A DNA stretch of 64,000 bases from Rhizobium sp. EC-SD404 (GTDB lineage: Bacteria; Pseudomonadota; Alphaproteobacteria; Rhizobiales; Rhizobiaceae): assembly GCF_902498825.1 (NCBI RefSeq), contig NZ_LR701458.1, positions 26,205 through 90,204 on the forward strand. The letters are read 5' to 3'. Position 1 is the stretch's first letter. Every line of letters starts with the position of its first letter. A model generated the notes under the pieces. The model searched no databases. It was not told where the DNA came from and worked only from the letters and a program-made list of their open reading frames with translations. The position numbers were made by a program, and so were the translations under genes. This document shows positions 1 through 64,000 of the stretch, in pieces.

Positions 1-1039
1 CGAAACCAGCCCGTTGGTCGGCGTCGGATCGATGATGATCGGCGCCCCCGTGGCAAGGCTGTTCGGCGGAGGCGCAATCACGCTCATGGCGACCTCGCCA
101 TCGGCGAAGCGCACCCGCTCGATGTTGAACAGCCGATCGGTGCCTTCTGCCTCCAGCGCCCGCCCTGTGGTGGGATCGACCACCGCATCGCTGACGGTCG
201 TGTGCTCGATGGTCACGCTGCCATCGGCATTGCGTGTCGCCGTGTAGTTAGCCCGAATATCCCAGTAGACCGCGACGTCAACGTCCGTGGCGCTGCCGCC
301 ATCGACAATTTCACGCACGATCTGCAGCGTGCCCGGATTGACCTCGCGGCTGAACATGAGCTGATCGAGGGTCTTCCCGGCAAAAGCTGGCGATGCGTCC
401 GTGGTCGGAGCACCATCGACGTACTGAGACGCCAGGTACACCTTTTCGCCAAGGCCATCGGTCGTGTAATCCACCCCATTCTGAGTGAAGGCGATCCGAA
501 CGTTGAGCCACTGGTCGCCATCGATGATGTCGTTGCCGCCCATGCCACGGATCACATCGGAACCGGCGCCGCCAAGCAGGATGTCTCCCGCTTCCGTCGT
601 ATCCATCACGATCGTTTCTGTCTTGCCCGCCACCGTGACCGTTTGGCGTACGAGATGCGCGGTAAGTTCCTCAAGTCCATCAACCAGATTGAGGTTCTTG
701 GCGAGCAGCGCGTTCGAATAACTGTCGAGCGGTGCTGTCGGGTCGACCTGCGTGCCGTTGCCGTTGGCGTCATAGGCACCGATGACAACGTCACGCCCCG
801 TAAGCGTGTCGTTACCATCCCAGCCGGACAGACCTTCCACCAGATCGAAGCGATCGCGCAGGATGTTGTTCTGCTGGTTCGTGAAGATGGAGACGTTCAT
901 GTCGCTGTTGGCGGCGGTGGGGTTGTCACGATCGTCGGGATCACCCTTGTGGATTGCCCAGTCGAAGCCGGCCATGCCGTTGTTGCGCTGAATGCCGAGG
1001 CCCTGGAACATGATGTCGTCGCCGGACTCGGCATCGTAG

Positions 1040-1525
1040 TCGTTGTCGTTGCCACGGCCGTTGAGGACGTCATGGCCGATGATCGTGGAGTTGAAGAACA
1101 GTTCTGAATTTTCGCCGGCGAGCGTATCGAAGCTGTCGCCCCCCTCGAGCCAGTCGTCACCTTCGTTGCCAAGCAGGAAGCCGAAGCCGTCCCCCCCGCG
1201 TATGAAGTCGTTGCCGAGCCCGCCGGAAATGTGTTTGTCTTCGCCACCCCCGAAGATGAAGTCCTGACCTTCGCCGCCGAAGACGAGGTCGATGCCCATG
1301 CCGGGATTGATGACGTCGTTGCCTTCGTCGCCATGAATGACGTCGAATTCGCCGATATCTGAACCGCGATCGGTGATGATGTCATCGCCGGCACCGCCGA
1401 AGATGTGGTCGACGCCGAAGCCGCCTTCGAGCGTATCGTCGCCGCCTTCGCCCCAAAGCGTATCGTCGCCCGAGCCGCCGGTGATCTTGTCGGCACCGTC
1501 CGTGCCGCCGATCACGACATGCTGG
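1040..1525 (-). repeat. RTX (haemolysin-type) calcium-binding nonapeptide array
   Basis: In the post-frameshift frame there is a run of GGxGxDx(L/I/F)x units, for example GGSGDDTLW, GEGGDDTLE, GGAGDDIIT, GGLGNDFIR and GNEGDDWLE. Such units form a calcium-bound parallel beta-roll and mark type I secretion substrates. A further unit, GGAGSDVIRGMGGNDIIDG, lies near 575-510. Confidence 0.85.
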
Positions 1526-3769
1526 TCGCCGAGGAATGTGATCGAACCAGGCCCACGCTGTACGAGCGAGTTTCCGTTAGCCAGCATTCCACCAAGGACC
1601 GGATCGTCCGATTCCGGATCGGCGGAGCCGAGACCGTCGTTCCATTGCTGCGACAGGTTCATTTCGAGGATGAAGTCCGCAGTCTGGAAGGATGCACCAT
1701 TGACGTGAAGACCGCTGTGCTCGGTATCGGTGTTGCGGCGAAGCAGCTCCGCGAAGGAGTCCGCTTCCAGTTCGTTGAGCAGGTTCAAGCCTTGGACACG
1801 GCTGAGGTAGTAGAAGCGATCGCCGTCCTGAAGGCGCTCCATCTGGTTTTCGAAGACGAGTGTGAAGGTGGAGCCGAGCATGCCGCCGAACGCCATCTTG
1901 GCTTCGGCAAGGCCGCCGATCCAGAAGTCGACGTCGTTCAGGCCGCCGAGCTTGCCGCCGGCGTAGTCCCCGGTTGCATTCAGGAAGTCGAGCCGATCGG
2001 CGGGTGCTCCATCGCCGCCCAGCACCAGCTTCATGGCCGCATCGCGCTTGGCTTCGACGGTCGTCGCACTGGTGATGGTGCTGTGGGTGCCATAGGCGGC
2101 GATGAAATTGACGACCGAGAGTGGGTTCTTGATGTTGTGGGCGAAATCCGTCCAGCTCTCATAAGGCTTGAGATAGGTGTCGTTGGTCTGGGCGTAGAAC
2201 TGGGAACGGGCCTCGTTCAGCGAAGGGATCCCAGTTTCACGGGCACGCGCCATGTTGAGGGCCGCAAGGTCGAGCGGCAGGCCGACGAGGTTGTTGCGCA
2301 ACGCATCGGTCATGAACTCGTCGATTTCGTTGCCGCGCTGGCGGCCCATGCCGCGCAGGATCGCGCCGGCCGCTTCTTCGGCATTCGTGCCGTAGCTTCG
2401 AAGAGAACCGGGTTGAGAAACGCTTCGATAAGGCCTGGATCGTCGCGGTTGGCAGCGTCGCCGCCGATGCCGAACACATCGACCTTTTCGTTCAACATCG
2501 AGTGGCCGAAGCGATAGACGACCTGCGCGAATTCCTGGCTGATCGCAGGATCGATGTCGATCGAGTTGGAGAAGAGGAATGCATCGACCTGCGGAGCGAC
2601 CGCACGGGCGAACTCTTCGAAGACGAGATGCTGGTAGACCATTTCGGTCGAGAAGCGTGATGCCTGGAACAGCCGCTCACCATCCCACACGAGATCGGCG
2701 CCGGCTGTCGGCAGTGCCGTCAGCTTGTGGCCGTCGAGCAGCCATTCATTGATGAAGGCGAGATCGTTCGAAGCAAGAACCGTCGCCTTGATCTCGTCCA
2801 CTTGGCGGTTGTGTTCGCCATGGAACACGGTGTGGATCGAGGTGAGGGCGATGTTCTCGTTGCCGCGCCCGTCGCCGACGATGAAGTGTCGATCGAGAAG
2901 CTCGTTGTCGTAGGCCACTTTGTTGAACCGACCATCGACGCCGATCGCGTTGCCGGTATCCGTGTCGGTATCCGGCTGTACAACGATGTTCGGTGTCGAC
3001 GGGCTGCCATCATGATCGTAGGTCGTCCCAGGCGCCGCATTATGCGCGATGTCGTTCAGGAATGCCCGGCCCGCAGAAGCGAAGGAGAAGGCGACGCTCG
3101 CGCCAGCTGGCACAGTGATGCCTGCGGCTGCAAGATCGGCAAGGGTGAGTTCGGAGGGATGCAGGCCACCGGCATGACCTTCCTTGACGAAGGCGGTGCG
3201 GCCAACGACCGCGCCGTTGACGGTGAAGGTCACGCCAATAGTTGCCATTGCGAAGCCGTTCGGGCCGCGCATGAACTCGCCATAGAGATCGGTCGCTAGG
3301 AGTGGCACGCTGTTGACGTCAGCATCCTTCAACTCGATGCCGAGCATGGTCTGTGCCTGTGCCTTGACGTCGGCCCAGGTGGGCGGGCCGCCGGCTTCGC
3401 CTTCCAGCATGTCACCGGTTGAAACGGCTCTGCCGTTCACCGATGCGTATTCCCTGAGGAACGTCTGGTGCGAGGCATTGGAGGTGTAGACCTGGTTCAG
3501 GTCGATCCACGGCGTCGTCTCATTGGCGTTTTCGCGGATGTCGTCGGCCGTGCCGAGCCTGCCATCGGGGCCAGGCTGGTTGGTCGCACGCGTCAGCACC
3601 ATGAAATTGGTCGGACCCTGGCCGTAGAGCGGGTCGTCCGGATGGAGCGGGATCAGAACCTGGCCGCTTCCGCCCTTGGTCGTCAGGTCGAGACCGTGAT
3701 CGAAGAACTGGCCGAAGATCGTGAAGAAGCCGTTATAGGGCGCCGTGTCGCCAAGGTCGGCCGAGACGT

Positions 3770-4630
3770 TCGGGATGAGTACATTGATGCCATCCATCTG
3801 GACGCCATGCGACGTGACGAGGTCGATAACGGCCTGGTCTGCCGCATCCGCGGCAGCCTGGGCGGCGGTGGTCGCTGCCGTGCCGGTCGGGATGGCCGCG
3901 AGGTCGGCCACAGCCTCGGTGAGGGCGGCTTCAGCGGCGGTCAGCGCAGTCGTTGCGGTAGCCAGAGCGGCAGTGGCCTGGGCAAGCGCCAGTTCGGCGG
4001 AAGAGACGGTCGCCTGGGCACCGCTTACTGCTGCGGCCAGCAAAGCTTGCGTCGCGATTGCGGCCTGCAGCGTCGACAAGGCGGTGGCATGGGTCGACTG
4101 TGCCGCGACCAGCGTCTGGTCGGCGGACTGATCGGCATCGACAGCTTGCGCATAGGCAAGAGCCGCGTCGTCACGAGCTTCGTCCGCGGCTGCATAGGCG
4201 GCGGCGTTCGCGGTATTTGGTGCAAGCTGGAAAGCATCCAGCGCGGCCTGGGCAGATGCTTCCGCAATGGCCAATTCTGCGAAAGACACGTTCTTTGCGT
4301 CTTCGGTTACGATTGCGGCATCCTGCGCGGTGCTGAGCGCAGCCAGAGCTACCGCGGCGGCATCTTGCGCGACGGTCACTTCTCCGGCTTGTAGATCGCG
4401 CGCAGCTATCGCGTCCTGCAGCACCTGCTGCGCTGCAGCCAGATTGGTCTCTGCCGTCGTCTCGGACGCCAGCGCCAGATCATATGCCGATTGGGCTGAG
4501 GCTTCATCGGCGGTCGCCGCGTTGACGATCGCCTGTGCCGCTGCGACCGCAGCGTCGGCGGTCTCATCAGCGGCAGCAACGGCATCATGCGCTGCCTCGG
4601 CGGCGGCGAGCAGGCTCTGCACCTGCTGGA
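3770..4630 (-). repeat. Alanine-rich predicted coiled-coil segment inside the peroxidase
   Basis: Roughly 285 codons are dominated by Ala with Glu, Asp, Gln, Thr and Leu, in heptad-like runs such as AAAEAAHDAVAAADETA. It contains no Cys and almost no aromatics. It sits between the short N-terminal peroxidase segment and the distal-histidine motif, so it looks like an inserted stalk rather than part of the catalytic fold. Confidence 0.7.
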
Positions 4631-5135
4631 CGATCGCCAGTGCAGGCCCGCCGGTGATCCCTTCGACCGCCAGCGCCGCCATGAGTGCAGCGGGGTTCTT
4701 GAGCGTTTGATCAGCAACCAGGTTGGAAATCACGCGCGGCTGGGAATCGTATACGATGCCATTCGGCTGCGTATAGGATGTCGGCGCACCGGCCGGCGTG
4801 CCAGGCGCATGGAGACCAGCCGGTGACCCTTCGGCGGGACGGAAAACGGGATCGAGCAACCGGTCCATCATCTGGCCGGACGAGCCGAGCAGTTCGCCGC
4901 CCGGCGTGAAATTGTTGAAGCTGCCGTCGACCGTGCGCAAGCCGAAAGGCATCAAGCCGGCCTGCGCCTGGCCAACTACGCCGCCTGGTGTGCCGCCAGC
5001 GCCATTGACGAGCGCCGAGAGCTTGGCGGCAATATCCGCAGGCGTGTCGTTGGCATCGATAGCGGCGCTATGTGCTTCCGAGATCTTGATCTGTTTCAGG
5101 ATGAATTCCAGATCGTGTTGAACCAGCTTGACCAT

Positions 5136-5535
5136 CGTATCCTCCTCGCGAGCACAGAGCTCCGGTTGTTCGGGTCGAGAGGAGACAAAGCGGGGCCGTC
5201 GGCAGAATGGCGTCCATCCTGACCCGTCGGAGTTCCCTTAGAGTTGGCTTGCCCCGCCGCTCTCGGTTCTCGAAGTGAGGTGAGGATAGGCCGGGCGATC
5301 AATCCGCGTAACGCCTGATCGTCCGGCTGATCGGGTAGCGCTTCGTAGGAGTGCAACTCAGGCGTTTGTGCCGCGGCAGGCGTGACCGAGGCCATGGATG
5401 GACCATGGACCTAGTCTATGTTCGACCATGGACCGCTTGCGGAACCGGAGACTTCAGGGCTTTCTTCTCCTCGGATCATTGGTGGCGAGGCGAAAAGCGT
5501 CTTGCGACCATGGATTTTTGGCCTTGGGGTCGACC
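5136..5535. other. Divergent intergenic region with GACCATG repeats
   Basis: This 400-base gap separates the divergent peroxidase and histidine kinase genes and must hold both promoters. The half next to the kinase carries copies of GACCATGGACC at 5401-5411 and 5424-5434, GACCATGGA at 5506-5514 and GACCATG at 5532-5538, the last containing the chosen kinase start codon. No clear promoter boxes or small gene were identified. Confidence 0.5.
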
Positions 5536-6897
5536 ATGCTGGTACTGGATGCCGATATAGCAAGGCGCTTTGCGCTGTTTGGCGGCGCCGTCGTCATTGC
5601 GACCACGGCGCTGGTCGGCTGGATGAGCACGACGCTGATCACCCGGAACGTCCTGGGCACGGCCGCGTCGTCGACTGCGCTCTTCGTCGACAGCATCGTC
5701 ACGCCGCACGTGCAGGATCTTGCCAACGCTTCGATCCTTCAAGAGACCGCAATCGAAGTCCTGGATCGCACCTTTCTCGATCCTGCGCTGCGCGATCGTT
5801 TCCCCTTCATCGAGATCTGGAAGGCCGACGGCACGATCGCCTATTCGAACCACCGCGAAATGATCGGCAAAACTTACCCGCCGCCGCCCAGCCTTGCAGT
5901 GGCATTCGCAGGTGAAATCGCCTCCGACTTCACCGATCTGAGGGCGCAGGAACATACGGCGCGCCATTTCAACGAGGAATATCTGGAAATCTACACACCG
6001 ATTCGCGATCTTGGCGGCGGAACGATCATCGCCGTAGCGGAAATTCACGAAAGCGCGGAAGCGGTGCGGCAGGAACTGGATTTTGCGACGCGGCGCAACT
6101 GGGCACTCGTCGTCACCCTGGCGTTCCTCGTCATGGCCGGGTTGTTGACCGTCGTGATGCGCGGCAACGCGATCATTCGTGCCCAGCAGCGCGGGCTTGT
6201 CGAGCGTATCGAGGAAACGGAGCGCGCCCTGGACGAAGTGCGCCGACTGAAGGATGCGGTGCAATCGGCAACGGCTCGCCTCGTCGAACGCGAAGAAAAG
6301 GCCTACAGGCGCATCGGCGCGGATCTGCATGACGGACCGGCCCAACTGATCAGCTATTCGACGTTGAAACTCGAGCAGATCAGACGCGCGAGGTCGATCG
6401 CCGAGCGCTCGGCGATGATCGAAGACGTCGAGCGGGCACTTGTCGAAGCCGTTGGCGAAATCCGCAACATGTCGCAAGGCCTCGTCTTGCCGGACCTCGA
6501 TCGGATGCCGGTGCCGAAATTGATCGACGCGGCTATCGGCGCCCATGAGGAGCGGACGGGAAGCACGGTCGACCGGTTCATCACCATCGACGATCCGGTG
6601 CTGTCGCGATCATTCAAGATCTGCGTCTATCGTTTCCTGCAGGAAGCGCTCTGGAACGTTCATCGCCACGCGCCTGGAACGGCAACCACGGCCTGTTGCG
6701 ATATCGATGCCGAGACGGTGCGCGTCAGCGTGTCGAACCTGCCAGAAGAGAACAGCGCATCTTGGGACGGCCGCCCCGGTCTCGGTATTTCCGGTCTGAA
6801 GGAGCGCGTCGAAAGCCTGGGCGGAACCTTCACGATTGCCCATGACGGACATACGCCGACGAAACTCGAAATGACCTTGCTGAAAGAGAATGTCTAA
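5536..6897 (+). CDS. Membrane sensor histidine kinase, NarL/DegS-type (HisKA_3)
   Basis: A 453-residue two-component sensor. The first membrane helix (about residues 11-31) and the second (about 193-213) enclose a periplasmic sensing domain of roughly 160 residues. A short coiled linker leads to the HisKA_3 dimerisation box DLHDGPAQL with the phospho-accepting His near residue 265, then an ATPase domain with the N-box (QEALWNVHRHA) and GLGISGLKERV. The start at 5536 puts the first helix close to the N terminus; an in-frame ATG at 5398 would add 46 residues that do not look like a signal. The stop overlaps the next start by one base, so the response regulator is its partner. Divergence from the peroxidase suggests, without proof, that the pair controls it. 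The ligand is unknown. Confidence 0.88.
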   Translation: MLVLDADIARRFALFGGAVVIATTALVGWMSTTLITRNVLGTAASSTALFVDSIVTPHVQDLANASILQETAIEVLDRTFLDPALRDRFPFIEIWKADGTIAYSNHREMIGKTYPPPPSLAVAFAGEIASDFTDLRAQEHTARHFNEEYLEIYTPIRDLGGGTIIAVAEIHESAEAVRQELDFATRRNWALVVTLAFLVMAGLLTVVMRGNAIIRAQQRGLVERIEETERALDEVRRLKDAVQSATARLVEREEKAYRRIGADLHDGPAQLISYSTLKLEQIRRARSIAERSAMIEDVERALVEAVGEIRNMSQGLVLPDLDRMPVPKLIDAAIGAHEERTGSTVDRFITIDDPVLSRSFKICVYRFLQEALWNVHRHAPGTATTACCDIDAETVRVSVSNLPEENSASWDGRPGLGISGLKERVESLGGTFTIAHDGHTPTKLEMTLLKENV

Positions 6898-7565
6898 TGG
6901 CCAGATCGGTTTCCGTTATCGTCGTCGACGATCACTCCATCTTCCGGGCCGGGGTGGTCCAATCGCTGTCGCTGGATCCGCAGATCCGCGTCGTTGCGGA
7001 AGGAAGCTCCGCCGACGAAGCCGAGGAACTGGCCGGAAGGCTGCGGCCCGATATAGCGCTCATCGACGTCTCCATGCCGGGAGGCGGCATCGAGGCCGCA
7101 CGGGCGATCACGCGGATGGTGCCGGAAACCAAGGTGGTCATGTTGACCGTCTCTGAGAACGACGACGATGTTTTCGATGCGGTGGAGGCAGGTGCTATCG
7201 GATACATCCTCAAGGGCACTTCCGCCCGCGACCTTATTTCCGCAGTCCAGAGTGTCGCCTCCGGCCAGACGCATATGGCGCCGAAGCTCGCCTTAGCGCT
7301 TTTGGCGCGAGCACGGCGGCGCGACCAGATCGATCCGCAATGGGTGGCGCTCGAAAGTCTGACGCCGCGCGAGCGCTCCGTACTCAGCCTCGTCGCCAGG
7401 GGGCTCAGCAACCGGGAAGTGGCGGCGACGCTTCAGGTCGGAGAAAAGGCGGTCAAATCCCATCTCACCGGCATTTTCGGCAAACTCAAGGTGCGCAATC
7501 GCACCGAAGCAAGCCTCATCGCCAAGGCCTACGAAAAGCAGATAGCCCAGTGGCACGCGGGCTGA
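6897..7565 (+). CDS. Response regulator, NarL/FixJ family (REC plus LuxR HTH)
   Basis: A 222-residue regulator translationally coupled to the kinase through a TAATG overlap. The receiver domain (about 1-125) has the acidic pair DD at 11-12, the phosphorylated Asp57 in ALIDVSMPG, and a conserved Lys in GYILKGTS. The C-terminal LuxR-type helix-turn-helix (about 155-215) is typical: LTPRERSVLSLVARGLSNREVA followed by VKSHLTGIFGKLKVRNRTEA. It should bind DNA when phosphorylated by the kinase. The repeated GACCATG elements upstream of the operon are a candidate target, which is inference only. Confidence 0.9.
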   Translation: MARSVSVIVVDDHSIFRAGVVQSLSLDPQIRVVAEGSSADEAEELAGRLRPDIALIDVSMPGGGIEAARAITRMVPETKVVMLTVSENDDDVFDAVEAGAIGYILKGTSARDLISAVQSVASGQTHMAPKLALALLARARRRDQIDPQWVALESLTPRERSVLSLVARGLSNREVAATLQVGEKAVKSHLTGIFGKLKVRNRTEASLIAKAYEKQIAQWHAG

Positions 7566-7586
7566 AGTCTGCGCGCCGTGCCCGGC

Positions 7587-7937
7587 TCAATGCCGCAGGA
7601 TCTTCGTCATCGCCTTGCCCTTGGCCAGTTCGTCGATCAATTTGTCCAGATAGCGGATCTTCTGCATTAGCGGATCTTCGACCGCTTCCACACGCACGCC
7701 GCAGACCACGCCGGTGATGAGCGTGCTGTTCGGATTGAAAGCGGGCGCCTGCGCAAAGAATGAGGTGAAGTCGGTTTCCAGTTCGATTTGCCTTTCCAGC
7801 CCGGCCTGGTCGTAACCGGTGAGCCAGCGGATCACCTGATCGACCTCATCCTTCGTGCGCTGCTTGCGTTCGGCCTTCTGCACGTAAAGCGGATAGACCT
7901 TGGAAAACTTCATCGCAAAGACGCGGTCGTTGGACAT
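7587..7937 (-). CDS. DUF2200 family protein
   Basis: A 116-residue cytosolic protein of unknown function. It carries the features of DUF2200 along its whole length: [21 protein letters not shown] near the N terminus, [13 protein letters not shown] in the middle, and [11 protein letters not shown] and [17 protein letters not shown] at the C terminus. The ATG at 7937 is preferred over one six bases upstream because GAGGA lies six bases before it. It converges on the response regulator, ending 22 bases from that gene's stop. There is no obvious functional link to neighbours. Confidence 0.85.
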
Positions 7938-8041
7938 CGACATTCCTCGTTCAGATGGCGCGGAGACCATGCGCGCCGGATGACGAACACCAGAATAAAC
8001 GGAAATCGACGACGAATGCACCCCCCAGTCGGCGAACGGGA

Positions 8042-8989
8042 TCAGGCGATGGCGCCGTTGAATTCATCCGCCGTCATTCCGGCAGGGATTGCAGCAGCAT
8101 CGCGCGCGTAGCGGGCCGGGGAAACGCCGACGCCGCGCATGAAGGCGACGCTGAATGCGCTTGCCGACCGATAGCCCACCTGACGGGCGATCTCGCCGAC
8201 GCTTCCCTCGCGCCTGCGCAACAGATCCTTGGCGAGCGCCAGGCGCCATGCCTTCAGGTACTCCATCGGCGCCATTCCCACCTCGTCCTGGAAGCGCTCA
8301 TGGAATCCCGAGCGCGACAGGGCGGCTTCGCGTGCCAGTTCTGCGACCGTCCACCCACGTCCGGGCTTGGCATGCATGCTTCTGATCGCCACGGCCAGCC
8401 GATCGTCCGAAAGTCCGCGCAACAATCCAGGCGCGTCGCCAAGATCAGCGGCCGATCGCAGCGCCTCTATGAGGAGCACTTCCAGCAGATGCTGCAAAAC
8501 CACGTCGCGCCCCGGCTTGTTGTCCACGGCCTCCTCACCAAGCAATTGCATCAGCATTGCGAGCCGATGCTCGCCTCGCACCACGACGAGTTCAGGCAGG
8601 AGCGACGACAGCAACGTCGCATCGTCTGATTGGAACATGCAGTAGCCGACCAGCGCCCGCATATCGATCGGGCCGTCGATGCTGCCGACCCTATAGCCGC
8701 CCCCGGGGAGGATGATGGGATCGACCACCATGTCGTTATCGGCGCTGGGGGCCTCGCTCCACATCATGAAGTCCCGGGCAGAGGGAATGAGGATGAAATC
8801 GCCTGCGTCGACGACCACTTCGCCATTTCTCGGATCGCTGTAACGCAGGCTGCCCATGATCACGGCGACATAGTAGGGATTGGGCGATTGCGTCCGTCGC
8901 ACGCGCCAGGGACCAGAGCCGGTGACGCATTTCGAGAAGGGCGCGCCCGGTTGCAGCAGGCCGACGATTTGCGCGAGTGGATCCGCCAT
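8042..8989 (-). CDS. AraC family transcriptional regulator with N-terminal cupin
   Basis: A 315-residue regulator. The N-terminal half is the cupin sensing domain typical of this group (begins [18 protein letters not shown] and includes [15 protein letters not shown]). The last about 100 residues hold two helix-turn-helix units, with [21 protein letters not shown] and [17 protein letters not shown]. The start at 8989 agrees with related proteins and leaves a 96-base gap before the divergent SDR gene; an in-frame ATG at 9070 would place the operator-like repeats inside coding sequence. It probably controls the SDR gene and itself through the repeats at 8991-9038. Confidence 0.88.
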
Positions 8990-8990
8990 T

Positions 8991-9038
8991 CTGGACGCTT
9001 TCGAAAGTTTGCTGGACGTTTGAATATAGAACGTCCAG
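8991..9038. promoter_or_regulatory. Candidate AraC operator between araC-type gene and SDR
   Basis: Two direct copies, CTGGACGCTT (8991-9000) and CTGGACGTTT (9012-9021), lie exactly 21 bases apart, two helical turns, a common spacing for AraC half-sites. The second also forms a perfect inverted pair with AACGTCCAG at 9030-9038. The first copy sits immediately upstream of the regulator start, which would suit autorepression. Confidence 0.6.
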
Positions 9039-9085
9039 TCATCCGTGGCCATCTCCTGTTTTCCACTCAAGAACAGGACCTAGTC

Positions 9086-9844
9086 ATGACTGAGAACAAG
9101 CGCATCGCACTCGTTACGGGTGCAAACCAGGGCATCGGGCTTCAGATCGCAAAAGACCTTGCCGCCGACGGCCTTACTGTCTTGCTCGCCTCGCGTAACC
9201 TCGACCGGGGCAACGCCGCGGCCGAGACGATCGATGGCGATGTCCACCCGATCCAGCTCGACGTGACCGAGGAGGCTTCGATCCGTTCAGCCGTCAAGCA
9301 GGTCGAGGACAAGTTCGGCCGCCTCGATATTCTCATCAATAACGCTGCCATTTCCCGCGCCAACGGCGAGCAGTCGGAAACGATGCAGGACTATATCAAA
9401 CGCTCGCGCGCGACGGTGATTGACGTCGATGAGGTGAGGACCATCTGGGAAACGAATGTCTTCGGCGTTCTCGCCGTCACTCAGGCATTCGTCCCCCTGC
9501 TGCGCAAATCGGAAGCCGCGCGCATCGTCAACGTGTCTAGCGGCCTCGGCTCGCTCGCAGTCAATGCCGCGCCCCATCCGCACCGTGCGACGTTCAACCC
9601 CGGCTACGGCGCGTCGAAGACCGCACTGAACGCGATCACGTTGGCATTTGCCATCGACCTCGAGGCGGAGAACATCAAGGTCAACGCCGTCACCCCCGGT
9701 TACACCAGCACCGCGCTCAACAATTACGAAGGCAACGAAACCGTCGAGCAGGGGGCCGCTGAAGCCGTGCGCGTCGCGCTTCTCGGCAGCGACGGCCCTA
9801 CGGGCACCTTTACGGGATCGGTCAACGAAGCCTATCCCTGGTGA
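9086..9844 (+). CDS. Short-chain dehydrogenase/reductase (classical SDR)
   Basis: A 252-residue NAD(P)-dependent oxidoreductase. It shows the cofactor motif TGANQGIG (about residues 12-19), NNAA, the catalytic Ser in VNVSSG and the YGASK active-site pair. An insert after NNAAISRANG (about residues 95-115) is longer than in many SDRs and resembles the carbonyl-reductase-like branch. It is divergent from the AraC-type gene and is presumably its target. The substrate cannot be told from sequence. A terminator hairpin follows at 9854. Confidence 0.85.
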   Translation: MTENKRIALVTGANQGIGLQIAKDLAADGLTVLLASRNLDRGNAAAETIDGDVHPIQLDVTEEASIRSAVKQVEDKFGRLDILINNAAISRANGEQSETMQDYIKRSRATVIDVDEVRTIWETNVFGVLAVTQAFVPLLRKSEAARIVNVSSGLGSLAVNAAPHPHRATFNPGYGASKTALNAITLAFAIDLEAENIKVNAVTPGYTSTALNNYEGNETVEQGAAEAVRVALLGSDGPTGTFTGSVNEAYPW

Positions 9845-9853
9845 TCTCATCAG

Positions 9854-9886
9854 GATCCGCCGGCTCAAGGTCGGCGGATCGCTTTT
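9854..9886 (+). terminator. Intrinsic terminator after the SDR gene
   Basis: A perfect 9-base stem, GATCCGCCG at 9854-9862 and CGGCGGATC at 9872-9880, with a 9-base loop is followed by GCTTTT. It lies 10 bases beyond the SDR stop and before the ribosome site of the next gene. Confidence 0.65.
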
Positions 9887-9903
9887 GAATATCGGAGGGC
9901 AGC

Positions 9904-10917
9904 ATGCGGGTAGTGAAGGTCGCAATCGCCGGGCTGGGCGGCGTGGGGCGCGCCACGGCCGAACTGCTTCTGTCGCGGCGGGGACGGTATCGTGAGGTGT
10001 ACGCGACCGATGTCCGCCTCGCGGCAGCCTGTGGCTCCCGGTCCGGTCGAGCCGATCCTGATGGACTCGAAGCGTCGGACCTGGATGCTCTCGAAGATGG
10101 CCGGACGGGGCCGGATTTCATCGCAGCCAGTGGCGCGGACATCCTGATCGAGGCGGGACCGAGCGATTTCCGCACCGGAGGCCCTGGGCTTGTCTACATC
10201 CACGCTTCCCTTTCAGCCGGCCTCGACACGATCGTGGTGTCGAAAGGTGCGCTCGTGCACAGCGGATCAGCGTTGCGCCAGCTCGCCAAGAGCACCGGCG
10301 CGACGCTGAAGTTGAGCGGCGCAGCTGCCTCGGCGCTGCCGACGATCGATCTCCTCGAACACAGTCTCAAGGGATGCAGGGTCGTCCGCGTCGAGGGGAT
10401 ACTCAACGCAACGACCAATTACCTGCTCGACGCAATGACCACACGGGGCATCGATTTCCACGAGGCGCTCCGCCAAGCGCAGGCCGGCGGGTTCGCCGAG
10501 GCCAATCCGAGCAACGACGTCGATGGCTGGGATACCGCCGCCAAGCTCGTCCTCATTGCCAATTTCGGTCTCGGAGCCGATCTGACCATGGAGGACGTGC
10601 AAGTCGAAGGCATTGGATCGGTCACGATGGACCGCGTCCAGGCTTGGCGCGCCGATGGCGTCGTCCCGAAGCTCGTCGGTGAATTGAGTTGGCCGGACGG
10701 TTTGCTGCGCGCCACCGTCGGGATCAGAACCTATCCCACAAAGGACCCGCTATCGCAGGTCGGCGGCAAGGACAAAGCGATCCGAATCCTAACGGAAGAG
10801 ATGGGAGAAACGATCGCCATCGCATCAGGCAAGGAACCGATGGCCACCGCGGCGGCAGCGCTGAAGGATCTGGAGTCTCTCTTGGCAATGCGGGCTGCCG
10901 GGCCGTCGTCGGATTGA
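9904..10917 (+). CDS. Homoserine dehydrogenase family protein without ACT domain
   Basis: A 337-residue protein starting behind CGGAGGG. The N-terminal Rossmann fold has GLGGVGRATAE (about residues 10-20). The catalytic half carries the homoserine-dehydrogenase signatures GILNATTNYLL and NPSNDVDGWDTAAKLV. Known enzymes reduce aspartate semialdehyde to homoserine in Thr/Met biosynthesis. The C-terminal ACT regulatory domain is absent, and its place between oxidoreductase genes suggests a specialised paralogue rather than the housekeeping enzyme. It ends four bases before the convergent AraC-type gene. Confidence 0.75.
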   Translation: MRVVKVAIAGLGGVGRATAELLLSRRGRYREVYATDVRLAAACGSRSGRADPDGLEASDLDALEDGRTGPDFIAASGADILIEAGPSDFRTGGPGLVYIHASLSAGLDTIVVSKGALVHSGSALRQLAKSTGATLKLSGAAASALPTIDLLEHSLKGCRVVRVEGILNATTNYLLDAMTTRGIDFHEALRQAQAGGFAEANPSNDVDGWDTAAKLVLIANFGLGADLTMEDVQVEGIGSVTMDRVQAWRADGVVPKLVGELSWPDGLLRATVGIRTYPTKDPLSQVGGKDKAIRILTEEMGETIAIASGKEPMATAAAALKDLESLLAMRAAGPSSD

Positions 10918-10921
10918 CCGA

Positions 10922-11839
10922 TTACATCGTGGCGGTTTGGCGGCGCGCGCCTGGTTCCGGCAAATGCGCTGCACGCAGCGAAGCGGCATCGCCGCTCGGC
11001 GTCAGGTTGAACAGGCGCCGATAATCGCGGTTGAACTGCGAGATGCTTTCATAGCCGACTTCGTATGCCACCGCCGAGATCGTATCGGCTGATGCCAGGC
11101 CACGACGCGCTTCCTGCAGGCGCACCCGCTTGTGGAATTGCACCGGCGTCATCGATGTCACCGCCTTGAAGTGACGGTGAAAGCTGGGGACGCTCATGCT
11201 TGCCCGAGCGGCGAGATCGGGAATGCTGAGCGGTTCGGCGAAATTGTCTCTGATCCAGGCGGTCGCTCGTCCGATGCGCGCCGCGTGACCGTTTGCAAAC
11301 GCGAGCTGGCTGAGCATAGGACCATGATCGCTGTGAAGCAGCCGCCACGTGATCTCGCGGAGGATCAGCGGCGCCATGACCGGGATGTCGCTCGGTCTAT
11401 CGATGAGTGACAGCAATCGGATCAAAGGATCGATCAATTCCGGATCGAGCAGATGCTTGCTCGCAACCGACGTGACCGGCGTGTTGGCCGATACGTCGAC
11501 CTGTTCGCGAAGAAGCTCCGCAACGGTCGAAGGGTCGATCTCGATATGGATCGCGAGATAGGGCGCTTCGGGGCTGGCTTCGGTGACCTGCGACGTGACC
11601 GGAACGTCGGCCGTGCACAGCAGGCTCTCGCCTGCCGCGTAGTGAAAGGGAATCTCGCCGACCATAAGTTCCTTGACACCCCGCGCCACCAACCCGAACG
11701 ATGGCTGGTAGATCGAATGCGCTGGCTCGGTCGGCCGATCGGTACGGCCGACCTTGAGCCCGGTGATCGGGGTCACATAGTCGTGGCGCGCATGGCGCTC
11801 GATAAGCGCAAGAAGGTCCGAGAATATCGGTTTCATCAT
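10922..11839 (-). CDS. AraC family transcriptional regulator (AraC_N type)
   Basis: A 305-residue regulator beginning MMKPIFSDLL. The N-terminal domain is of the AraC_N kind (IYQPSFGLVARGVKELMVG, then YLAIHIEIDPSTVAELL). The DNA-binding region contains LSIPDLAARASMSVPSFHRHFKAVT and VAYEVGYESISQFNRDYRRLF, two helix-turn-helix units. Regulators of this subtype often sit beside aldo/keto reductase genes, as here: the divergent Gfo/Idh and AKR genes are the likely targets. A long palindromic element occupies the intervening DNA. Confidence 0.87.
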   Translation of the reverse strand: MMKPIFSDLLALIERHARHDYVTPITGLKVGRTDRPTEPAHSIYQPSFGLVARGVKELMVGEIPFHYAAGESLLCTADVPVTSQVTEASPEAPYLAIHIEIDPSTVAELLREQVDVSANTPVTSVASKHLLDPELIDPLIRLLSLIDRPSDIPVMAPLILREITWRLLHSDHGPMLSQLAFANGHAARIGRATAWIRDNFAEPLSIPDLAARASMSVPSFHRHFKAVTSMTPVQFHKRVRLQEARRGLASADTISAVAYEVGYESISQFNRDYRRLFNLTPSGDAASLRAAHLPEPGARRQTATM

Positions 11840-11934
11840 GGTTGGAATGTCTCCGTCGCGCCTTGGTGTCAGGCCAACTCGTCCCAAGGGATGTGCGACC
11901 GACTGCCCAGTTCACCATCCAAAAATGTCGTGCG

Positions 11935-12053
11935 CTATGCAGATCCTATCAAGGGTATGCCCATTCCTCTCAAATCCCGGACTTGGATCAAGCCAAGAGT
12001 CGGGAGCATCTAAAATGAGAGAAGCAGGCAAGTCCTTGATAGGATCTGCATAG
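11935..12053. repeat. 119-bp palindromic element with 20-bp perfect terminal inverted repeats
   Basis: CTATGCAGATCCTATCAAGG at 11935-11954 returns as an exact inverted copy at 12034-12053. The symmetry continues inward imperfectly (TGCC and CTCTCA blocks on both sides), and the centre forms its own hairpin from CCCGGACTTGG and CCAAGAGTCGGG. No coding frame fits. It resembles a small non-autonomous mobile element or a rhizobial intergenic palindrome, and it lies between a divergent regulator and its likely target operon. Confidence 0.75.
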
Positions 12054-12130
12054 GGTCGCCGCCGCCCTGTCACTAGGTTTCCAGCATCGCGCCGATCCCA
12101 GGCGAACCGCATGAATGCTGGAGCAAAGAC

Positions 12131-13234
12131 ATGTCGAACAAGCAATTTCGCGTTGGTATCATCGGCGCAGACACCCAGGCCAGTTGGGCAGGCGCGTCAC
12201 ACGTGCCCGCTCTAGCGGCACAGCAGTCCCTTGTCCTTCACGCTGTGGCGACGCGGCGGGAAGAAAGCGCCAAGGCGGCAGCCGAGGCTTTCGGTGCGGA
12301 GCGCTGGTTTGCCGATCCGTACGCCATGATCCGGGACGACGACATCGATATCGTGACCGTTGCCGTCAAGGTGCCAGCGCACCGCGACCTTGTCATGGCG
12401 GCGCTTGCGGCCGGCAAGGCCGTCTACAGTGAATCGCCGCTGGGCGCGACGCTCGTCGAAACCGAGGAAATGGCGTCGGCGGCAAAGGGCCTTCACACGG
12501 CGATCGGCCTGCAGGGGCGACACAACCCCGCCGTCCGCCGCGCCGCTGAAATTGTTGCCTCGGGTCGGCTCGGTCGGTTGATGTCGGCACGGGTGGGCGC
12601 GACCACCTTCGGCTATGGGCCTGAAGCGCCGAGCGTCTACGATTATTTCAACAAGGCCGCATCCGGCGCGAGCTTCATGACGATCACGACGGGTCACGTT
12701 CTCGACGTCATCGAGGCGGTGCTCGGCACCATCACAGAAGTCGATGCGCGCACCGAACTGCTCTGGCCGCAGATCAGGATCGTGGATACGGGCGAAATCT
12801 CGGTCCGCGAAATTCCCGATCATCTCGACCTCATCGCCAAGACGGCGAGCAACGCACCCGTCTCCGTGCAAGTTCTGGCAGGCGTATCGCCGGATCAGGC
12901 GAACTTCAGCTTCGAGGTTCGCGGATCCGAAGGTTGGCTGAAGCTCACTGGCAATCATCCCGCCGGTGTCCAGGTTGGCGACCTCAAGCTTGCATCCAGT
13001 CCCGAATTCGTTGAACCGGATGCGCCGGTGGCCTCCGGTTCGGGGCCGACGGCGGCCGACTTCTGGACCGGTGCATCGATCAATGTCGGTGAGGTCTATG
13101 CCGCGCTCGCCCGCGATCTGCTGGCTGGAACGTCCAAGACGCCCGGCTTTGCCCATGCCCTTCACAACAGCCGTCTCGTCGACACCGTCGAACGCGCTGC
13201 CAAGACCGGCCACCGTCAGAGCCTCGCGGCCTGA
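12131..13234 (+). CDS. Gfo/Idh/MocA family oxidoreductase, Gal80-like
   Basis: A 367-residue protein with an N-terminal NAD(P) fold (VGIIGADTQASWAG) and a C-terminal beta-sheet domain resembling the Gal80-like branch. The family usually has an EKP motif whose Lys helps catalysis; here the segment reads YSESPLG, so the Lys is replaced by Ser. A conserved His is present in TTGHVLDVIE. Family members oxidise or reduce sugars and polyols, but the missing Lys makes catalysis less certain. It begins behind GGAG and is followed after 30 bases by the aldo/keto reductase, probably in one transcript under the divergent AraC-type regulator. Confidence 0.8.
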   Translation: MSNKQFRVGIIGADTQASWAGASHVPALAAQQSLVLHAVATRREESAKAAAEAFGAERWFADPYAMIRDDDIDIVTVAVKVPAHRDLVMAALAAGKAVYSESPLGATLVETEEMASAAKGLHTAIGLQGRHNPAVRRAAEIVASGRLGRLMSARVGATTFGYGPEAPSVYDYFNKAASGASFMTITTGHVLDVIEAVLGTITEVDARTELLWPQIRIVDTGEISVREIPDHLDLIAKTASNAPVSVQVLAGVSPDQANFSFEVRGSEGWLKLTGNHPAGVQVGDLKLASSPEFVEPDAPVASGSGPTAADFWTGASINVGEVYAALARDLLAGTSKTPGFAHALHNSRLVDTVERAAKTGHRQSLAA

Positions 13235-13264
13235 TCGAGCCTTCATTTGAAAGCGAGAATTGAG

Positions 13265-14287
13265 ATGCGTATTCGAAAATTCGGAAGCAGTGGACTGTTC
13301 GTCTCCGAGCTCTGCTTCGGCACCATGACCTTCGGTGGAGAAGGCGGGATCTGGGGCAAGGTCGGACGATTGGGCCAAGGCGAGGCCGACACGCTCGTGG
13401 CGGCTGCGCTTGAAGCCGGGATCAATTTCTTCGATACGGCCAATGCCTATGCCGAGGGTCGCAGTGAAACCATTCTTGGGCAATCGTTGAAGAACCTCGG
13501 CATTGCGCGTGACGAAGTCATCATCTCCACCAAAGTCGCCTCATCCATGGGGCGGGGTCCGAACATGCATGGCGCGTCGCGTCATCATATCATCAGCCAA
13601 AGCCGCGCCAGCCTGAAACGGCTCGGTCTCGATCATGTAGACCTCTACAACATCCACGCCTTCGACCCCGCAACACCGATCGTGGAGACGCTCGAAGCCC
13701 TCGACACATTGGTTCGCGCAGGCGACGTGCGGTATATCGGCCTGTCCAACTGGGCAGCCTGGCAGATCATGAAGGCCATCGGAATCTCCGAAGCGCGGCA
13801 GCTGGCACCGATCACGTCGGTCCAGGCTTATTACACTCTTGTGGGCCGCGACCTGGAGCGCGAAATCGTCCCGCTTCTGCGATCGGAAAAACTGGGCCTG
13901 ATGGTTTGGAGCCCGCTCGCCGGCGGCTATCTCACCGGCAAGTATTCCGGAGCGAACTCTGGAGAGGGCGGACGGCAGACCGAGCTGGATTTCCCACCCA
14001 TCGATCGCGTGCGCGGCGAGCCCCTGATCGAAATCCTGCGCGGGGTGGCGGACAAGCACGGGCGCACACCTGCGCAGATCGCCATCGCCTGGCTGCTGCA
14101 CCAGAAGGTGGTCTCGACCGTGCTCATCGGTGCCAAGCGCGTCGAGCAACTGCGTGAAAACGTGGAGGCGACAACGGTCGTCCTCGATGACGAAGACATG
14201 GCCGCTCTCGATGCCGTGAGCCGTCTGCCCGTCGAATATCCCCACTGGTTGTTGGATGGCGACAGCGATCGGGCGGTCACGGACTGA
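13265..14287 (+). CDS. Aldo/keto reductase
   Basis: A 340-residue NADPH-dependent carbonyl reductase. The catalytic tetrad is visible: Asp and Tyr in FFDTANAYAEG, Lys in ISTKVAS and His in LYNIHAF. Cofactor-binding elements VWSPLAGG and LIGAKRVEQL are in place. The start at 13265 begins with MRIRKFGSSGL, the usual N terminus of the family; an alternative start at 13247 adds six residues. It is probably co-transcribed with the preceding Gfo/Idh gene. The substrate is unknown. Confidence 0.88.
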   Translation: MRIRKFGSSGLFVSELCFGTMTFGGEGGIWGKVGRLGQGEADTLVAAALEAGINFFDTANAYAEGRSETILGQSLKNLGIARDEVIISTKVASSMGRGPNMHGASRHHIISQSRASLKRLGLDHVDLYNIHAFDPATPIVETLEALDTLVRAGDVRYIGLSNWAAWQIMKAIGISEARQLAPITSVQAYYTLVGRDLEREIVPLLRSEKLGLMVWSPLAGGYLTGKYSGANSGEGGRQTELDFPPIDRVRGEPLIEILRGVADKHGRTPAQIAIAWLLHQKVVSTVLIGAKRVEQLRENVEATTVVLDDEDMAALDAVSRLPVEYPHWLLDGDSDRAVTD

Positions 14288-14580
14288 GCGGCAAATTCGG
14301 AGGTTATGCGGCTGATCCGGTGCGGTTTCCAACTGCGCCGGATCATACTTGTACCCAGAGAGCATTGTGATCACCGCAGAACTGTCACTTTCGAACGGAA
14401 CACGAGGCTCAAGAATGACTTTCGTCCGAGGTCTTTCAGCGACCAGCGAAAACGAGCGTTGATGACGGGGCGCCATCGCCTGCAGGACATGCCATCGCGC
14501 TTCAGTGCTGGTCGTGCTGCCCCAGAACGAAACCCCTTCGCGCGCTGGAAGTTATCGACCGTCGGGCAGGGAGATCACGA
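14288..14580. other. Intergenic stretch with one hairpin
   Basis: No convincing gene. A hairpin at 14314-14344 pairs GATCCGG with CCGGATC and extends through a partly paired TGCG stem; it has no U-tract, so it is only a weak terminator candidate for the aldo/keto reductase. Confidence 0.4.
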
Positions 14581-15216
14581 ATGCCACTTCTCATCGATTG
14601 CCCGGACGACGCCTTCGCCACGCTCCTTCTTGCTCACGGCGCGGGTGCGCCGATGGATTCCGATGCGATGAATTCAGTGACCGATGCCCTGATGCTTGCC
14701 GGCTTCAGGGTCGCGCGGTTCGAATTCGGCTACATGGCCGCCCGCCGGCAGGGTGCGCGCAAGCCGCCGCCGAAAGCCGACCTGCTCCAGGACGAGTACC
14801 GCCAGGCGGTGGCAGAGCTTAATTGCGGCGGCCCGCTTTTCATCGGCGGCAAGTCGATGGGCGGCCGCGTGGCGTCGATGGTTGCCGATGGGCTTCATGA
14901 TGCCGGTGTGGTCGCCGGGTTGTTGTGTCTCGGCTATCCCTTCCACCCCCCGGCGAAGCCTGAGCAACTGCGCACGGCCCATCTGGAACATCTCAAGACG
15001 CCGACGCTGATCTGCCAGGGCACGCGCGATCCCTTCGGCACGCGCGAGGAAGTCGGAACATACGCGCTCTCGGATCGCATCGAAATTCTCTGGCTCGAAG
15101 ACGGCGACCACGATCTGAAGCCGCGCAAGAAGTTCTCCGGCTTCTCCGTTTCCGACCATCTTGCGACGCTCGCCCAAGCGACGCGGAACTGGGCAGAGCG
15201 TCTGCTGCGCCCATGA
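14581..15216 (+). CDS. Alpha/beta hydrolase (Tex30/KANL3-like)
   Basis: A 211-residue serine-hydrolase-fold protein. It has an oxyanion strand LLLAHGAGAPMDS, a nucleophile elbow GGKSMGGR (Ser near residue 94), an acidic residue in CQGTRDPFG and a terminal His in DGDHDLKP. Small hydrolases of this branch have poorly known substrates. Its stop overlaps the start of exonuclease III (ATGA), so the two are co-translated. Confidence 0.8.
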   Translation: MPLLIDCPDDAFATLLLAHGAGAPMDSDAMNSVTDALMLAGFRVARFEFGYMAARRQGARKPPPKADLLQDEYRQAVAELNCGGPLFIGGKSMGGRVASMVADGLHDAGVVAGLLCLGYPFHPPAKPEQLRTAHLEHLKTPTLICQGTRDPFGTREEVGTYALSDRIEILWLEDGDHDLKPRKKFSGFSVSDHLATLAQATRNWAERLLRP

Positions 15217-15989
15217 AGATCGCGACCTTCAACATCAATGCCATCAACAAGCGCCTGCCGAATCTCCTGTCATGGCTGGACGTTACGCGGCCGGACATCG
15301 TCTGCCTGCAGGAGCTCAAGGCGGAGCAGGGCGCCTTTCCGGAAGAGGCCATTTCCGAAGCCGGTTATGACGCTGTCTGGGTCGGCCAGCGCAGCTGGAA
15401 CGGCGTCGCGATCCTGTCGCGGATCGGCCAGCCAGTCATGACCCGCGCGTCGCTCCCCGGGGATACATCCGACCTGCAGGCTCGGTACATCGAGGCTGCC
15501 GTCGCCGGCATTCTCGTCGCGTCGATCTACGCCCCCAACGGCAACCCGCAGCCCGGTCCGAAATTCGACTACAAGCTCGCCTGGCTGGAGAGGCTTGCAA
15601 AACATGCGACTTCGCTGCGCAAGACGGGCGCGCCTATCGTCCTCGCCGGCGACTACAACGTGGCGCCGACCGATCTCGATATCTATCCGACCAAATCCTG
15701 GGACGACGACGCGTTGATCCATCCCGAAAGCCGCGCAGCGTTCAAGAAGCTCGTCGGCCGCAGCTGGACCGACGCGATGCGGCATCTTCATCCCGACGAA
15801 CGCATCTACACGTTCTGGCACTACAAGCGCATGCGCTGGCCGCGCGACGCCGGCCTGCGGCTCGACCATCTGCTGCTCAGCGCCAATCTGCGCGACAGGC
15901 TCGAGGACGCAGGTATCGACAGGGATGTGCGAGGGCTGGATGGCGCGAGCGACCACGCACCCGCCTGGATCAGGCTCCGCCCGTCCTGA
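15213..15989 (+). CDS. xth: Exodeoxyribonuclease III
   Basis: A 258-residue AP endonuclease/3'-5' exonuclease of base-excision repair. All family signatures are seen: the metal-binding Glu in CLQELKAEQ, the catalytic Asp/Asn in LAGDYNVAP, the LRLDHLLLS segment and the terminal SDHAP Asp-His pair. Length is normal. It overlaps the hydrolase gene by four bases, which may simply reflect local packing. Confidence 0.92.
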   Translation: MKIATFNINAINKRLPNLLSWLDVTRPDIVCLQELKAEQGAFPEEAISEAGYDAVWVGQRSWNGVAILSRIGQPVMTRASLPGDTSDLQARYIEAAVAGILVASIYAPNGNPQPGPKFDYKLAWLERLAKHATSLRKTGAPIVLAGDYNVAPTDLDIYPTKSWDDDALIHPESRAAFKKLVGRSWTDAMRHLHPDERIYTFWHYKRMRWPRDAGLRLDHLLLSANLRDRLEDAGIDRDVRGLDGASDHAPAWIRLRPS

Positions 15990-16078
15990 GGCCGCGGTAT
16001 GAATTCTCCGGTGTTCTGAAATCCGGCCATCTGATGACACGAGGTGCGGCCGAGCTTATTCATCCCAAGGCATAATCA

Positions 16079-16118
16079 ATCGGCAAGCTTGATATCGAGA
16101 GAAAATGCCGATCTTTTT
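16079..16118 (+). terminator. Hairpin with U-tract ahead of the Rrf2 gene
   Basis: ATCGGCA at 16079-16085 pairs with TGCCGAT at 16106-16112 and is followed by CTTTTT. It lies 90 bases after the exonuclease III stop and 44 bases before the Rrf2 start, so it may terminate the former or act as a leader attenuator for the latter. Confidence 0.4.
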
Positions 16119-16161
16119 GTTAGGTTCGCATGTTCGCCATTGAGCCACGAGGCAGGGACGA

Positions 16162-16608
16162 ATGATCTCTCAGAAAGCCAAATACGCGCTGCGGGCTTTG
16201 GTGGCGTTGGCGCGGGCCGAACCCGACGAACCGGTCATGATCGGCCAGATCGCTGAAGAGCAGGATATTCCGAAGAAGTTCCTCGAGCAGATCCTGCTGG
16301 ACCTGAAACATCACGGCATCGTCGCAAGCCGACGGGGCAAGATGGGCGGCTATCTGCTGCTGAAAGACGCGTCCGACATCTCGTTCGGCGAAGTTCTGCG
16401 CATCATCGATGGGCCGTTGGCGCCGCTGCCCTGCCTCAGCCGCATCGCCTACCAGCGCTGCGACGACTGCAATGACGAAGAGACATGTGAAGTGCGTCGC
16501 GTGTTCGAGAAGGTGGCCAATGCTACGCGCGGCGTGCTTGACTCAACGACGATCGCGGACAGTCTCGTTATCCCGGCCGAAAAATTCATTGCGCGAAACC
16601 TCGGCTGA
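16162..16608 (+). CDS. Rrf2 family transcriptional regulator with four C-terminal cysteines
   Basis: A 148-residue winged-helix repressor. The N-terminal HTH is typical (KAKYALRALVALA, then IPKKFLEQILLDL and SRRGKMGGYLL). The C-terminal part has Cys91, Cys100, Cys103 and Cys109. In relatives such as IscR, cysteines in this region bind an iron-sulfur cluster; here the number and spacing differ. It lies just upstream of the sulfate ABC operon, so it is probably a sulfur or cysteine-status regulator of that operon; this is inference from position. Confidence 0.88.
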   Translation: MISQKAKYALRALVALARAEPDEPVMIGQIAEEQDIPKKFLEQILLDLKHHGIVASRRGKMGGYLLLKDASDISFGEVLRIIDGPLAPLPCLSRIAYQRCDDCNDEETCEVRRVFEKVANATRGVLDSTTIADSLVIPAEKFIARNLG

Positions 16609-16710
16609 GCGGCAAAGCGTTTCCCGCATGAGATTGCCAACAGTGGAAAACTACGTTCTTATACACGACCAAACCGATAGAGTTTAAAGGCATTCCACTC
16701 GGAGGTTCCT

Positions 16711-17730
16711 ATGCGCACTCGGTTTTCGAAAATCTTCACAGCGGCCCTTCTGGCCGGCACCGTCCAGTTCGGAGCGCTGGGCATGGCGTTCTCGCAGGAG
16801 ACCCTGATCAACGTCTCCTACGATCCGACCCGCGAACTCTACCGCGAATTCAACGCCGCTTTCGTTGAAAAGTGGAAGGCCGATACGGGCGAGGATGTCA
16901 CGATCCAGATGTCTCATGGCGGTTCGGGCGCACAGGCCCGCACCGTGATCGACGGCCTTGCAGCCGACGTCGTGACGCTCGCACTCGAAGCCGACATCAA
17001 CGCCATCGCCGAGGAGTCCGGCAAGATCCCGGCCGACTGGCGCGGCACGCTTGAAAACAACAACGCGCCCTACACATCGACGATCGTGTTCCTCGTGCGC
17101 AAGGGCAATCCCAAGCAGATCGAAGACTGGGACGATCTGATCCGCGAAGACATCGAGGTCATCACACCGAACCCGAAGACGTCCGGTGGCGCTCGCTGGA
17201 ACTTCCTGGCCGCATGGGCATGGGCCCGCGCCGAATTCGGCGATGAAGAACAGGCCAAGGAGTTCGTCGGTCAGGTCTACCGCAACGTTCCGGTGCTCGA
17301 CACCGGTGCCCGCGGTTCCACGACGACCTTCGTGCAGCGCCAGATTGGCGATGTTCTGCTGGCCTGGGAAAACGAGGCCTATCTCGCAATCGAAGAACTC
17401 GGTCCCGATGCATTCGACATCGTGACGCCATCGATCTCGATTTTGGCCGAACCGCCGGTTGCCATCGTCGACGGCAATGTCGACGAAAAGGGCACCCGCG
17501 AACTCGCCGAAGCCTATCTCGACTATCTGTATTCGGACGAAGGCCAGGCGCTCGCCGCCAAGCACTTCTACCGTCCCTTCCGTTCGGAAGCGGCAGCTCC
17601 AGAAGACATCGAGCGCTTCGGCGACGTCGAACTGGTCACGATCGAGGATTTCGGTGGCTGGGGTGAAGCGCAGCCCTTCTATTTCGGTGACGGCGGCGTC
17701 TTCGATGAAATCTATCGTCCGGGCCAATAA
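16711..17730 (+). CDS. Sulfate ABC transporter periplasmic binding protein
   Basis: A 339-residue sulfate-binding protein of the Sbp/CysP group. A signal peptide (about residues 1-29, ending MAFSQ) directs it to the periplasm. The mature part has the family's VSYDPTRELYREFN start, MSHGGSGAQARTVIDGLAADVVTLA, NPKTSGGARWNFLAAW and DTGARGSTTTFVQRQIGDV, all of which contribute to the anion site. The start follows CGGAGG. It is the first gene of an operon with cysT, cysW and cysA and lies 102 bases after the Rrf2 regulator. Confidence 0.93.
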   Translation: MRTRFSKIFTAALLAGTVQFGALGMAFSQETLINVSYDPTRELYREFNAAFVEKWKADTGEDVTIQMSHGGSGAQARTVIDGLAADVVTLALEADINAIAEESGKIPADWRGTLENNNAPYTSTIVFLVRKGNPKQIEDWDDLIREDIEVITPNPKTSGGARWNFLAAWAWARAEFGDEEQAKEFVGQVYRNVPVLDTGARGSTTTFVQRQIGDVLLAWENEAYLAIEELGPDAFDIVTPSISILAEPPVAIVDGNVDEKGTRELAEAYLDYLYSDEGQALAAKHFYRPFRSEAAAPEDIERFGDVELVTIEDFGGWGEAQPFYFGDGGVFDEIYRPGQ

Positions 17731-17736
17731 TCACCA

Positions 17737-18597
17737 ATGGCATCATCTGCAACCGCATCCGGTTGGAGGTTCAGGCAGCCGAGCGTCATCCCGGGCTTCG
17801 GGCTGACGCTCGGCTTCACACTGACCTACCTGACCCTCATCGTCCTCATCCCGCTCGCGGGCCTCGGCATTCGATCCGCGGCCCTCGGCTGGTCGGGTAT
17901 CTGGACAATCGCCACCGATCCACGCGTCGTTCAGGCGTTGAGGGTCAGTTTCAGCACCTCGCTCATCGCTGCGCTCATCAACGCCGTCTTCGGCGTGATC
18001 GTCGCTTGGGTGCTGGTGCGCTACCGCTTCCCCGGACGCCGCATTCTGGATGCGATCGTCGACCTTCCTTTCGCACTGCCGACGGCCGTTGCGGGGATTG
18101 CGCTGACAGCGCTCTACGCCCCCAACGGATGGATCGGCCAGCATCTTGCGCCCTACGGCATCCGACTGGCCTACACGCCGACCGGTATCGTCATTGCACT
18201 AATCTTCATCGGGCTTCCGTTCATGGTGCGGACGGTCCAGCCGGTAATGGAAGAGATCAGCCGTGAGGTGGAAGAAGCTGCCGCGACGCTTGGCGCAAAC
18301 CGCTTCCAGACGATCAGCCGCATCATCCTTCCAGGCCTCGCCCCGGCGATCCTGACAGGCTTTGCCCTCGCCTTCGGTCGAGCGGTCGGCGAATATGGCT
18401 CGGTCATCTTCATTGCGGGCAATATTCCCTACGTATCGGAAATCGCACCGCTGCTGATCGTCATCCGGCTGGAAGAGTTCAACTACGCCGGCGCCACGAC
18501 GATCGCCTCGATCATGCTCATCTTCGCCTTCGCGGTGCTTCTCGCGATCAACCTCATTCAGGCCTGGAGCAGGAGGCGGTACGGCTATGGCAACTGA
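17737..18597 (+). CDS. cysT: Sulfate ABC transporter permease CysT
   Basis: A 286-residue inner-membrane permease with about six hydrophobic segments. It carries the ABC permease loop contacting the ATPase ([21 protein letters not shown]) and the CysT-typical [18 protein letters not shown] and [17 protein letters not shown]. It begins six bases after the binding-protein stop and overlaps cysW by 11 bases. Confidence 0.93.
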
Positions 18598-19462
18598 CAT
18601 CACGCCCGCCGTTGTCGATCGGCGCCGCGGCTGGAGCGATCCCGTCGCAGAAAGACCGTTGGCCAAGGCGATCCTGATCGGCATCGCGCTGATCTTCATG
18701 GCGCTGGTGCTCGTCGTTCCGCTCGTTGCGGTCTTTACCGAAGCGCTGCGCAACGGCCTCGGTGCCGCGCTCGCAGCGCTTCGCGAGCCGGATGCGCTGG
18801 CGGCCATCAAGCTCACCTTGCTGGTTGCAGCCATCGCGGTACCACTCAATCTCGTCTTCGGCGTCGCCGCAGCCTGGGCGATCGCTAAGTTCGAGTTCAA
18901 GGGCAAGGCGTTCCTGATCACCCTGATCGATCTGCCTTTCTCGGTCTCGCCGGTCATCGCCGGATTGATCTACATCCTGCTGTTCGGCGCAGGCAGCGTT
19001 CTCGGGCCATACATGCAGTCGGCCGGCATCCAGATCCTCTTTGCTGTGCCGGGCATCGTGCTCGCGACGATCTTCGTCACTTTTCCCTTCGTCGCGCGCG
19101 AACTCATCCCGCTCATGCAGGACCAGGGAACGGGCGAGGAAGAGGCTGCGATCTCGCTTGGAGCCAATGGATGGCAGACCTTCTGGCGCGTAACGCTGCC
19201 GAACATCAAATGGGGCCTGCTCTACGGCGTGTTACTTTGCAATGCCCGCGCGATGGGCGAATTCGGAGCCGTGTCGGTCATTTCGGGGCGCTTGCGCGGC
19301 CAAACCAACACGATGCCGCTGCATGTCGAGATTCTCTACAACGAGTATAATTTCTCGGCTGCCTTTGCCGTTGCGTCGCTGCTTGCCCTACTGGCGCTGG
19401 TGACGCTCGTCCTCAAAGCCCTTCTCGAACTTCGATACAGCCGCGACGTCGTCGGTCACTGA
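18587..19462 (+). CDS. cysW: Sulfate ABC transporter permease CysW
   Basis: A 291-residue permease, second half of the membrane channel. It has the family segments [20 protein letters not shown], the coupling loop [22 protein letters not shown] and [15 protein letters not shown]. It overlaps cysT at the start and is followed 28 bases later by cysA. It should dimerise with CysT in the inner membrane. Confidence 0.93.
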
Positions 19463-19490
19463 CGCCGAACCGCGACAAGGAAAAGCATTC

Positions 19491-20546
19491 ATGGAACTGA
19501 GAATTGACAAGGTCCGGAAGGAATTCGACCGCTTTCCGGCGCTGCATGAAACGTCGCTCGACATCCGCTCCGGTGAACTGATCGCGCTGCTCGGCCCTTC
19601 CGGATCGGGCAAGACAACTTTGCTGCGACTGATCGCCGGGCTGGAACGGCCGACGGAAGGCGCGATCTTCTTCGGGGACGAGGATGCCTCGCACCGGTCC
19701 GTGCAGGATCGCAATGTCGGCTTCGTTTTCCAGCATTACGCCCTCTTCCGGCACATGACGGTGCTCGACAACATCGCCTTCGGGCTCAACGTGCGCCCTG
19801 CAGCGATCCGCCCGCCCAAGCGCAAGATCGAGCGGCGGGTGCTCGAACTTCTGGACCTCGTGCAGTTGCCGGGGCTGGAAAAGCGCTATCCGAACCAGCT
19901 GTCCGGCGGCCAACGCCAGCGTGTGGCGCTTGCACGTGCGCTTGCTATCGAACCGCGCGTCCTTTTGCTCGACGAGCCGTTCGGTGCGCTCGATGCACAA
20001 GTCCGCAAGGGCCTGCGAAAGTGGCTTCGCGAGATCCACGACAAGACCGGGCATACGACGGTGTTCGTGACGCACGACCAGGAAGAAGCGTTGGAGCTCG
20101 CCGACCGCGTCGTGGTGATGAGCCAGGGACGGATCGAACAGGTGGGCACCGCCGACGACATCTACGATCGTCCGACTTCGCCCTTCGTCTTCTCCTTCAT
20201 CGGCGAATCCAACGCGCTGCCGATCAGGATCGAAACCGGCCAGGCATGGCTGGCCGACCGGCCCCTGGGCATCGATGTGTCCGGCGAAGCCGAAGGTCCG
20301 GCAACCTTGTACTTCCGCCCGCAGGACATCGAGATTCTGAGCGGGTGCGGCGGTTGCCTCGCCGGCCCGGTCGCAGCACAGCGACGCGTGGCCGGAACGC
20401 GCCATCTCGAACTGGAAATCGGCGGAGACCGAACGCGCGTCGAGATCGAGGTCCCGGCGGATTACCCGATCGGCGAGACCGGCAGGGTTGCGTTCAGGCC
20501 GAAGCGCTGGCGACTCTATCGCAGTGGCGGGGTGAGCGGAAATTAG
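19491..20546 (+). CDS. cysA: Sulfate ABC transporter ATP-binding protein CysA
   Basis: A 351-residue ATPase that powers sulfate/thiosulfate import. Walker A is GPSGSGKT (about residues 36-43), the signature is LSGGQRQR, Walker B is [12 protein letters not shown] and the switch His is in [12 protein letters not shown]-terminal TOBE-like regulatory domain of about 110 residues follows. It completes the sbp-cysT-cysW-cysA operon; the next gene begins four bases after its stop. Confidence 0.94.
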
Positions 20547-20550
20547 AGGT

Positions 20551-21936
20551 ATGAGCGGCGGCGCAGCAGCGGGTTCCCGATTGTCGTCGCGACCCTTGCG
20601 GGTTGCGATCGTCGGGCGGGGTTTCACCGGCGCTGCTGCCGCCATCGCGATCGCCGAAACGGGGGTCGCGCCGGCGGAGCTGCTTCTGATCGACCCTTCG
20701 CCGGACTTCGGTAAAGGGCTGGCCTATGGCAAGGCGCGCGACGGCGAATTGCTGAATGTGCGCAGCCGCGACGCGAGCATTTTTCCCGATCGGCCCGACG
20801 ATTTTCTGAACTGGCTCGGCGTCCGCAATCAGACCGGTTCGCCTTCGCCTGATAACCTCGGCGACACGTTCATGTCCCGTGCCACCTATGGCGACTATGT
20901 TGCGGACCGGGCTATGGCCTGCATCGCCAAGGCGCCGCTGTCGCACCGCTTCATCCAGGCGCAAGTGACGGCTGTCGAGCGCGATGCGGAGGGTCGTATC
21001 GCCGTGGTCGCCGGCACCGAACGCCTGTCAGTCGACATTGTCGTCATCGCAACCGGTTATGGCATCTTCAGTTCCGAGGCTCGCTTCGGGCGAGCAGCTT
21101 TTTCCAGCTTGGATGATGCCGACCTGGCGCACGGTCGCCACGCCGTGCTCGTCGGCACCGGTCTGACCATGGTGGACATGCTGTTCCGGCTTCGCGACAT
21201 GGGCATTTCGGGCACGATCGACCTGGTGTCCCGTCGCGGCATTCTGCCGGCGCCACATACGGAGCGCGCTGTGACGGCCATACCGTTCGCGCCCGGCGCC
21301 CACGATGAACGTCCAAGCGAGATCCTCCACGCCTTTCGTAGGAGCGCGCGAGAGTCCGTCGCCGAAGGCCAGAACTGGCAAGGCCTGATGAACGGATTTC
21401 GTCCGATCGCCCGCCAGACGTGGCAAGCGCTCGGCACTGCACACCAGAACACGTTCCTTCGTCACCTGAAGCCCTATTATTTCTCTCACCGCCATCGCCT
21501 TCCCCCGGCTTCGGCCCGACGCCTGCGACAGGAGCTATCGCGCGAGGACACGCGACTTCGCCGCGCCGCGGTTCTCGAAGTCGACCAGGACGTCGTCGTC
21601 CTGAAGGATCGAAGGACTGGGACGACCCAGCGCGTGACGGCGGACCTCGTCATCGATTGCAGCGGCCATCAATCGTCTGCGCAAACACCGCTGATGAAAA
21701 GCCTGCTGGAAGACGGGCTGGCTTGCCGTCCGCGCGCGGGCGCTGGGATCGATGTGGCGCCCGACGGACGCGTGCTCGCAGCAGACGGGAGGCCGCAATC
21801 CGACCTCTTCGCGCTTGGCCCGCTCGGTCAGGGAGCACTCTTGGAAATCACCGGCATCCGCGAGATCGTCGAACAGTCCCGCGCGATGGCCGCCATCGTC
21901 GCTGCGCAGACACGCAAAGGGCTCGACGCAGATTAG
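20551..21936 (+). CDS. FAD/NAD(P)-binding protein (NAD_binding_9 type)
   Basis: A 461-residue flavoprotein of uncharacterised role. The N-terminal dinucleotide fold is VAIVGRGFTGAAAA; FGKGLAYG and LLNVRSRDASIFPD follow as in this family, and a second nucleotide fold VLVGTGLTMVDML is near residue 210. It starts four bases after cysA and so is almost certainly in the sulfate operon. A redox role in sulfur assimilation is possible but not shown by sequence. Confidence 0.8.
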   Translation: MSGGAAAGSRLSSRPLRVAIVGRGFTGAAAAIAIAETGVAPAELLLIDPSPDFGKGLAYGKARDGELLNVRSRDASIFPDRPDDFLNWLGVRNQTGSPSPDNLGDTFMSRATYGDYVADRAMACIAKAPLSHRFIQAQVTAVERDAEGRIAVVAGTERLSVDIVVIATGYGIFSSEARFGRAAFSSLDDADLAHGRHAVLVGTGLTMVDMLFRLRDMGISGTIDLVSRRGILPAPHTERAVTAIPFAPGAHDERPSEILHAFRRSARESVAEGQNWQGLMNGFRPIARQTWQALGTAHQNTFLRHLKPYYFSHRHRLPPASARRLRQELSREDTRLRRAAVLEVDQDVVVLKDRRTGTTQRVTADLVIDCSGHQSSAQTPLMKSLLEDGLACRPRAGAGIDVAPDGRVLAADGRPQSDLFALGPLGQGALLEITGIREIVEQSRAMAAIVAAQTRKGLDAD

Positions 21937-21961
21937 CACTTGCCGTTGCCCGATAGCCCTG

Positions 21962-21989
21962 TAACCCTCGCCGTTGGCAGCGAGGGTTA
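21962..21989. promoter_or_regulatory. Perfect hairpin just before the SLC13 start
   Basis: TAACCCTCG (21962-21970) pairs with CGAGGGTTA (21981-21989), loop 10 bases. The right arm ends six bases before the ATG at 21995 and overlaps its presumed ribosome-binding region, so it could limit translation or mark a processed end. Confidence 0.5.
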
Positions 21990-21994
21990 GAGGC

Positions 21995-23731
21995 ATGAGT
22001 TTTGAACAGGTCGGGATCATCGCCATCCTGCTTGGCATGCTCGGCTGCTTTGCCCTGGAGCGGCCGAGGATCGAGGTTACGGCTCTCTGCGGGCTCGGCC
22101 TTGCTTTCCTCATCGGCATCGTTCCGGCCGAGACGATCTTCTCCGGCATTTCCAATCCGGCGGTCATCACCGTCATCGAGATCCTCATCATCGTCCAAGT
22201 CATCGGACGGACGCCGCTCATCGAAGTGCTCGCCACGCGCATTCAGCGTCTCGGCGTCGGCAAGCTGCGGATCACCATGGCGCTCTGCGCGCTCACGGCG
22301 GGAATTTCGGTCTTCGTCAACAATATCGGCGCTTTTGTCATGGTCCTGCCCATCGCGCTCAGCGTCGCGCGTTCGACCGGCATGGACCCGCGGCAATTGA
22401 TCATGCCGATTTCCTTCGCCGCGCTGCTCGGCGGGCTCGGCTCCATCATCGGAACACCGGCCAACCTGCTTGTCAGCAACGCCCTCTCCGAACGAACAGG
22501 AGCCGGCTTCGCCTTCTTCGACTTCGCCTGGGTGGGCGTGCCGGTCGCTCTGGCCGGTCTTGCGGTCGTAGCGCTCTGGTCGGCACCGCGCATCGCGGGG
22601 TTTCGGATCGATCAGGTCGCCCTTGGCGCGGTGGATCGCGCCTTGACGACGGAGGTGTCGATCACTCCAGCCTCACCTCTTATCGGGATGACTCCGCGTG
22701 ATCTGCAGGCATCCCACGAGGCCCAGACCTTCGCCATCATCAGGAACGGGCAGCACGTGTTCGGGCGGCCCGACACGATCCATCTCGCTGCGGGCGACCT
22801 CTGCGTCATACGCATCGCGCACAGTCGACTGGAACGGATGATCGACGCGAGCCAACTCGGCTGGACGGGCTTCATTCGGGCGCGGGAGATGGCGGAGATG
22901 GTGGTGACACCCGGGTCTCTCCTTGTCGGTTCGCTGCCGCGCACCGCCGCCGTCTTCGAAGAGTTCTCGGTCACGGTGCGGGCCATCGCGACCCGCAGCA
23001 CCCGGGTCGAGGGGCGGCTGTCGGACATTCGTCTGTCGGTCGGCGACATCCTCTATGTCGAGGGCGATCGGACCGCCATCCTGTCGGCGGTGGACGAGGC
23101 CGAAGCGCTGCTGATTGCGCCTGCCAGCCGATCGACCGGTCCCTCCGATGGCTCCATGATGCCGCTGTTCTTCTTTGCCGCCGGCATCGCAGGTGCGGTG
23201 AGCGGCCTTGTCCCGCCCGAAGTCGCATTCGGCGGCACCATTCTCGCCATGCTGATCGGCGGCCATCTCAATCTGCGCACCGCGCTCGCAGATCTCGATT
23301 GGCCGATCCTGATCATGCTGGCCGCGATGATCCCGCTTGGCGATGCCGTTCGCCACACCGGCACTGCCGATCTCATCGCTGCGGGCATCATCGGCTTTCT
23401 TCCGGGAACGCATGAGCTCATGCTGTCCGTCGCCATGCTGGTCGTCGCGGTGATCATCACGCCGTTCGTCAACAATGCTTCGACGGCGATCATCCTCGCC
23501 CCGATCGCGCTCGAACTCAGCGCACGCACGGGTGCTGCGCCCGAACCGCTGCTGATGGCGGTGGCGATCGGCGCTTCCATCGATTTCATGACGCCTTTCG
23601 GCCATCACAACAACACGCTCGCAATGAGCCTCGGCGGCTATCGCTTCCGGGACTTCGTGATTGCCGGCGGCCCGGCGACAGTCACCGCCTTCGTCACGGC
23701 CGCCGTGGCCATAGCTCTCTTCTGGACCTGA
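21995..23731 (+). CDS. SLC13/DASS family permease with two TrkA-C domains
   Basis: A 578-residue inner-membrane anion transporter. Two blocks of membrane helices flank two cytosolic TrkA-C/RCK-C domains (about residues 215-285 and 295-375). The helical hairpin motifs FVNNIGAFVMVLPI and FVNNASTAIILAPIA are the repeated substrate loops of SLC13 proteins. Relatives with this domain order include sulfate permeases of algae and cyanobacteria, and the location after the sulfate ABC operon supports sulfate or a related anion. The ATG at 21995 is preferred over a TTG at 21974 inside the hairpin. Confidence 0.85.
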   Translation: MSFEQVGIIAILLGMLGCFALERPRIEVTALCGLGLAFLIGIVPAETIFSGISNPAVITVIEILIIVQVIGRTPLIEVLATRIQRLGVGKLRITMALCALTAGISVFVNNIGAFVMVLPIALSVARSTGMDPRQLIMPISFAALLGGLGSIIGTPANLLVSNALSERTGAGFAFFDFAWVGVPVALAGLAVVALWSAPRIAGFRIDQVALGAVDRALTTEVSITPASPLIGMTPRDLQASHEAQTFAIIRNGQHVFGRPDTIHLAAGDLCVIRIAHSRLERMIDASQLGWTGFIRAREMAEMVVTPGSLLVGSLPRTAAVFEEFSVTVRAIATRSTRVEGRLSDIRLSVGDILYVEGDRTAILSAVDEAEALLIAPASRSTGPSDGSMMPLFFFAAGIAGAVSGLVPPEVAFGGTILAMLIGGHLNLRTALADLDWPILIMLAAMIPLGDAVRHTGTADLIAAGIIGFLPGTHELMLSVAMLVVAVIITPFVNNASTAIILAPIALELSARTGAAPEPLLMAVAIGASIDFMTPFGHHNNTLAMSLGGYRFRDFVIAGGPATVTAFVTAAVAIALFWT

Positions 23732-24197
23732 GGCGTGTCGATCGTTCGGCAGCAACGCGCTGGTCCCGGCTTCTGAATCAGAAGTCCTCAATTCCGAGTG
23801 GGATGACCACAAATCAGCGGACAACGCTTGCGTAAAGGCACTAAGTGCAGCCATCGATCCGGATCGACATCAAAGCTCGATATGGCGCCGACGCTTGAAA
23901 ACGCGGGTGGCGGGGCGGGCAGAAGCTTTTGCAGACTGTACTGACCTTCGCCGATGCGCACGGCTTCGGCAAACCCATCGCTGACTTTCGCTGGCCTCGA
24001 TGCTGCCCGGCACCTTTACGAGGCGTCCGGGTTTTCACTGTCCGAAAAGCGCCCGGGATCGCTATGGGGAAAGCAGGTTCTGGAACAGCGGTTCCAGAGA
24101 AAATGACCTTAGTATCGGGGACCTCACCCACGAAAGGTGAGGGCAGCCGCAGCGTCGACAGCAACGGCTCGTCCTACACCTCGTTCGCGACAAGTTC
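23732..24197. other. Intergenic region with three small palindromes
   Basis: No supported gene in 466 bases. CTTCTGAATCAGAAG at 23770-23784 is a perfect palindrome 38 bases after the SLC13 stop. TCTGGAAC/GTTCCAGA (24079-24098, loop 4) and CCTCACC/GGTGAGG (24122-24142, loop 7) are two successive hairpins downstream of the minus-strand SDR and may terminate it, though neither has a U-tract. Confidence 0.45.
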
Positions 24198-24992
24198 TCA
24201 GACGCCGTAGCGAGGGGCGGGTGTTCCCGTCTGGCTGGCGGCGAACAACGTGTCGCTGGCCGCGGCATATTTGGTCCACAGATCTGCATCGCCAACGGAG
24301 GGAAAGGTGATCGTTTCTCCGCTGTCGAGGCCCGCCAGTGCCGCATCGACCATCGTGTCGACATCCATGACCAGATCGGCCGGGATCTGGTCGAGCGGCA
24401 TGATCGTTCCGTCATAAATCTCGGTTGCGACGCCGGCCGGCAAGACCGCCTGAACCCGAACGGCCGTCTCCTTGAGCTCTTCCTGTAAGCCGCGCGTGAA
24501 AAGCAGCACATAGGCCTTGCTGCCGCCATAGGCCGACGTGATGGGAGAGGCATTGATTGCCATCACGGAGCCGATATTGACGATCGTGCCCCGATTGCGC
24601 GCGATGAAGCCAGGCAGTGCAGCCCGCGAGAGCCGGGTCAGCGCAGTGATATTGATCGCCAGCATGGAATCTAGCGCTTCCATATCAAGGTCCGCGGTGG
24701 CGCCGAGGCGCGCAACGCCCGCATTGTTGATCAGCATGTCGATGGAAGCATCTGCGGTCAGAATGTCTGCCACTTGCCGCAACCCATCCGCACTCGCCAG
24801 ATCGGCAGCCACGGTCTGCACGGCTATGCCATGCGTGCCGGTCAGTTCGCTGGCCAGCTTTTCAAGCCGGTCACCGCGGCGGGCGACCAGGATCAGATCA
24901 TGCCCGCGTGCAGCAAGGCGTTCGGCATAGGCGGCACCGATGCCGGACGAAGCGCCGGTGATGAGGGCGGTAGAACGTGTAACGGTGGACAT
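24198..24992 (-). CDS. Short-chain dehydrogenase/reductase
   Basis: A 264-residue SDR with TGASSGIGAAYAERLA at the N terminus, DMLINNAGVA, the catalytic Ser in IVNIGSV and YGGSK. The N-terminal pattern and the long C-terminal tail ending in TPAPRYGV match the DltE/YqjQ-like oxidoreductase branch. The start at 24992 leaves 96 bases before the divergent LysR gene, its likely regulator. The substrate is unknown. Confidence 0.86.
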   Translation of the reverse strand: MSTVTRSTALITGASSGIGAAYAERLAARGHDLILVARRGDRLEKLASELTGTHGIAVQTVAADLASADGLRQVADILTADASIDMLINNAGVARLGATADLDMEALDSMLAINITALTRLSRAALPGFIARNRGTIVNIGSVMAINASPITSAYGGSKAYVLLFTRGLQEELKETAVRVQAVLPAGVATEIYDGTIMPLDQIPADLVMDVDTMVDAALAGLDSGETITFPSVGDADLWTKYAAASDTLFAASQTGTPAPRYGV

Positions 24993-25034
24993 TGTGCATC
25001 TCCAGATGATGGAAGACTGGAGATAGGAAAGGCC

Positions 25035-25085
25035 TCGCTCCTGCATTAGACTGAATAGTATGATTGGGTTCATCGGCAGGAGCGA
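25035..25085. promoter_or_regulatory. 10-bp perfect inverted repeat spanning the LysR ribosome site
   Basis: TCGCTCCTGC at 25035-25044 is an exact inverted copy of GCAGGAGCGA at 25076-25085. The right arm contains the AGGAG ribosome site of the LysR gene (ATG 25089). It may be the LysR operator, or an RNA stem that hides the ribosome site. Confidence 0.55.
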
Positions 25086-25088
25086 TAA

Positions 25089-25982
25089 ATGAAGCGGGAA
25101 GATTTGAGCGATCTTGCGGTCTTTCTGGCTGTTGCGGAGGAGCGCAGCTTCACCCGCGGCGCGATCCGGCTTGGCTTGTCGCAGGCAACGCTGAGCCAGA
25201 CGGTCAGCAATCTCGAACGCCGTCTCGGCATCAGGCTGCTGGCGCGCACCACGCGCAGCGTCCGTACCACCGAAGCGGGCGAGCGACTGCTGGAAACGCT
25301 ACGCCCTGCGCTTGCCGATCTCGACGCGCAAATCCAGACGCTGGCCGCCATGAGCGATACCCCGACGGGCACCCTCCGGCTGACCACCATCGGCTATCCA
25401 GCAAGAGCCTTGGTCCTGCCGGCACTGTCCGGCTTTCATGAGGCTTATCCCGGTGTGAAGCTGGAAATCTCCGTGGACGATGCTTTCACCGATATCGTCG
25501 CCGGTGGGTTCGACGCTGGGATCCGCTTTGGCCACAGGGTCGAAAAGGACATGATCGCGGTGCCGATCGGCCCGGATATCCGCGTCGCGGTGGTGGCGAC
25601 GCCCAACTATTTCGAGCGTTGTTCCAAACCGGAGAACCCGCGCGACCTGTCCCGGCACGACTGCATTAATTTCCGTCTGGCAAGCGCCGGCAACATCTTT
25701 CGCTGGCAGTTCTGGGACAAGGGCCGCCCGCTCGACGTCAAGGTCGAGGGCTCCTTGACCGTCAATGACGGCGACACGCTTGAAGCGGCGGCGCTGTGCG
25801 GGCTGGGACTCGCCTATCTCTTCGAAGACCAAGTCGCGCCGCATCTCGAAAGCGGGGCGTTGGTAAGATGCCTCGAGAAATGGTGCCCGCCCGCGCCGGG
25901 TTATCATCTCTACTATCCCACAAGGCGGCAGAAAACGCCGGCTTTGGCAGCGCTCGTGGAGACGCTTCGCTACAGATCCTAG
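25089..25982 (+). CDS. LysR family transcriptional regulator
   Basis: A 297-residue LTTR. The N-terminal winged helix is standard: [21 protein letters not shown] followed by [17 protein letters not shown]. The effector domain has the usual PTGTLRLTT start and a late [19 protein letters not shown]. It is divergent from the SDR at 24198-24992 and probably controls it. The inducer is unknown. Confidence 0.92.
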
Positions 25983-26179
25983 CTTCGAAAGCCATCCTGA
26001 GTACGGCTGCAGGCGCGCGCCGTCGAACGTGGACGTGCAGCCCTATCACGCCATCCACAAGCTCAGCGAGCTTTGCCGGGGAAATGTCGAGCAGGGTAGC
26101 CGACAGCAGTGGTGGCGCGCATCAAGCTTGCCTTCGCTGCTTCGCCCGGCCTGAAAACGTTATGCTTCTGGTGGTGACG

Positions 26180-28378
26180 TCACATGAGGTGCTCGATCCG
26201 TATCGGCAGGTCGCGCAGGCGGCGTCCGGTGGCGTGGAAGATCGCATTGGAGATGGCTGCCGCGACGCCGACCACGCCGATTTCGCCCACGCCCTTCACC
26301 CCGGCGCGGTTTACCTCGCGATCCTCTTCCTCGACCATGATCGCCTGAACGTCGATGATGTCGGCGTTCACCGGCACCAGATAATCGGCGAGGTTCGCGT
26401 TAATGTAACTCGCGTTTCTGGCGTCGATTTCGCTGTGTTCATGCAGCGCCGACCCGATGCCCCAGATCATCCCTCCAACCAGTTGTCCATGCGCCGTGCG
26501 GGGATTGATGATGCGCCCGGCAGCGAAGGCGCCCACCGCGCGCGGCACGCGGATTTCGCGCGTGCGTTCGTGGATGCGGACCTCCACGAACTGCGCGCCG
26601 AGCGCGAACTGCACACGGTCGGGCAGATGCACGCCGCCTGCAGGCACCGCCATGCCGCGGTAAAGTCCGCGCATGCTGTCGGGCGCTGTGCCGTGCGCCT
26701 TCACCTCGGCGAACTCTTCGATGGTGCCGATGCCGCGGGCTTCCATAGCGGGCAATATGTCGGCCGGAGCGCCGTCCTCGACGCCAAGCCGTCTGCGGAT
26801 CGCGGCGCAGGCAGCCATGATCGCCGGAGCGACGCTGGCGGTGGACGAAGAGCCGCCGGCAACCACGGCAGGCGGCAAGTTGGTATCGCCGAGAGCGACG
26901 GTGACCTGCTCAACCGGTACCCCAAGCTCTTCGGCAGCGACTTGCGCCATCATGGTGTACATGCCTTGCCCGAGCTCGTGTCCGGCGCTTTCGACATGCA
27001 CTCTGCCATCCGCAGACAGCCCTACGCGAGCCGCCGAGTTGCCGGCATGGGTCGGATAAAAGGCGGTGGCGCAGCCCCAGCCGATCAGCCAATCGCCATC
27101 GCGCATCGTCGAGCGTTGCATCATCCGCGCGTCCCAGCCGAAGGCGGCGGCCGCCGCATCGAAGCAAGGCATCAGCGACCGGCTGGTGTAGGGCAGGCCT
27201 CCGATCGGCTCGGTCGTGGTGTCGTTGACGCGGCGCAGTTCGACCGGGTCCATCTGCAGCTCGTGCGCTAGCTCGTCCAGCGCCGTTTCCATCGCGAACG
27301 CATAGGGCATCTCGCCTGGCGCCCGCATGAAGCCCGGCGTCGATCGGTCTGACGCGACTGCATTCACCCGGCCAATGATGTTGGGGCAGGCATACAAACG
27401 TGCGGTCATCGACACCGCCCCCATCGCGACGGCATCCGCGCGCGAAGTCAGCTCCCAACCTTCATGCCTCATTGCGGTCAGGCGTCCATCCCTTTTCGCC
27501 GCGAGCTGAACGTGATGCCGCGTCTCGGCGCGATAACCAGATACGGTAAAACCCTGCGCGCGGGTCGGAACCAGCTTGACCGGACGGCCGAGCCGCCGGG
27601 CGGCGACCGCGACGATTGCGGTTCGATGTGTCAGGAAGCCCTTCGCGCCGAACGCGCCGCCAACATAGGTGCTGATGACCCGGACGTTCGACGGGTCCAG
27701 TCCAAGTTGCTCGGCCAGTCCAAACTTTATGTTGTTCACATACTGGCTGGGCTCGTGGACGGTCAGTCGACCTGCCTCCCACACGCATTGAGTGGCAAAG
27801 AGCTCCATTGGATTTTGGTGCTGGGCGGGGGTGGTGTAACGGGCTTCGACCGTGACCGGTGCTGCGGCATAGGCCGCGTCGAAATCGCCGACCTCAACCG
27901 TCATCGGGTCCAGCAGCTGCGAGTTTGCGCCTGGCGCGTCGATACCCGCACTCAGCGCAGAGTTTGGCGCATAGGTGACGCGGATCCGGTTTGCCGCTTC
28001 GCGTGCGGTCTCGTACGTTTCCGCGACGACCATCGCGACCGGCTGGCCCCAGTAAGCTACCGCAGCCGAACCGAGCGGCAGCAACGAGTCAGCCATATAT
28101 CCGCCGCCGTAGATCGAAGAGATCTGCCGGATTTCGCCCGCCATCGTTTCATGCGTCAGGATGTCAAGCACACCCGGCAGCGATCGCGCCTCAGCCATGT
28201 TGAACGAAAGGATGCTGCCGCTGCCGATCGGGCTGGTCAGCATGTAGGCGTGGGCCACCCGCGCCAGCTTCACGTCGCTGGCATAGGCTGCACTCCCGGT
28301 CACTTTCTCACGCGCCTCATAACGGCGATTGGGCTGGCCCGAGCTGCCGGTAGCTTTAGGGAAGAGGGTATCAACCAC
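26180..28378 (-). CDS. paoC: Aldehyde oxidoreductase molybdenum-binding subunit (PaoC-like)
   Basis: A 732-residue large subunit of the xanthine-oxidase family. It carries the Mo-cofactor loop GGAFGAKG (about residue 240), the RAPGE motif in GFMRAPGEMPYAFAME, a Gln/Gly-rich cofactor segment AGHELGQGMYTM and the catalytic Glu in GVKGVGEIG close to the C terminus. The start is a GTG at 28378, overlapping the FAD-subunit stop by eight bases; upstream extension in the same frame only shadows that gene. With the two following subunits it matches E. coli PaoABC, a periplasmic enzyme oxidising aromatic and other aldehydes. The dedicated chaperone gene paoD is not adjacent. Confidence 0.85.
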   Translation of the reverse strand: MVDTLFPKATGSSGQPNRRYEAREKVTGSAAYASDVKLARVAHAYMLTSPIGSGSILSFNMAEARSLPGVLDILTHETMAGEIRQISSIYGGGYMADSLLPLGSAAVAYWGQPVAMVVAETYETAREAANRIRVTYAPNSALSAGIDAPGANSQLLDPMTVEVGDFDAAYAAAPVTVEARYTTPAQHQNPMELFATQCVWEAGRLTVHEPSQYVNNIKFGLAEQLGLDPSNVRVISTYVGGAFGAKGFLTHRTAIVAVAARRLGRPVKLVPTRAQGFTVSGYRAETRHHVQLAAKRDGRLTAMRHEGWELTSRADAVAMGAVSMTARLYACPNIIGRVNAVASDRSTPGFMRAPGEMPYAFAMETALDELAHELQMDPVELRRVNDTTTEPIGGLPYTSRSLMPCFDAAAAAFGWDARMMQRSTMRDGDWLIGWGCATAFYPTHAGNSAARVGLSADGRVHVESAGHELGQGMYTMMAQVAAEELGVPVEQVTVALGDTNLPPAVVAGGSSSTASVAPAIMAACAAIRRRLGVEDGAPADILPAMEARGIGTIEEFAEVKAHGTAPDSMRGLYRGMAVPAGGVHLPDRVQFALGAQFVEVRIHERTREIRVPRAVGAFAAGRIINPRTAHGQLVGGMIWGIGSALHEHSEIDARNASYINANLADYLVPVNADIIDVQAIMVEEEDREVNRAGVKGVGEIGVVGVAAAISNAIFHATGRRLRDLPIRIEHLM

Positions 28379-29396
28379 GACGAAGCTCCATCGTTGCCGC
28401 TTGCAGCAGGGCGCGCACCAATGTGGCGCGGCCGGTGCCGATCTTGAACGCGTTGTGGGATTGCGGGATGGCGCCGGCAAAGGCAGCGTCTGCTGCCGCT
28501 TGTGCGCTGGCTTCATCGAGGACGGCGCCTTGCAGGGCCACTTCGGCCTCACGTGCGCGCCATGGCACCGATGCAACGCCGCCGAGTGCGATGCGTGCCT
28601 GGGTGATGACATTGTCGTCCAGCTCGAGCGCAACCGCGGCGGAGGCAACGGCATATTCGTAGGACTGCCGATCTCGGACCTTGAGGTAGAGCGAGCGGTG
28701 GGTCCATCCGCCAGCGGGGATCACGAACTCGATGATGATCTCGCCTGGCTGCAGCGTGTTTTCCAGATGCGGTGTTTCGTCGGGCGGAAGGTGCAGTGCC
28801 GCAAAAGGTATCTGCCGCGTGCCTTCGGCCCCTGCCAGCACCACCCTCGCATCGAGTGCGATCAGCGCCTGCGCGAAATCACCGTGATAGGTGGCGATGC
28901 ACCGGCTGCTGGTGCCAAGTACCGCATGTTGCCGGTTGGCACCGTCGATCGCGGCACAGCCGCTGCCCGGGAGACGCTTGTTGCAGGCCGACCAGGTAGG
29001 GTCGCGGAAATAGGCGCAGCGGGTGCGCTGCAGCACGTTGCCGCCGAGCGTTGCCATATTGCGCAACTGCGCGCTTGCCGCGAGTGACAGACTTTGTGCG
29101 ATCACCGGGAAGGCATCGAGCACGTCCGGATGGTCTGCGACCTCGGCCATCCTGGCGAAGGCGCCCAGCCGCAGCACGGTGCCATCATAGGCAATATGCG
29201 AGAACTCGCGGCCCGACGCACGCAGGTCCACGATACGCTCGGGCTGCATCACTTCAAGCTTCATCAGGTCCAGAAGAGTGGTGCCGCCCGCGAGGAAAGC
29301 GGCGGCCTGAATGTCCTGGGTGGCGCCGCGCGCATCGCGTTCGCCGATGATCGCCTCGGCCAGGGTGTCCGGCTGGTGATAGTGGAACGGTCTCAT
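28371..29396 (-). CDS. paoB: Aldehyde oxidoreductase FAD-binding subunit with extra Fe-S cysteines (PaoB-like)
   Basis: A 341-residue medium subunit. FAD-binding signatures are AGGTTLLDLMKLEVM and LRNMATLGGNVLQRTRC. Four cysteines (127, 138, 147, 166) lie in the insert RCAYFRD to SSRCIATY; PaoB of E. coli uses an insert like this to bind a [4Fe-4S] cluster, which ordinary CoxM-type subunits lack. The gene overlaps both neighbours by a few bases, so the three subunits are made together. Confidence 0.87.
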   Translation of the reverse strand: MRPFHYHQPDTLAEAIIGERDARGATQDIQAAAFLAGGTTLLDLMKLEVMQPERIVDLRASGREFSHIAYDGTVLRLGAFARMAEVADHPDVLDAFPVIAQSLSLAASAQLRNMATLGGNVLQRTRCAYFRDPTWSACNKRLPGSGCAAIDGANRQHAVLGTSSRCIATYHGDFAQALIALDARVVLAGAEGTRQIPFAALHLPPDETPHLENTLQPGEIIIEFVIPAGGWTHRSLYLKVRDRQSYEYAVASAAVALELDDNVITQARIALGGVASVPWRAREAEVALQGAVLDEASAQAAADAAFAGAIPQSHNAFKIGTGRATLVRALLQAATMELRRG

Positions 29397-30019
29397 GTGT
29401 CACTCCCCATCTGCTGGCCGGCCTGGAGCACGGCGGCCACGATGTTTGGGTAGGCGGCACAGCGGCACAGATTGCCGCTCATGTATTCGCGGATTTCCTC
29501 GGGGCTGGTGGCATGACCTTCACGGACGCAGCTGACCGCGGACAGGATCTGCCCCGGCGTGCAATAGCCGCATTGGAAGGCGTCATGCTCGACGAAGGCT
29601 TCCTGCATGGGGTGAAGTGTGCCATCCGGCTCTGCTAATCCTTCGATCGTCGTGATCTCGCGCGATTGCGCGGCGACGGCGAGTGTCAGGCATGAGAGCT
29701 CGCGCCGTCCATCGACCAGCACGGTGCAGGCGCCGCACTGACCGTGATCGCAGCCCTTCTTGGCCCCGGTCAGCCCGATGTTCTCGCGCAGCGCATCGAG
29801 TAGGGTAGTACGCACGTCGACCTCTAGCCGGTGCAGGCTTCCATTGACTTGCAACCCGATCTCCAGCGGTCTTTGCACATTTGGGGGCGTGACCCCCACC
29901 GCGGCCTGCGTCGGTCCGGTCCAGCCGGTAACTGGCACGACCCCGGCAACCGCCGTTCCGATCAAGAACTTCCGTCGCGGCTTGGAGATGGGGCCGCCAT
30001 GATTTTCACTGTCATTCAT
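29393..30019 (-). CDS. paoA: Aldehyde oxidoreductase [2Fe-2S] subunit with Tat signal (PaoA-like)
   Basis: A 208-residue small subunit. A twin-arginine signal (PRRKFLIGTAVAG from about residue 14) indicates export of the folded complex to the periplasm. Two [2Fe-2S] sites are seen: GCDHGQCGACTVLVDG plus a downstream Cys, and CGYCTPGQ with CRC near the C terminus. It is the first gene of the operon, with the start of paoB overlapping its stop. Confidence 0.9.
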   Translation of the reverse strand: MNDSENHGGPISKPRRKFLIGTAVAGVVPVTGWTGPTQAAVGVTPPNVQRPLEIGLQVNGSLHRLEVDVRTTLLDALRENIGLTGAKKGCDHGQCGACTVLVDGRRELSCLTLAVAAQSREITTIEGLAEPDGTLHPMQEAFVEHDAFQCGYCTPGQILSAVSCVREGHATSPEEIREYMSGNLCRCAAYPNIVAAVLQAGQQMGSDT

Positions 30020-30727
30020 CTCAAGAAGACCTCCCGGAGGTTGCTGGTTGATCCCGAAGCCTCATTGGTCTGGGAGAAGGGGGGGCATGCCATCGTCTTC
30101 ACCGCCTGCCATGGGCGGCTGGCAGCACTTTGAGTGGCTGACTTCTGTATTTCAGACGGATCGGGCTGACGCATTCTGGGCTCCAGAAACCGATGGAACC
30201 GACGCCGCATATATCGGCAGTTCGGCCACCGCGAAGGTCAGAACTAACCCGGCCGAGATCGCCAAGAGATTTTGAAATGTGAAGTTATGTTTCGAGCTGT
30301 GCGACGTCGCAGATGCGCCCTCGCCCTGGTTATCGGTGGACCGGTCAGGTCTGCCTTGAGGCGCAATCTGGCGGGTCATCGCTTCGGTTGCCTGTCCAGG
30401 GCCGCAAGCAGCTTGCGTGCATGCGGAGATGACGCAGCGTCCTGGCAGCCTCTGGGTCCGGGCAGGCGGCGTGATGTCGCGTGCGTAGCAGGCGAAATGA
30501 TTGCCGCACCTGTGCTCCATCTCTCTTCGACCGTCCCGATCCGGCCCCTAAAACGTCTTGGGAAATCATTTCCCAAGTGCGAGTGCTGGACCGGACGTCG
30601 ATATTGGAGAAGGGGTCGCTGGCCGACTTTCTCAGTGCCTCATCCAACCGGACCCATCCGAAGATGGCCCCAAGGCTACCGGCATGCGGGCCTCTGCTGG
30701 CTCGGTGCCGACTAGCCTGACGGAGCG
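30020..30727. other. 708-bp intergenic region without a recognisable gene
   Basis: It lies between divergent paoA and the glucanase-like gene. Short open frames exist on both strands, but none resembles a known family. The one distinct element is the 21-base palindrome at 30557-30577. The rest shows no repeat or RNA-like structure that I can support. Confidence 0.5.
30557..30577. promoter_or_regulatory. Perfect 21-bp operator-like palindrome
   Basis: Arms CTTGGGAAAT and ATTTCCCAAG flank a single C. The symmetry and length suit a dimeric repressor. It lies 151 bases upstream of the glucanase-like gene and 538 bases upstream of paoA. Confidence 0.55.
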
Positions 30728-32050
30728 ATGAGCCTTACTGATTTTCCGATGACATTGAAATCTGACGCGCATCCAGGCCAGTTCTCAGAGGCTGATGAAG
30801 AACTTCTCGAACTGATCCAAAGGCAAACCTTCCGCTTCTTTTGGGAAGGAGCGCATCAGCCAAGCGGCCTAGCACGAGACCGCCAGAAAACGACCGGTGA
30901 CCCTGACAACGATCTTGTCGCCATCGGCGGTTCCGGTTTCGGCATCATGTCCATGATCGTTGCGGTCGAACGCAATTGGATTTCGCGCGAAGCCGCTACC
31001 GCCCGGCTTGACACGATGCTGTTCTGTCTGGAGCGGACACCACGCTATCGCGGCATGTTTCCGCATTTCATTAACGGGCGGACAGGCGAGACCATACCCT
31101 TCGGTCGAAAGGATGATGGCGGCGACGTCGTCGAGAGCACGCTTCTGTTCCAGGGGCTTCTCTGCGCTCGGCAATACTTCGATCGTGAAACCGATGCCGA
31201 AAGATCCCTGCGTGACCGCATCAACCGGCTTTGGCTGGAAGCTGAGTGGAACTGGTACAACCGGGGCCGCGGCAAGCATCTCTATTGGCACTGGAGCCCC
31301 AAATACGGCTGGGCGATGAACCGGAAGATCACTGGTTGGAACGAAGGATTGCTGGCCTTCGTACTTGCTGCCGGCTCTCCCGATCATTCGGTCGACGCCG
31401 AGGCTTATCATGAAGGCTTCGCGTCCGGCGCCGATTTCCAGAACGGACGAAGATACCACGGCATCGAATTACCCCTGGGCGTGGACCACGGCGGTCCGCT
31501 CTTCATCGCGCAGTATTCCTTCTGTGGGCTCGACCCCCGCGGGCTCATGGATCGCTATGCCGATTACTGGCAACAGAATGTTCGCCATACGCTGATCAAC
31601 CACGCTCACTGCGTCGCAAATCCGCACGGTCACGACGGGTATGGGCCGGACTGTTGGGGGCTGACGTCCAGCCACGGACCTAAGGGCTACGTGGCGCACG
31701 CGCCTGGCAAGGATTTTGGCGTGATCACACCGAGTGCCGCGCTGTCCAGCTTTCCTTATGCACCATACGCGGCGATGCGCGCATTGCGCGGTTTCATGAC
31801 AAAGCCGAAGAACCGGATTTGGGGCCGATTCGGCTTCATTGATGCCTTTTGCGAAAACCTAGATTGGTATGCGCGGACTTATTTGGCAATCAACCAGGGA
31901 CCAATCGTCATCATGATTGAAAACTTCAGGAGCGGTCTGCTCTGGAACCTCTTCATGAAGGCACCTGAAGTGCAAGCTGGCTTGCTGAAGTTGGGTTTCT
32001 CCAGCCCCCATCTGGTCGAAGGGCAATTTTGCACTGGTGCGCGGGTGTGA
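30728..32050 (+). CDS. Glycoamylase-family protein, GH144-like beta-1,2-glucanase
   Basis: A 440-residue (alpha/alpha)6-barrel protein. Motifs of the glycoamylase/GH144 family are clear: QRQTFRFFWEGAHQPSGLARDR, IGGSGFGIMSMIVAVERNWI, GDVVESTLLFQGLL, GWNEGLLAFVLAAGSP and NQGPIVIMIENFRSGLLW. GH144 enzymes cut linear beta-1,2-glucans, the polymer related to the cyclic glucans of rhizobia. No signal peptide is visible, so it would act in the cytoplasm. The exact substrate is an inference from family membership. Confidence 0.8.
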   Translation: MSLTDFPMTLKSDAHPGQFSEADEELLELIQRQTFRFFWEGAHQPSGLARDRQKTTGDPDNDLVAIGGSGFGIMSMIVAVERNWISREAATARLDTMLFCLERTPRYRGMFPHFINGRTGETIPFGRKDDGGDVVESTLLFQGLLCARQYFDRETDAERSLRDRINRLWLEAEWNWYNRGRGKHLYWHWSPKYGWAMNRKITGWNEGLLAFVLAAGSPDHSVDAEAYHEGFASGADFQNGRRYHGIELPLGVDHGGPLFIAQYSFCGLDPRGLMDRYADYWQQNVRHTLINHAHCVANPHGHDGYGPDCWGLTSSHGPKGYVAHAPGKDFGVITPSAALSSFPYAPYAAMRALRGFMTKPKNRIWGRFGFIDAFCENLDWYARTYLAINQGPIVIMIENFRSGLLWNLFMKAPEVQAGLLKLGFSSPHLVEGQFCTGARV

Positions 32051-32136
32051 TGCGGAACGGTGTCAACGCTCTTGAATGAACCGACGGTGGCGCCCTGCAT
32101 TTTTGTTTTGTGCGAGGTCGGGCCGACGGCGGGCAT

Positions 32137-33078
32137 CTAGTCGTGGTCGCTCAATTTGCGCGCAAGCCGCCGGATTCTCATTGCTCTGTTAAGTTCACCT
32201 CCGAAGATCAGGACCAGGGCGGCGAGATACATGAAGTAAAGTGCCGCCACGATTCCTGCCAGACCAGCGTAGTAGCTCCCATAAGTCGCAAAGCTAGACA
32301 AATAGAATGAGAACGCAGCGGTGAGGATTATCCAGCTGGTGACGGTGAACGCGACCCCCGGCCAAATGTTTGAAAACCGAGTTCGGCGAGCCGGCAATAT
32401 CAGGTGTGCGACGAACAGTGCCGCAGTGAGGATGACCGCGGAAGCGGGATACCGGATGAGATTGACGGTGACAGAATTTGGATCAAAGCTCGGCATGAGT
32501 GCGTGCAGCATAGAGCCCGCTCGTGGTGCCAGAACGAGCAGATAGCCGACAAGCACGAGAACCATGCTCGCCAAAATTACCATTGCGACCTGCACAGAGT
32601 AGAGCACTGCGGTGGAGCGTGTTTCTCTGATCCCGTACGCCCGATTAAGTCCGACACGAACCCCGTCAACGCCGCCGACAGCGAACCAGATGGTGAGCAG
32701 AATGCCGAGGCTGAGTATTCCTCCGCGTGGGGTCGTCATCACCTCGTCAACCTCTTGAACGATGGGCCCGACCAGCGCGGGCGGCACGATGGCGACGAGA
32801 AAGTCGATGAGCGCTTCTGCCATCACGCGGTCACCGATGAATGCGGTTAGCGAACTGGTGAAGATCAAGAAGGGAAAAATTGCAAGCACCGCGCGAAAAG
32901 CGACGTTTCCGGCCAGCCCGAATGCATCGTCGCTCCAAAGCCTCAAGGTCGCTTCACGCAAAACTGCCAACGGCACACGCCAGCCGGTGCCGTTGATCAA
33001 GTGTTCGGGGTTCTTGCTCGCAACCCCGTAGGTAAGGATTGCATCGCGTCCCGCCAAATGGTCCTGCTTTTTCTTCAC
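32137..33078 (-). CDS. YihY/BrkB family inner-membrane protein
   Basis: A 313-residue membrane protein with about six hydrophobic segments. The family start of the first helix is seen in LAGNVAFRAVLAIFPFLIF, followed by the conserved GGVDGVRVGLNRAYGIRETR region and, near the end, YAGLAGIVAALYFMYLAALVLIFGGELN. The molecular function of YihY/BrkB proteins is not settled; they are not the ribonuclease once proposed. It is convergent with the glucanase-like gene. Confidence 0.88.
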   Translation of the reverse strand: MKKKQDHLAGRDAILTYGVASKNPEHLINGTGWRVPLAVLREATLRLWSDDAFGLAGNVAFRAVLAIFPFLIFTSSLTAFIGDRVMAEALIDFLVAIVPPALVGPIVQEVDEVMTTPRGGILSLGILLTIWFAVGGVDGVRVGLNRAYGIRETRSTAVLYSVQVAMVILASMVLVLVGYLLVLAPRAGSMLHALMPSFDPNSVTVNLIRYPASAVILTAALFVAHLILPARRTRFSNIWPGVAFTVTSWIILTAAFSFYLSSFATYGSYYAGLAGIVAALYFMYLAALVLIFGGELNRAMRIRRLARKLSDHD

Positions 33079-33457
33079 TCGCTTACCAGTCCGCTAAATC
33101 ACCACCAAAGGATCAAATGCGCAGCAATGCGGTTGGCTCCTTCGGGGCACCGATAACCAGAGTATTCAATACGGCGTCTTGCCCAAGCAAACGCATACTC
33201 GATGACGATTGCCTGTCGCGATAGATAGTCCAGTTCGGTGTGAAGCTTCAGATGCTGAAACCATCGGCCGAACGCGAGGCCGGCATCCTTTGCCGTCAAT
33301 CGTGCCGCGGTTTGCTCCGTCGACACGGCACCTGTCGTCAACTCCGCCAAGGTTTCTTTGCAGCTGGTCGTAGGATAGCTTTGGTCCGCTGATCAGGGCC
33401 GTATGACGAGAACTCCAGGGTTGGCCATCCGCCGCGGCGAACGATAGCCGGGCCGCC
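33079..33457. other. Intergenic region, no recognised gene
   Basis: A minus-strand open frame of 83 codons (33099-33350) has no recognisable motif and a weak start. Nothing else stands out. The stretch may be debris linked to the adjacent broken lysR gene. Confidence 0.4.
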
Positions 33458-34086
33458 TCAGCCGCGCCGCATGATCCTGAACGATTCGACGAAACTGTCG
33501 AAGGCGGCCCGCACCCGCGGCACCCGCGCGAGATTTTCGTGCGCGACGATCCAGGTTTGCAGGATGTCGACCTCGAAGTCGGGCAGCAGCCGCACAAGTC
33601 GTGCGTCGCTTTCGTCCACCGGCACCCGCGCCACGGCGATGCCCAGGCCGGCGCGTGCGGCAGCAAGCTGCGCGGGGTGCCTGTCTGTGCGAAGGACTAG
33701 CTGTTCGCGCCTCAGCCCCATCTTTTCCGCCAACGCCAGGTCGCTGGGGTTGCGATCAGGCCCTAGAAACCCGTGACGCGCCAGATCGTCGACACCTGAC
33801 GGCAGGCCACATCGCTCCACATATGCCGGCGATGCAAACAGCGCGAGCGGGATCGCTGCGACTTTCCGGGCAACAGCGCGCCCTGCTTCGGCGCCACGGT
33901 ACGCACTGCCAGATCAACCTCTTGGTCCAGAAGGTCGGCCGGCAGGTTGCTGAGCGACAGTTCGACCCGGATGGCGGGGTGCTTTCCCAGCAGCCGCGCA
34001 AGCATGGCGGGCACCACCTCGATGGCCATGAACTCCGGCACGCTGATGCGGACCCACCCCGCGATCGCAGCCCCGCTGGCGGAGGC
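33458..34086 (-). pseudogene. lysR-type regulator remnant, lacking the HTH and frameshifted
   Basis: From about 34083 one frame encodes the start of an LTTR effector domain (GWVRISVPEFMAIEVVPAML to DQEVDLAVRTVAPKQGALLPGK). Near 33868 the match moves to the adjacent frame (VAAIPLALFASPAYVERCGLPSG) and continues to the natural end at 33458. Upstream of 34086 an in-frame stop appears and no helix-turn-helix can be found in any frame. The gene has therefore lost its DNA-binding half and also carries a frameshift. Confidence 0.8.
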
Positions 34087-34315
34087 TTGCCGCTTTCAGG
34101 ACGGCTGCAACGCCAGAAATAATCGAGCGTCAACAATTTCGAGACCGTGCCTGATAACAAAGGCCAGAGGCTGGAAAAATCTCGCTATGTCCTAAAGGCG
34201 ATCAATAGCAGCAATTTCGTTCGAGTCGCCAAAAGCTGACTGTCAGAAGCCAAGTTTGACAGCGTCGGCTAATCGCAGCAGTGTAAGTCTTTATCGATGA
34301 AACTCGAATTAAATC

Positions 34316-35182
34316 ATGTCCAACGCATTGCGCATTGCCAGGGGCCGGTTTGGGCGTGTGGCACTTCTTGATATGGACAGGCCCCTCGTGCGCCATGCCC
34401 ATCCGCACTGCCATGTGCTGTTGAAGGTCGAGGGAGCCGATACGCAGTTTTCCGTGCGGGATCGCACCGTCCCGTTGACCGATGAGACTGCCGTGCTGAT
34501 CAACGCCTGGGAGCCGCACGCCTACGACCATGATCTGGCGCAGCCGAAGACGGTGATCCTGGCGCTTTATATCGAGCCCCAATGGTTGCAACATTTCCGC
34601 AAGAACTGGGGCGCGAGCGACGCACCGGACTTTTTCGAGGCAGCAGCCGGCTCGATTACCCCCGATATCAGGCGGCTCGCCCGCGAACTGGCAGAGGCGA
34701 TGGTGCATGCGCCTGACGCTGCCGCACTGCACGAAGATTTGCTCGGCCGGCTGATGATCACCGTGATCGAGCGGTTCACGGCTTGGCGCAGCGTGCCCCA
34801 GTCGATCAGCGCACTGGCTGCCCGAGAACCCTCCGATTTCCGCATCCGCAAGGCCGTGGTCCTGATGACGGCAAACCCCGGCGTGATCACTGACATGGAC
34901 ACGTTGGCGACCGATGTCGGCATGTCACGGGCCCACTTCTTCCGGCAGTTCGAAAGCGTCATGCGCGTCAGCCCGCGGGTCTATCTCAACGTCCAGCGAT
35001 TGGAGCGCGCGGTCAGCGCAGTTTCCGACGGCGAAGAGACCTTCGCCGCCATCGGCGAGCGGCTGGGCTTTTCGGTTCCAGCGCATTTCTCGCGCTTCTT
35101 CCACGATCACGCCGGGTCGTCCCCAAGCGTGTTTCGCTCCGTCACACGTCTCGCCGGGTCGCAATTTGAGACTTCTCGGTAA
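34316..35182 (+). CDS. AraC family regulator, probable controller of the hmf-like cluster
   Basis: A 288-residue regulator. The N-terminal cupin has histidines in VRHAHPHCHVLLK and NAWEPHAYDHD. Two C-terminal helix-turn-helix units include TDMDTLATDVGMSRAHFFRQF and FAAIGERLGFSVPAHFSRFF. It is in the same direction as the Mo-hydroxylase gene 95 bases downstream, with a direct repeat between them. A furoate-type acid as inducer is inferred only from the neighbouring pathway genes. Confidence 0.85.
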   Translation: MSNALRIARGRFGRVALLDMDRPLVRHAHPHCHVLLKVEGADTQFSVRDRTVPLTDETAVLINAWEPHAYDHDLAQPKTVILALYIEPQWLQHFRKNWGASDAPDFFEAAAGSITPDIRRLARELAEAMVHAPDAAALHEDLLGRLMITVIERFTAWRSVPQSISALAAREPSDFRIRKAVVLMTANPGVITDMDTLATDVGMSRAHFFRQFESVMRVSPRVYLNVQRLERAVSAVSDGEETFAAIGERLGFSVPAHFSRFFHDHAGSSPSVFRSVTRLAGSQFETSR

Positions 35183-35213
35183 GTCATGAGACGTCCCGGT
35201 ATCGCCGGCTAGG

Positions 35214-35237
35214 CTCAACGGCTGTTTCCTCAACGGC
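35214..35237. promoter_or_regulatory. Direct repeat upstream of the Mo-hydroxylase operon
   Basis: CTCAACGGC occurs at 35214-35222 and again at 35229-35237, 15 bases apart and 41 bases before the large-subunit ATG. It is a candidate activator site for the preceding AraC-type protein. Confidence 0.4.
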
Positions 35238-35277
35238 ATGGTGCTGCTTCCAACGCATGCACCAGGGAGGAGACGCC

Positions 35278-38256
35278 ATGAACGAGCAAACGAGGCCGCA
35301 AAGCCTCGTCGGACAGTCCGTCGAACGTGTCGAGGATGCGAGCCTTCTCAAAGGCCGCGGGCGCTTTATCGACGATCTGCCGACGCGCCGCGACACGGCA
35401 TACGCCGCTTTCCTGCGCTCGCCGCACGCCCATGCCGAAATCCGCGCCATCGACATCGACAAGGCCAGGGCCCATTCAGGCGTCTACGCGGTTCTGACCG
35501 GTGAGGACGTCGCGAGCCTGACCAACAGCCTCGTCGTCGGCGTGAAGGCCGATGTGGAATGTTGGCCGATGGCGCGCGACCGCGTCCGTTATGTCGGCGA
35601 GCCCGTCGTGCTCGTGGTCGCGGAAAGCCGCTATATCGCCGAGGACGCGCTGGATCTCGTGGAGGTCACCTACGAAACGCTATCGCCGGTGATCGATCCG
35701 CGCGCGGCGCTTGCCGACGAAGCGCCCGTACTCCATCCGTCTCTCGGCACGAACCTGATCAATGAGCGTTCGTTTCGCTACGGCGATCCCGAGGCAGCCT
35801 TCGAGGCCGCCGCACATCGCATTTCGATCACCACGGCCTATCCGCGCAATTCCTGCACGCCCATCGAAACCTATGGCGTGATCGCCGAATACGACCCCGG
35901 CGAAGATGCCTATGACGTCATGGCGAACTTCCAGGGACCGTTTTCAATCCATGCGGTTCTCTCGCGTGCGCTGAAAGTGCCCGGCAACCGCATGCGTCTG
36001 CGCACCCCGCCGGATTCCGGCGGCTCTTTCGGCGTCAAGCAGGGCGTCTTTCCCTATGTGGTGCTCGTTGCCATCGCCGCACGCGTCGCCGATCGGCCCG
36101 TCAAATGGATCGAGGATCGCCTGGAGCACCTGACCGCGTCTGTCTCAGCGACCAACCGGGTGACGACACTTGAAGCGGCGGTGGAGCCGGACGGCCGGAT
36201 CACGGCGCTCTCCTGGGATCAGATCGAGGATTGCGGCGCGCATCTGCGGGCGCCGGAGCCGGCGACGCTCTACCGCATGCATGGCAACATGACCGGCGCC
36301 TACGCAATCGACAATGTCGCCATCCGCAACCGGGTCGTTCTGACAAACAAGACACCGACCGGCCTCAACAGGGGCTTCGGCGGCCCTCAGATCTATTTTC
36401 CGCTGGAGCGGCTCCTCCACAAGATCGCCGACGAACTGGGGCTCGACCGGCTTGATGTGATCCGCAAGAACCTCGTGCCTGGCGACGCCTTTCCCTATCG
36501 CACCGCGACCGGCGCGCTCCTGGACTCCGGCGATTACGCAGCTGCCCTCGACCGTGCCGTCAACGAAGGCGGTCTCGATGAACTGATCGCGAAGCGTAAG
36601 GCAGCCCGCGCCGAAGGCCGGCTGTACGGCATCGGCTTCACCGCGGCGGTGGAGCCGAGCGTCTCGAACATGGGCTACATCACCACCGTGCTGACGCCGG
36701 AAGCGCGCGCCAAGGCCGGACCGAAGAACGGGGCGCAGGCCGTGGCGACGGTCGGCATCGATCCGCTCGGCTCGGTCACCGTCAAGGTCGCCTCGGTGCC
36801 GCAAGGGCAGGGCCACCGCACGGTGCTCGCCCAAGTGGTCGCCGACCGGCTAGGCCTCCCGCTCGGCGCCGTCAGGGTTAACACTGAACTCGATACCAAT
36901 CGCGACGCCTGGTCGATCGCCTCGGGCAATTATGCCAGCCGTTTCGCACCAGCCGTTGCCGGAACCGCAAGGCTCGCGGCTGACCGGCTGCGCGGTAGAT
37001 TGGCCACCATCGCGGCCGCACAGCTGAACGTTGCCGCCGAGCAGGTCGAATTCGCCAACGGCAAGGTATTCGACCGTGGCAATCCCGACAACTCAGTCTC
37101 TTTCGCGCGTGTCGCGGCAGCGAGCCACTGGGCGCCGGGCACCGTGCCGGCAGGCACCGGCCAGACCATCCGGGAAACCGTCTTCTGGACGCCCGATGAG
37201 CTGGCGGCCCCAACAGCCGAAGACGGTATCAATTCGTCGCTCTGCCACGGCTTCATCTTCGATTTCTGTGGCGTGGAAATCGACCGCGATACGGGCGTGG
37301 CGCGCATCGACAAATACGTGACCATGCACGATTGCGGCACTATCCTGCATCCGGGCATGGTGGACGGCCAGGTCCGTGGGGGCTTTGCCCAGGCAGTGGG
37401 CGCCGCGCTCTACGAAGAATATGCCTACGGCGCCGACGGGTCTTTCCTGACTGGAACACTCGCTGACTATCTGATCCCGACCGTGATGGAGACACCGGAG
37501 CCGGTGATCCTTCACTTCGAGAGCCCTTCGCCCTTCACGCCGCTTGGCGCAAAAGGGGTCGGCGAGGGCAACTGCATGTCGACGCCGGCATGCATCGCCA
37601 ACGCCATCGCCGATGCGACAGGCGTCGAGGACCTGACGCTGCCGCTGTCGCCGAGCAAGATCTCGGCGCTCATCCATGCCGACGAGAAGCCATCCGCACG
37701 GCCCAGACGCGAGGTCAAGCCGCTGAAGGCGCGCGAGGGCGAACGCGCACTGTCCGGCGAAGGGTCGGCCGAGGTTTCCGCCACCCGCGAAGAGATCTGG
37801 GCGATGCTGCTCGATCCAAAGACGCTGGAAGCGATCATTCCCGGCGCCCACAAGGTCGAGAAGATTTCCGACACACATTTCCGCGCCGACGTCACCTTGG
37901 GGGTTGGCCCCGTCAAGGGACGCTACCGCGCCGACATCGAACTGTCCGACATGGTCGAGCCGGAAGCGGTGACGCTTTCCGGCGGCACGGAAGGCGCGCT
38001 CGGGTCCGGACGAGGGCAGGGCCGCATCACGCTGATCGCAACGGAAAACGGCACCCGTGTTTCCTACAGCTACGAAGCCGGCATTGGCGGCAAGGTCGCT
38101 TCCATTGGCGGACGCCTGCTCGACGGTGCGGCGCGGGTGGTCATCGGCCAGTTCTTCCAGTCGCTCGCCCGCTACGCGGGCCGCGACAAGGCCGCCGATA
38201 CACCGTCGATCGGCCTTTGGGCGCGGCTCCGATCTCTTCTGGGGAGGCGCGCATGA
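35278..38256 (+). CDS. hmfA: 2-furoyl-CoA dehydrogenase-like Mo-binding large subunit fused to a CoxG domain
   Basis: A 992-residue protein starting behind GGGAGGAG. Residues 1-800 are a xanthine-oxidase-family large subunit: substrate-side PRNSCTPIETYG, Mo loop GGSFGVKQG (about 248), LNRGFGGPQ (about 362) and catalytic Glu in GAKGVGEGN (about 762). The AYRCSFR-type loop of true CO dehydrogenase is absent. Residues about 820-970 form a CoxG/SRPBCC domain (ATREEIWAMLLDPKTLEAIIPG). The gene order large-medium-small-ligase-crotonase matches hmfABCDE of Cupriavidus, where this enzyme hydroxylates 2-furoyl-CoA. The assignment depends on that order; a different heteroaromatic acyl-CoA is possible. 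Confidence 0.7.
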   Translation: MNEQTRPQSLVGQSVERVEDASLLKGRGRFIDDLPTRRDTAYAAFLRSPHAHAEIRAIDIDKARAHSGVYAVLTGEDVASLTNSLVVGVKADVECWPMARDRVRYVGEPVVLVVAESRYIAEDALDLVEVTYETLSPVIDPRAALADEAPVLHPSLGTNLINERSFRYGDPEAAFEAAAHRISITTAYPRNSCTPIETYGVIAEYDPGEDAYDVMANFQGPFSIHAVLSRALKVPGNRMRLRTPPDSGGSFGVKQGVFPYVVLVAIAARVADRPVKWIEDRLEHLTASVSATNRVTTLEAAVEPDGRITALSWDQIEDCGAHLRAPEPATLYRMHGNMTGAYAIDNVAIRNRVVLTNKTPTGLNRGFGGPQIYFPLERLLHKIADELGLDRLDVIRKNLVPGDAFPYRTATGALLDSGDYAAALDRAVNEGGLDELIAKRKAARAEGRLYGIGFTAAVEPSVSNMGYITTVLTPEARAKAGPKNGAQAVATVGIDPLGSVTVKVASVPQGQGHRTVLAQVVADRLGLPLGAVRVNTELDTNRDAWSIASGNYASRFAPAVAGTARLAADRLRGRLATIAAAQLNVAAEQVEFANGKVFDRGNPDNSVSFARVAAASHWAPGTVPAGTGQTIRETVFWTPDELAAPTAEDGINSSLCHGFIFDFCGVEIDRDTGVARIDKYVTMHDCGTILHPGMVDGQVRGGFAQAVGAALYEEYAYGADGSFLTGTLADYLIPTVMETPEPVILHFESPSPFTPLGAKGVGEGNCMSTPACIANAIADATGVEDLTLPLSPSKISALIHADEKPSARPRREVKPLKAREGERALSGEGSAEVSATREEIWAMLLDPKTLEAIIPGAHKVEKISDTHFRADVTLGVGPVKGRYRADIELSDMVEPEAVTLSGGTEGALGSGRGQGRITLIATENGTRVSYSYEAGIGGKVASIGGRLLDGAARVVIGQFFQSLARYAGRDKAADTPSIGLWARLRSLLGRRA

Positions 38257-39080
38257 AACCCGCAGCTTTCGATTACCTGCAGGCCGCAACGCTCGATGAG
38301 GCTCTGGATGCGCTGCAAGAGGCAGGCGGCGACGCGCGCGTCATCGCAGGTGGCCAGTCGCTGGTGCCCATGCTGAACATGCGCCTCGCCCGTCCTGCAG
38401 TCCTCGTCGACATCATGCGCATCGAGGTGCTGCAGAAGATAGAGCGAAGCGGCGGCGATATTCTGATCGGCGCCGGCGTGCGCCAGGCAAAGCTCGAAGC
38501 GTGGCCGGATCTTGCCGACCGGTTGCCGCTGGTGGCGATGGCGTTGCCGTGGCTCGGCCATGTGCAGACCCGGGCGCGCGGAACGGTCTGCGGCTCGCTC
38601 GCCCATGCCGATCCGAGCGCGGAGCTGCCGCTGTCGCTCATCGCACTTCAGGGAAGCGTGCATCTGCGCACCAAGCGCAAGAAGCGCACTGTCAGTGCCG
38701 AAGATTTCTTCCTCGGCATGATGGCGACCGAACTGGCCGAGGGCGAGATGATCGAGGCGGTGTCGTTCCCCGCCCGCGCTGTGGGCACCGGGTACGGCTT
38801 CAACGAAATCGGCCGGCGCCACGGCGATTTCGCCATTACGGCTGTGGCTGCAGTGGTGACCGAGCGGGCCGCATCCATCGCCGTGGCCGGCGTCGACGAT
38901 CGCCCTCGACGTTTCGACGTGCCGTTGCCAAGCGATTCCGGCCTGGACGATGCCCTGAACGAGATCGCCTGGGACCTGAACGCCCGCGACGACATCCACG
39001 CCTCGGCCCGCTATCGGCGCGAACTCGTCAGGCGTCTGGGTCGTCGCACCATTGAGGAGGCTGCCGCATGTCTCGCCTGA
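38253..39080 (+). CDS. hmfB: 2-furoyl-CoA dehydrogenase-like FAD-binding medium subunit
   Basis: A 275-residue CoxM-type subunit carrying electrons from the Fe-S subunit to an acceptor. FAD motifs are VIAGGQSLVPMLNMRLARP and RGTVCGSLAHADPSAELP; the C-terminal CO_deh_flav_C part begins near residue 170. No extra cysteine cluster is present, unlike the PaoB-type subunit in this window. The start overlaps the large-subunit stop (ATGA) and the end overlaps the Fe-S subunit by 13 bases. Confidence 0.75.
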   Translation: MKPAAFDYLQAATLDEALDALQEAGGDARVIAGGQSLVPMLNMRLARPAVLVDIMRIEVLQKIERSGGDILIGAGVRQAKLEAWPDLADRLPLVAMALPWLGHVQTRARGTVCGSLAHADPSAELPLSLIALQGSVHLRTKRKKRTVSAEDFFLGMMATELAEGEMIEAVSFPARAVGTGYGFNEIGRRHGDFAITAVAAVVTERAASIAVAGVDDRPRRFDVPLPSDSGLDDALNEIAWDLNARDDIHASARYRRELVRRLGRRTIEEAAACLA

Positions 39081-39580
39081 ATGCCCACGAGAAGAAGACC
39101 GTTACATTCCACCTCAACGGTCTGCCTGTCAGAGCCGATGCGGAAAGCCGGACGCTTCTGAGCGACTTCATCCGCCATGAGATCGGCATGACCGGCACCC
39201 ATGTCGGCTGCGAGCACGGCGTCTGCGGAGCGTGCACGATCCAGGTCGATGGCGCACCGGCACGCGCCTGCCTGCTGCTCGCCGTCCAGGCGGAAGGAGC
39301 CGACATCCGCACCGTCGAGGCGCTGTCGCCCGGCGAAGGCCAGCTCTCGCCGCTTCAGGCCGCGTTCAAGCGGCACCACGGCCTTCAATGTGGCTTCTGC
39401 ACGCCCGGCATCCTGATGTCGCTCGATGCGCTGATCAGCGCACGGCCCGACGCCGGACGCGACGAGGTGCGCGACCATCTTTCTGGTCACCTCTGCCGGT
39501 GCACCGGATACGTGACGATCGTGGAGGCCGCGCTTTCGGCCCTCGATGAAATCCGGAGGGAGGCCAAGAGCAATGTTTGA
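39068..39580 (+). CDS. hmfC: 2-furoyl-CoA dehydrogenase-like [2Fe-2S] small subunit
   Basis: A 170-residue small subunit. The plant-ferredoxin-type cluster is GCEHGVCGACTIQVDG with a later Cys; the second cluster is CGFCTPGILMS plus CRCTGY. There is no signal peptide, so this complex is cytosolic, as expected for an enzyme acting on a CoA thioester. It overlaps the ligase gene by eight bases. Confidence 0.77.
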   Translation: MSRLNAHEKKTVTFHLNGLPVRADAESRTLLSDFIRHEIGMTGTHVGCEHGVCGACTIQVDGAPARACLLLAVQAEGADIRTVEALSPGEGQLSPLQAAFKRHHGLQCGFCTPGILMSLDALISARPDAGRDEVRDHLSGHLCRCTGYVTIVEAALSALDEIRREAKSNV

Positions 39581-41093
39581 TCTGGGAACGAGTTTCGTGG
39601 CGAGCGTGGATCGCGATCCGCAGGCGCTCGCCATCGTCGATGGCGCCACGCGACTGACCTATGCCGAATGGTATACGCGTATTTCGGCGCTCGTCGCCGG
39701 GCTAGACGAGATGGGCCTGACGCGCGGCGACCACGTGCTGACGGCGATGCAGAACCGCTGGGAGAATGCCTCGCTGCACTGGGCCTGTCAGTTCGCCGGC
39801 ATCATCGTCACGCCACTCAACTGGCGCGTGAAAGCTGACGAGGTCGATCACGGGGTCGAGGATTCCGGTGCCATGGCGGTGTTTTACGAGGAAGTCACCG
39901 AAGACGCCGTCGCAACGTCCGCCAAAGCTGCCGGCCTCATCCGCAAGTCCGCCATCGAGCTGGCTGCGCTGATGCAGGGCAAAGCACCACTCGCAGTGCC
40001 TCAGGCATCGGCGGAAGACTGGTCGCTGATGCTCTACACGTCCGGCACGACGTCGAAGCCCAAGGGCGTGCCGCGCCGCCATCGTGCCGAACGGGCCGGA
40101 GCGCTCGCCCATGTGGCGCAGAACCTCTATCGCCACGGCGAACGCACACTCGGCGTCATGCCGCTCTACCACACGATGGGCGTGCGCTCGCTCATCGCGT
40201 CCTCGCTGACCGGCGGCGCCTTCATCTGCCTGCCGCGCTTCGATGCCGGAAAAGCCATCGATCTCATCGAGGCCGAGGCGATCACCAATCTCTATCTCGT
40301 CCCCACGCTCTATCACGACGTGATCCATCACGAAGGCTTCTCTCCCGAGCGCGTGAAGTCGGTCACCAAGCTTGGCTATGCGGGTGCCTCGATGACGAAC
40401 GGGCTTCTGCGCAAGCTCGACGACGCCTTCAAGCCCGAACTGTTCGTGAACCACTACGGCTCGTCCGAGATCTACACGTTCAGCATCGAGCAGAAGGCGG
40501 CGGCCAAGCCTGGCTCTGCGGGACGTGCCGGCATCAATCAGATGATCCGTGTCGCCAAACTGAACGCGGCCGATCCCGATGAGCTTGCCGTACCCGGCGA
40601 GGAAGGCGAGATCATCGCGCTCGCCAAGAGCGACGAAGCCTTCGAAGGATACTGGAACCGGCCCGACGCAACCGCAAAAGCCTTGCGCAAGGGCTGGTAC
40701 TTTACCGGCGACACCGGCTTCTTCGACGAAGACGGCGATCTCTTCGTCACGGGCCGTGCCGACGACATGATCATTACCGGCGGCGAAAACGTATCGCCGG
40801 TCGAGGTCGAGAGCTGCCTGTCGCTGCATGACAATGTCGCCGAAGTCGCCGTCGTCGGCCTTCCGGATGAACGCTGGGGCAAGATCGTCACCGCCTTCGT
40901 CAAGCGGCGCGGCAGCGTGACGGCCGAAGAACTCGACCTGCATTGCAAGACCTCCGGCCTCGCCAATTTTCGTCGACCCCGCCGCATCGTCTTCGTCGAG
41001 GACATCCCGAAATCGCCGGTCGGCAAGATCCTGCGCCGCATGCTGGTTGCCGGCGATTACCGCGAAGAACAACGCACTCCCGAACATCAATAA
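39573..41093 (+). CDS. hmfD: Acyl-CoA ligase, likely 2-furoate-CoA ligase
   Basis: A 506-residue ANL-superfamily enzyme that would activate an acid to its CoA thioester through an acyl-adenylate. The P-loop is LYTSGTTSKPKGVPRRH, the A5-type motif NHYGSSEIYTFS, the A8 hinge TGDTGFFDEDGDLFVTGRAD and the catalytic Lys is in KSPVGKILRR at the C terminus. The ATG at 39573 follows a GGAGGG site. In the proposed pathway it makes furoyl-CoA for the Mo-hydroxylase. Confidence 0.75.
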   Translation: MFDLGTSFVASVDRDPQALAIVDGATRLTYAEWYTRISALVAGLDEMGLTRGDHVLTAMQNRWENASLHWACQFAGIIVTPLNWRVKADEVDHGVEDSGAMAVFYEEVTEDAVATSAKAAGLIRKSAIELAALMQGKAPLAVPQASAEDWSLMLYTSGTTSKPKGVPRRHRAERAGALAHVAQNLYRHGERTLGVMPLYHTMGVRSLIASSLTGGAFICLPRFDAGKAIDLIEAEAITNLYLVPTLYHDVIHHEGFSPERVKSVTKLGYAGASMTNGLLRKLDDAFKPELFVNHYGSSEIYTFSIEQKAAAKPGSAGRAGINQMIRVAKLNAADPDELAVPGEEGEIIALAKSDEAFEGYWNRPDATAKALRKGWYFTGDTGFFDEDGDLFVTGRADDMIITGGENVSPVEVESCLSLHDNVAEVAVVGLPDERWGKIVTAFVKRRGSVTAEELDLHCKTSGLANFRRPRRIVFVEDIPKSPVGKILRRMLVAGDYREEQRTPEHQ

Positions 41094-41126
41094 GCACACC
41101 GCCTGCTGAGCAGAAGGACTTCCGAC

Positions 41127-41933
41127 ATGGCAGAGAAAGCCACTTTCGACGACAAGCGTCTCGCCGACCTCGATGGCTTCACAGTCGTCATCGACGCCGA
41201 GCGCCAACGTGCCGACATCACTCTGGACCGGCCGCCCTACAACGTCGTCTCCATGCTGGCACGCGACCAGCTTCGTCTCGTCTTCGAGGCGCTCGATGAG
41301 GATGACCGCGTCCGTATCATCGTGGTTACCGGTGCAGGGGAGCACTTCTCCTCGGGTGGCAACATCAAGGGCTTCCTCGAAGCGACTCCCGAGCATGTCT
41401 CGAAGCTCGCCTGGAACATCGCGGCGCCTGCACGCTGCTCCAAGCCGGTGATTGCCGCCAATCGCGGCTATTGCTTCGGCGTCGGTTTCGAACTGTCGCT
41501 CGCCTGCGACTTCCGCATCGCAACCGACACGACGCGCTATGCGCTGCCGGAGCAGAAGCTCGGCCAGATCCCCGGCTCCGGTGGCTCGGCACGCCTGCAG
41601 AAGATGGTCGGCGTCACGCGCACCAAGAACATCGTCATGCGCTCCATGCGCATCACCGGCAAGCAGGCCTACGACTGGGGCATTGCCTCGGATGTCGTCG
41701 CCGACGCCGATCTCGAGACCGCAGTCGATGCGCTCGTCGACGAACTGATCGCCTTCTCGCCGATCGCCCAGCGCACGGCCAAGAAGCTCTTGAACGATAC
41801 CGACGATGCGCTGCTCACCACCGCGATCGAACTGGAAGGCCACAGCTACAGCCGCCTGCGCCAGTCCGATGATTTCCGCGAAGGGGTCAACGCCTTCCAC
41901 GAAAAACGGGCCGCCGTCTTCGTCGGTCGCTGA
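41127..41933 (+). CDS. hmfE: Crotonase-superfamily protein, likely 2-oxoglutaroyl-CoA hydrolase
   Basis: A 268-residue enoyl-CoA hydratase/isomerase-fold protein. The oxyanion-hole segments GAGEHFSSGGNIKGFLE and KLGQIPGSGGSARL are present, and ELSLACDFRIATDTTRYALPE is standard for the fold. In the Cupriavidus furoate pathway a member of this fold (HmfE) hydrolyses 2-oxoglutaroyl-CoA to 2-oxoglutarate; the same position here suggests the same role. As a single sequence it could equally be a hydratase. Confidence 0.68.
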   Translation: MAEKATFDDKRLADLDGFTVVIDAERQRADITLDRPPYNVVSMLARDQLRLVFEALDEDDRVRIIVVTGAGEHFSSGGNIKGFLEATPEHVSKLAWNIAAPARCSKPVIAANRGYCFGVGFELSLACDFRIATDTTRYALPEQKLGQIPGSGGSARLQKMVGVTRTKNIVMRSMRITGKQAYDWGIASDVVADADLETAVDALVDELIAFSPIAQRTAKKLLNDTDDALLTTAIELEGHSYSRLRQSDDFREGVNAFHEKRAAVFVGR

Positions 41934-41940
41934 CGTCAAG

Positions 41941-41972
41941 GCCGGGCCCCGCGAGGAGGGCCGGCATTTTTT
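41941..41972 (+). terminator. Intrinsic terminator after hmfE
   Basis: GCCGGGCCC and GGGCCGGC pair with one bulged base around a short loop and are followed by six T residues. It starts 8 bases after the hmfE stop. A second perfect hairpin, GGGCCGC/GCGGCCC (41977-42000), follows directly and leads into the ribosome site of the transporter gene. Confidence 0.7.
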
Positions 41973-42020
41973 CACCGGGCCGCACCAGGGGACGCGGCCC
42001 CCACGGGAGGAATTTTTTCA

Positions 42021-43286
42021 ATGAATACGGAAACAAGACACATCATAGAACCGGCACCCGGCTTTGCCTCCGGACTGCGCGACTTGCCGAAGCATCTGAC
42101 GGTGAAGTCGTTCAGTGCCGGCCTCGTCGCCGCGATCTTCGGTTGCTCCGGCCCGGCCCTGATCGTGATCGGCGCCGCCAATGACGGCGGCCTGACCAAC
42201 GGCCAGACCGTCGCTTGGCTGTTCGCCATCTATTTCCTCGGCGGGCTGATCAGCCTGTTCCTGGCATTGCGCTACAAGCAGCCGGTCACCGGCGCCTATT
42301 CGATCCCCGGCGCCGCGCTGGTTGCCGGTTCGCTCGCCACCTTCTCCTTCGATCAGGCGGTCGGCGCCTTCATCATGGCCGGTGTGATCGTGTTCATCCT
42401 CGGCATTTCCGGCCTGATCGGCAAGGTCATGCGCTGGATCCCCATGCCGATCGTCATGGCAATGATCGCCGGTGCGCTGATGCGCTTTGCGACCGGGGCC
42501 GTCGGCTCGCTCGGCACCGCACCGCTGATCGCCGGCGCAGCAATCATCGCCTTCTTCGTGTCGATGCGCATGACGAAGACCATCCCACCCGTGCTTGCGG
42601 CACTCGTCGCCGGCCTCATCGCCGCCTTTGCGACCGGTTCTGTCGGTGGCGCCGCGACCGACATTGCCTTCGTCTTCCCGGAATTCACCGCGCCCACCTT
42701 CACCTTCGACGCCTTCCTGGCGATTGCCGTGCCGCTGGCACTGCTCGTCATCGGCGCCGAAAATGCGCAGGCGACCGGTGTGCTGATGGCCGAAGGCTAC
42801 AAGCCGCCGATCAACATGATGACGGTGATCTCGGGTGTCGGGGGCGTGGCGGCAGGCTTGCTTGGTGGCCACAATGCCAACATCGCCGGCCCGATGACGG
42901 CGATCTGCTCCTCCGAGCAGGCCGGCGAGAACAAGGAAGGGCGCTATGCTGCGACCGTGGTCAACGGCATTCTATTCGGCTCCTTCGGCATCGTGGCCGG
43001 CGCCGCCGTGCCGATCGTCATGTCACTGCCCGGAGCGCTGATCGGAACGGTCGCCGGTCTTGCGATGATCGGCGTGCTTCTTGCCGCGCTTCAGAACGCG
43101 TTCGGACGGTCACTCGGCAACCAGACCGGCGCTTTCGTCGCGCTCGCCGTGTCGCTCTCCAACACCACGCTGCTCGGCATCAGCGCTCCGTTCTGGGCCC
43201 TCGTCGCCGGTGTCGTCGTCTCTGCGGTTGTCGAACAGCACGCATTGACAGCCTCAAAAGCTGACGGTGTAGCCGGCGTCCGCTGA
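42021..43286 (+). CDS. BenE family carboxylate/H+ symporter, probable furoate importer
   Basis: A 421-residue membrane protein with about 12 hydrophobic segments. BenE-family signatures are GLVAAIFGCSGPALIVIGAA, KQPVTGAYSIPGAAL, LVIGAENAQATGVLMAEGY and GGHNANIAGPMTAICS. BenE proteins import benzoate and similar acids. No benzoate dioxygenase genes are near, while the preceding five genes suit furoate, so import of that acid is the better inference. Tandem hairpins separate it from hmfE, so its expression may be lower or attenuated. Confidence 0.82.
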   Translation: MNTETRHIIEPAPGFASGLRDLPKHLTVKSFSAGLVAAIFGCSGPALIVIGAANDGGLTNGQTVAWLFAIYFLGGLISLFLALRYKQPVTGAYSIPGAALVAGSLATFSFDQAVGAFIMAGVIVFILGISGLIGKVMRWIPMPIVMAMIAGALMRFATGAVGSLGTAPLIAGAAIIAFFVSMRMTKTIPPVLAALVAGLIAAFATGSVGGAATDIAFVFPEFTAPTFTFDAFLAIAVPLALLVIGAENAQATGVLMAEGYKPPINMMTVISGVGGVAAGLLGGHNANIAGPMTAICSSEQAGENKEGRYAATVVNGILFGSFGIVAGAAVPIVMSLPGALIGTVAGLAMIGVLLAALQNAFGRSLGNQTGAFVALAVSLSNTTLLGISAPFWALVAGVVVSAVVEQHALTASKADGVAGVR

Positions 43287-43303
43287 ACCGTCACACACAC
43301 AAG

Positions 43304-43329
43304 GCGTCTGGCTTAAATGGGCCAGACGC
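43304..43329 (+). terminator. Hairpin after the BenE-type gene
   Basis: GCGTCTGGC (43304-43312) and GCCAGACGC (43321-43329) form a perfect 9-base stem with an 8-base loop, 17 bases past the stop. The following sequence is TCGTCTC rather than a clean U-tract. Confidence 0.55.
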
Positions 43330-43482
43330 TCGTCTCTCGCTGACGACCAGTTATTGTCATTGGAAAGAGAACTGGGCTGTGCCGCCGGTGGCTGCACAGC
43401 TCATCGACGTTTCAGGACGACGTTTTCCAGAAATTGATCTTACGCTGCCTTGGACCCGTTCTGCATTTTGTCAGCGCCATGA

Positions 43483-43800
43483 CGTTTGAGTGCTAGGGAA
43501 AATTGTCGAAACGATTCTGCTGTGCTGTCCTCGTTCACAAACGCCTGCCTGTCTCTGTCGAACGAGCAGGCCGATGCACTCACATATGTCACCGATGCGC
43601 GAGGTATCGGCATCGTTGTCGGCCGGGCTTGAACGGGAAAAACCGCGATGCTCGGTGTCACGCGCGACGCCTGGGAGGCATCCGGCTTCGAGGTTCGTAG
43701 TGTCGCCCTTTCCGGGATTGCGGCCGAGAACCTTCAGAGTGGATCGGGCATTGCCTCACGCATCATCGCCAGCATGGAGCATGGCTGGGGCGAGGGCATG
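43483..43800 (+). pseudogene. traA: Ti-type TraA relaxase/helicase remnant with stop in Walker A
   Basis: One frame reads SAVLSSF, LSNEQADALTYVTDARGIGIVVGRA, stop (43630-43632), TGKTAMLGVTRDAWEASGFEV, ALSGIAAENLQSGSGIASR and ASMEHGWGEG. This is the start of the helicase part of TraA relaxases of Ti and rhizobial plasmids; the stop replaces the Gly of the Walker A box GRAGTGKT. Both ends are truncated: the N-terminal relaxase is missing and similarity ends near 43797, where the dioxygenase gene begins on the other strand. Confidence 0.8.
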
Positions 43801-44565
43801 AATGGCTATTTGCACCGCAGACGGTGGTAGCGACGGGTCGAACTCACCTTTCGGCAGGAGCGGAGGTTGGGCCATGAAACGAGGTCTGGTACCTTGATGC
43901 GGTTGTGCGGAATGGACGAGGAAAGGGTGGCAGAGATAAACCGTCCCAGCTTGTCCGGTGGCCAGCCCTTCTTCGCAGTCGGCTGTCGAATTGAAGCCAT
44001 CAGCGGCCAGTTCGCCAAGCGTAAGACCGCCTTCTCCAGCCGGCAGCAACTGTGTTGCGATGGCGCGGTGCGACCCTTTCCTGATTTTGGTGGGCGCATC
44101 CAATTCCCCGACATCGGAGAAAAGGAACAGCATGAGCAGGGCGCGGCCGCTGCTTTTCACATTGACCCGCCACTGCATGAAATCAGGGTTGTCGTTACCA
44201 AAGCTAGCATCGACGTGCCATCCCGCATCACCCGGATCGTTTGGCGACGGAAAGCGCACCGGGAAACTGCCCAAACCATTGGGCCTCAACCACTGACCCT
44301 CGCCGACCAGCGCATCATACGAACCGTGCAGGACCGGGGTGTTGGCAGCGTCTACAAAAGGCTTGCCCGTCATGAAGCCCAAGCGGATAACAGGCTGCTT
44401 CCATGTCTCCGGTGCGTCAGGTGAGAGACCCATTGCCTTCCAAAGCTCGGCACGCCCTTGTGAGGCCAGCTCGCTATCGAAGGCACCTTCGAGCTTGATA
44501 TATCCATGTTCGATAAAGTGCGCGATCTGAGCCTGGCTCAGACCAGAATGATAGGCTTCCGACAT
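43756..44565 (-). CDS. Phytanoyl-CoA dioxygenase (PhyH) family protein with rearranged C terminus
   Basis: A 269-residue Fe(II)/2-oxoglutarate oxygenase-like protein. The metal-binding HxD is in GWHVDASF, the distal His in CHPFLVHSAQP, and the 2-oxoglutarate Arg is in QGTRPRFMAQPPL. The last about 14 residues (after SAVQIAI) are read antisense through the traA remnant, so the natural C terminus was replaced in a rearrangement. The catalytic core appears complete, and the protein may still work. A 14-base palindrome lies 52 bases upstream. Confidence 0.8.
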   Translation of the reverse strand: MSEAYHSGLSQAQIAHFIEHGYIKLEGAFDSELASQGRAELWKAMGLSPDAPETWKQPVIRLGFMTGKPFVDAANTPVLHGSYDALVGEGQWLRPNGLGSFPVRFPSPNDPGDAGWHVDASFGNDNPDFMQWRVNVKSSGRALLMLFLFSDVGELDAPTKIRKGSHRAIATQLLPAGEGGLTLGELAADGFNSTADCEEGLATGQAGTVYLCHPFLVHSAQPHQGTRPRFMAQPPLLPKGEFDPSLPPSAVQIAIHALAPAMLHAGDDA

Positions 44566-44616
44566 TCAATAAATCTCCCAATGGCCTCCGCGGGGGCAGG
44601 CTGACTGATCAAAATA

Positions 44617-44630
44617 GGCACCTAGGTGCC
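44617..44630. promoter_or_regulatory. 14-bp perfect palindrome upstream of the PhyH gene
   Basis: GGCACCTAGGTGCC reads identically on both strands, 52 bases before the PhyH start. The form resembles operators of MarR- or TetR-type repressors; no such gene is adjacent. Confidence 0.5.
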
Positions 44631-45175
44631 GCGTCCACTCCAGGTCGTCAGATCAGCGGGAAGAATGTGGACTTAAACATCATCATGCGCGAGTTTTGCA
44701 GCTGCGTTTTCCAAGCAAGCAGTTCGGCATTTCGACCTCTAGCCAGAGAGCGATGTCCGCTTTCGTGTCAAATAAGGGGTGTATCGAACGTCCAAAATCG
44801 GGTCGGGTTCTGCCGTTGTTAGTCTTCCAAATTGATCGGGCTGAAGCGCAAACTCGGCGTTTCTCAGTGCTGCTTATCGGCGACACGTGATCGGCGGCGA
44901 AATCGCACCATCGAGGACAATCGGCGGCTGGCGGGCCGAGAACGATGAAACGGAGAACTACGTCTACGCTATTGCGCTCTGAATTGAGTTGCGAGAATTG
45001 CAGGCAAACTTGGCCATCTATCAGAGAGATTTTTTCGCGTCGTTCAACTTGGACCTACTATGCGCTCGGGGCGTGAGGCTGACGGCTGAACCGCGCTTGC
45101 TCAGTGAAGCGCATAAGCTAGATCGCCATTTCCCTTGCACAGCATTCATTTTCGAGGTGGATGCCGCGGCAATGA

Positions 45176-45190
45176 AATGAATTCATTATT
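45176..45190. promoter_or_regulatory. GntR operator copy 1 (autoregulatory)
   Basis: AATGAATTCATTATT contains the perfect palindrome AATGAATTCATT (45176-45187). It lies 52 bases before the chosen GntR start and matches 14 of 15 bases of the site in front of the enolase-superfamily gene. Confidence 0.6.
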
Positions 45191-45242
45191 ATGGACCTTG
45201 TGCCTAGCGATGCGTAAGATCACCAGGCAACCGGAACATGTG

Positions 45243-45938
45243 ATGCTGACCGAGCCACAATCGATTTTGAGCCGACCCTCCCTGCATGTTCAGTTGATCG
45301 ATCATTTGAGACAGATGATCGTGGAGGGCACGCTGGCGCCGGGTCGCAAGATTCCCGAGCGTGAACTTTGCGAGCGTTTCGGTGTGTCGAGGACGCCGTT
45401 GCGCGAGGCGCTGAAGGTTTTGGCGTCCGAGGGTCTGGTCCGATTGTTACCAAACCGGGGAGCGATCGTACACGCACTGACGATCGAGGAGCTCCACGAA
45501 GTCGCGCCGATCATGGAAGCACTGGAAGGTCTTTGCGGAGAGATTGCCGCAAAGCACGTATCAGATGAAGAGATCGATTCGATCACCGACCTGCATTTGC
45601 GCATGGTGTCGCATTTCCGGGCAGGGGAGCTTCAACCCTATTTCGCACTCAACCAGCAGATCCATCAGGCGCTGTTCATCGCGACGCGCAACGAGATGCT
45701 GCAGACGCTCTATCGAGGCCTTTCCACGCGCCTGATGGCCGCGCGGTATCACGCCAACATCTCGCCCACCCGTTGGGCAGAAGCCGTGCGGGAGCACGAC
45801 GAGATACTGGCGGCGTTGAGCAGCCGCGATGCCCAACGATTGGCGGCAATCCTTCGCTCGCATCTCGCGAACACACTCTCGACCGTTGGCGACTGGCTGC
45901 GCAACCAGGACCACGAGCAGATCCTGCATCGCGCTTGA
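45243..45938 (+). CDS. GntR family regulator with FCD effector domain
   Basis: A 231-residue regulator. The N-terminal winged helix is typical (LAPGRKIPERELCERFGVSRTPLREALKVLASEGLV cut into its usual elements), followed by the all-helical FCD domain with conserved acidic and histidine positions in FALNQQIHQALF and REHDEILAAL, which bind metal and small acids in relatives. ATG 45243 is preferred; earlier in-frame starts would place the operator-like palindrome inside coding sequence. It likely represses itself and the enolase/TRAP operon. Confidence 0.88.
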   Translation: MLTEPQSILSRPSLHVQLIDHLRQMIVEGTLAPGRKIPERELCERFGVSRTPLREALKVLASEGLVRLLPNRGAIVHALTIEELHEVAPIMEALEGLCGEIAAKHVSDEEIDSITDLHLRMVSHFRAGELQPYFALNQQIHQALFIATRNEMLQTLYRGLSTRLMAARYHANISPTRWAEAVREHDEILAALSSRDAQRLAAILRSHLANTLSTVGDWLRNQDHEQILHRA

Positions 45939-46084
45939 AGGCTGATCACCCCCAAATATCCAACTCAGTTGCGACGTTCCACGCGTACTCACTGCTGCGT
46001 GTTCCATGCCGTCGAAGCAGGCGCTTGATCGCCAGACGAGCAGGCTGAACCGGTATTTGCCGAATCTTTGCGCATGCCCATGGA

Positions 46085-46113
46085 TTGACCAAGTTCATGC
46101 TGCGACGCAAAAT
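46085..46113 (+). promoter_or_regulatory. Candidate sigma-70 promoter of the enolase/TRAP operon
   Basis: TTGACC at 46085-46090 and CAAAAT at 46108-46113 are 17 bases apart. The -10-like box overlaps the GntR operator, as expected for repression. Confidence 0.45.
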
Positions 46114-46133
46114 GAATTCATAATTCGTTTTGC
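46107..46133. promoter_or_regulatory. GntR operator copy 2
   Basis: GCAAAATGAATT and AATTCGTTTTGC form a 27-base inverted repeat around CAT, 11 of 12 positions paired. It includes AATGAATTCATAATT, nearly identical to the site upstream of the GntR gene itself. Confidence 0.6.
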
Positions 46134-46171
46134 AGATTACGTTCGTTGCAGCAGCCCAAGAAGGTCTTTCC

Positions 46172-47272
46172 GTGAGAATTATCGATGCCAGGACGAGCGT
46201 GCATGCGCTCGATCTCCGCCTTCCTCTGACCAACACGCCTGCCGGCGACAGCACCCGCGTCATCTGCGAGCTGGAGACGGACGATGGATTCGTGGGTGTC
46301 GGCATGAGTGCCCGGTTCCTGCCGCACGCCATCGCTTCGGCCGTCACCAATCATCTCGTCCAGGCGATCAAGGGAATGGATCCGCGCGATCTCGAAGCAA
46401 TTCACGCGCGGCTGGAGCCGATCGTCAGCGAACGCGGCCGCATGTCGGGCATCAACCTCGCAGCGCTTGCCTGCGTGGATCTGGCCTGTTGGGACATCAT
46501 CGGTCAGGCGTCGGGGCGCAGCGTCGCCCAGCTTCTCGGCGGTCACAAAACCTACGCCGACGCCTATGTCACCTACGGTTTTCCTGTCTACGACCCCGAC
46601 CAGCTGGTCGAACTCGGTCGTCAGCTGATGGCCAAGGGGCATACCCGGCTGAAGATGCTGGTCGGTGTCGCGAAGGGCGGTCTGCTCGAAGACGCCATGC
46701 GCGTGAAATATGTGCGCGAGGCATTGGGCGACACGCTCATTCTCGCGCTCGACGGCAATGAGAACCCCAGCCTCGAATACGCAACGCAGCTCTGCCGCCT
46801 CGTCGAAGACTACAACATCGCCTGGTTCGAGGATCCGATCCGCAACAACGATGCGCGCGATCTGGCCATGCTGCGCAAGCGCACGACCATCCCTCTTTCG
46901 GCTGGTCAAATGGACGGCCATTCACGGCAGTTCCGGGAATGGATCGAGCACGATGCGCTCGACATCTTCATGCCCAACAGCATGTACAACGGCGGCATGA
47001 CCGAGACGCGCCGCGTCGCGCATCTCGCCCAAATCTACAATCGCCCGCTCTCCGACGCTGGTGGCGGCGGCATCTACTGCCTTCACCACGTGGCCGGCTT
47101 CCGCAACGGAACGCTCGTCGAGTGCCACCTCGGCGTCGAACAGCTGGAACAGGCGATTTTCACCGATGCACCCGAGCCAATCGATGGCCGGGTCCATGTG
47201 CCGGAGCGTCCTGGGTTCGGAGTGACGCTGAACAGAGACGTGCTCAAAGACACGCTCATTCGACCGGAATAA
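46172..47272 (+). CDS. Mandelate racemase/muconate lactonizing enzyme family protein
   Basis: A 366-residue enolase-superfamily enzyme starting at GTG 46172 behind AAGAAGG; an earlier TTG at 46130 falls in the operator. Metal ligands Asp (LALDGNEN) and Glu (WFEDP) are present, but the third position, usually Glu, is Gln (about residue 246, SAGQMDG), and the second-strand KxK is RLK. Such enzymes remove a proton next to a carboxylate in acid-sugar dehydration or cycloisomerisation. With the TRAP transporter that follows, a role in catabolism of a sugar acid or similar carboxylate is likely; the exact reaction is unknown. Confidence 0.82.
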   Translation: MRIIDARTSVHALDLRLPLTNTPAGDSTRVICELETDDGFVGVGMSARFLPHAIASAVTNHLVQAIKGMDPRDLEAIHARLEPIVSERGRMSGINLAALACVDLACWDIIGQASGRSVAQLLGGHKTYADAYVTYGFPVYDPDQLVELGRQLMAKGHTRLKMLVGVAKGGLLEDAMRVKYVREALGDTLILALDGNENPSLEYATQLCRLVEDYNIAWFEDPIRNNDARDLAMLRKRTTIPLSAGQMDGHSRQFREWIEHDALDIFMPNSMYNGGMTETRRVAHLAQIYNRPLSDAGGGGIYCLHHVAGFRNGTLVECHLGVEQLEQAIFTDAPEPIDGRVHVPERPGFGVTLNRDVLKDTLIRPE

Positions 47273-47307
47273 GCGGTCAATTCCAAATAAATAACAGGGG
47301 AACAGAC

Positions 47308-48303
47308 ATGATCTACAAGACAGCCAGGATACTCGCCGCAACGGCAGCACTTTCTGCTGCCACGCTTGCTTCGCAGCTTGCCTTTGCCGAGCCGTTTGCG
47401 CTTCGCATCTCGGGCGAAAACCCGCTTGCCGGCCTCGACATGCAGATGGCGCAGCGTTTCGGGGAAAACCTCGAAACCGCACTCGGCGACGACTTCTCTC
47501 ACGAGTTTTTCCATACCCAGGCCCTCGGCGACGAGGTCGTGCACATGCAGATGGTTCGTTCGGGCCAGATCGATGTCTATCCGCTCGGTTCGGATGCCGT
47601 CCAACTCGATCCCAAATGGGCGATGTTCGACATGCCGTTCCTGATCGGCGACCGCAACGACGTCGCGCGGATGCTCGATGGCGAGGTCGGCGAGGCTCTG
47701 CGGGCATCGATGCGCGATGCGGCAGGCCTGGAAGTTCTGGCATTCGGTGAGCTCGGCTTCCGTCAGATCACCAACAATGTCCGCCCCGTGGCGGTCCCGG
47801 CCGATCTCGAAGGAGTCCGTTTGCGCGTTCCCGGCAGCGAAACGCGCGTGCTGACGTTCCAGACGTTTGGCGCGTCCCCGGTCAGCATGAATCTCGGCGA
47901 GCTTTATCTCGCCCTTCAAAGCGGCACCGTCGACGGTCAGGAAAATCCGCTCGCAGACATCACGGCCCGGTCCTTCGAGGAAGTGCAGGAATTCCTGTCC
48001 ATCTCGAACCACGTCTATACGCCCGTCACGTTGGTGATGAATGCCGCCAAATACGATGCGCTCACACCCGAACAGCAGGCCGCGGTGAAGGAAGCCGCTC
48101 AGGAGGCCGCCGAATACACGCGCCAGCTGGGTACGGAAGCCGACATCAAGCTGCTCGAGGAACTGACCTCATCGGGAGACATCGCCGTCAACGAGATCGA
48201 CCGTGATGCATTCGTTGAAGCATCTACGCCCGTATGGGAAGCGATCGGCGGCATCGCCGGTCAAGAGTTCGTCGACATGGTCGTCGCCAGCGCACAGCAG
48301 TAA
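47308..48303 (+). CDS. dctP: TRAP transporter substrate-binding protein DctP
   Basis: A 331-residue periplasmic protein with a signal peptide (about residues 1-27, ending AFAEP). The mature sequence shows the DctP pattern: LDMQMAQRFGENLE, GDEVVHMQMVRSGQIDVYPLGS, and GVRLRVPGSETRV with the conserved Arg that clamps the substrate carboxylate (about residue 171), then LYLALQSGTVDGQENPLADI. It captures a carboxylate for the DctQM channel and is the second gene of the GntR-controlled operon. Confidence 0.9.
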   Translation: MIYKTARILAATAALSAATLASQLAFAEPFALRISGENPLAGLDMQMAQRFGENLETALGDDFSHEFFHTQALGDEVVHMQMVRSGQIDVYPLGSDAVQLDPKWAMFDMPFLIGDRNDVARMLDGEVGEALRASMRDAAGLEVLAFGELGFRQITNNVRPVAVPADLEGVRLRVPGSETRVLTFQTFGASPVSMNLGELYLALQSGTVDGQENPLADITARSFEEVQEFLSISNHVYTPVTLVMNAAKYDALTPEQQAAVKEAAQEAAEYTRQLGTEADIKLLEELTSSGDIAVNEIDRDAFVEASTPVWEAIGGIAGQEFVDMVVASAQQ

Positions 48304-48366
48304 CGACCGTCGAAGGAATGCCGGTGCCAAAAGGCGCCGGCGATCCCCATGAGTTGGAGCGAACCG

Positions 48367-48963
48367 ATGACGATGCCTATCCTTCACGACGGTCGAGCCT
48401 CGGCGGAACCCTTGGTCGAACCGCTGCCGATGGACAGACTGGCCGAGGACATCAACCGCATCGCCCAGGAAACCGACGTCGCTTACCCCGACGATGGAAT
48501 GCCGGCGCATGATCGGATCATCAACGGCACCGTAGAAGCCATCGGTGTCGCGGTCCTCGTGGCGATCGTCGGCCTGATCTTCCTCAACGCGTCAATGCGT
48601 TACCTTCTGGGCGTGACCTACATCTGGGGCGACGAGCTGGTGATCGCGCTGGTACCGTGGCTCACGATGTGCGGCATGTTTCTGTCGGTGCGTCGACGCG
48701 ACATCATCCGGATCGACTTCTTCGTCTCGCGCTTTTCCCCGTCGACCCGCAGTTACATCAAGCTGGTCGGCGACCTCGTTTCGGTCGCGGCCTTCGGCAT
48801 GCTGGCAATTGCCGCATTCAAGCTCGTGAACCTCTTCGGCGCCGATCGGACCATCTATCTGCGGCTGGAAAAGGGGTGGTTCATGTCGGCAATGGTCGTC
48901 GGATCGGCGCTCGTTGCGCTCGCCTTCGCCCTCGACGCTCTACGCACGCTTCGCCGCCGCTGA
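48367..48963 (+). CDS. dctQ: TRAP transporter small permease DctQ
   Basis: A 198-residue four-helix membrane protein. It has a long cytosolic N-terminal stretch (about 55 residues) before the first helix, and the DctQ pattern FLNASMRYLLGVTYIWGDELVIALVPWLTM (segments of the second helix) with RRRDIIRIDFF. The start at 48367 follows GGAGCG; an in-frame ATG at 48349 is less well placed. It pairs with DctM. Confidence 0.85.
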   Translation: MTMPILHDGRASAEPLVEPLPMDRLAEDINRIAQETDVAYPDDGMPAHDRIINGTVEAIGVAVLVAIVGLIFLNASMRYLLGVTYIWGDELVIALVPWLTMCGMFLSVRRRDIIRIDFFVSRFSPSTRSYIKLVGDLVSVAAFGMLAIAAFKLVNLFGADRTIYLRLEKGWFMSAMVVGSALVALAFALDALRTLRRR

Positions 48964-49008
48964 GACGACGGCTCCCTTAATCGCACGCAATTTTTTTTGG
49001 AGAATTCG

Positions 49009-50289
49009 ATGACCGGGGCGCTCACATCGATCGGCCTTCTGCTTGCCCTGCTCGGTTTGGGCGTCCCGATGATCTCGGCGTTGCTCGCGGCCGTCGCCTT
49101 GGCATTCCTTCTGGGTGGTCAGTGGTCGATGATGATCCCGCAGTCGATGATCTCCGGTATGAGCACCTTCACACTTCTCTCGTTGCCGCTGTTCGTGCTG
49201 GCCGGAGCCTTGATGAACGCCGGCGGCCTGTCGGGCAGGCTTTTCGATTTCGCGCGATCGCTTGTTGGGTGGATGAGGGGTGGTCTCGCTCACGTCAACG
49301 TTCTGTCCAGCATGTTCTTCGGCGGCATGGTCGGTTCGTCGTCCGCCGATCTGGCCGGATCCGGATCGGTCATCATCCCGGCGATGAAGAAGGAAGGCTA
49401 TCCGGCCGAAGTGGCCGCTGCCGTCAGCGCGTCTTCGTCCGGCATCGGACCCTTGATCCCGCCAAGCTCGCCCATGATCCTGTACTCTGCCGTCACGGGA
49501 ACGTCGCTCGGCGCGCTGTTTCTGGCCGGTCTCATTCCCGGCATTCTCCTGGGTGTCGTTTTCATGCTGGTTGTTGCCTTTCTCGCACGGCGCCAGGGTT
49601 GGAAGACGCATGGCGCGTTTTCGTGGGGCGAGATCGGCAGAAGCGGGCGCGGTGCGCTGCTCGCTTTCGGCATGCCCGCCATCATCGTCGGCGGCCTCGT
49701 TGCAGGTGTTTTTACGCCATCGGAAGGCGGCGCGTTCGGTGTTGCCTATGCGCTCTTTCTTTCGGTCGCCGTCTACCGGTCCCTGAACTGGAAACAGGTC
49801 TATCGGGTCTTCGCCTCTGCTGTTCAGACGACGGGCGAACTGCTGCTCATCGTCAGTCTCTCGGCAGCGTTCGGTGCGAGCCTGTCGAGCGCCCATGTGC
49901 CGCAGGCGTTGGGCGACCTGATTTCGCTGGTCAGCTTCGGCGACGGGCTTTTCCTGAAAATCCTCTTCCTTATGGCTCTGGCGATCATCGCGGGCATGTT
50001 CCTTGATCCGCTTATTCCGGTTTTTGTGCCGGTCGTTCTGCCAGCGCTCCTGGCATTCGACATCGACCTCATCCATTTCGGCACGCTGATGGTGATGGCC
50101 GTGGTCATCGGACAGTTGACGCCGCCGCTTGCCATGTCCGTCATCATCGTCAGTCGCATCGCGAACGCCGATCAGATCCGGATCATCCGCGCCAACATGC
50201 CGTTTCTGATTGCGATCCTTGCGTTCACGGTACTTCTGATCGCGGTGCCGTCCCTATCCACCTGGCTCCCAGCCGTTGCGCTGAACTGA
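49009..50289 (+). CDS. dctM: TRAP transporter large permease DctM
   Basis: A 426-residue membrane protein with about 12 helices, the sodium-driven channel of the system. Signatures include LLSLPLFVLAGALMNAGGLSGRL, SSADLAGSGSVIIPAMKKEGY, SSSGIGPLIPPSSPMILY and GMFLDPLIPVFVPVVLP. It starts at 49009 behind TTGGAG that follows a run of eight T. A hairpin after the stop may end the operon. Confidence 0.92.
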   Translation: MTGALTSIGLLLALLGLGVPMISALLAAVALAFLLGGQWSMMIPQSMISGMSTFTLLSLPLFVLAGALMNAGGLSGRLFDFARSLVGWMRGGLAHVNVLSSMFFGGMVGSSSADLAGSGSVIIPAMKKEGYPAEVAAAVSASSSGIGPLIPPSSPMILYSAVTGTSLGALFLAGLIPGILLGVVFMLVVAFLARRQGWKTHGAFSWGEIGRSGRGALLAFGMPAIIVGGLVAGVFTPSEGGAFGVAYALFLSVAVYRSLNWKQVYRVFASAVQTTGELLLIVSLSAAFGASLSSAHVPQALGDLISLVSFGDGLFLKILFLMALAIIAGMFLDPLIPVFVPVVLPALLAFDIDLIHFGTLMVMAVVIGQLTPPLAMSVIIVSRIANADQIRIIRANMPFLIAILAFTVLLIAVPSLSTWLPAVALN

Positions 50290-50330
50290 CGATCGCTCAA
50301 GCGCGCCGCGGCATGGCGGCTTCGATCGTT
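50289..50330 (+). terminator. Hairpin after dctM
   Basis: ACGATCG (50289-50295) pairs with CGATCGT (50323-50329), with an additional AAGC/GCTT and GC-rich inner stem, and is followed by TT. It overlaps the last base of the dctM stop region and precedes the next gene. Confidence 0.45.
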
Positions 50331-50350
50331 TGGAGCCACCATCGGAATCT

Positions 50351-51343
50351 ATGATGCAAATTTTGCGTAGACTCGGCCTTGATCCGTTCATGCTCATGCT
50401 GATCGGGACAGTAATCCTCGCGGCCCTGATGCCGGCGACCGGTTATGGCGCGTTCCTTGTCGGCAACGCGGCTTATGCAGCCGTATGTCTGTTGTTCTTT
50501 GTCTACGGACTGAAGCTCGATCCGGGCGATATCGGAAGGGGGCTGCGCAACTGGCGTCTCCAGTCTCTGGTGCTCGCTATGACCTACGCGGTCTTTCCGT
50601 TGCTTGGCCTCCTGATCGTTACCATAATCGCAGGGCACCTGCCCGAGGAACTGGTGATTGGATTTCTCTTCCTGGCGATCCTGCCGTCGACCGTACAATC
50701 GTCCATCGCCTTCACGTCGCTGTCCAATGGCGACGTCGGTGCCGCGATCTGTGCCGCATCGCTCTCCAACATCGTGGGCGTCGTCCTCACACCGCTTCTG
50801 GCCGCTCTTCTCTTGCGATCGTCGGGCGGGGTGAGCAGCGACACGGTCATCAACATCGCCATGCAGATACTTCTTCCATTTGCGCTGGGTCAGGCAATGC
50901 GCCCACTATTGGGCGGGTGGATCGCGAAACGCCCCATGCTCAGCCTCGTGGTCGATCGCGGGTCGATCCTGCTGATCGTCTATTCGGCGTTCAGTGCCGG
51001 CATGGTCGCCGGTGTCTGGCAGCGGATCGATCTGTCCATTCTTGGCACGGTGCTGGTGATCGAAGCGCTGCTCCTCGCCACGATCCTGACAATGGCGATG
51101 CTGATCGCCAAGACTTCCGGATTGCAGCAGCGCGAAGCCGTGGTGGTGCAATTCTGTGGGTCGACGAAGAGCATCGCAACGGGGATTCCAATCGCCAACA
51201 TCGTGTTTGCCGGCACGCCCGTCAGCTTGATCGTGTTGCCCCTGATGCTCTTTCACCAGATGCAGCTCTTCGTATGCGCCTCGCTCGCACAGCGATACAG
51301 TCAGCGTGTCAAGAAGCCCATCCAAAGCCCTGCAGGAGAATGA
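50351..51343 (+). CDS. Bile acid:sodium symporter family (BASS/YfeH-like) transporter
   Basis: A 330-residue membrane protein with about ten helices. Family patterns are FFVYGLKLDPGDIGRGLRNW, LPSTVQSSIAFTSLSNGDVGAAI and CGSTKSIATGIPIANIVFAG, the last two being the crossed-helix substrate/sodium regions. YfeH-type members transport organic anions that are mostly unidentified. It ends four bases before the amidase start, so the two are one unit. Whether they share the GntR regulon with the upstream TRAP genes depends on read-through of the hairpin. Confidence 0.85.
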   Translation: MMQILRRLGLDPFMLMLIGTVILAALMPATGYGAFLVGNAAYAAVCLLFFVYGLKLDPGDIGRGLRNWRLQSLVLAMTYAVFPLLGLLIVTIIAGHLPEELVIGFLFLAILPSTVQSSIAFTSLSNGDVGAAICAASLSNIVGVVLTPLLAALLLRSSGGVSSDTVINIAMQILLPFALGQAMRPLLGGWIAKRPMLSLVVDRGSILLIVYSAFSAGMVAGVWQRIDLSILGTVLVIEALLLATILTMAMLIAKTSGLQQREAVVVQFCGSTKSIATGIPIANIVFAGTPVSLIVLPLMLFHQMQLFVCASLAQRYSQRVKKPIQSPAGE

Positions 51344-51347
51344 CGGC

Positions 51348-52631
51348 ATGGACAAAGAGGCATATGAATTGGGCGCGTTGGAAGCTCATGCTCTTATCGA
51401 ATCCGGACGCTTAAGCGCAGAAGCGCTTGCTCGATCCTGTCTGGAGCGCATCGAGACGTTGGAGCCAACGATCGGCGCCTTTGTTTACTTCGACAGGGAC
51501 CATTTCCTGAATCAGGCGCAACGAGTCGATCGAGAGGGCTGGGCAGGCCCGCTTAAGGGTGTGCCGATCGGTATCAAGGATATCTTCGACACGGTCGATA
51601 TGCCCACCGAGTACGGCTCTCCAATTTATGAAGACTTCCAGCCGAGGCGCGATGCCACGGTGGTGGCCATGATCCGCAGGGCAGGGGGTGTCATCGCCGG
51701 CAAGACCACCACGACGGAATTCGCCGGTGTGGCACCGACGTCGACACGCAATCCAAGGCACATCGATCACACGCCGGGCGGATCCTCTGCCGGCTCCGCG
51801 GCTGCTGTCGCAGCCGGGATGGTGCCGCTGGCGATTGGAACGCAAACCGGCGGGTCGATCATCCGCCCGGCCGCCTATTGCGGCGTCGTCGGTTTCAAGC
51901 CGAGCTTCGGATCGATCGATCGAACGGGCGTACGGCCAGCCGTGGAGACGCTGGACACGATCGGCGTATTTGCCCGCTCCGTGGCGGATGCTGCCCATCT
52001 CTTTGCGGTGCTTGCAGGCCACCCATCCAAGGGTTCCAACGAGGCCGCCGAGCCGATGGCACCGCGGATTGGACTCTGCAGGACCCTGCAATGGAGCGCC
52101 GCATCGCCGATCATCCAGACGACGCTGCTGGAGGCTGGTGAGCGTTTGGGAACGGCCGGTGCCGAATGTCGGTATTTCGAACTGCCCCCGGCGTTCCAGG
52201 ATCTGATGGAAGCTCAGAGGGTCATCATGATGCATGGCTCCCTGCTATCGACGCTGTCGGAATACCACCACCAGCCCGATGCGCTCTCGCCCGAAACGAT
52301 GGGGTTCGTTCAAGCGGGGCTCGAGATATCGCCGGATGACGTCAGGCACGCCTGGGTTCAAATTCGCCAGGCCCGGAACGCGCTCGCCCATGCCATGGAA
52401 AATGTCGATGTCCTGATCACCCCGGCCGTACCGGACACGGCTCCCCTGGGCTTGTCGTCAACGGGCGATGCCATCTTCAACAAGCTCTGGACGGCGCTCG
52501 GCGTGCCAGCCATCACGCTGCCCGCAGGCAATGCGCCGAACGGGTTGCCGCTTTCGGTCCAGATCATTGGTAAAGCGAATTTCGACAACGAGCTTCTTGG
52601 CCATGCACGCTTCATCGAGACGCGACTCTGA
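51348..52631 (+). CDS. Amidase (amidase-signature family)
   Basis: A 427-residue Ser-cisSer-Lys amidase. The catalytic Lys is in IGIKDIFDT (about residue 77), the cis-Ser in TPGGSSAGSAAAVAAG and the nucleophile Ser in TQTGGSIIRPAAYCGV. Length is typical. The start at 51348 follows AGGAG. It would hydrolyse an amide, possibly the compound brought in by the neighbouring transporter, releasing an acid and ammonia; the substrate is not defined by sequence. Confidence 0.88.
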   Translation: MDKEAYELGALEAHALIESGRLSAEALARSCLERIETLEPTIGAFVYFDRDHFLNQAQRVDREGWAGPLKGVPIGIKDIFDTVDMPTEYGSPIYEDFQPRRDATVVAMIRRAGGVIAGKTTTTEFAGVAPTSTRNPRHIDHTPGGSSAGSAAAVAAGMVPLAIGTQTGGSIIRPAAYCGVVGFKPSFGSIDRTGVRPAVETLDTIGVFARSVADAAHLFAVLAGHPSKGSNEAAEPMAPRIGLCRTLQWSAASPIIQTTLLEAGERLGTAGAECRYFELPPAFQDLMEAQRVIMMHGSLLSTLSEYHHQPDALSPETMGFVQAGLEISPDDVRHAWVQIRQARNALAHAMENVDVLITPAVPDTAPLGLSSTGDAIFNKLWTALGVPAITLPAGNAPNGLPLSVQIIGKANFDNELLGHARFIETRL

Positions 52632-52826
52632 TCGAACTTGCAGAATTGACGACAGGCAGGTGGGCAGTCGGTGGTTTCTTCAATTTCCTGATAATATTGA
52701 TCGTTCCGATCCACTTGATGAATGATTGAGCAGCCGGTTGTTTGAAAGGCTTCTCAGCCGGACACGCGGTTTTTCGAAGTCTTCTTCCAAAGCGAGGCGG
52801 TCTGCAGCCGAGCCTGAAATCTTGCG

Positions 52827-52854
52827 TTGACAGGGCGTCGCTACGAGTTAATCA
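52827..52854 (+). promoter_or_regulatory. Candidate sigma-70 promoter of the LacI gene
   Basis: TTGACA at 52827-52832 and TAATCA at 52849-52854 are 16 bases apart. Two LacI-type operator copies begin six bases downstream. Confidence 0.5.
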
Positions 52855-52859
52855 TCTAG

Positions 52860-52884
52860 TAAACCGCTATACTAAACCGCTTTA
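52860..52884. promoter_or_regulatory. Tandem LacI-type operators
   Basis: TAAACCGCTATA (52860-52871) and TAAACCGCTTTA (52873-52884) repeat with a 13-base period. The second fits TAAAnCGnTTTA, a symmetric site centred on CG as used by LacI-family repressors. They are placed between the promoter and the GTG start, suiting autorepression. Confidence 0.55.
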
Positions 52885-52897
52885 CAATGGTGAGAGC

Positions 52898-53920
52898 GTG
52901 GGCACGAGACCGCCGAGCCTCAAAGATGTTGCCCGCGCGGCCGATGTTTCGGTCACAACCGTATCGCGTCTCTTGAACGGCAGTCTTGATCTTCCACCGG
53001 CAACCCGAATCCGGATCGAGGATGCGATCCGCGTCCTCAATTATCGGCCCAATCCACATGCGCGGCGCCTCAGCTTGGGGCGCTCCGAAACCATCGGGCT
53101 CGTTGTTCCGGACATCGCCAATCCCTTCTTCGCCACGCTGGTTTCGGCTGTCGAAAACGAGGCCGATGCGCGTGGTCTGGTGGTCTCGCTTTATGCGACG
53201 CTGAACCGGCCCGGACGCGAACGCACCTATCTTGAGCTCATTGCCCGCAATCATGTCGACGGGCTGATCTTCGTTACGAACCACCCGGATGACGGTGAAC
53301 TTGCGCGCCTGATCAATAGGACGGGCAAGGTCGTGGTCGTCGACGAAGACGTTCCGAATGCCATTGCGCCCAAGCTTTTTTGCGACAACCTCGAAGGCGG
53401 CAGGCTCGCGGGTTTGCATTTCGCTGAACATGGGCACCGGCGCGTTCTCTTCATTGGAGGGCGTGAAGAGATGATCAGCGCCAAGCGTCGTTACGAAGGC
53501 CTCGCCGCCGGTCTTCGGGGATCGAGCGACGCGGCCGACGAGCCGCAGCGCTATTCGGGTGAATACACGATCGAATACGGCCGCGCGGCCGCCCGGCGCT
53601 TCATTGCGGAAGGCATGCCAGCAACGGCGATCTTCGCGAGCTCGGACGAAATTGCGATCGGCTTGATGGAAGTTTTTGCTTCCGCTGGCGTGTCGATCCC
53701 GCGCGATGTTTCGGTGATCGGTTTCGACAATGTCGGCCCGCTGCACCTTTTCAATCCGCCGCTGACCGCTGTCGAGCAGCCGGTGCGTGATCTTGGCCGC
53801 CGCGCGCTCGAAGTTCTACTGGAAACCAATTGGCAGGACGACAAGCCTTTCGACGGCGAGGAACTCCTGCCCATCAAAATCGTGAGGCGGCACTCCGTTG
53901 CACCGCCCGCGAAACCATAA
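52898..53920 (+). CDS. LacI family transcriptional regulator
   Basis: A 340-residue repressor starting at GTG 52898. The DNA-binding head is PPSLKDVARAADVSVTTVSRLLNG, with the hinge IRVLNYRPNPHARRL. The periplasmic-binding-like domain starts IGLVVPDIANPFFATLV and ends with a conserved SVIGFDNVGPLHLFNPPLT block. It lies 36 bases upstream of an ABC sugar-type operon, which it presumably controls in response to the imported compound or a breakdown product. Confidence 0.9.
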   Translation: MGTRPPSLKDVARAADVSVTTVSRLLNGSLDLPPATRIRIEDAIRVLNYRPNPHARRLSLGRSETIGLVVPDIANPFFATLVSAVENEADARGLVVSLYATLNRPGRERTYLELIARNHVDGLIFVTNHPDDGELARLINRTGKVVVVDEDVPNAIAPKLFCDNLEGGRLAGLHFAEHGHRRVLFIGGREEMISAKRRYEGLAAGLRGSSDAADEPQRYSGEYTIEYGRAAARRFIAEGMPATAIFASSDEIAIGLMEVFASAGVSIPRDVSVIGFDNVGPLHLFNPPLTAVEQPVRDLGRRALEVLLETNWQDDKPFDGEELLPIKIVRRHSVAPPAKP

Positions 53921-53956
53921 AAATTAGCAACGATCAAACCCTAGAGGACAGGAACA

Positions 53957-54910
53957 ATGACCATGAATTTGACAAGACGCCTTACCCTTGCTGCCATGGC
54001 CACAACGGCGATGGTCAGCTTCACGTCCAGCTTTGCGCTCGCGCAGGATGCCAAGACCTACGCTCTGGTACAGATCAACCAGCAGGCACTTTTCTTCAAT
54101 CAGATGAACGAAGGCGCCCAGGAAGCTGCCGACGCCTCCGGCGCAGAGCTTGTGATTTTCAACGCCAACAATGACCCGGCCGCGCAGAACAGCGCGATCG
54201 AAACCTATATCCAGCAGGGCGTCGATGGTCTGATCGTCGTGGCTATCGACGTCAACGGCATCATGCCGGCGGTGCAACAGGCAGATGAAGCCGGCATTCC
54301 GGTCGTCGCCATTGACGCCATCCTGCCCGAAGGTCCCCAGAAAGCACAGATCGGCGTCGACAACGCAGCCGCCGGCGCCGACATGGCCGCTTACTTCGTC
54401 GACTATGTCGCGGCGGACATGGGTGGAACAGCCAAACTCGGTATAGTTGGTGCCCTCAACTCCTTCATCCAGAACGTGCGCCAGGAAGGCTTCGAAACAG
54501 GCCTTGAAGGCGTCGAAGGAATAGAGATCGCAGGCGTCGTCGATGGCCAAAATGTGCAGGACACGGCACTCTCCGCCGCCGAAAACCTGATCACGGCCAA
54601 TCCCGACCTGACGGCTATCTATGCGACAGGCGAGCCAGCGCTGCTGGGCGCCATCGCCGCTGTGGAAAGCCAGGGCAAGCAGGACAGCGTCAAGGTGTTC
54701 GGCTGGGACCTCACGGCACAAGCGATCAGCGGCATCGACCAGGGCTTCGTCCAGGCGGTGGTCCAGCAAGATCCGGCAGGAATGGGCTCGGCTGCCGTCG
54801 AGGCGCTCGACAAGATCACAGCCGGGGAAACGGTCGATGCCGAAATATCGGTGCCGATTACGATCGTCACCACAGAGAACGTCGAACCATACCGGGCCGT
54901 CTTCCAGTGA
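53957..54910 (+). CDS. Sugar-type ABC transporter binding protein (RbsB-like)
   Basis: A 317-residue periplasmic binding protein of the Peripla_BP_4 group. The signal peptide ends near ALAQD (residue about 30). Family elements are QQALFFNQMNEGAQEAADASG, NNDPAAQNSAIETYIQQGVDGLIV and a later VFGWDLTAQAISGIDQG. Members bind pentoses, hexoses, inositol, autoinducer-2 or nucleoside-like ligands. It leads an operon with the ATPase, permease and two enzymes. Confidence 0.9.
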   Translation: MTMNLTRRLTLAAMATTAMVSFTSSFALAQDAKTYALVQINQQALFFNQMNEGAQEAADASGAELVIFNANNDPAAQNSAIETYIQQGVDGLIVVAIDVNGIMPAVQQADEAGIPVVAIDAILPEGPQKAQIGVDNAAAGADMAAYFVDYVAADMGGTAKLGIVGALNSFIQNVRQEGFETGLEGVEGIEIAGVVDGQNVQDTALSAAENLITANPDLTAIYATGEPALLGAIAAVESQGKQDSVKVFGWDLTAQAISGIDQGFVQAVVQQDPAGMGSAAVEALDKITAGETVDAEISVPITIVTTENVEPYRAVFQ

Positions 54911-55719
54911 TGGTGGAAACCGGGCTCGATTTGGCCACGGCCGGGACCGGGAGGGGTGATCCCTCCCGGTCTGGGGCTGACTGGCCAACGCCACGCATCG
55001 AGTTGTCGGGCATCCGCAAGAGTTTCGGCTCGGTCGAAGCATTGCGCGGTGTCGACCTGGCACTCTATCCCGGCGAATGTCTTGGACTTGTCGGCGACAA
55101 CGCGGCCGGCAAGTCGACGCTGACCAAGGTCATTTCCGGAACGTATATCCCCGACGGCGGCACTATCGCCATGGACGGCGAGGAAGTGTCTTTCACGGGG
55201 CCCGCCGAAGCGCGTCGCCGCCATATCGAAATGGTGTTCCAGGATCTCAGCCTGTGTGACCACATCGACGTCGTCGGCAATCTGTTTCTCGGACGCGAGC
55301 CGACCAAGGGGCTTTTTCTGGATCGGGCAACGATGCTGGCCGAGGGCCGCAAGATGCTCGATGCCCTCGAGATTCGCATTCCGAAGCTGACCGCTAAGGT
55401 CGCCCAACTGTCGGGCGGTCAACGCCAGGCGATCGCCATCGCCCGCGCCGCATCGTTCAACCCGAAGGTCCTGATCATGGACGAGCCGACATCGGCGCTT
55501 GCTGTTGCCGAAGTCGAAGCCGTGCTGGCACTCATCAACCGGGTCAAGGCACGCGGTGTCTCCGTTATCTTGATCACCCATCGTCTGCAGGATCTGTTCC
55601 GCGTCTGCGACCGCATCGCCGTGATGTACGAGGGGACGAAAGTGGCCGAGCGGGCGATCGACGACACCAGCCTCGAAGACCTCGTCCGACTGATCGTCGG
55701 CGAAGGAGTCCACCGATGA
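54910..55719 (+). CDS. Sugar-type ABC transporter ATP-binding protein, single domain
   Basis: A 269-residue ATPase with one nucleotide-binding domain: Walker A GDNAAGKST, signature LSGGQRQAIAIARA, Walker B VLIMDEPTSAL and switch His in LITHRLQDLF. RbsA-type proteins usually contain two domains (about 500 residues); this half-size form, like the rhizobial fructose ATPase FrcA, must work as a homodimer. The ATG overlaps the previous stop (TGATG), and the end overlaps the permease start. Confidence 0.9.
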   Translation: MVETGLDLATAGTGRGDPSRSGADWPTPRIELSGIRKSFGSVEALRGVDLALYPGECLGLVGDNAAGKSTLTKVISGTYIPDGGTIAMDGEEVSFTGPAEARRRHIEMVFQDLSLCDHIDVVGNLFLGREPTKGLFLDRATMLAEGRKMLDALEIRIPKLTAKVAQLSGGQRQAIAIARAASFNPKVLIMDEPTSALAVAEVEAVLALINRVKARGVSVILITHRLQDLFRVCDRIAVMYEGTKVAERAIDDTSLEDLVRLIVGEGVHR

Positions 55720-56723
55720 GCACGACCTATACCGAACGCGGCCAGGGGTCGGCGATGGCTGATTTCCTGACCGAGCACGCGCAAGTGCTGTCGATCACCT
55801 TCTTCTTTCTCATGTGTCTTGTGTTCTTCTCAGTCACGACGGACACGTTCCTGACGCTCGGTAATGTGCTGAACGTCATTCGTCAGGCCGCACCCATCCT
55901 CGTCGTTGCGGTTGCGATGACCTTTGTGATCATCACCGGCGGCATCGATCTGTCGGTGGGCTCACAGGTGGCACTGGTCAATGCACTGGCTGCGATCCTG
56001 CTTGCTGCCGGCTTTCCCTGGCCGCTGGTCCTCGTCGCCATGCTGGTGTTCGGCGCGGTCGTCGGGTTCATGCAAGGCTGGTTCGTGGCCTATCAGGGCA
56101 TTCCCGCCTTTATCGTGACGCTTGCCGGGCTTTCGATACTTCGCGGTATCGCGCTCTATCTGACGCAAGGCTATTCGATCCCGATCACCGACGTCCCAGG
56201 CTTCTTCTACATTGGCCGAGGCACGCTCGCCGGCATTCCGGTCCCAGCCATCATCGCCATCGTGATTGCCGCGCTCGGCTATATTGTTGTGACGGCGACG
56301 AAATACGGCCGCCAGGTGGTCGCCGTCGGTTCCAATGCCGAGGCCGCACGGCGGGTTGGGATGCCTGCACGCTGGTCGATCGCGTCGGTTTACATGATCG
56401 CAGGCGTCGCTTCCGCGATTGCCGGGATCCTGATCGCCGCCCGGCTGGGCTCCGGCTCTTCGAATGCGGCGGTCGGCTTCGAGTTGCAGGTGATCGCCGC
56501 CGTCGTGCTCGGTGGAACGTCGTTGATGGGTGGCCGTGGCTCGATCCTCGGCACCATTCTCGGCACGCTGACCATCGCCGTGATCGGCAATGGGCTGATC
56601 CTGATGCACATCTCGCCGTTCTTCACCCAGATCGTGACGGGTGCGATCATCCTGATCGCAATCTGGCTCAACACGCGGATTTTCACGGCCAACTTCCGGT
56701 TCGGCAAAAGGAGAGGCCGATGA
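55716..56723 (+). CDS. Sugar-type ABC transporter permease (RbsC-like)
   Basis: A 335-residue membrane protein of the branched-chain/ribose permease family with about 9-10 helices. Typical segments are ITGGIDLSVGSQVALVNALA, IPAFIVTLAGLSILRGIALYLTQG (in pieces), GSNAEAARRVGMP and VVLGGTSLMGGRGSILGTILG. Overlaps of four bases at each end couple it to the ATPase and the phosphotriesterase-related gene. Confidence 0.91.
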   Translation: MSTTYTERGQGSAMADFLTEHAQVLSITFFFLMCLVFFSVTTDTFLTLGNVLNVIRQAAPILVVAVAMTFVIITGGIDLSVGSQVALVNALAAILLAAGFPWPLVLVAMLVFGAVVGFMQGWFVAYQGIPAFIVTLAGLSILRGIALYLTQGYSIPITDVPGFFYIGRGTLAGIPVPAIIAIVIAALGYIVVTATKYGRQVVAVGSNAEAARRVGMPARWSIASVYMIAGVASAIAGILIAARLGSGSSNAAVGFELQVIAAVVLGGTSLMGGRGSILGTILGTLTIAVIGNGLILMHISPFFTQIVTGAIILIAIWLNTRIFTANFRFGKRRGR

Positions 56724-57793
56724 GCCCATCCGACGAGCGTTCGCCTGCCCATGTGAGGTCGGGCCTGGTCATGACTGTCGACGGAGCGATTCCGGCCGAT
56801 GGGCTTGGCGTTACCCTGATGCACGAGCACATCCTCAACGACTGCCGCTGCTGGTGGAATCCGCCGACGGAGCCGGAACGGCAGTATTTGGCTGAGATGC
56901 CCGTCTCCATCGAAATCCTGTCGGAGCTGCGCCAGGACCCTTTCGTCAACAAGCACAACATCGCTCTCGACGAGGAACCGCTGGCGATGGAGGAACTGAA
57001 GCAGTTCGTCTCAGTGGGTGGCGCCACGGTCGTGGATCCCACGTGCATCGGAATCGGCCGCGACCCGAAGGCGCTGCGTCGGATCTCCAAGGCGACGGGG
57101 CTCAACATCGTCATGGGGTCCGGCTATTACCTGCAGACGTCGCATCCGCCGGAACTGGCCGACATGCGCGTTGAGGACGTGGCGGACAAGATCGTGCGTG
57201 AGGCCGTCGACGGTGTTGACCGAACCGATGCAAAAATCGGTCTGATCGGCGAAATCGGTGTTTCATCGGACTTCACGCCGGATGAGGAGAAATCGTTGCG
57301 CGGCGCGATTCAGGCCCAAGCACGAACGGCCCTTCCGCTGATGGTGCACCTGCCGGGTTGGTACCGTCTCGCGCACCGCGTTCTGGACATTGTGGAAGAG
57401 GAGGGGGGCGACATCCGTCACACCGTTCTCTGCCATATGAACCCCTCGCATGATGATTTCGCCTATCAAAGCGAGTTGGCGGACCGCGGTGCCTTCATCG
57501 AGTACGACATGATCGGCATGGACTACTTCTACGCGGATCAACAGGTTCAGTGTCCGAGCGACGACGATGCCGCCCGGGCCATCGTCAGGCTTGCGGAGGC
57601 GGGCCATCTCGGCCGCATTCTTCTGTCGCAGGACGTGTTCGTCAAAATAATGCTGACCCGCTATGGCGGCAACGGCTACGCCTTCGTCGTCCGTCACTTT
57701 CTGCCGCGCCTGAAACGGCACGGGCTCGACGATGCAGCGCTCGAGCGTCTGATGCGCGCCAATCCGAAAGCCGTGTTTTCCAGTGCGGGCTAA
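56720..57793 (+). CDS. Phosphotriesterase-related (Php/lactonase-type) amidohydrolase
   Basis: A 357-residue TIM-barrel metallohydrolase. Metal ligands are the HxH in LMHEHIL, His in LMVHLPGW, His in LCHMNPSHDD and Asp in LLSQDVF. The position that is a carboxylated Lys in phosphotriesterase appears as Glu in GLIGEIGVS, as in E. coli Php. Characterised relatives hydrolyse sugar lactones or acyl groups rather than phosphotriesters. It is fused to the ABC operon by a four-base overlap, so it probably acts on the imported compound. Confidence 0.82.
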   Translation: MSPSDERSPAHVRSGLVMTVDGAIPADGLGVTLMHEHILNDCRCWWNPPTEPERQYLAEMPVSIEILSELRQDPFVNKHNIALDEEPLAMEELKQFVSVGGATVVDPTCIGIGRDPKALRRISKATGLNIVMGSGYYLQTSHPPELADMRVEDVADKIVREAVDGVDRTDAKIGLIGEIGVSSDFTPDEEKSLRGAIQAQARTALPLMVHLPGWYRLAHRVLDIVEEEGGDIRHTVLCHMNPSHDDFAYQSELADRGAFIEYDMIGMDYFYADQQVQCPSDDDAARAIVRLAEAGHLGRILLSQDVFVKIMLTRYGGNGYAFVVRHFLPRLKRHGLDDAALERLMRANPKAVFSSAG

Positions 57794-57826
57794 GGCGCCG
57801 CCATCCAATCAATGAACGGAACGAGC

Positions 57827-58600
57827 ATGACAAAGAAGAAGGTACTCCTCGTCGGCGAAAGCTGGGTGAGTTCAGCAACGCATTACAAGGGCTTCGATCA
57901 GTTCGGCAGCGTCACGTTTCATCTGGGCGCCGAACCATTAGTGGCTGCTTTGAAAGACAGCGAATTCGAGCTCACCTATATGACCGCTCACGATGCGGTC
58001 GAAAAATTCCCGTTCGAAATGGCCGGGCTGGACGCCCATGACGCGATCATCCTGTCGGATATCGGTGCCAATTCGTTTCTTCTACCGCCGGCGGTGTGGT
58101 TGCACTCGAAGACGGTGCCTAACAGGCTGAAGCTCATCAAGGAATGGGTGGCGAAGGGCGGCGGCCTGCTGATGGTCGGCGGTTATTTCTCATTCCAAGG
58201 TATCGACGGCAAAGCGCGCTGGCGCAAAACGCCGGTGGAAGACACTTTGCCCGTCACCTGCCTTCCCTATGACGACCGTGTTGAGATCCCAGAAGGTGCG
58301 ATCGCGGAAATCGTCGAAGGCACCCATCCGATTCTCGCTGGCCTCGAAGGCACCTGGCCTCTGCTGCTTGGCGTCAACGAGGTCGAGCTCCGCAAAGATA
58401 CGACACTTCTGGCGCGGCTTCCTGCGGATCAGGGCGGCCATCCACTGCTCGCGACGGGCGGGCATGGAAAGGGGCGAACCGTTGCCTGGACATCCGACAT
58501 CGGTCCGCACTGGCTGTCGCCAGCATTTTGCGCCTGGGACGGCTATCCCAAGCTCTGGAAGAACATTCTCGGTTGGCTGACAGAGCCCGGTCGAGTCTAG
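57827..58600 (+). CDS. DUF1355 putative glutamine amidotransferase-like protein
   Basis: A 257-residue flavodoxin-like/GATase-1-like fold protein of the family annotated as putative glutamine amidotransferase. It starts KKVLLVGESWVSSATHYKGFD and has GGGLLMVGGYFSFQGI, HPILAGL and GRTVAWTSDIGPHW. The Cys nucleophile of true GATases is not in the usual place (segment reads GGYFS), so it is probably not an active amidotransferase. Its stop overlaps the convergent PfkB stop within CTAG. Confidence 0.75.
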   Translation: MTKKKVLLVGESWVSSATHYKGFDQFGSVTFHLGAEPLVAALKDSEFELTYMTAHDAVEKFPFEMAGLDAHDAIILSDIGANSFLLPPAVWLHSKTVPNRLKLIKEWVAKGGGLLMVGGYFSFQGIDGKARWRKTPVEDTLPVTCLPYDDRVEIPEGAIAEIVEGTHPILAGLEGTWPLLLGVNEVELRKDTTLLARLPADQGGHPLLATGGHGKGRTVAWTSDIGPHWLSPAFCAWDGYPKLWKNILGWLTEPGRV

Positions 58601-59496
58601 CGCTGCGCGAGAATGGCAGTGAGTTCGATGCGCGTCGGAAAAGCGGAAAATGTGCCACGCCGGCTGACGGTCAGTGCCGCGGCTTCCGCTGCGTGTTCGA
58701 CCGCCAGGCGATCGACCGTAACACCGCGCAATGCGGCGGAAGCCAGCGCGGTTGCCATGAACGTGTCGCCGGCGCCTGTGGTATCGACGACCGGGCATGC
58801 TTTCGCAGGAACCTTGACGGTTTCGGCACCGCTCACGACCAGAGCGCCTTCGGCGCCCAACGTCAGCACCGCGGTCGAAACACCTGCCTCAACAAGTGTC
58901 CGCATGGCCTCCTCGCCTTGGCGTCCGGTCAGAAGTTCCGCTTCGCCTTCATTGAGGAATGCGATGTCGATCAACGGCCAGAACGCGGCAAAGAAAGGCC
59001 GTACCGGGGATGGATTGAAGGCGTTGATCGTCCCGAGACGTTTGCCCTCGACCAGCAGGCTGCGCGTCGTCGCGTCGCTTAAATTGCCTTGGAGCACCAG
59101 AACGTCGCCGGCTTTCGCTCCGGACATGATTGCTAGGGCGGCGTCGAGGGGAAGGTTCTGGGCGGAATCCGTCGTGGTTACGATGGAATTGTCGCCATCG
59201 GGAGTAACGAGAACCATGGAAAAATCGCTGGCCCCGCCCTCAATGCGCAGAAGCCTCGCGTCCAGCGCCTCCCGCTCGACGCGTCGGGTGATGCTGTCGG
59301 CACGGAAATCGTCGCCGACAGCGGCGATCAACGTTGTGTCGAGACCCGTGCGCGACAGCACGGCTGCTTGGTTGGCGCCCTTTCCACCGAGGTCTCGCGA
59401 TTGCTGGCGCCCAAGTATGGAAGCCCCACGCGCAGGCATTTCATCGACGGCGATCGTTTCGTCGATGGCGATGTTGCCGACTACGTAAGCGCGCAT
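58597..59496 (-). CDS. PfkB family carbohydrate/nucleoside kinase
   Basis: A 299-residue ribokinase-like enzyme. The N-terminal pair GRQQSRDLGGKGANQAAVLSR and the C-terminal anion hole VVDTTGAGDTFMA with catalytic Asp are both present. It would phosphorylate a sugar or nucleoside hydroxyl. The start at 59496 has AAGG seven bases upstream. It lies on the opposite strand inside a plus-strand gene set: stops overlap on one side, and only 22 bases separate its start from the BtpA-type start on the other. Confidence 0.88.
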   Translation of the reverse strand: MRAYVVGNIAIDETIAVDEMPARGASILGRQQSRDLGGKGANQAAVLSRTGLDTTLIAAVGDDFRADSITRRVEREALDARLLRIEGGASDFSMVLVTPDGDNSIVTTTDSAQNLPLDAALAIMSGAKAGDVLVLQGNLSDATTRSLLVEGKRLGTINAFNPSPVRPFFAAFWPLIDIAFLNEGEAELLTGRQGEEAMRTLVEAGVSTAVLTLGAEGALVVSGAETVKVPAKACPVVDTTGAGDTFMATALASAALRGVTVDRLAVEHAAEAAALTVSRRGTFSAFPTRIELTAILAQR

Positions 59497-59518
59497 GAAC
59501 AACCTTGGAGAAGACCAG

Positions 59519-60361
59519 ATGCAGACGATATCGGACCGGGACACCAGCGCAATACGGGAAATATTCGGGCGCGACAAGGCAACGATCGGCGTCGTCCATT
59601 GCCCGGCGTTTCCAGGTGCGCCCCGCTATCGGGACGCGTCGATGGACGCGATTTACGACCAGTGCATGCGCGATGCGGAGGCATATCAACAGGGCGGCCT
59701 TCACGGACTGATCATCGAGAACCATGGGGATGTGCCATTCTCCAAGCCCGATGATATCGGGCCGGAGACCACCGGTTTCATGTCAGTGGTCACCGACCGG
59801 ATCGCGCGTCAGATCGATATTCCGCTCGGCATCAACGTTCTCGCCAATGCGCCGATTCCCGCCTTCGCGATTGCCGTGGCCGGCGGTGCCAAATTCATCC
59901 GGGTCAACCAATGGGCGAACGCCTACGTCGCCAATGAGGGATTCATGGAAGGGCGGGCGGCTGAGGCAATGCGGTATCGATCGTTGCTGCGGGCCGAACA
60001 TATCAAGGTTTTCGCCGACAGTCATGTGAAGCACGGGAGCCACGCAATCGTCGCCGACCGATCCATTGAGGAACTAACCCGCGATCTCGCTTTCTTTGAC
60101 GTGGATGCCGTCATCGCTACCGGTCAGAGAACGGGCAACACCGCCACGCTCGAGGAGATCGAGACCGTCGGCAGCGCGACGCATCTGCCGCTGCTCGTTG
60201 GTTCTGGCGTCACGAAGGATAATGTCGTTGCCATACTTGAGCGCACGAGCGGCGTCATTGTCGCCTCATCGCTGAAGCATGGCGGCGTCTGGTGGAACGC
60301 CGTGGACATCGAGCGAGTGAAGGCTTTCGCGGATGCAGTTGCGGAGGGGCTGGGCGGATGA
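59519..60361 (+). CDS. BtpA/SgcQ family protein
   Basis: A 280-residue TIM-barrel protein. Signatures include IGVVHCPAFPGAPRYRD, GGLHGLIIENHGDVPF, GINVLANAPIPAFAIA, RVNQWANAYVANEGFMEGRAAEAMRYR cut into shorter blocks, and VIATGQRTGNTAT. BtpA was linked to photosystem I stability in cyanobacteria; SgcQ lies in a sugar operon in E. coli; no reaction is established. ATG 59519 follows TTGGAG. It overlaps the TenA-like gene by four bases. Confidence 0.86.
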   Translation: MQTISDRDTSAIREIFGRDKATIGVVHCPAFPGAPRYRDASMDAIYDQCMRDAEAYQQGGLHGLIIENHGDVPFSKPDDIGPETTGFMSVVTDRIARQIDIPLGINVLANAPIPAFAIAVAGGAKFIRVNQWANAYVANEGFMEGRAAEAMRYRSLLRAEHIKVFADSHVKHGSHAIVADRSIEELTRDLAFFDVDAVIATGQRTGNTATLEEIETVGSATHLPLLVGSGVTKDNVVAILERTSGVIVASSLKHGGVWWNAVDIERVKAFADAVAEGLGG

Positions 60362-61008
60362 CACTCACGGACAGGCTTTTGAGCGAAAATGCCGATGTCC
60401 TGGATGCGATGCTGAACCATCGCTTCGTGAGAGCCGTCGGAAACGATGTGCTGTCACCCTCCGAATTCGATGCCTATCTCGTTTACGAAGGGGCATTCGT
60501 AGAGACGGCGATATCGATCTTCGCGCACATGCTGACGCGCGCTGAAACCATGGAGGATAAGCGCAGGATCATCACCATCCTCGATGCCCTCGCCAATGAG
60601 CAGATCGCCTATTTCGAAGCTGTTTTCCTCGAACGGGGGATTACACCCGCTGATTACCCGTTGCCGGGGTCGGTCATCGCTTTCGACAGCGGCATGGCGG
60701 AGGTTGCGCGTAACGGCACTTTTGCCGACATTGCCTGCGCGATGTTCGCGGCCGAATGGATGTATATGACCTGGAGCCGCAACGTCGATCAGGATCGTCT
60801 GCAAGATGCTCATTTGGCGACCTGGGTCCGGCTGCACACCGATCCCGGTTTCGTAGATCAGGCACATTGGCTTCGCCGCAAGGTGGACGAGGCCGGTGAC
60901 GATCCCGACATCGATATCGATCGCATCTCCGCGATCTTCCGACGCGTTTTGGAGCTTGAGATCACGTTCCACGACGCGCCTCTGGCCGGCGCGTCTGTTC
61001 AATCGTGA
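60358..61008 (+). CDS. TenA family protein lacking the canonical active-site cysteine
   Basis: A 216-residue all-helical protein. TenA traits are HRFVRAVGNDVLSPSEFDAYLVYE near the start and LELEITFHD near the end with the conserved Glu. Classic TenA (aminopyrimidine aminohydrolase/thiaminase II) uses a Cys in an LPCxWxY-like segment; here it reads FAAEWMY. It therefore belongs to a Cys-less branch, and the substrate may not be a thiamine pyrimidine. It is the last gene of the LacI-linked cluster. Confidence 0.8.
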   Translation: MTLTDRLLSENADVLDAMLNHRFVRAVGNDVLSPSEFDAYLVYEGAFVETAISIFAHMLTRAETMEDKRRIITILDALANEQIAYFEAVFLERGITPADYPLPGSVIAFDSGMAEVARNGTFADIACAMFAAEWMYMTWSRNVDQDRLQDAHLATWVRLHTDPGFVDQAHWLRRKVDEAGDDPDIDIDRISAIFRRVLELEITFHDAPLAGASVQS

Positions 61009-61523
61009 CGCCGCATCCAGGCCCGTCACGCCGGATCTACGTTGAAAATTTCTAAACCAGACAGCCACGGGCAGCGGATCATGTGACCAGTTGAGATTAG
61101 GTGGCAGGCGGGTGTCCACGACCGGCAGTGGTCGCGTCATTTGTCGGTCTCAGGCACTCGTCCGCCTTGGGGTGGATTGTTTCGGGACTGCAGAAGTTCC
61201 GCCTCGATCAAGCTGTCCTCTCTCAGAGGCTCCTAGAATACAATCCGAGATGGTGAAGGCCCCACCATAGGCTGCGACTGGATGATACATGTCTGTGGCA
61301 TCGTGACTGTGAAAATAGTGACTGACGTTTGAGGCCAGACGTCGTCAAGGACTACCAGACCATTGCTGTAATCCAGCCATCGAAGGCTTGGTAACTGCAG
61401 ACGCTATATAAACTGGTCGTTTACCGCAGTTTGCGCTGAGACCACGAACAGGAACTCCTTCCGTCGACTTGATGACTTTAGGATGGACCGCTGGATCCTT
61501 TTGCAACCGCTTTGAGAGCGTGA
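61009..61523. other. 515-bp intergenic region, nothing recognised
   Basis: It lies between the convergent TenA-like and AraC-type genes. No open frame with family resemblance, no strong hairpin with a U-tract and no repeat was found by eye. Confidence 0.45.
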
Positions 61524-62405
61524 TCAGCGCTGCAAATCTGCGACCGGCGAGCTTCCAAACATGCTCTTGTACTCTCGGCTGAATTGAGAAGGGCTGAGGT
61601 AGCCGACGTCAAAGGCCACGCGCGATACGCTACCGTTACCGGCCGTCAGCAGCTTTCGCGCCTCCAGCAGACGTATATGACGTTGAAAGGCCAATGGGCT
61701 GTATCCGGTAATCGCTTTGAAGTGCCGGTGAAATGAGGTGACGCTCATGCCTGCAGATGCCGCCAGATCGGGAACGACCACGGAGTCGCTATAATTTGTC
61801 GCAAGCCAGTCGGCGGCAGCCTTGAGCTTCTGGAATCGCTCGTCTCGATGGCCAATCTGGCGGAGCGTTTCACCCATCGAGCTTTGCAGCAGACGATAGT
61901 AAAGCGCAGCCTCATAATGTGGTGCGAGCACGTCGATATCGTCTGGTGTGCCAAGAAGCCCGACGAGTTGGAGGAACGCGTCCCCGACTGGGCCGGCCAA
62001 ATCACCTGCCGCAACCGCACATGTCCAGCGCTCGTCCCGTTTGGGCATTTCGAGCACGACACGCCGCAGCATATCGATATCGAGATGAAGGCTGATGCCG
62101 ACATAGGGCCGGTCGGGCGTCGCACCCGTCAGCTGGTGCGTATAGGGAAGGCCAAATGACGACGCTGCGCATGCGCCAGTCGATAGTTCGAAGCGATTTG
62201 CGCCCATAATCAAAACCTTGGCGCCACGCAGGACGGTATAAAACATGGGCTCAAACAGTGCTGCCGTCGGTGATGTGTCGCGTGTGCTCGACCAGACCGT
62301 CAGACGCGGCACAGGCGTCGACACGCCAACGATCTGCGGGCGTCGCTCTTTGAAAGGTATCGCGTCTTGAAGCAGACTACGGGTCGGATCAGAAGAATCC
62401 AGCAT
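61524..62405 (-). CDS. AraC family transcriptional regulator (AraC_N type)
   Basis: A 293-residue regulator. The sensing domain includes MFYTVLRGAKVLIMGANRFEL and YVGISLHLDIDMLRRVVLEM; the DNA-binding half has VVPDLAASAGMSVTSFHRHFKAIT and VAFDVGYLSPSQFSREYKSMF. It is the same subtype as the one at 10922-11839. It is divergent from an SDR gene, the likely target, with three tandem repeats between. Confidence 0.88.
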   Translation of the reverse strand: MLDSSDPTRSLLQDAIPFKERRPQIVGVSTPVPRLTVWSSTRDTSPTAALFEPMFYTVLRGAKVLIMGANRFELSTGACAASSFGLPYTHQLTGATPDRPYVGISLHLDIDMLRRVVLEMPKRDERWTCAVAAGDLAGPVGDAFLQLVGLLGTPDDIDVLAPHYEAALYYRLLQSSMGETLRQIGHRDERFQKLKAAADWLATNYSDSVVVPDLAASAGMSVTSFHRHFKAITGYSPLAFQRHIRLLEARKLLTAGNGSVSRVAFDVGYLSPSQFSREYKSMFGSSPVADLQR

Positions 62406-62422
62406 CTGTCTGAGTTAGTCAG

Positions 62423-62452
62423 TTTGGCAGGATTGGGCAAGGCTTGGGCAAG
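62423..62452. promoter_or_regulatory. Three tandem half-sites, candidate AraC operator
   Basis: TTGGGCAAG at 62433-62441 and 62444-62452 are 11 bases apart; TTTGGCAGG at 62423-62431 is a 7-of-9 match one helical turn further. They begin 18 bases upstream of the AraC-type start and lie on one face of the helix. Confidence 0.55.
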
Positions 62453-62569
62453 ATCAGGAATGTCCAGTTGCTCAACGACCCATATTTTCCGGCCATAAGC
62501 AGAACATCGGAAGGACGTCGACAGGACCGAATTCCGGCTTTCTGCACCATGCGCAAGAAGGATGAAAAC

Positions 62570-63310
62570 ATGATCGATCTTAACGGCAAGCGTGCCCTCG
62601 TCAGCGGCGGGTCGAGAGGCATCGGCGCCGCCATAGCGATGGCATTGGCTGAGCATGGCGCCGATGTCGCCATTACGTATCAGGCTTCGCCTGAGCGTGC
62701 CGATGGCATCGTGGCTGCAATCGAGAAACTCGGCCGGCGCGGATTCGCGATCCAGGCCGACAGCGCAGATCTGCATGCAATCCAACAAGCCGTCGAAACA
62801 ACAATCGAACTGCTGGGTGGGCTCGATATCTTGGTTAACAACGCAGCCGTCGGAATGGCTGGACCGATTGTGGACATCGACCTCGATCAGTTTCAGAGGA
62901 TGATGGAGGTCAATGTGCGCGGGCCGCTCGCATTTTCGAAGGCTGCCATACCGCATCTGCCGCATGGTGGGCGGATTATCTCTATCGGGTCGGGATTGGC
63001 AGATCGCGTCCCGTTCCCGGGCGTGACTGCATACGCGATGTCGAAATCGGCGTTGCTCTCCTTCACTCGAGGCCTGGCCCGAGAACTCGGACCACAGGGC
63101 ATCACTGTCAATCTGGTTTCGCCTGGATCGACCGACACTGAGTCAAATCCGGCGAATGGGGAGCATGCCGCCGTTCAGCTTGGTCTTTCGCCACTCGGCC
63201 GCTTCGCGGAACCACGTGAAATCGCTGACGTTGTCGCGTTTCTTGCAAGCCCCGCAGCGGGCATGATGACGGGCAGCGTTGTTGCGGTTGACGGCGGCGC
63301 AAACGCGTAA
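62570..63310 (+). CDS. Short-chain dehydrogenase/reductase (FabG-like)
   Basis: A 246-residue classical SDR: SGGSRGIGAAIA cofactor motif, LVNNAAVG, catalytic Ser in ISIGSG, YAMSK, and a C-terminal ASPAAGMMTGSVVAVDGGANA typical of FabG-like enzymes. The start at 62570 (MIDLNGKRALVSGG) has AGAAGGA upstream. It is divergent from the AraC-type gene. The substrate is unknown. It ends 10 bases before the stop of the truncated ATPase gene. Confidence 0.88.
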   Translation: MIDLNGKRALVSGGSRGIGAAIAMALAEHGADVAITYQASPERADGIVAAIEKLGRRGFAIQADSADLHAIQQAVETTIELLGGLDILVNNAAVGMAGPIVDIDLDQFQRMMEVNVRGPLAFSKAAIPHLPHGGRIISIGSGLADRVPFPGVTAYAMSKSALLSFTRGLARELGPQGITVNLVSPGSTDTESNPANGEHAAVQLGLSPLGRFAEPREIADVVAFLASPAAGMMTGSVVAVDGGANA

Positions 63311-63320
63311 TGGGCTCGCA

Positions 63321-64000
63321 CTACACGCAACCATCATTCTCGTGGGAGAGGGCGGTCTCGGTACCAACCAGTGCGACCTCGGCCAACCGCAGGCTGGGAT
63401 CGTCGCCAATAAGGGATGTCGCCATTCGGCGGCCCTGTTCCTCGGAAAGCGGAGCGAGGCGCATCGTCGTGACGCTGACCGCGGCATTTCCCGTCTTATC
63501 CCACGCGGCGTCGAGCCCCGGCCGCGATGTCAACAGCAACAGGATCCGGTGGCCCGCAATGCCGGCGATGAGTTGGCGCACGGCCGAAAGGCTCATGGCA
63601 TCCGCCCAATGCATGTCTTCCAGCAGGATCAGAAGCGGCTTTTTCGCAGCGGCGCCGTGGACCGCCGCAAGACAGGCCTCGCGCACCTGCAAGGCACGCT
63701 CGGCCCCCTGCATTTGCGCCCATGAGGGGTCGTCGATCACCTGGCCGAGAGCGTAGAGCAAGGCGGTTCGATGTCGCTCATCGAGCTTGAAAGCGCTCAC
63801 GCTTCGATCGATTGCGCGCATAGTCGTTGCCGCATCTTCGTCACCGGACAGGCCGAAAAGGGACAGGAAGAGCCGCCTAACGAGCTCGTGGCTGACAGTC
63901 TCGTTGATTTCCTCGGCGCCCGCTTCGATGATCGTGACGGCCTTGAAGCCAAGCGAGCCGACGAATTCGTGCACCAGTCGGGATTTGCCAACGCCTGCTT
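63321..64000 (-). pseudogene. AAA_16/STAND ATPase fragment (cyclase- or LuxR-associated type), truncated
   Basis: The frame runs in from the right edge and contains Walker A AGVGKSRL at the very edge and Walker B LLILLEDMHWAD, then LLLLTSRPG and SEEQGRRMATSLIG as in the AAA_16 ATPase modules of adenylate-cyclase or LuxR-type signalling proteins. After DPSLRLAEVALVG the sequence departs from the usual NPFFxEE block and stops at 63321. Proteins of this type normally continue for hundreds of residues of TPR-like repeats, so the 3' part appears lost. The 5' end is outside the window. Confidence 0.7.

Follow-up and report, generated by a model that had tools for sequence, protein, structure and literature searches.

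The E. coli sgc operon, which we take to be a sugar-related, PTS-based system without PTE, PF07090 GATase1_like (GAT), or TenA genes, resembles the locus described here in encoding a BtpA/SgcQ protein. SgcQ is 29.8% identical to the BtpA of the window, the 64,000-nucleotide stretch of Rhizobium sp. EC-SD404 that we analyzed. A related locus is Salmonella STM3547-STM3550 (PfkB, GATase-like protein, DMT transporter, and PTE), for which a 2026 report suggested a role in the use of some unknown carbon source; in the available text of that report, the kinase RikA (STM3547) phosphorylated ribose well and other pentoses poorly, an activity that the authors suggest may be off-target (PMC13432705). PfkB, GATase-like, and PTE genes lie side by side there and in the window, and we liken RikA to the window kinase by this gene setting, not by sequence. 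In contrast, the Salmonella locus has a DMT rather than an ABC transporter, and the main text of the report contains no occurrence of BtpA or TenA (PMC13432705). Two further systems resemble single proteins of the cluster. In thiamin salvage, TenA_E, which lacks the TenA cysteine, and YlmB, an amidohydrolase with a different fold, fill the same role by the same amide hydrolysis, as the available text describes (PMC5635689). PTER, a PTE relative, hydrolyzes N-acetyltaurine and N-acetyl-beta-alanine according to the accessible parts of two reports (PMC11374699, PMC13311154).

We confirmed nine genes at 52.9-61.0 kb of the window, each above the Pfam cut-off for its named family, which form one unit:
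52898-53920, + strand, LacI-family regulator (Pfam LacI and Peripla_BP_3)
53957-54910, + strand, periplasmic binding protein of the ribose (CUT2) type (Peripla_BP_4)
54907-55719, + strand, ABC ATPase with a single nucleotide-binding domain (Pfam; closest NCBIfam models are sugar ATPases)
55716-56723, + strand, ABC permease of the ribose type (BPD_transp_2, PF02653)
56720-57793, + strand, PTE-family metal hydrolase (PF02126, 209 bits against a cut-off of 22.4)
57812-58600, + strand, GATase1_like protein, GAT (PF07090, 419.5 bits against 27)
58597-59496 (ORF 58597-59577), - strand, PfkB/ribokinase-family sugar kinase (PF00294, 147.8 bits against 25.8)
59519-60361, + strand, BtpA/SgcQ-family TIM barrel (PF03437, 245 bits against 30)
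60358-61008, + strand, TenA-family protein, TENA_THI-4 (Pfam, 46.8 bits against 22)

These coordinates and Pfam assignments agree with the LacI, ABC, Php (PTE), DUF1355 (PF07090), PfkB, BtpA, and TenA families that the original prediction had placed at 52898..61008. With the chosen starts, four gene pairs overlap by 4 bases (binding protein/ATPase, ATPase/permease, permease/PTE, and BtpA/TenA). The kinase gene is antisense inside the operon. Its start is likely the ATG at 59496 and that of BtpA the ATG at 59519, so that the two diverge with 22 bp between them.

To assess conservation, we seeded a locus survey with the window BtpA and, of the 514 stretches that it confirmed, retained the best 80 (75-85% identity), which by title were mostly from Rhizobium, Ensifer, Agrobacterium, and kin. 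Genes were counted as tblastn matches of at least 40% (TenA, at least 35%) near BtpA. The set was near-invariant in these best 80 of 514 loci: LacI, binding protein, ATPase, permease, and GAT were found in 79 each, PTE in 78, and PfkB in all 80, counts that are not independent because of the BtpA seeding, the choice of the best 80, and the related genera. The PTE and GAT counted for locus L079 come from an adjoining sister cluster, and locus L113 lacks PTE and GAT while retaining the transporter, PfkB, BtpA, and TenA. The flanking genes were not conserved in relatives: among the 122 loci examined, the upstream amidase and SBF-like transporter had no match, the AraC neighbor had one weak match (L106, 36%) apart from the copies of the window itself, and SDR matches were generic (25-38%). 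An inositol monophosphatase gene beside the cluster of R. johnstonii 3841 was also considered as a core member and rejected, because it was present in only 12 of the best 80 of 514 loci, by record titles those of R. leguminosarum and near kin.

We also examined co-occurrence in 299 genomes drawn from the phylum. All 7 genomes with window-type BtpA (E at most 1e-40) were among the 10 that gave a strong GAT match (E below 1e-60); 22 others, in which GAT matched more weakly and mostly in part, were left out of this comparison. After removal of the window's own genome, 6/6 BtpA genomes fell among the 9 GAT genomes of 298 (hypergeometric P ~9e-11, a value that ignores relatedness, five of the seven BtpA genomes being of the window's own family). 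The two genes were at most about 7 kb apart in 5/7 genomes and on separate contigs in two (G343 and G292). No BtpA relative was found on viral contigs. The neighborhood survey called for by the original prediction thus found these families together across many genomes (the 80 best of 514 loci and the 299-genome draws), and the lack of co-occurrence that it had named as counting against it was not observed. The other such observation, a characterized operon with the same gene set, exists in part: the core trio has been reported, but not, in the main text of that report, together with BtpA/TenA or a substrate (PMC13432705). Our literature search found no paper on the whole nine-gene set, and with its neighbors co-occurring, the description of the cluster as a candidate undescribed pathway stands.

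Regulatory features were found directly upstream of lacI:
52827-52855, + strand, sigma-70-like promoter TTGACA-17-AATCAT (consensus scan, 10/12 matches)
52861-52870, unstranded, tandem LacI-type operator, copy 1, AAACCGCTAT (one mismatch to AAANCGNTTT)
52874-52883, unstranded, tandem LacI-type operator, copy 2, AAACCGCTTT (exact copy of AAANCGNTTT)

The promoter match alone is weak, as the region held 2 sigma-70-like sites against 2.3 expected in shuffles; its position directly before the operators supports it. The two operator copies lie 13 bp apart behind this promoter-like site, and the copy at 52874-52883 is the sole exact AAANCGNTTT in the 64 kb window. The word occurred at most 320 bp upstream of lacI in 79/79 relatives (from the best 80 of 514), twice in 66 of them, and in 0/790 control segments, where the word had been picked from the same upstream regions in which it was counted and the shuffles preserved single-base composition only. 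These patterns show the operator site, and we infer that LacI regulates the operon.

The transporter and kinase are both of ribose type, which would suit a plain uptake operon for ribose or another free pentose, with GAT, PTE, and TenA in side roles. The ATPase (270 aa) matches the RbsA model, which is 501 positions long, over its first half, and the best NCBIfam model for the permease was the ribose permease PRK09512 (207.8 bits, below the cut-off of 398). The binding protein, related to PDB 5hsg (E=7e-120), reached 123 bits against a ribose equivalog cut-off of 337. Among the ligand contacts of RbsB, it keeps F15, F16, D89, R141, D215, and Q235 and has A, A, G, and G in place of N13, R90, F164, and N190 (alignment by eye), changes that fit a larger ligand. 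The kinase, whose closest PDB entry is 3i3y, belongs to the PfkB family by PF00294 and by its GGKGAN and DTTGAGD motifs, the latter standing where E. coli ribokinase has DTIAAGD; its score for the ribokinase equivalog TIGR02152 was 177.4 bits against 299.65. N14, D16, and E143 of ribokinase contact ribose, and the window kinase keeps D16 but has A and N at the other two positions. The low equivalog scores and altered ligand residues argue against free-pentose uptake, as do PTE, GAT, BtpA, and TenA/amidase, genes dispensable for ribose use yet kept at almost every one of the best 80 of 514 loci. We therefore consider it improbable. Against the nitrogen-bearing conjugate favored below, the altered pockets of the binding protein and kinase could also mean another, nitrogen-free sugar.

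The closest PDB relative of the window PTE is 3k2g, followed by 9efa (phosphotriesterase-related protein). Lactones or esters are frequent substrates of PTE enzymes, and the original prediction had labeled this protein a lactonase-like hydrolase; its place in the PTE family is clear, but it scored 52.9 bits against a cut-off of 630 for the lactonase model and 66.9 against 500 for the organophosphatase model. Breakdown of a lactone or quorum signal led by this enzyme, which family membership and that label would favor, is highly unlikely given these scores and a sugar transporter, kinase, and amidases that are ill-suited to acyl-homoserine lactones. The metal ligands HEH, E, H, H, and D of the window PTE align with those of PTER, and 3k2g is also the top structural match of mouse PTER in the accessible text (PMC11374699, PMC13311154). 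In contrast, the window protein has G, P, and F (motif placement, by eye) where PTER has R204, R233, and H300, residues whose roles are described there along with the metal ligands (PMC11374699, PMC13311154). With these PTER acid residues replaced, and given the family's habit of using lactones or esters, the substrate of the window PTE need not be an amide.

The window GAT is homologous to Salmonella STM1381 (3soz) and to 2gk3, which we take to be STM3548. Class I glutamine amidotransferases have GxCxG at the nucleophile elbow; by sequence alignment, GAT has GGYFSFQG at the expected position, and 3soz and 2gk3 have GGYLSFTG and GGYLSFMG. A cysteine in an LPVTC motif is kept in the cluster GATs but not in 3soz or 2gk3. 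When 15 plasmid GAT regions were opened, 12 held a C-N hydrolase other than PTE (in one, only TenA) and 9 a PfkB kinase, tallies made by eye, without a control or, for the hydrolases, a background rate for other genes. Near GAT in other lineages we found M20 enzymes, nitrilase, hydantoinase A/B, or a PIG-L deacetylase; regions of Rhodococcus (L180), Roseomonas (L118), and Rhizobium sp. C104 (L185) had no C-N hydrolase.

The window BtpA scored 233.4 bits for TIGR00259 (cut-off 153.4) and also matched PF03437, placing it in the BtpA/SgcQ family. The photosystem I role of cyanobacterial BtpA appears as a family name among the NCBIfam models; for that model, NF045918, the protein reached 190 bits against a cut-off of 400. 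Its AlphaFold2 model (pLDDT 79, pTM 0.84) has ThiE, TrpF, HisF, TrpA, and RPE as closest folds in a structure search, so the predicted structure folds like the phosphate-binding TIM barrels. GSG and ASSLK motifs were invariant in 44 close sequences, and distant relatives have NTG and GSSLK or the like at the corresponding positions. A literature search for BtpA/SgcQ and PF07090 gave no assigned reaction. Elsewhere BtpA adjoins FGGY kinases and SDR genes, or FGGY- and DhaK/DhaL-like genes (read from translations), neighbors that fit plain sugar-phosphate chemistry.

HisF/TrpF-like folds handle ribosyl-amine and Amadori intermediates, and these folds speak for an opine-like alternative in which the cluster breaks down an Amadori-type sugar-amino acid conjugate and BtpA substitutes for a SIS-domain deglycase. 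On Agrobacterium pTiA47a, genes for LysR, hydantoinase A/B, a SIS protein, and PfkB stand in the neighborhood of a GAT homologue (40%), the SIS and PfkB proteins resembling fructoselysine-6-P deglycase and fructoselysine-6-kinase but below the equivalog cut-offs; gamma-glutamyltransferase or M20 genes also occur near some BtpA or GAT loci. However, pTiA47a is a single opened region in which GAT lies beyond the LysR gene, no SIS match was present among the ten window proteins scanned, where the Frl/Amadori pathway has a SIS-domain deglycase beside a fructosamine kinase, and the window kinase scored 63 bits for the fructoselysine 6-kinase FrlD (cut-off 247) against 177 for ribokinase. We regard this alternative as unlikely, though less so than free-pentose uptake.

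The TenA protein, which the original prediction had called Cys-less, lacks the catalytic cysteine of thiaminase II but is not cysteine-free. C135 is the catalytic cysteine of B. subtilis TenA; the CGWSY motif of H. pylori TenA aligns with AEWMY in the window protein, and A131-A132-E133-W134-M135-Y136 was invariant in 33 TenA sequences. Missing the cysteine and having an adjacent glutamate, the protein matches TenA_E, which by the available definition has two conserved glutamates (PMC5635689); E133 and E201, both invariant among the 33 sequences, are candidates for these. The closest fold to its model (pLDDT 95.6) was the TenA 2gm8, bound to hydroxymethylpyrimidine. A heme-oxygenase-like diiron oxidase was rejected, with TenA proteins ranking first in Foldseek and UndA only at rank 40; no familiar metal-ligand pattern was seen among the invariant residues of the 33 sequences.

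These features raise thiamin pyrimidine salvage, in which TenA would deformylate or deaminate a product of thiamin breakdown, with the remaining genes aiding its import and use. The TenA_E-type residues, the hydroxymethylpyrimidine-bound fold, the TenA_E/YlmB equivalence (PMC5635689), and the finding of no other TenA-type protein in the genome (the other PF03070 match is PqqC-like by translation) all favor it. Unlike such a salvage locus, the cluster has no gene named as thi among its nine and pairs TenA with a ribose-type transporter and kinase; an Rfam scan of the 64 kb window gave no family at gathering score and hence no TPP riboswitch there. The salvage_TenA model scored 37.6 bits against a cut-off of 130, and YEG stands where H. 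pylori TenA has QDY. In addition, Sagittula stellata E-37 has a TenA_E but did not grow on FAMP, which its authors, in the available text, suggest reflects a missing transporter (PMC10470507). A plasmid of this strain carries TenA beside BtpA, linked to the published TenA_E by strain, not protein identity. Overall, thiamin salvage appears very unlikely.

A hydantoinase/carbamoylase-family amidase (TIGR01879, 371 bits against 204) accompanies or replaces TenA in the best 80 of 514 loci: 40 had TenA only, 30 both (the amidase match spanning merely 63-179 aa in 4 of these), 10 the amidase only, and 0 neither. That all 10 TenA-less loci carry the amidase would have a probability of 5e-4 if loci were independent. 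Outside these 80, tblastn showed neither gene at L158, L118, and L160 or at the more distant L167 and L168; at L184, BtpA is followed by an M20 gene in their place.

With lactone or quorum-signal breakdown, thiamin salvage, and free ribose use set aside on the evidence given above, we tentatively read the operon, with slightly less than even confidence, as an inducible catabolic unit for a small nitrogen-bearing pentose conjugate (an N-riboside, glycosyl-amide, ureide, or Amadori-like compound), which we consider the best explanation. From the observed gene set, co-conservation, operator, folds, and residue changes, we infer the following substrates, reactions, and order. LacI on the tandem operator would keep the operon repressed as long as neither the compound nor one of its breakdown products is present, and the ribose-type ABC transporter would import the compound. 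PTE, GAT, and TenA (in relatives, the carbamoylase-family amidase instead of TenA) may then act on the non-sugar part, opening or trimming its C-N or acyl bonds. Phosphorylation of the sugar end would fall to the ribokinase-like kinase, and BtpA, as a phosphate-site TIM barrel, could isomerize or split the phosphorylated intermediate to give pentose phosphates. The earlier suggestion of an N-glycoside or nucleoside-like compound remains plausible: the ribose-type kinase and binding protein, the BtpA folds, and the recurrent C-N hydrolases are consistent with it, but they do not fix the substrate or reactions. A bolder and rather doubtful proposal is that BtpA is a new phosphate-barrel deglycase/isomerase for N-(5-phosphopentosyl) compounds, within a widespread undescribed route that also draws on a PTE-type amidase, the PF07090 protein, and a step in which TenA_E and carbamoylase are interchangeable. 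By this route plant- and soil-associated bacteria would feed on nucleosides that are modified or damaged, or on opine-like glycosyl-amides, and BtpA/SgcQ and PF07090 would both gain a function.

The pairing of BtpA/SgcQ and PF07090 in a compact operon, present in many soil and plant bacteria, provides a testable setting for the long-orphaned BtpA family. Should the substrate prove to be a glycosyl-amide or modified nucleoside, a nutrient of root- and soil-dwelling bacteria would come to light; in the available text, the RikA authors suspect such a pathway in Salmonella (PMC13432705). The TenA/carbamoylase exchange, if true, would extend TenA_E amide hydrolysis beyond vitamin salvage. A Klebsiella pneumoniae locus (L187) matches the window in TenA, BtpA, PfkB, binding protein, LacI, ATPase, permease, PTE, and GAT but differs in an extra M20 gene and a rearranged gene order. 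Its record lists no gene where GAT matches, and an IS1 copy interrupts the kinase gene, whose N-terminal fragment matches at 66/76 positions. The 5hsg fragment (57/57) and the 3i3y C-terminal fragment (71/71) were identical, so this cluster holds 5hsg and 3i3y/3ikh. The compact operon, readable operator, soluble binding protein, and crystallized Klebsiella 5hsg and 3i3y proteins make the substrate directly findable.

The cluster named in the original prediction was recovered with all of its families, as nine genes spanning 52898–61008 of the window: lacI, binding protein, ATPase, permease, PTE, GAT (PF07090), pfkB, btpA, and tenA. With the starts used, four adjacent gene pairs overlapped by 4 bases. 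The likely btpA and pfkB starts were divergent and 22 bp apart. As pfkB lies on the other strand from btpA, the kinase is encoded antisense to the rest of the operon (58597–59519 up to the btpA start), and this divergent arrangement means that the kinase promoter would have to fall inside btpA.

Features of the cluster and its upstream region
52827–52855: promoter-like TTGACA-17-AATCAT, directly ahead of both AAANCGNTTT copies
52861: AAANCGNTTT copy 1, one mismatch
52874: AAANCGNTTT copy 2, exact; no other exact copy in 64 kb
59496, minus strand: likely start of pfkB, between GAT and btpA
59519, strand opposite to pfkB: most likely start of btpA

Further upstream (48997–52631), genes for a TRAP DctM subunit, an SBF-like transporter, and an amidase-family protein may form a small set of their own.

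The original prediction had called for a neighbourhood survey, and the gene set did co-occur. Searching genome contigs with the window BtpA yielded 514 confirmed stretches. The 80 best were retained as relatives, and each core family was found in 78–80 of them. LacI, binding protein, ATPase, and permease each occurred in 79/80, the sole stretch without them being a 7.5 kb contig (L111). PTE occurred in 78, GAT in 79, and PfkB in all 80; L113 had neither PTE nor GAT, and those counted for L079 are members of an adjacent sister cluster. The kinase was antisense before btpA in 61 relatives and sense after btpA in 19. Genes flanking the cluster in the window were not conserved at the relatives' loci. 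Among 299 genomes drawn from the phylum, 10 matched GAT strongly (E below 1e-60) and seven carried a window-type BtpA (E at most 1e-40), all seven within those 10; this count leaves out 22 genomes whose GAT matches were weaker. Without the window's own genome, the overlap was 6/6 among 9/298 (P about 9e-11, a figure that takes the genomes as unrelated). The two genes lay within ~7 kb or less in five of the seven genomes and on separate contigs in G343 and G292. The nine-gene cluster is one unit.

The motif AAANCGNTTT, picked by palindrome count in the same upstream regions that were later scored, was present in the 320 bases preceding lacI in all 79 relatives that carry this gene. None of 790 control segments from within the operon contained it, and shuffled sequences had it at 0.28 loci on average. 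Two copies were present in 66 loci, with a spacing of mostly 13 bp among the 40 loci with printed positions. The cluster is very probably a LacI-controlled uptake and breakdown operon.

Among the 80 relatives, TenA occurred alone in 40, together with a second hydrolase, assigned to the hydantoinase/carbamoylase family by TIGR01879, in 30 (in 4 of which the hydrolase match was only 63–179 aa long), and the hydrolase alone in 10; none had neither. In a separate BtpA lineage (about 60–66% identical), the hydrolase followed BtpA, without TenA, in L155, L159, L162–L166, L115, and L117. Contrary to this TenA-or-hydrolase rule, tblastn found neither gene in L158, L118, or L160, nor in two remoter stretches, L167 and L168; L184 is a further exception, BtpA being followed there by an M20 gene. 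At the position of CGWSY in H. pylori TenA, the window TenA carries AEWMY, the pattern named TENA_E in PMC5635689. According to the same paper, plant TENA_E carries out the amide hydrolysis done by YlmB in bacteria, so the exchange of TenA and hydrolase has precedent. The window's own genome carries only a relative with 40% identity to the hydrolase, on another contig.

The nearest PDB entries were 5hsg for the binding protein, 3i3y for the kinase, and 3soz and 2gk3 for GAT. We compared E. coli ribokinase and RbsB residues that we take to be ligand contacts. The kinase retained D16 and GGKGAN, while DTIAAGD was replaced by DTTGAGD, N14 by A, and E143 by N. The binding protein retained F15, F16, D89, R141, D215, and Q235 of RbsB, with N13 and R90 replaced by A and F164 and N190 by G; the switch to smaller side chains suggests that the ligand is larger than ribose. 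For PTE, the nearest entry was 3k2g (E=1.6e-179), followed by 9efa, named phosphotriesterase-related protein. The PTER metal ligands named in PMC13311154 were retained, but G, P, and F stand in place of PTER R204, R233, and H300, which were modelled as contacting the substrate.

The Klebsiella stretch L187 likewise matched all nine families but, unlike the window, has an added M20 gene. Its binding protein was identical to the 5hsg fragment at 57/57 residues, and its kinase gene, split by IS1, matched 3i3y fragments at 71/71 and 66/76 residues, indicating that both structures derive from the Klebsiella form of the cluster. The L187 record (CP125156.1, 5.37 Mb) is labelled a plasmid but is evidently chromosome-sized. 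On a conjugative Klebsiella IncL/M plasmid, which also carries blaSHV-12, a cluster fragment (permease, PTE, GAT, M20) lies between IS26 copies (L189, 7903–11868). A Streptomyces stretch (L183) has GAT-DMT-PTE, the same set as Salmonella STM3548–3550, with LacI and M20. A second GAT system, in L154, L156, and L157, comprises LacI, GAT, an ABC transporter with two permeases, and an ArgE/DapE-like M20 enzyme 74–75% identical to a Pantoea one; these stretches gave no PTE or BtpA match.

No paper on the whole nine-gene set was found in the literature searched, most subscription journals being outside its reach. We tentatively propose a nitrogen-bearing pentose conjugate as the operon substrate, a reading that may well prove wrong; an Amadori-type compound is its leading special case, or its leading rival. 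We infer the order and chemistry of the enzyme steps. In 15 plasmid GAT regions (L114, L115, L117–L119, L179–L185, L187–L189; R. johnstonii L033 and the unannotated L178 excluded), annotations and tblastn read by eye gave uncontrolled counts of a C–N hydrolase besides PTE in 12 (TenA alone in L119) and a PfkB kinase in nine. Agrobacterium pTiA47a carries a 40% GAT homologue near hydantoinase A/B, an SIS protein, and a fructoselysine-6-kinase-like gene. On this Ti plasmid the homologue (L179/L186) borders an Amadori-type region and is flanked by trbI and a LysR gene.

An AlphaFold2 model of BtpA (44 close sequences; pLDDT 79, pTM 0.84) had best PDB matches that included ThiE, TrpF, HisF, TrpA, and RPE (TM-scores 0.47–0.58 by query length among the 50 listed). 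The predicted fold resembles phosphate-binding TIM barrels, a likeness too distant for naming a reaction; the low-confidence loops 133–143 and 170–179 include conserved residues that probably belong to the active site. A second BtpA in the same genome (contig C17, L169 5454–15944, ending about 10 kb ahead of the window's first base) is accompanied, as read from translations, by a DeoR-like regulator, an FGGY-type kinase, a sugar ABC transporter, and DhaK/DhaL-like genes, and appears to belong to another orphan sugar route. This company ties the BtpA family to sugar kinases, not to the substrate of this cluster. The Halostagnicola BtpA (L120) lacks such company, and in Roseivivax (L116) BtpA occurs with two kinases, TenA, and gamma-glutamyltransferase, with no GAT inside the stretch. 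On a Sagittula stellata plasmid (L177 4141–11490), two BtpA genes are grouped with those for a kinase, TenA, ureidoglycine aminohydrolase (allE), and a Zn-dependent hydrolase, hinting at ureides.
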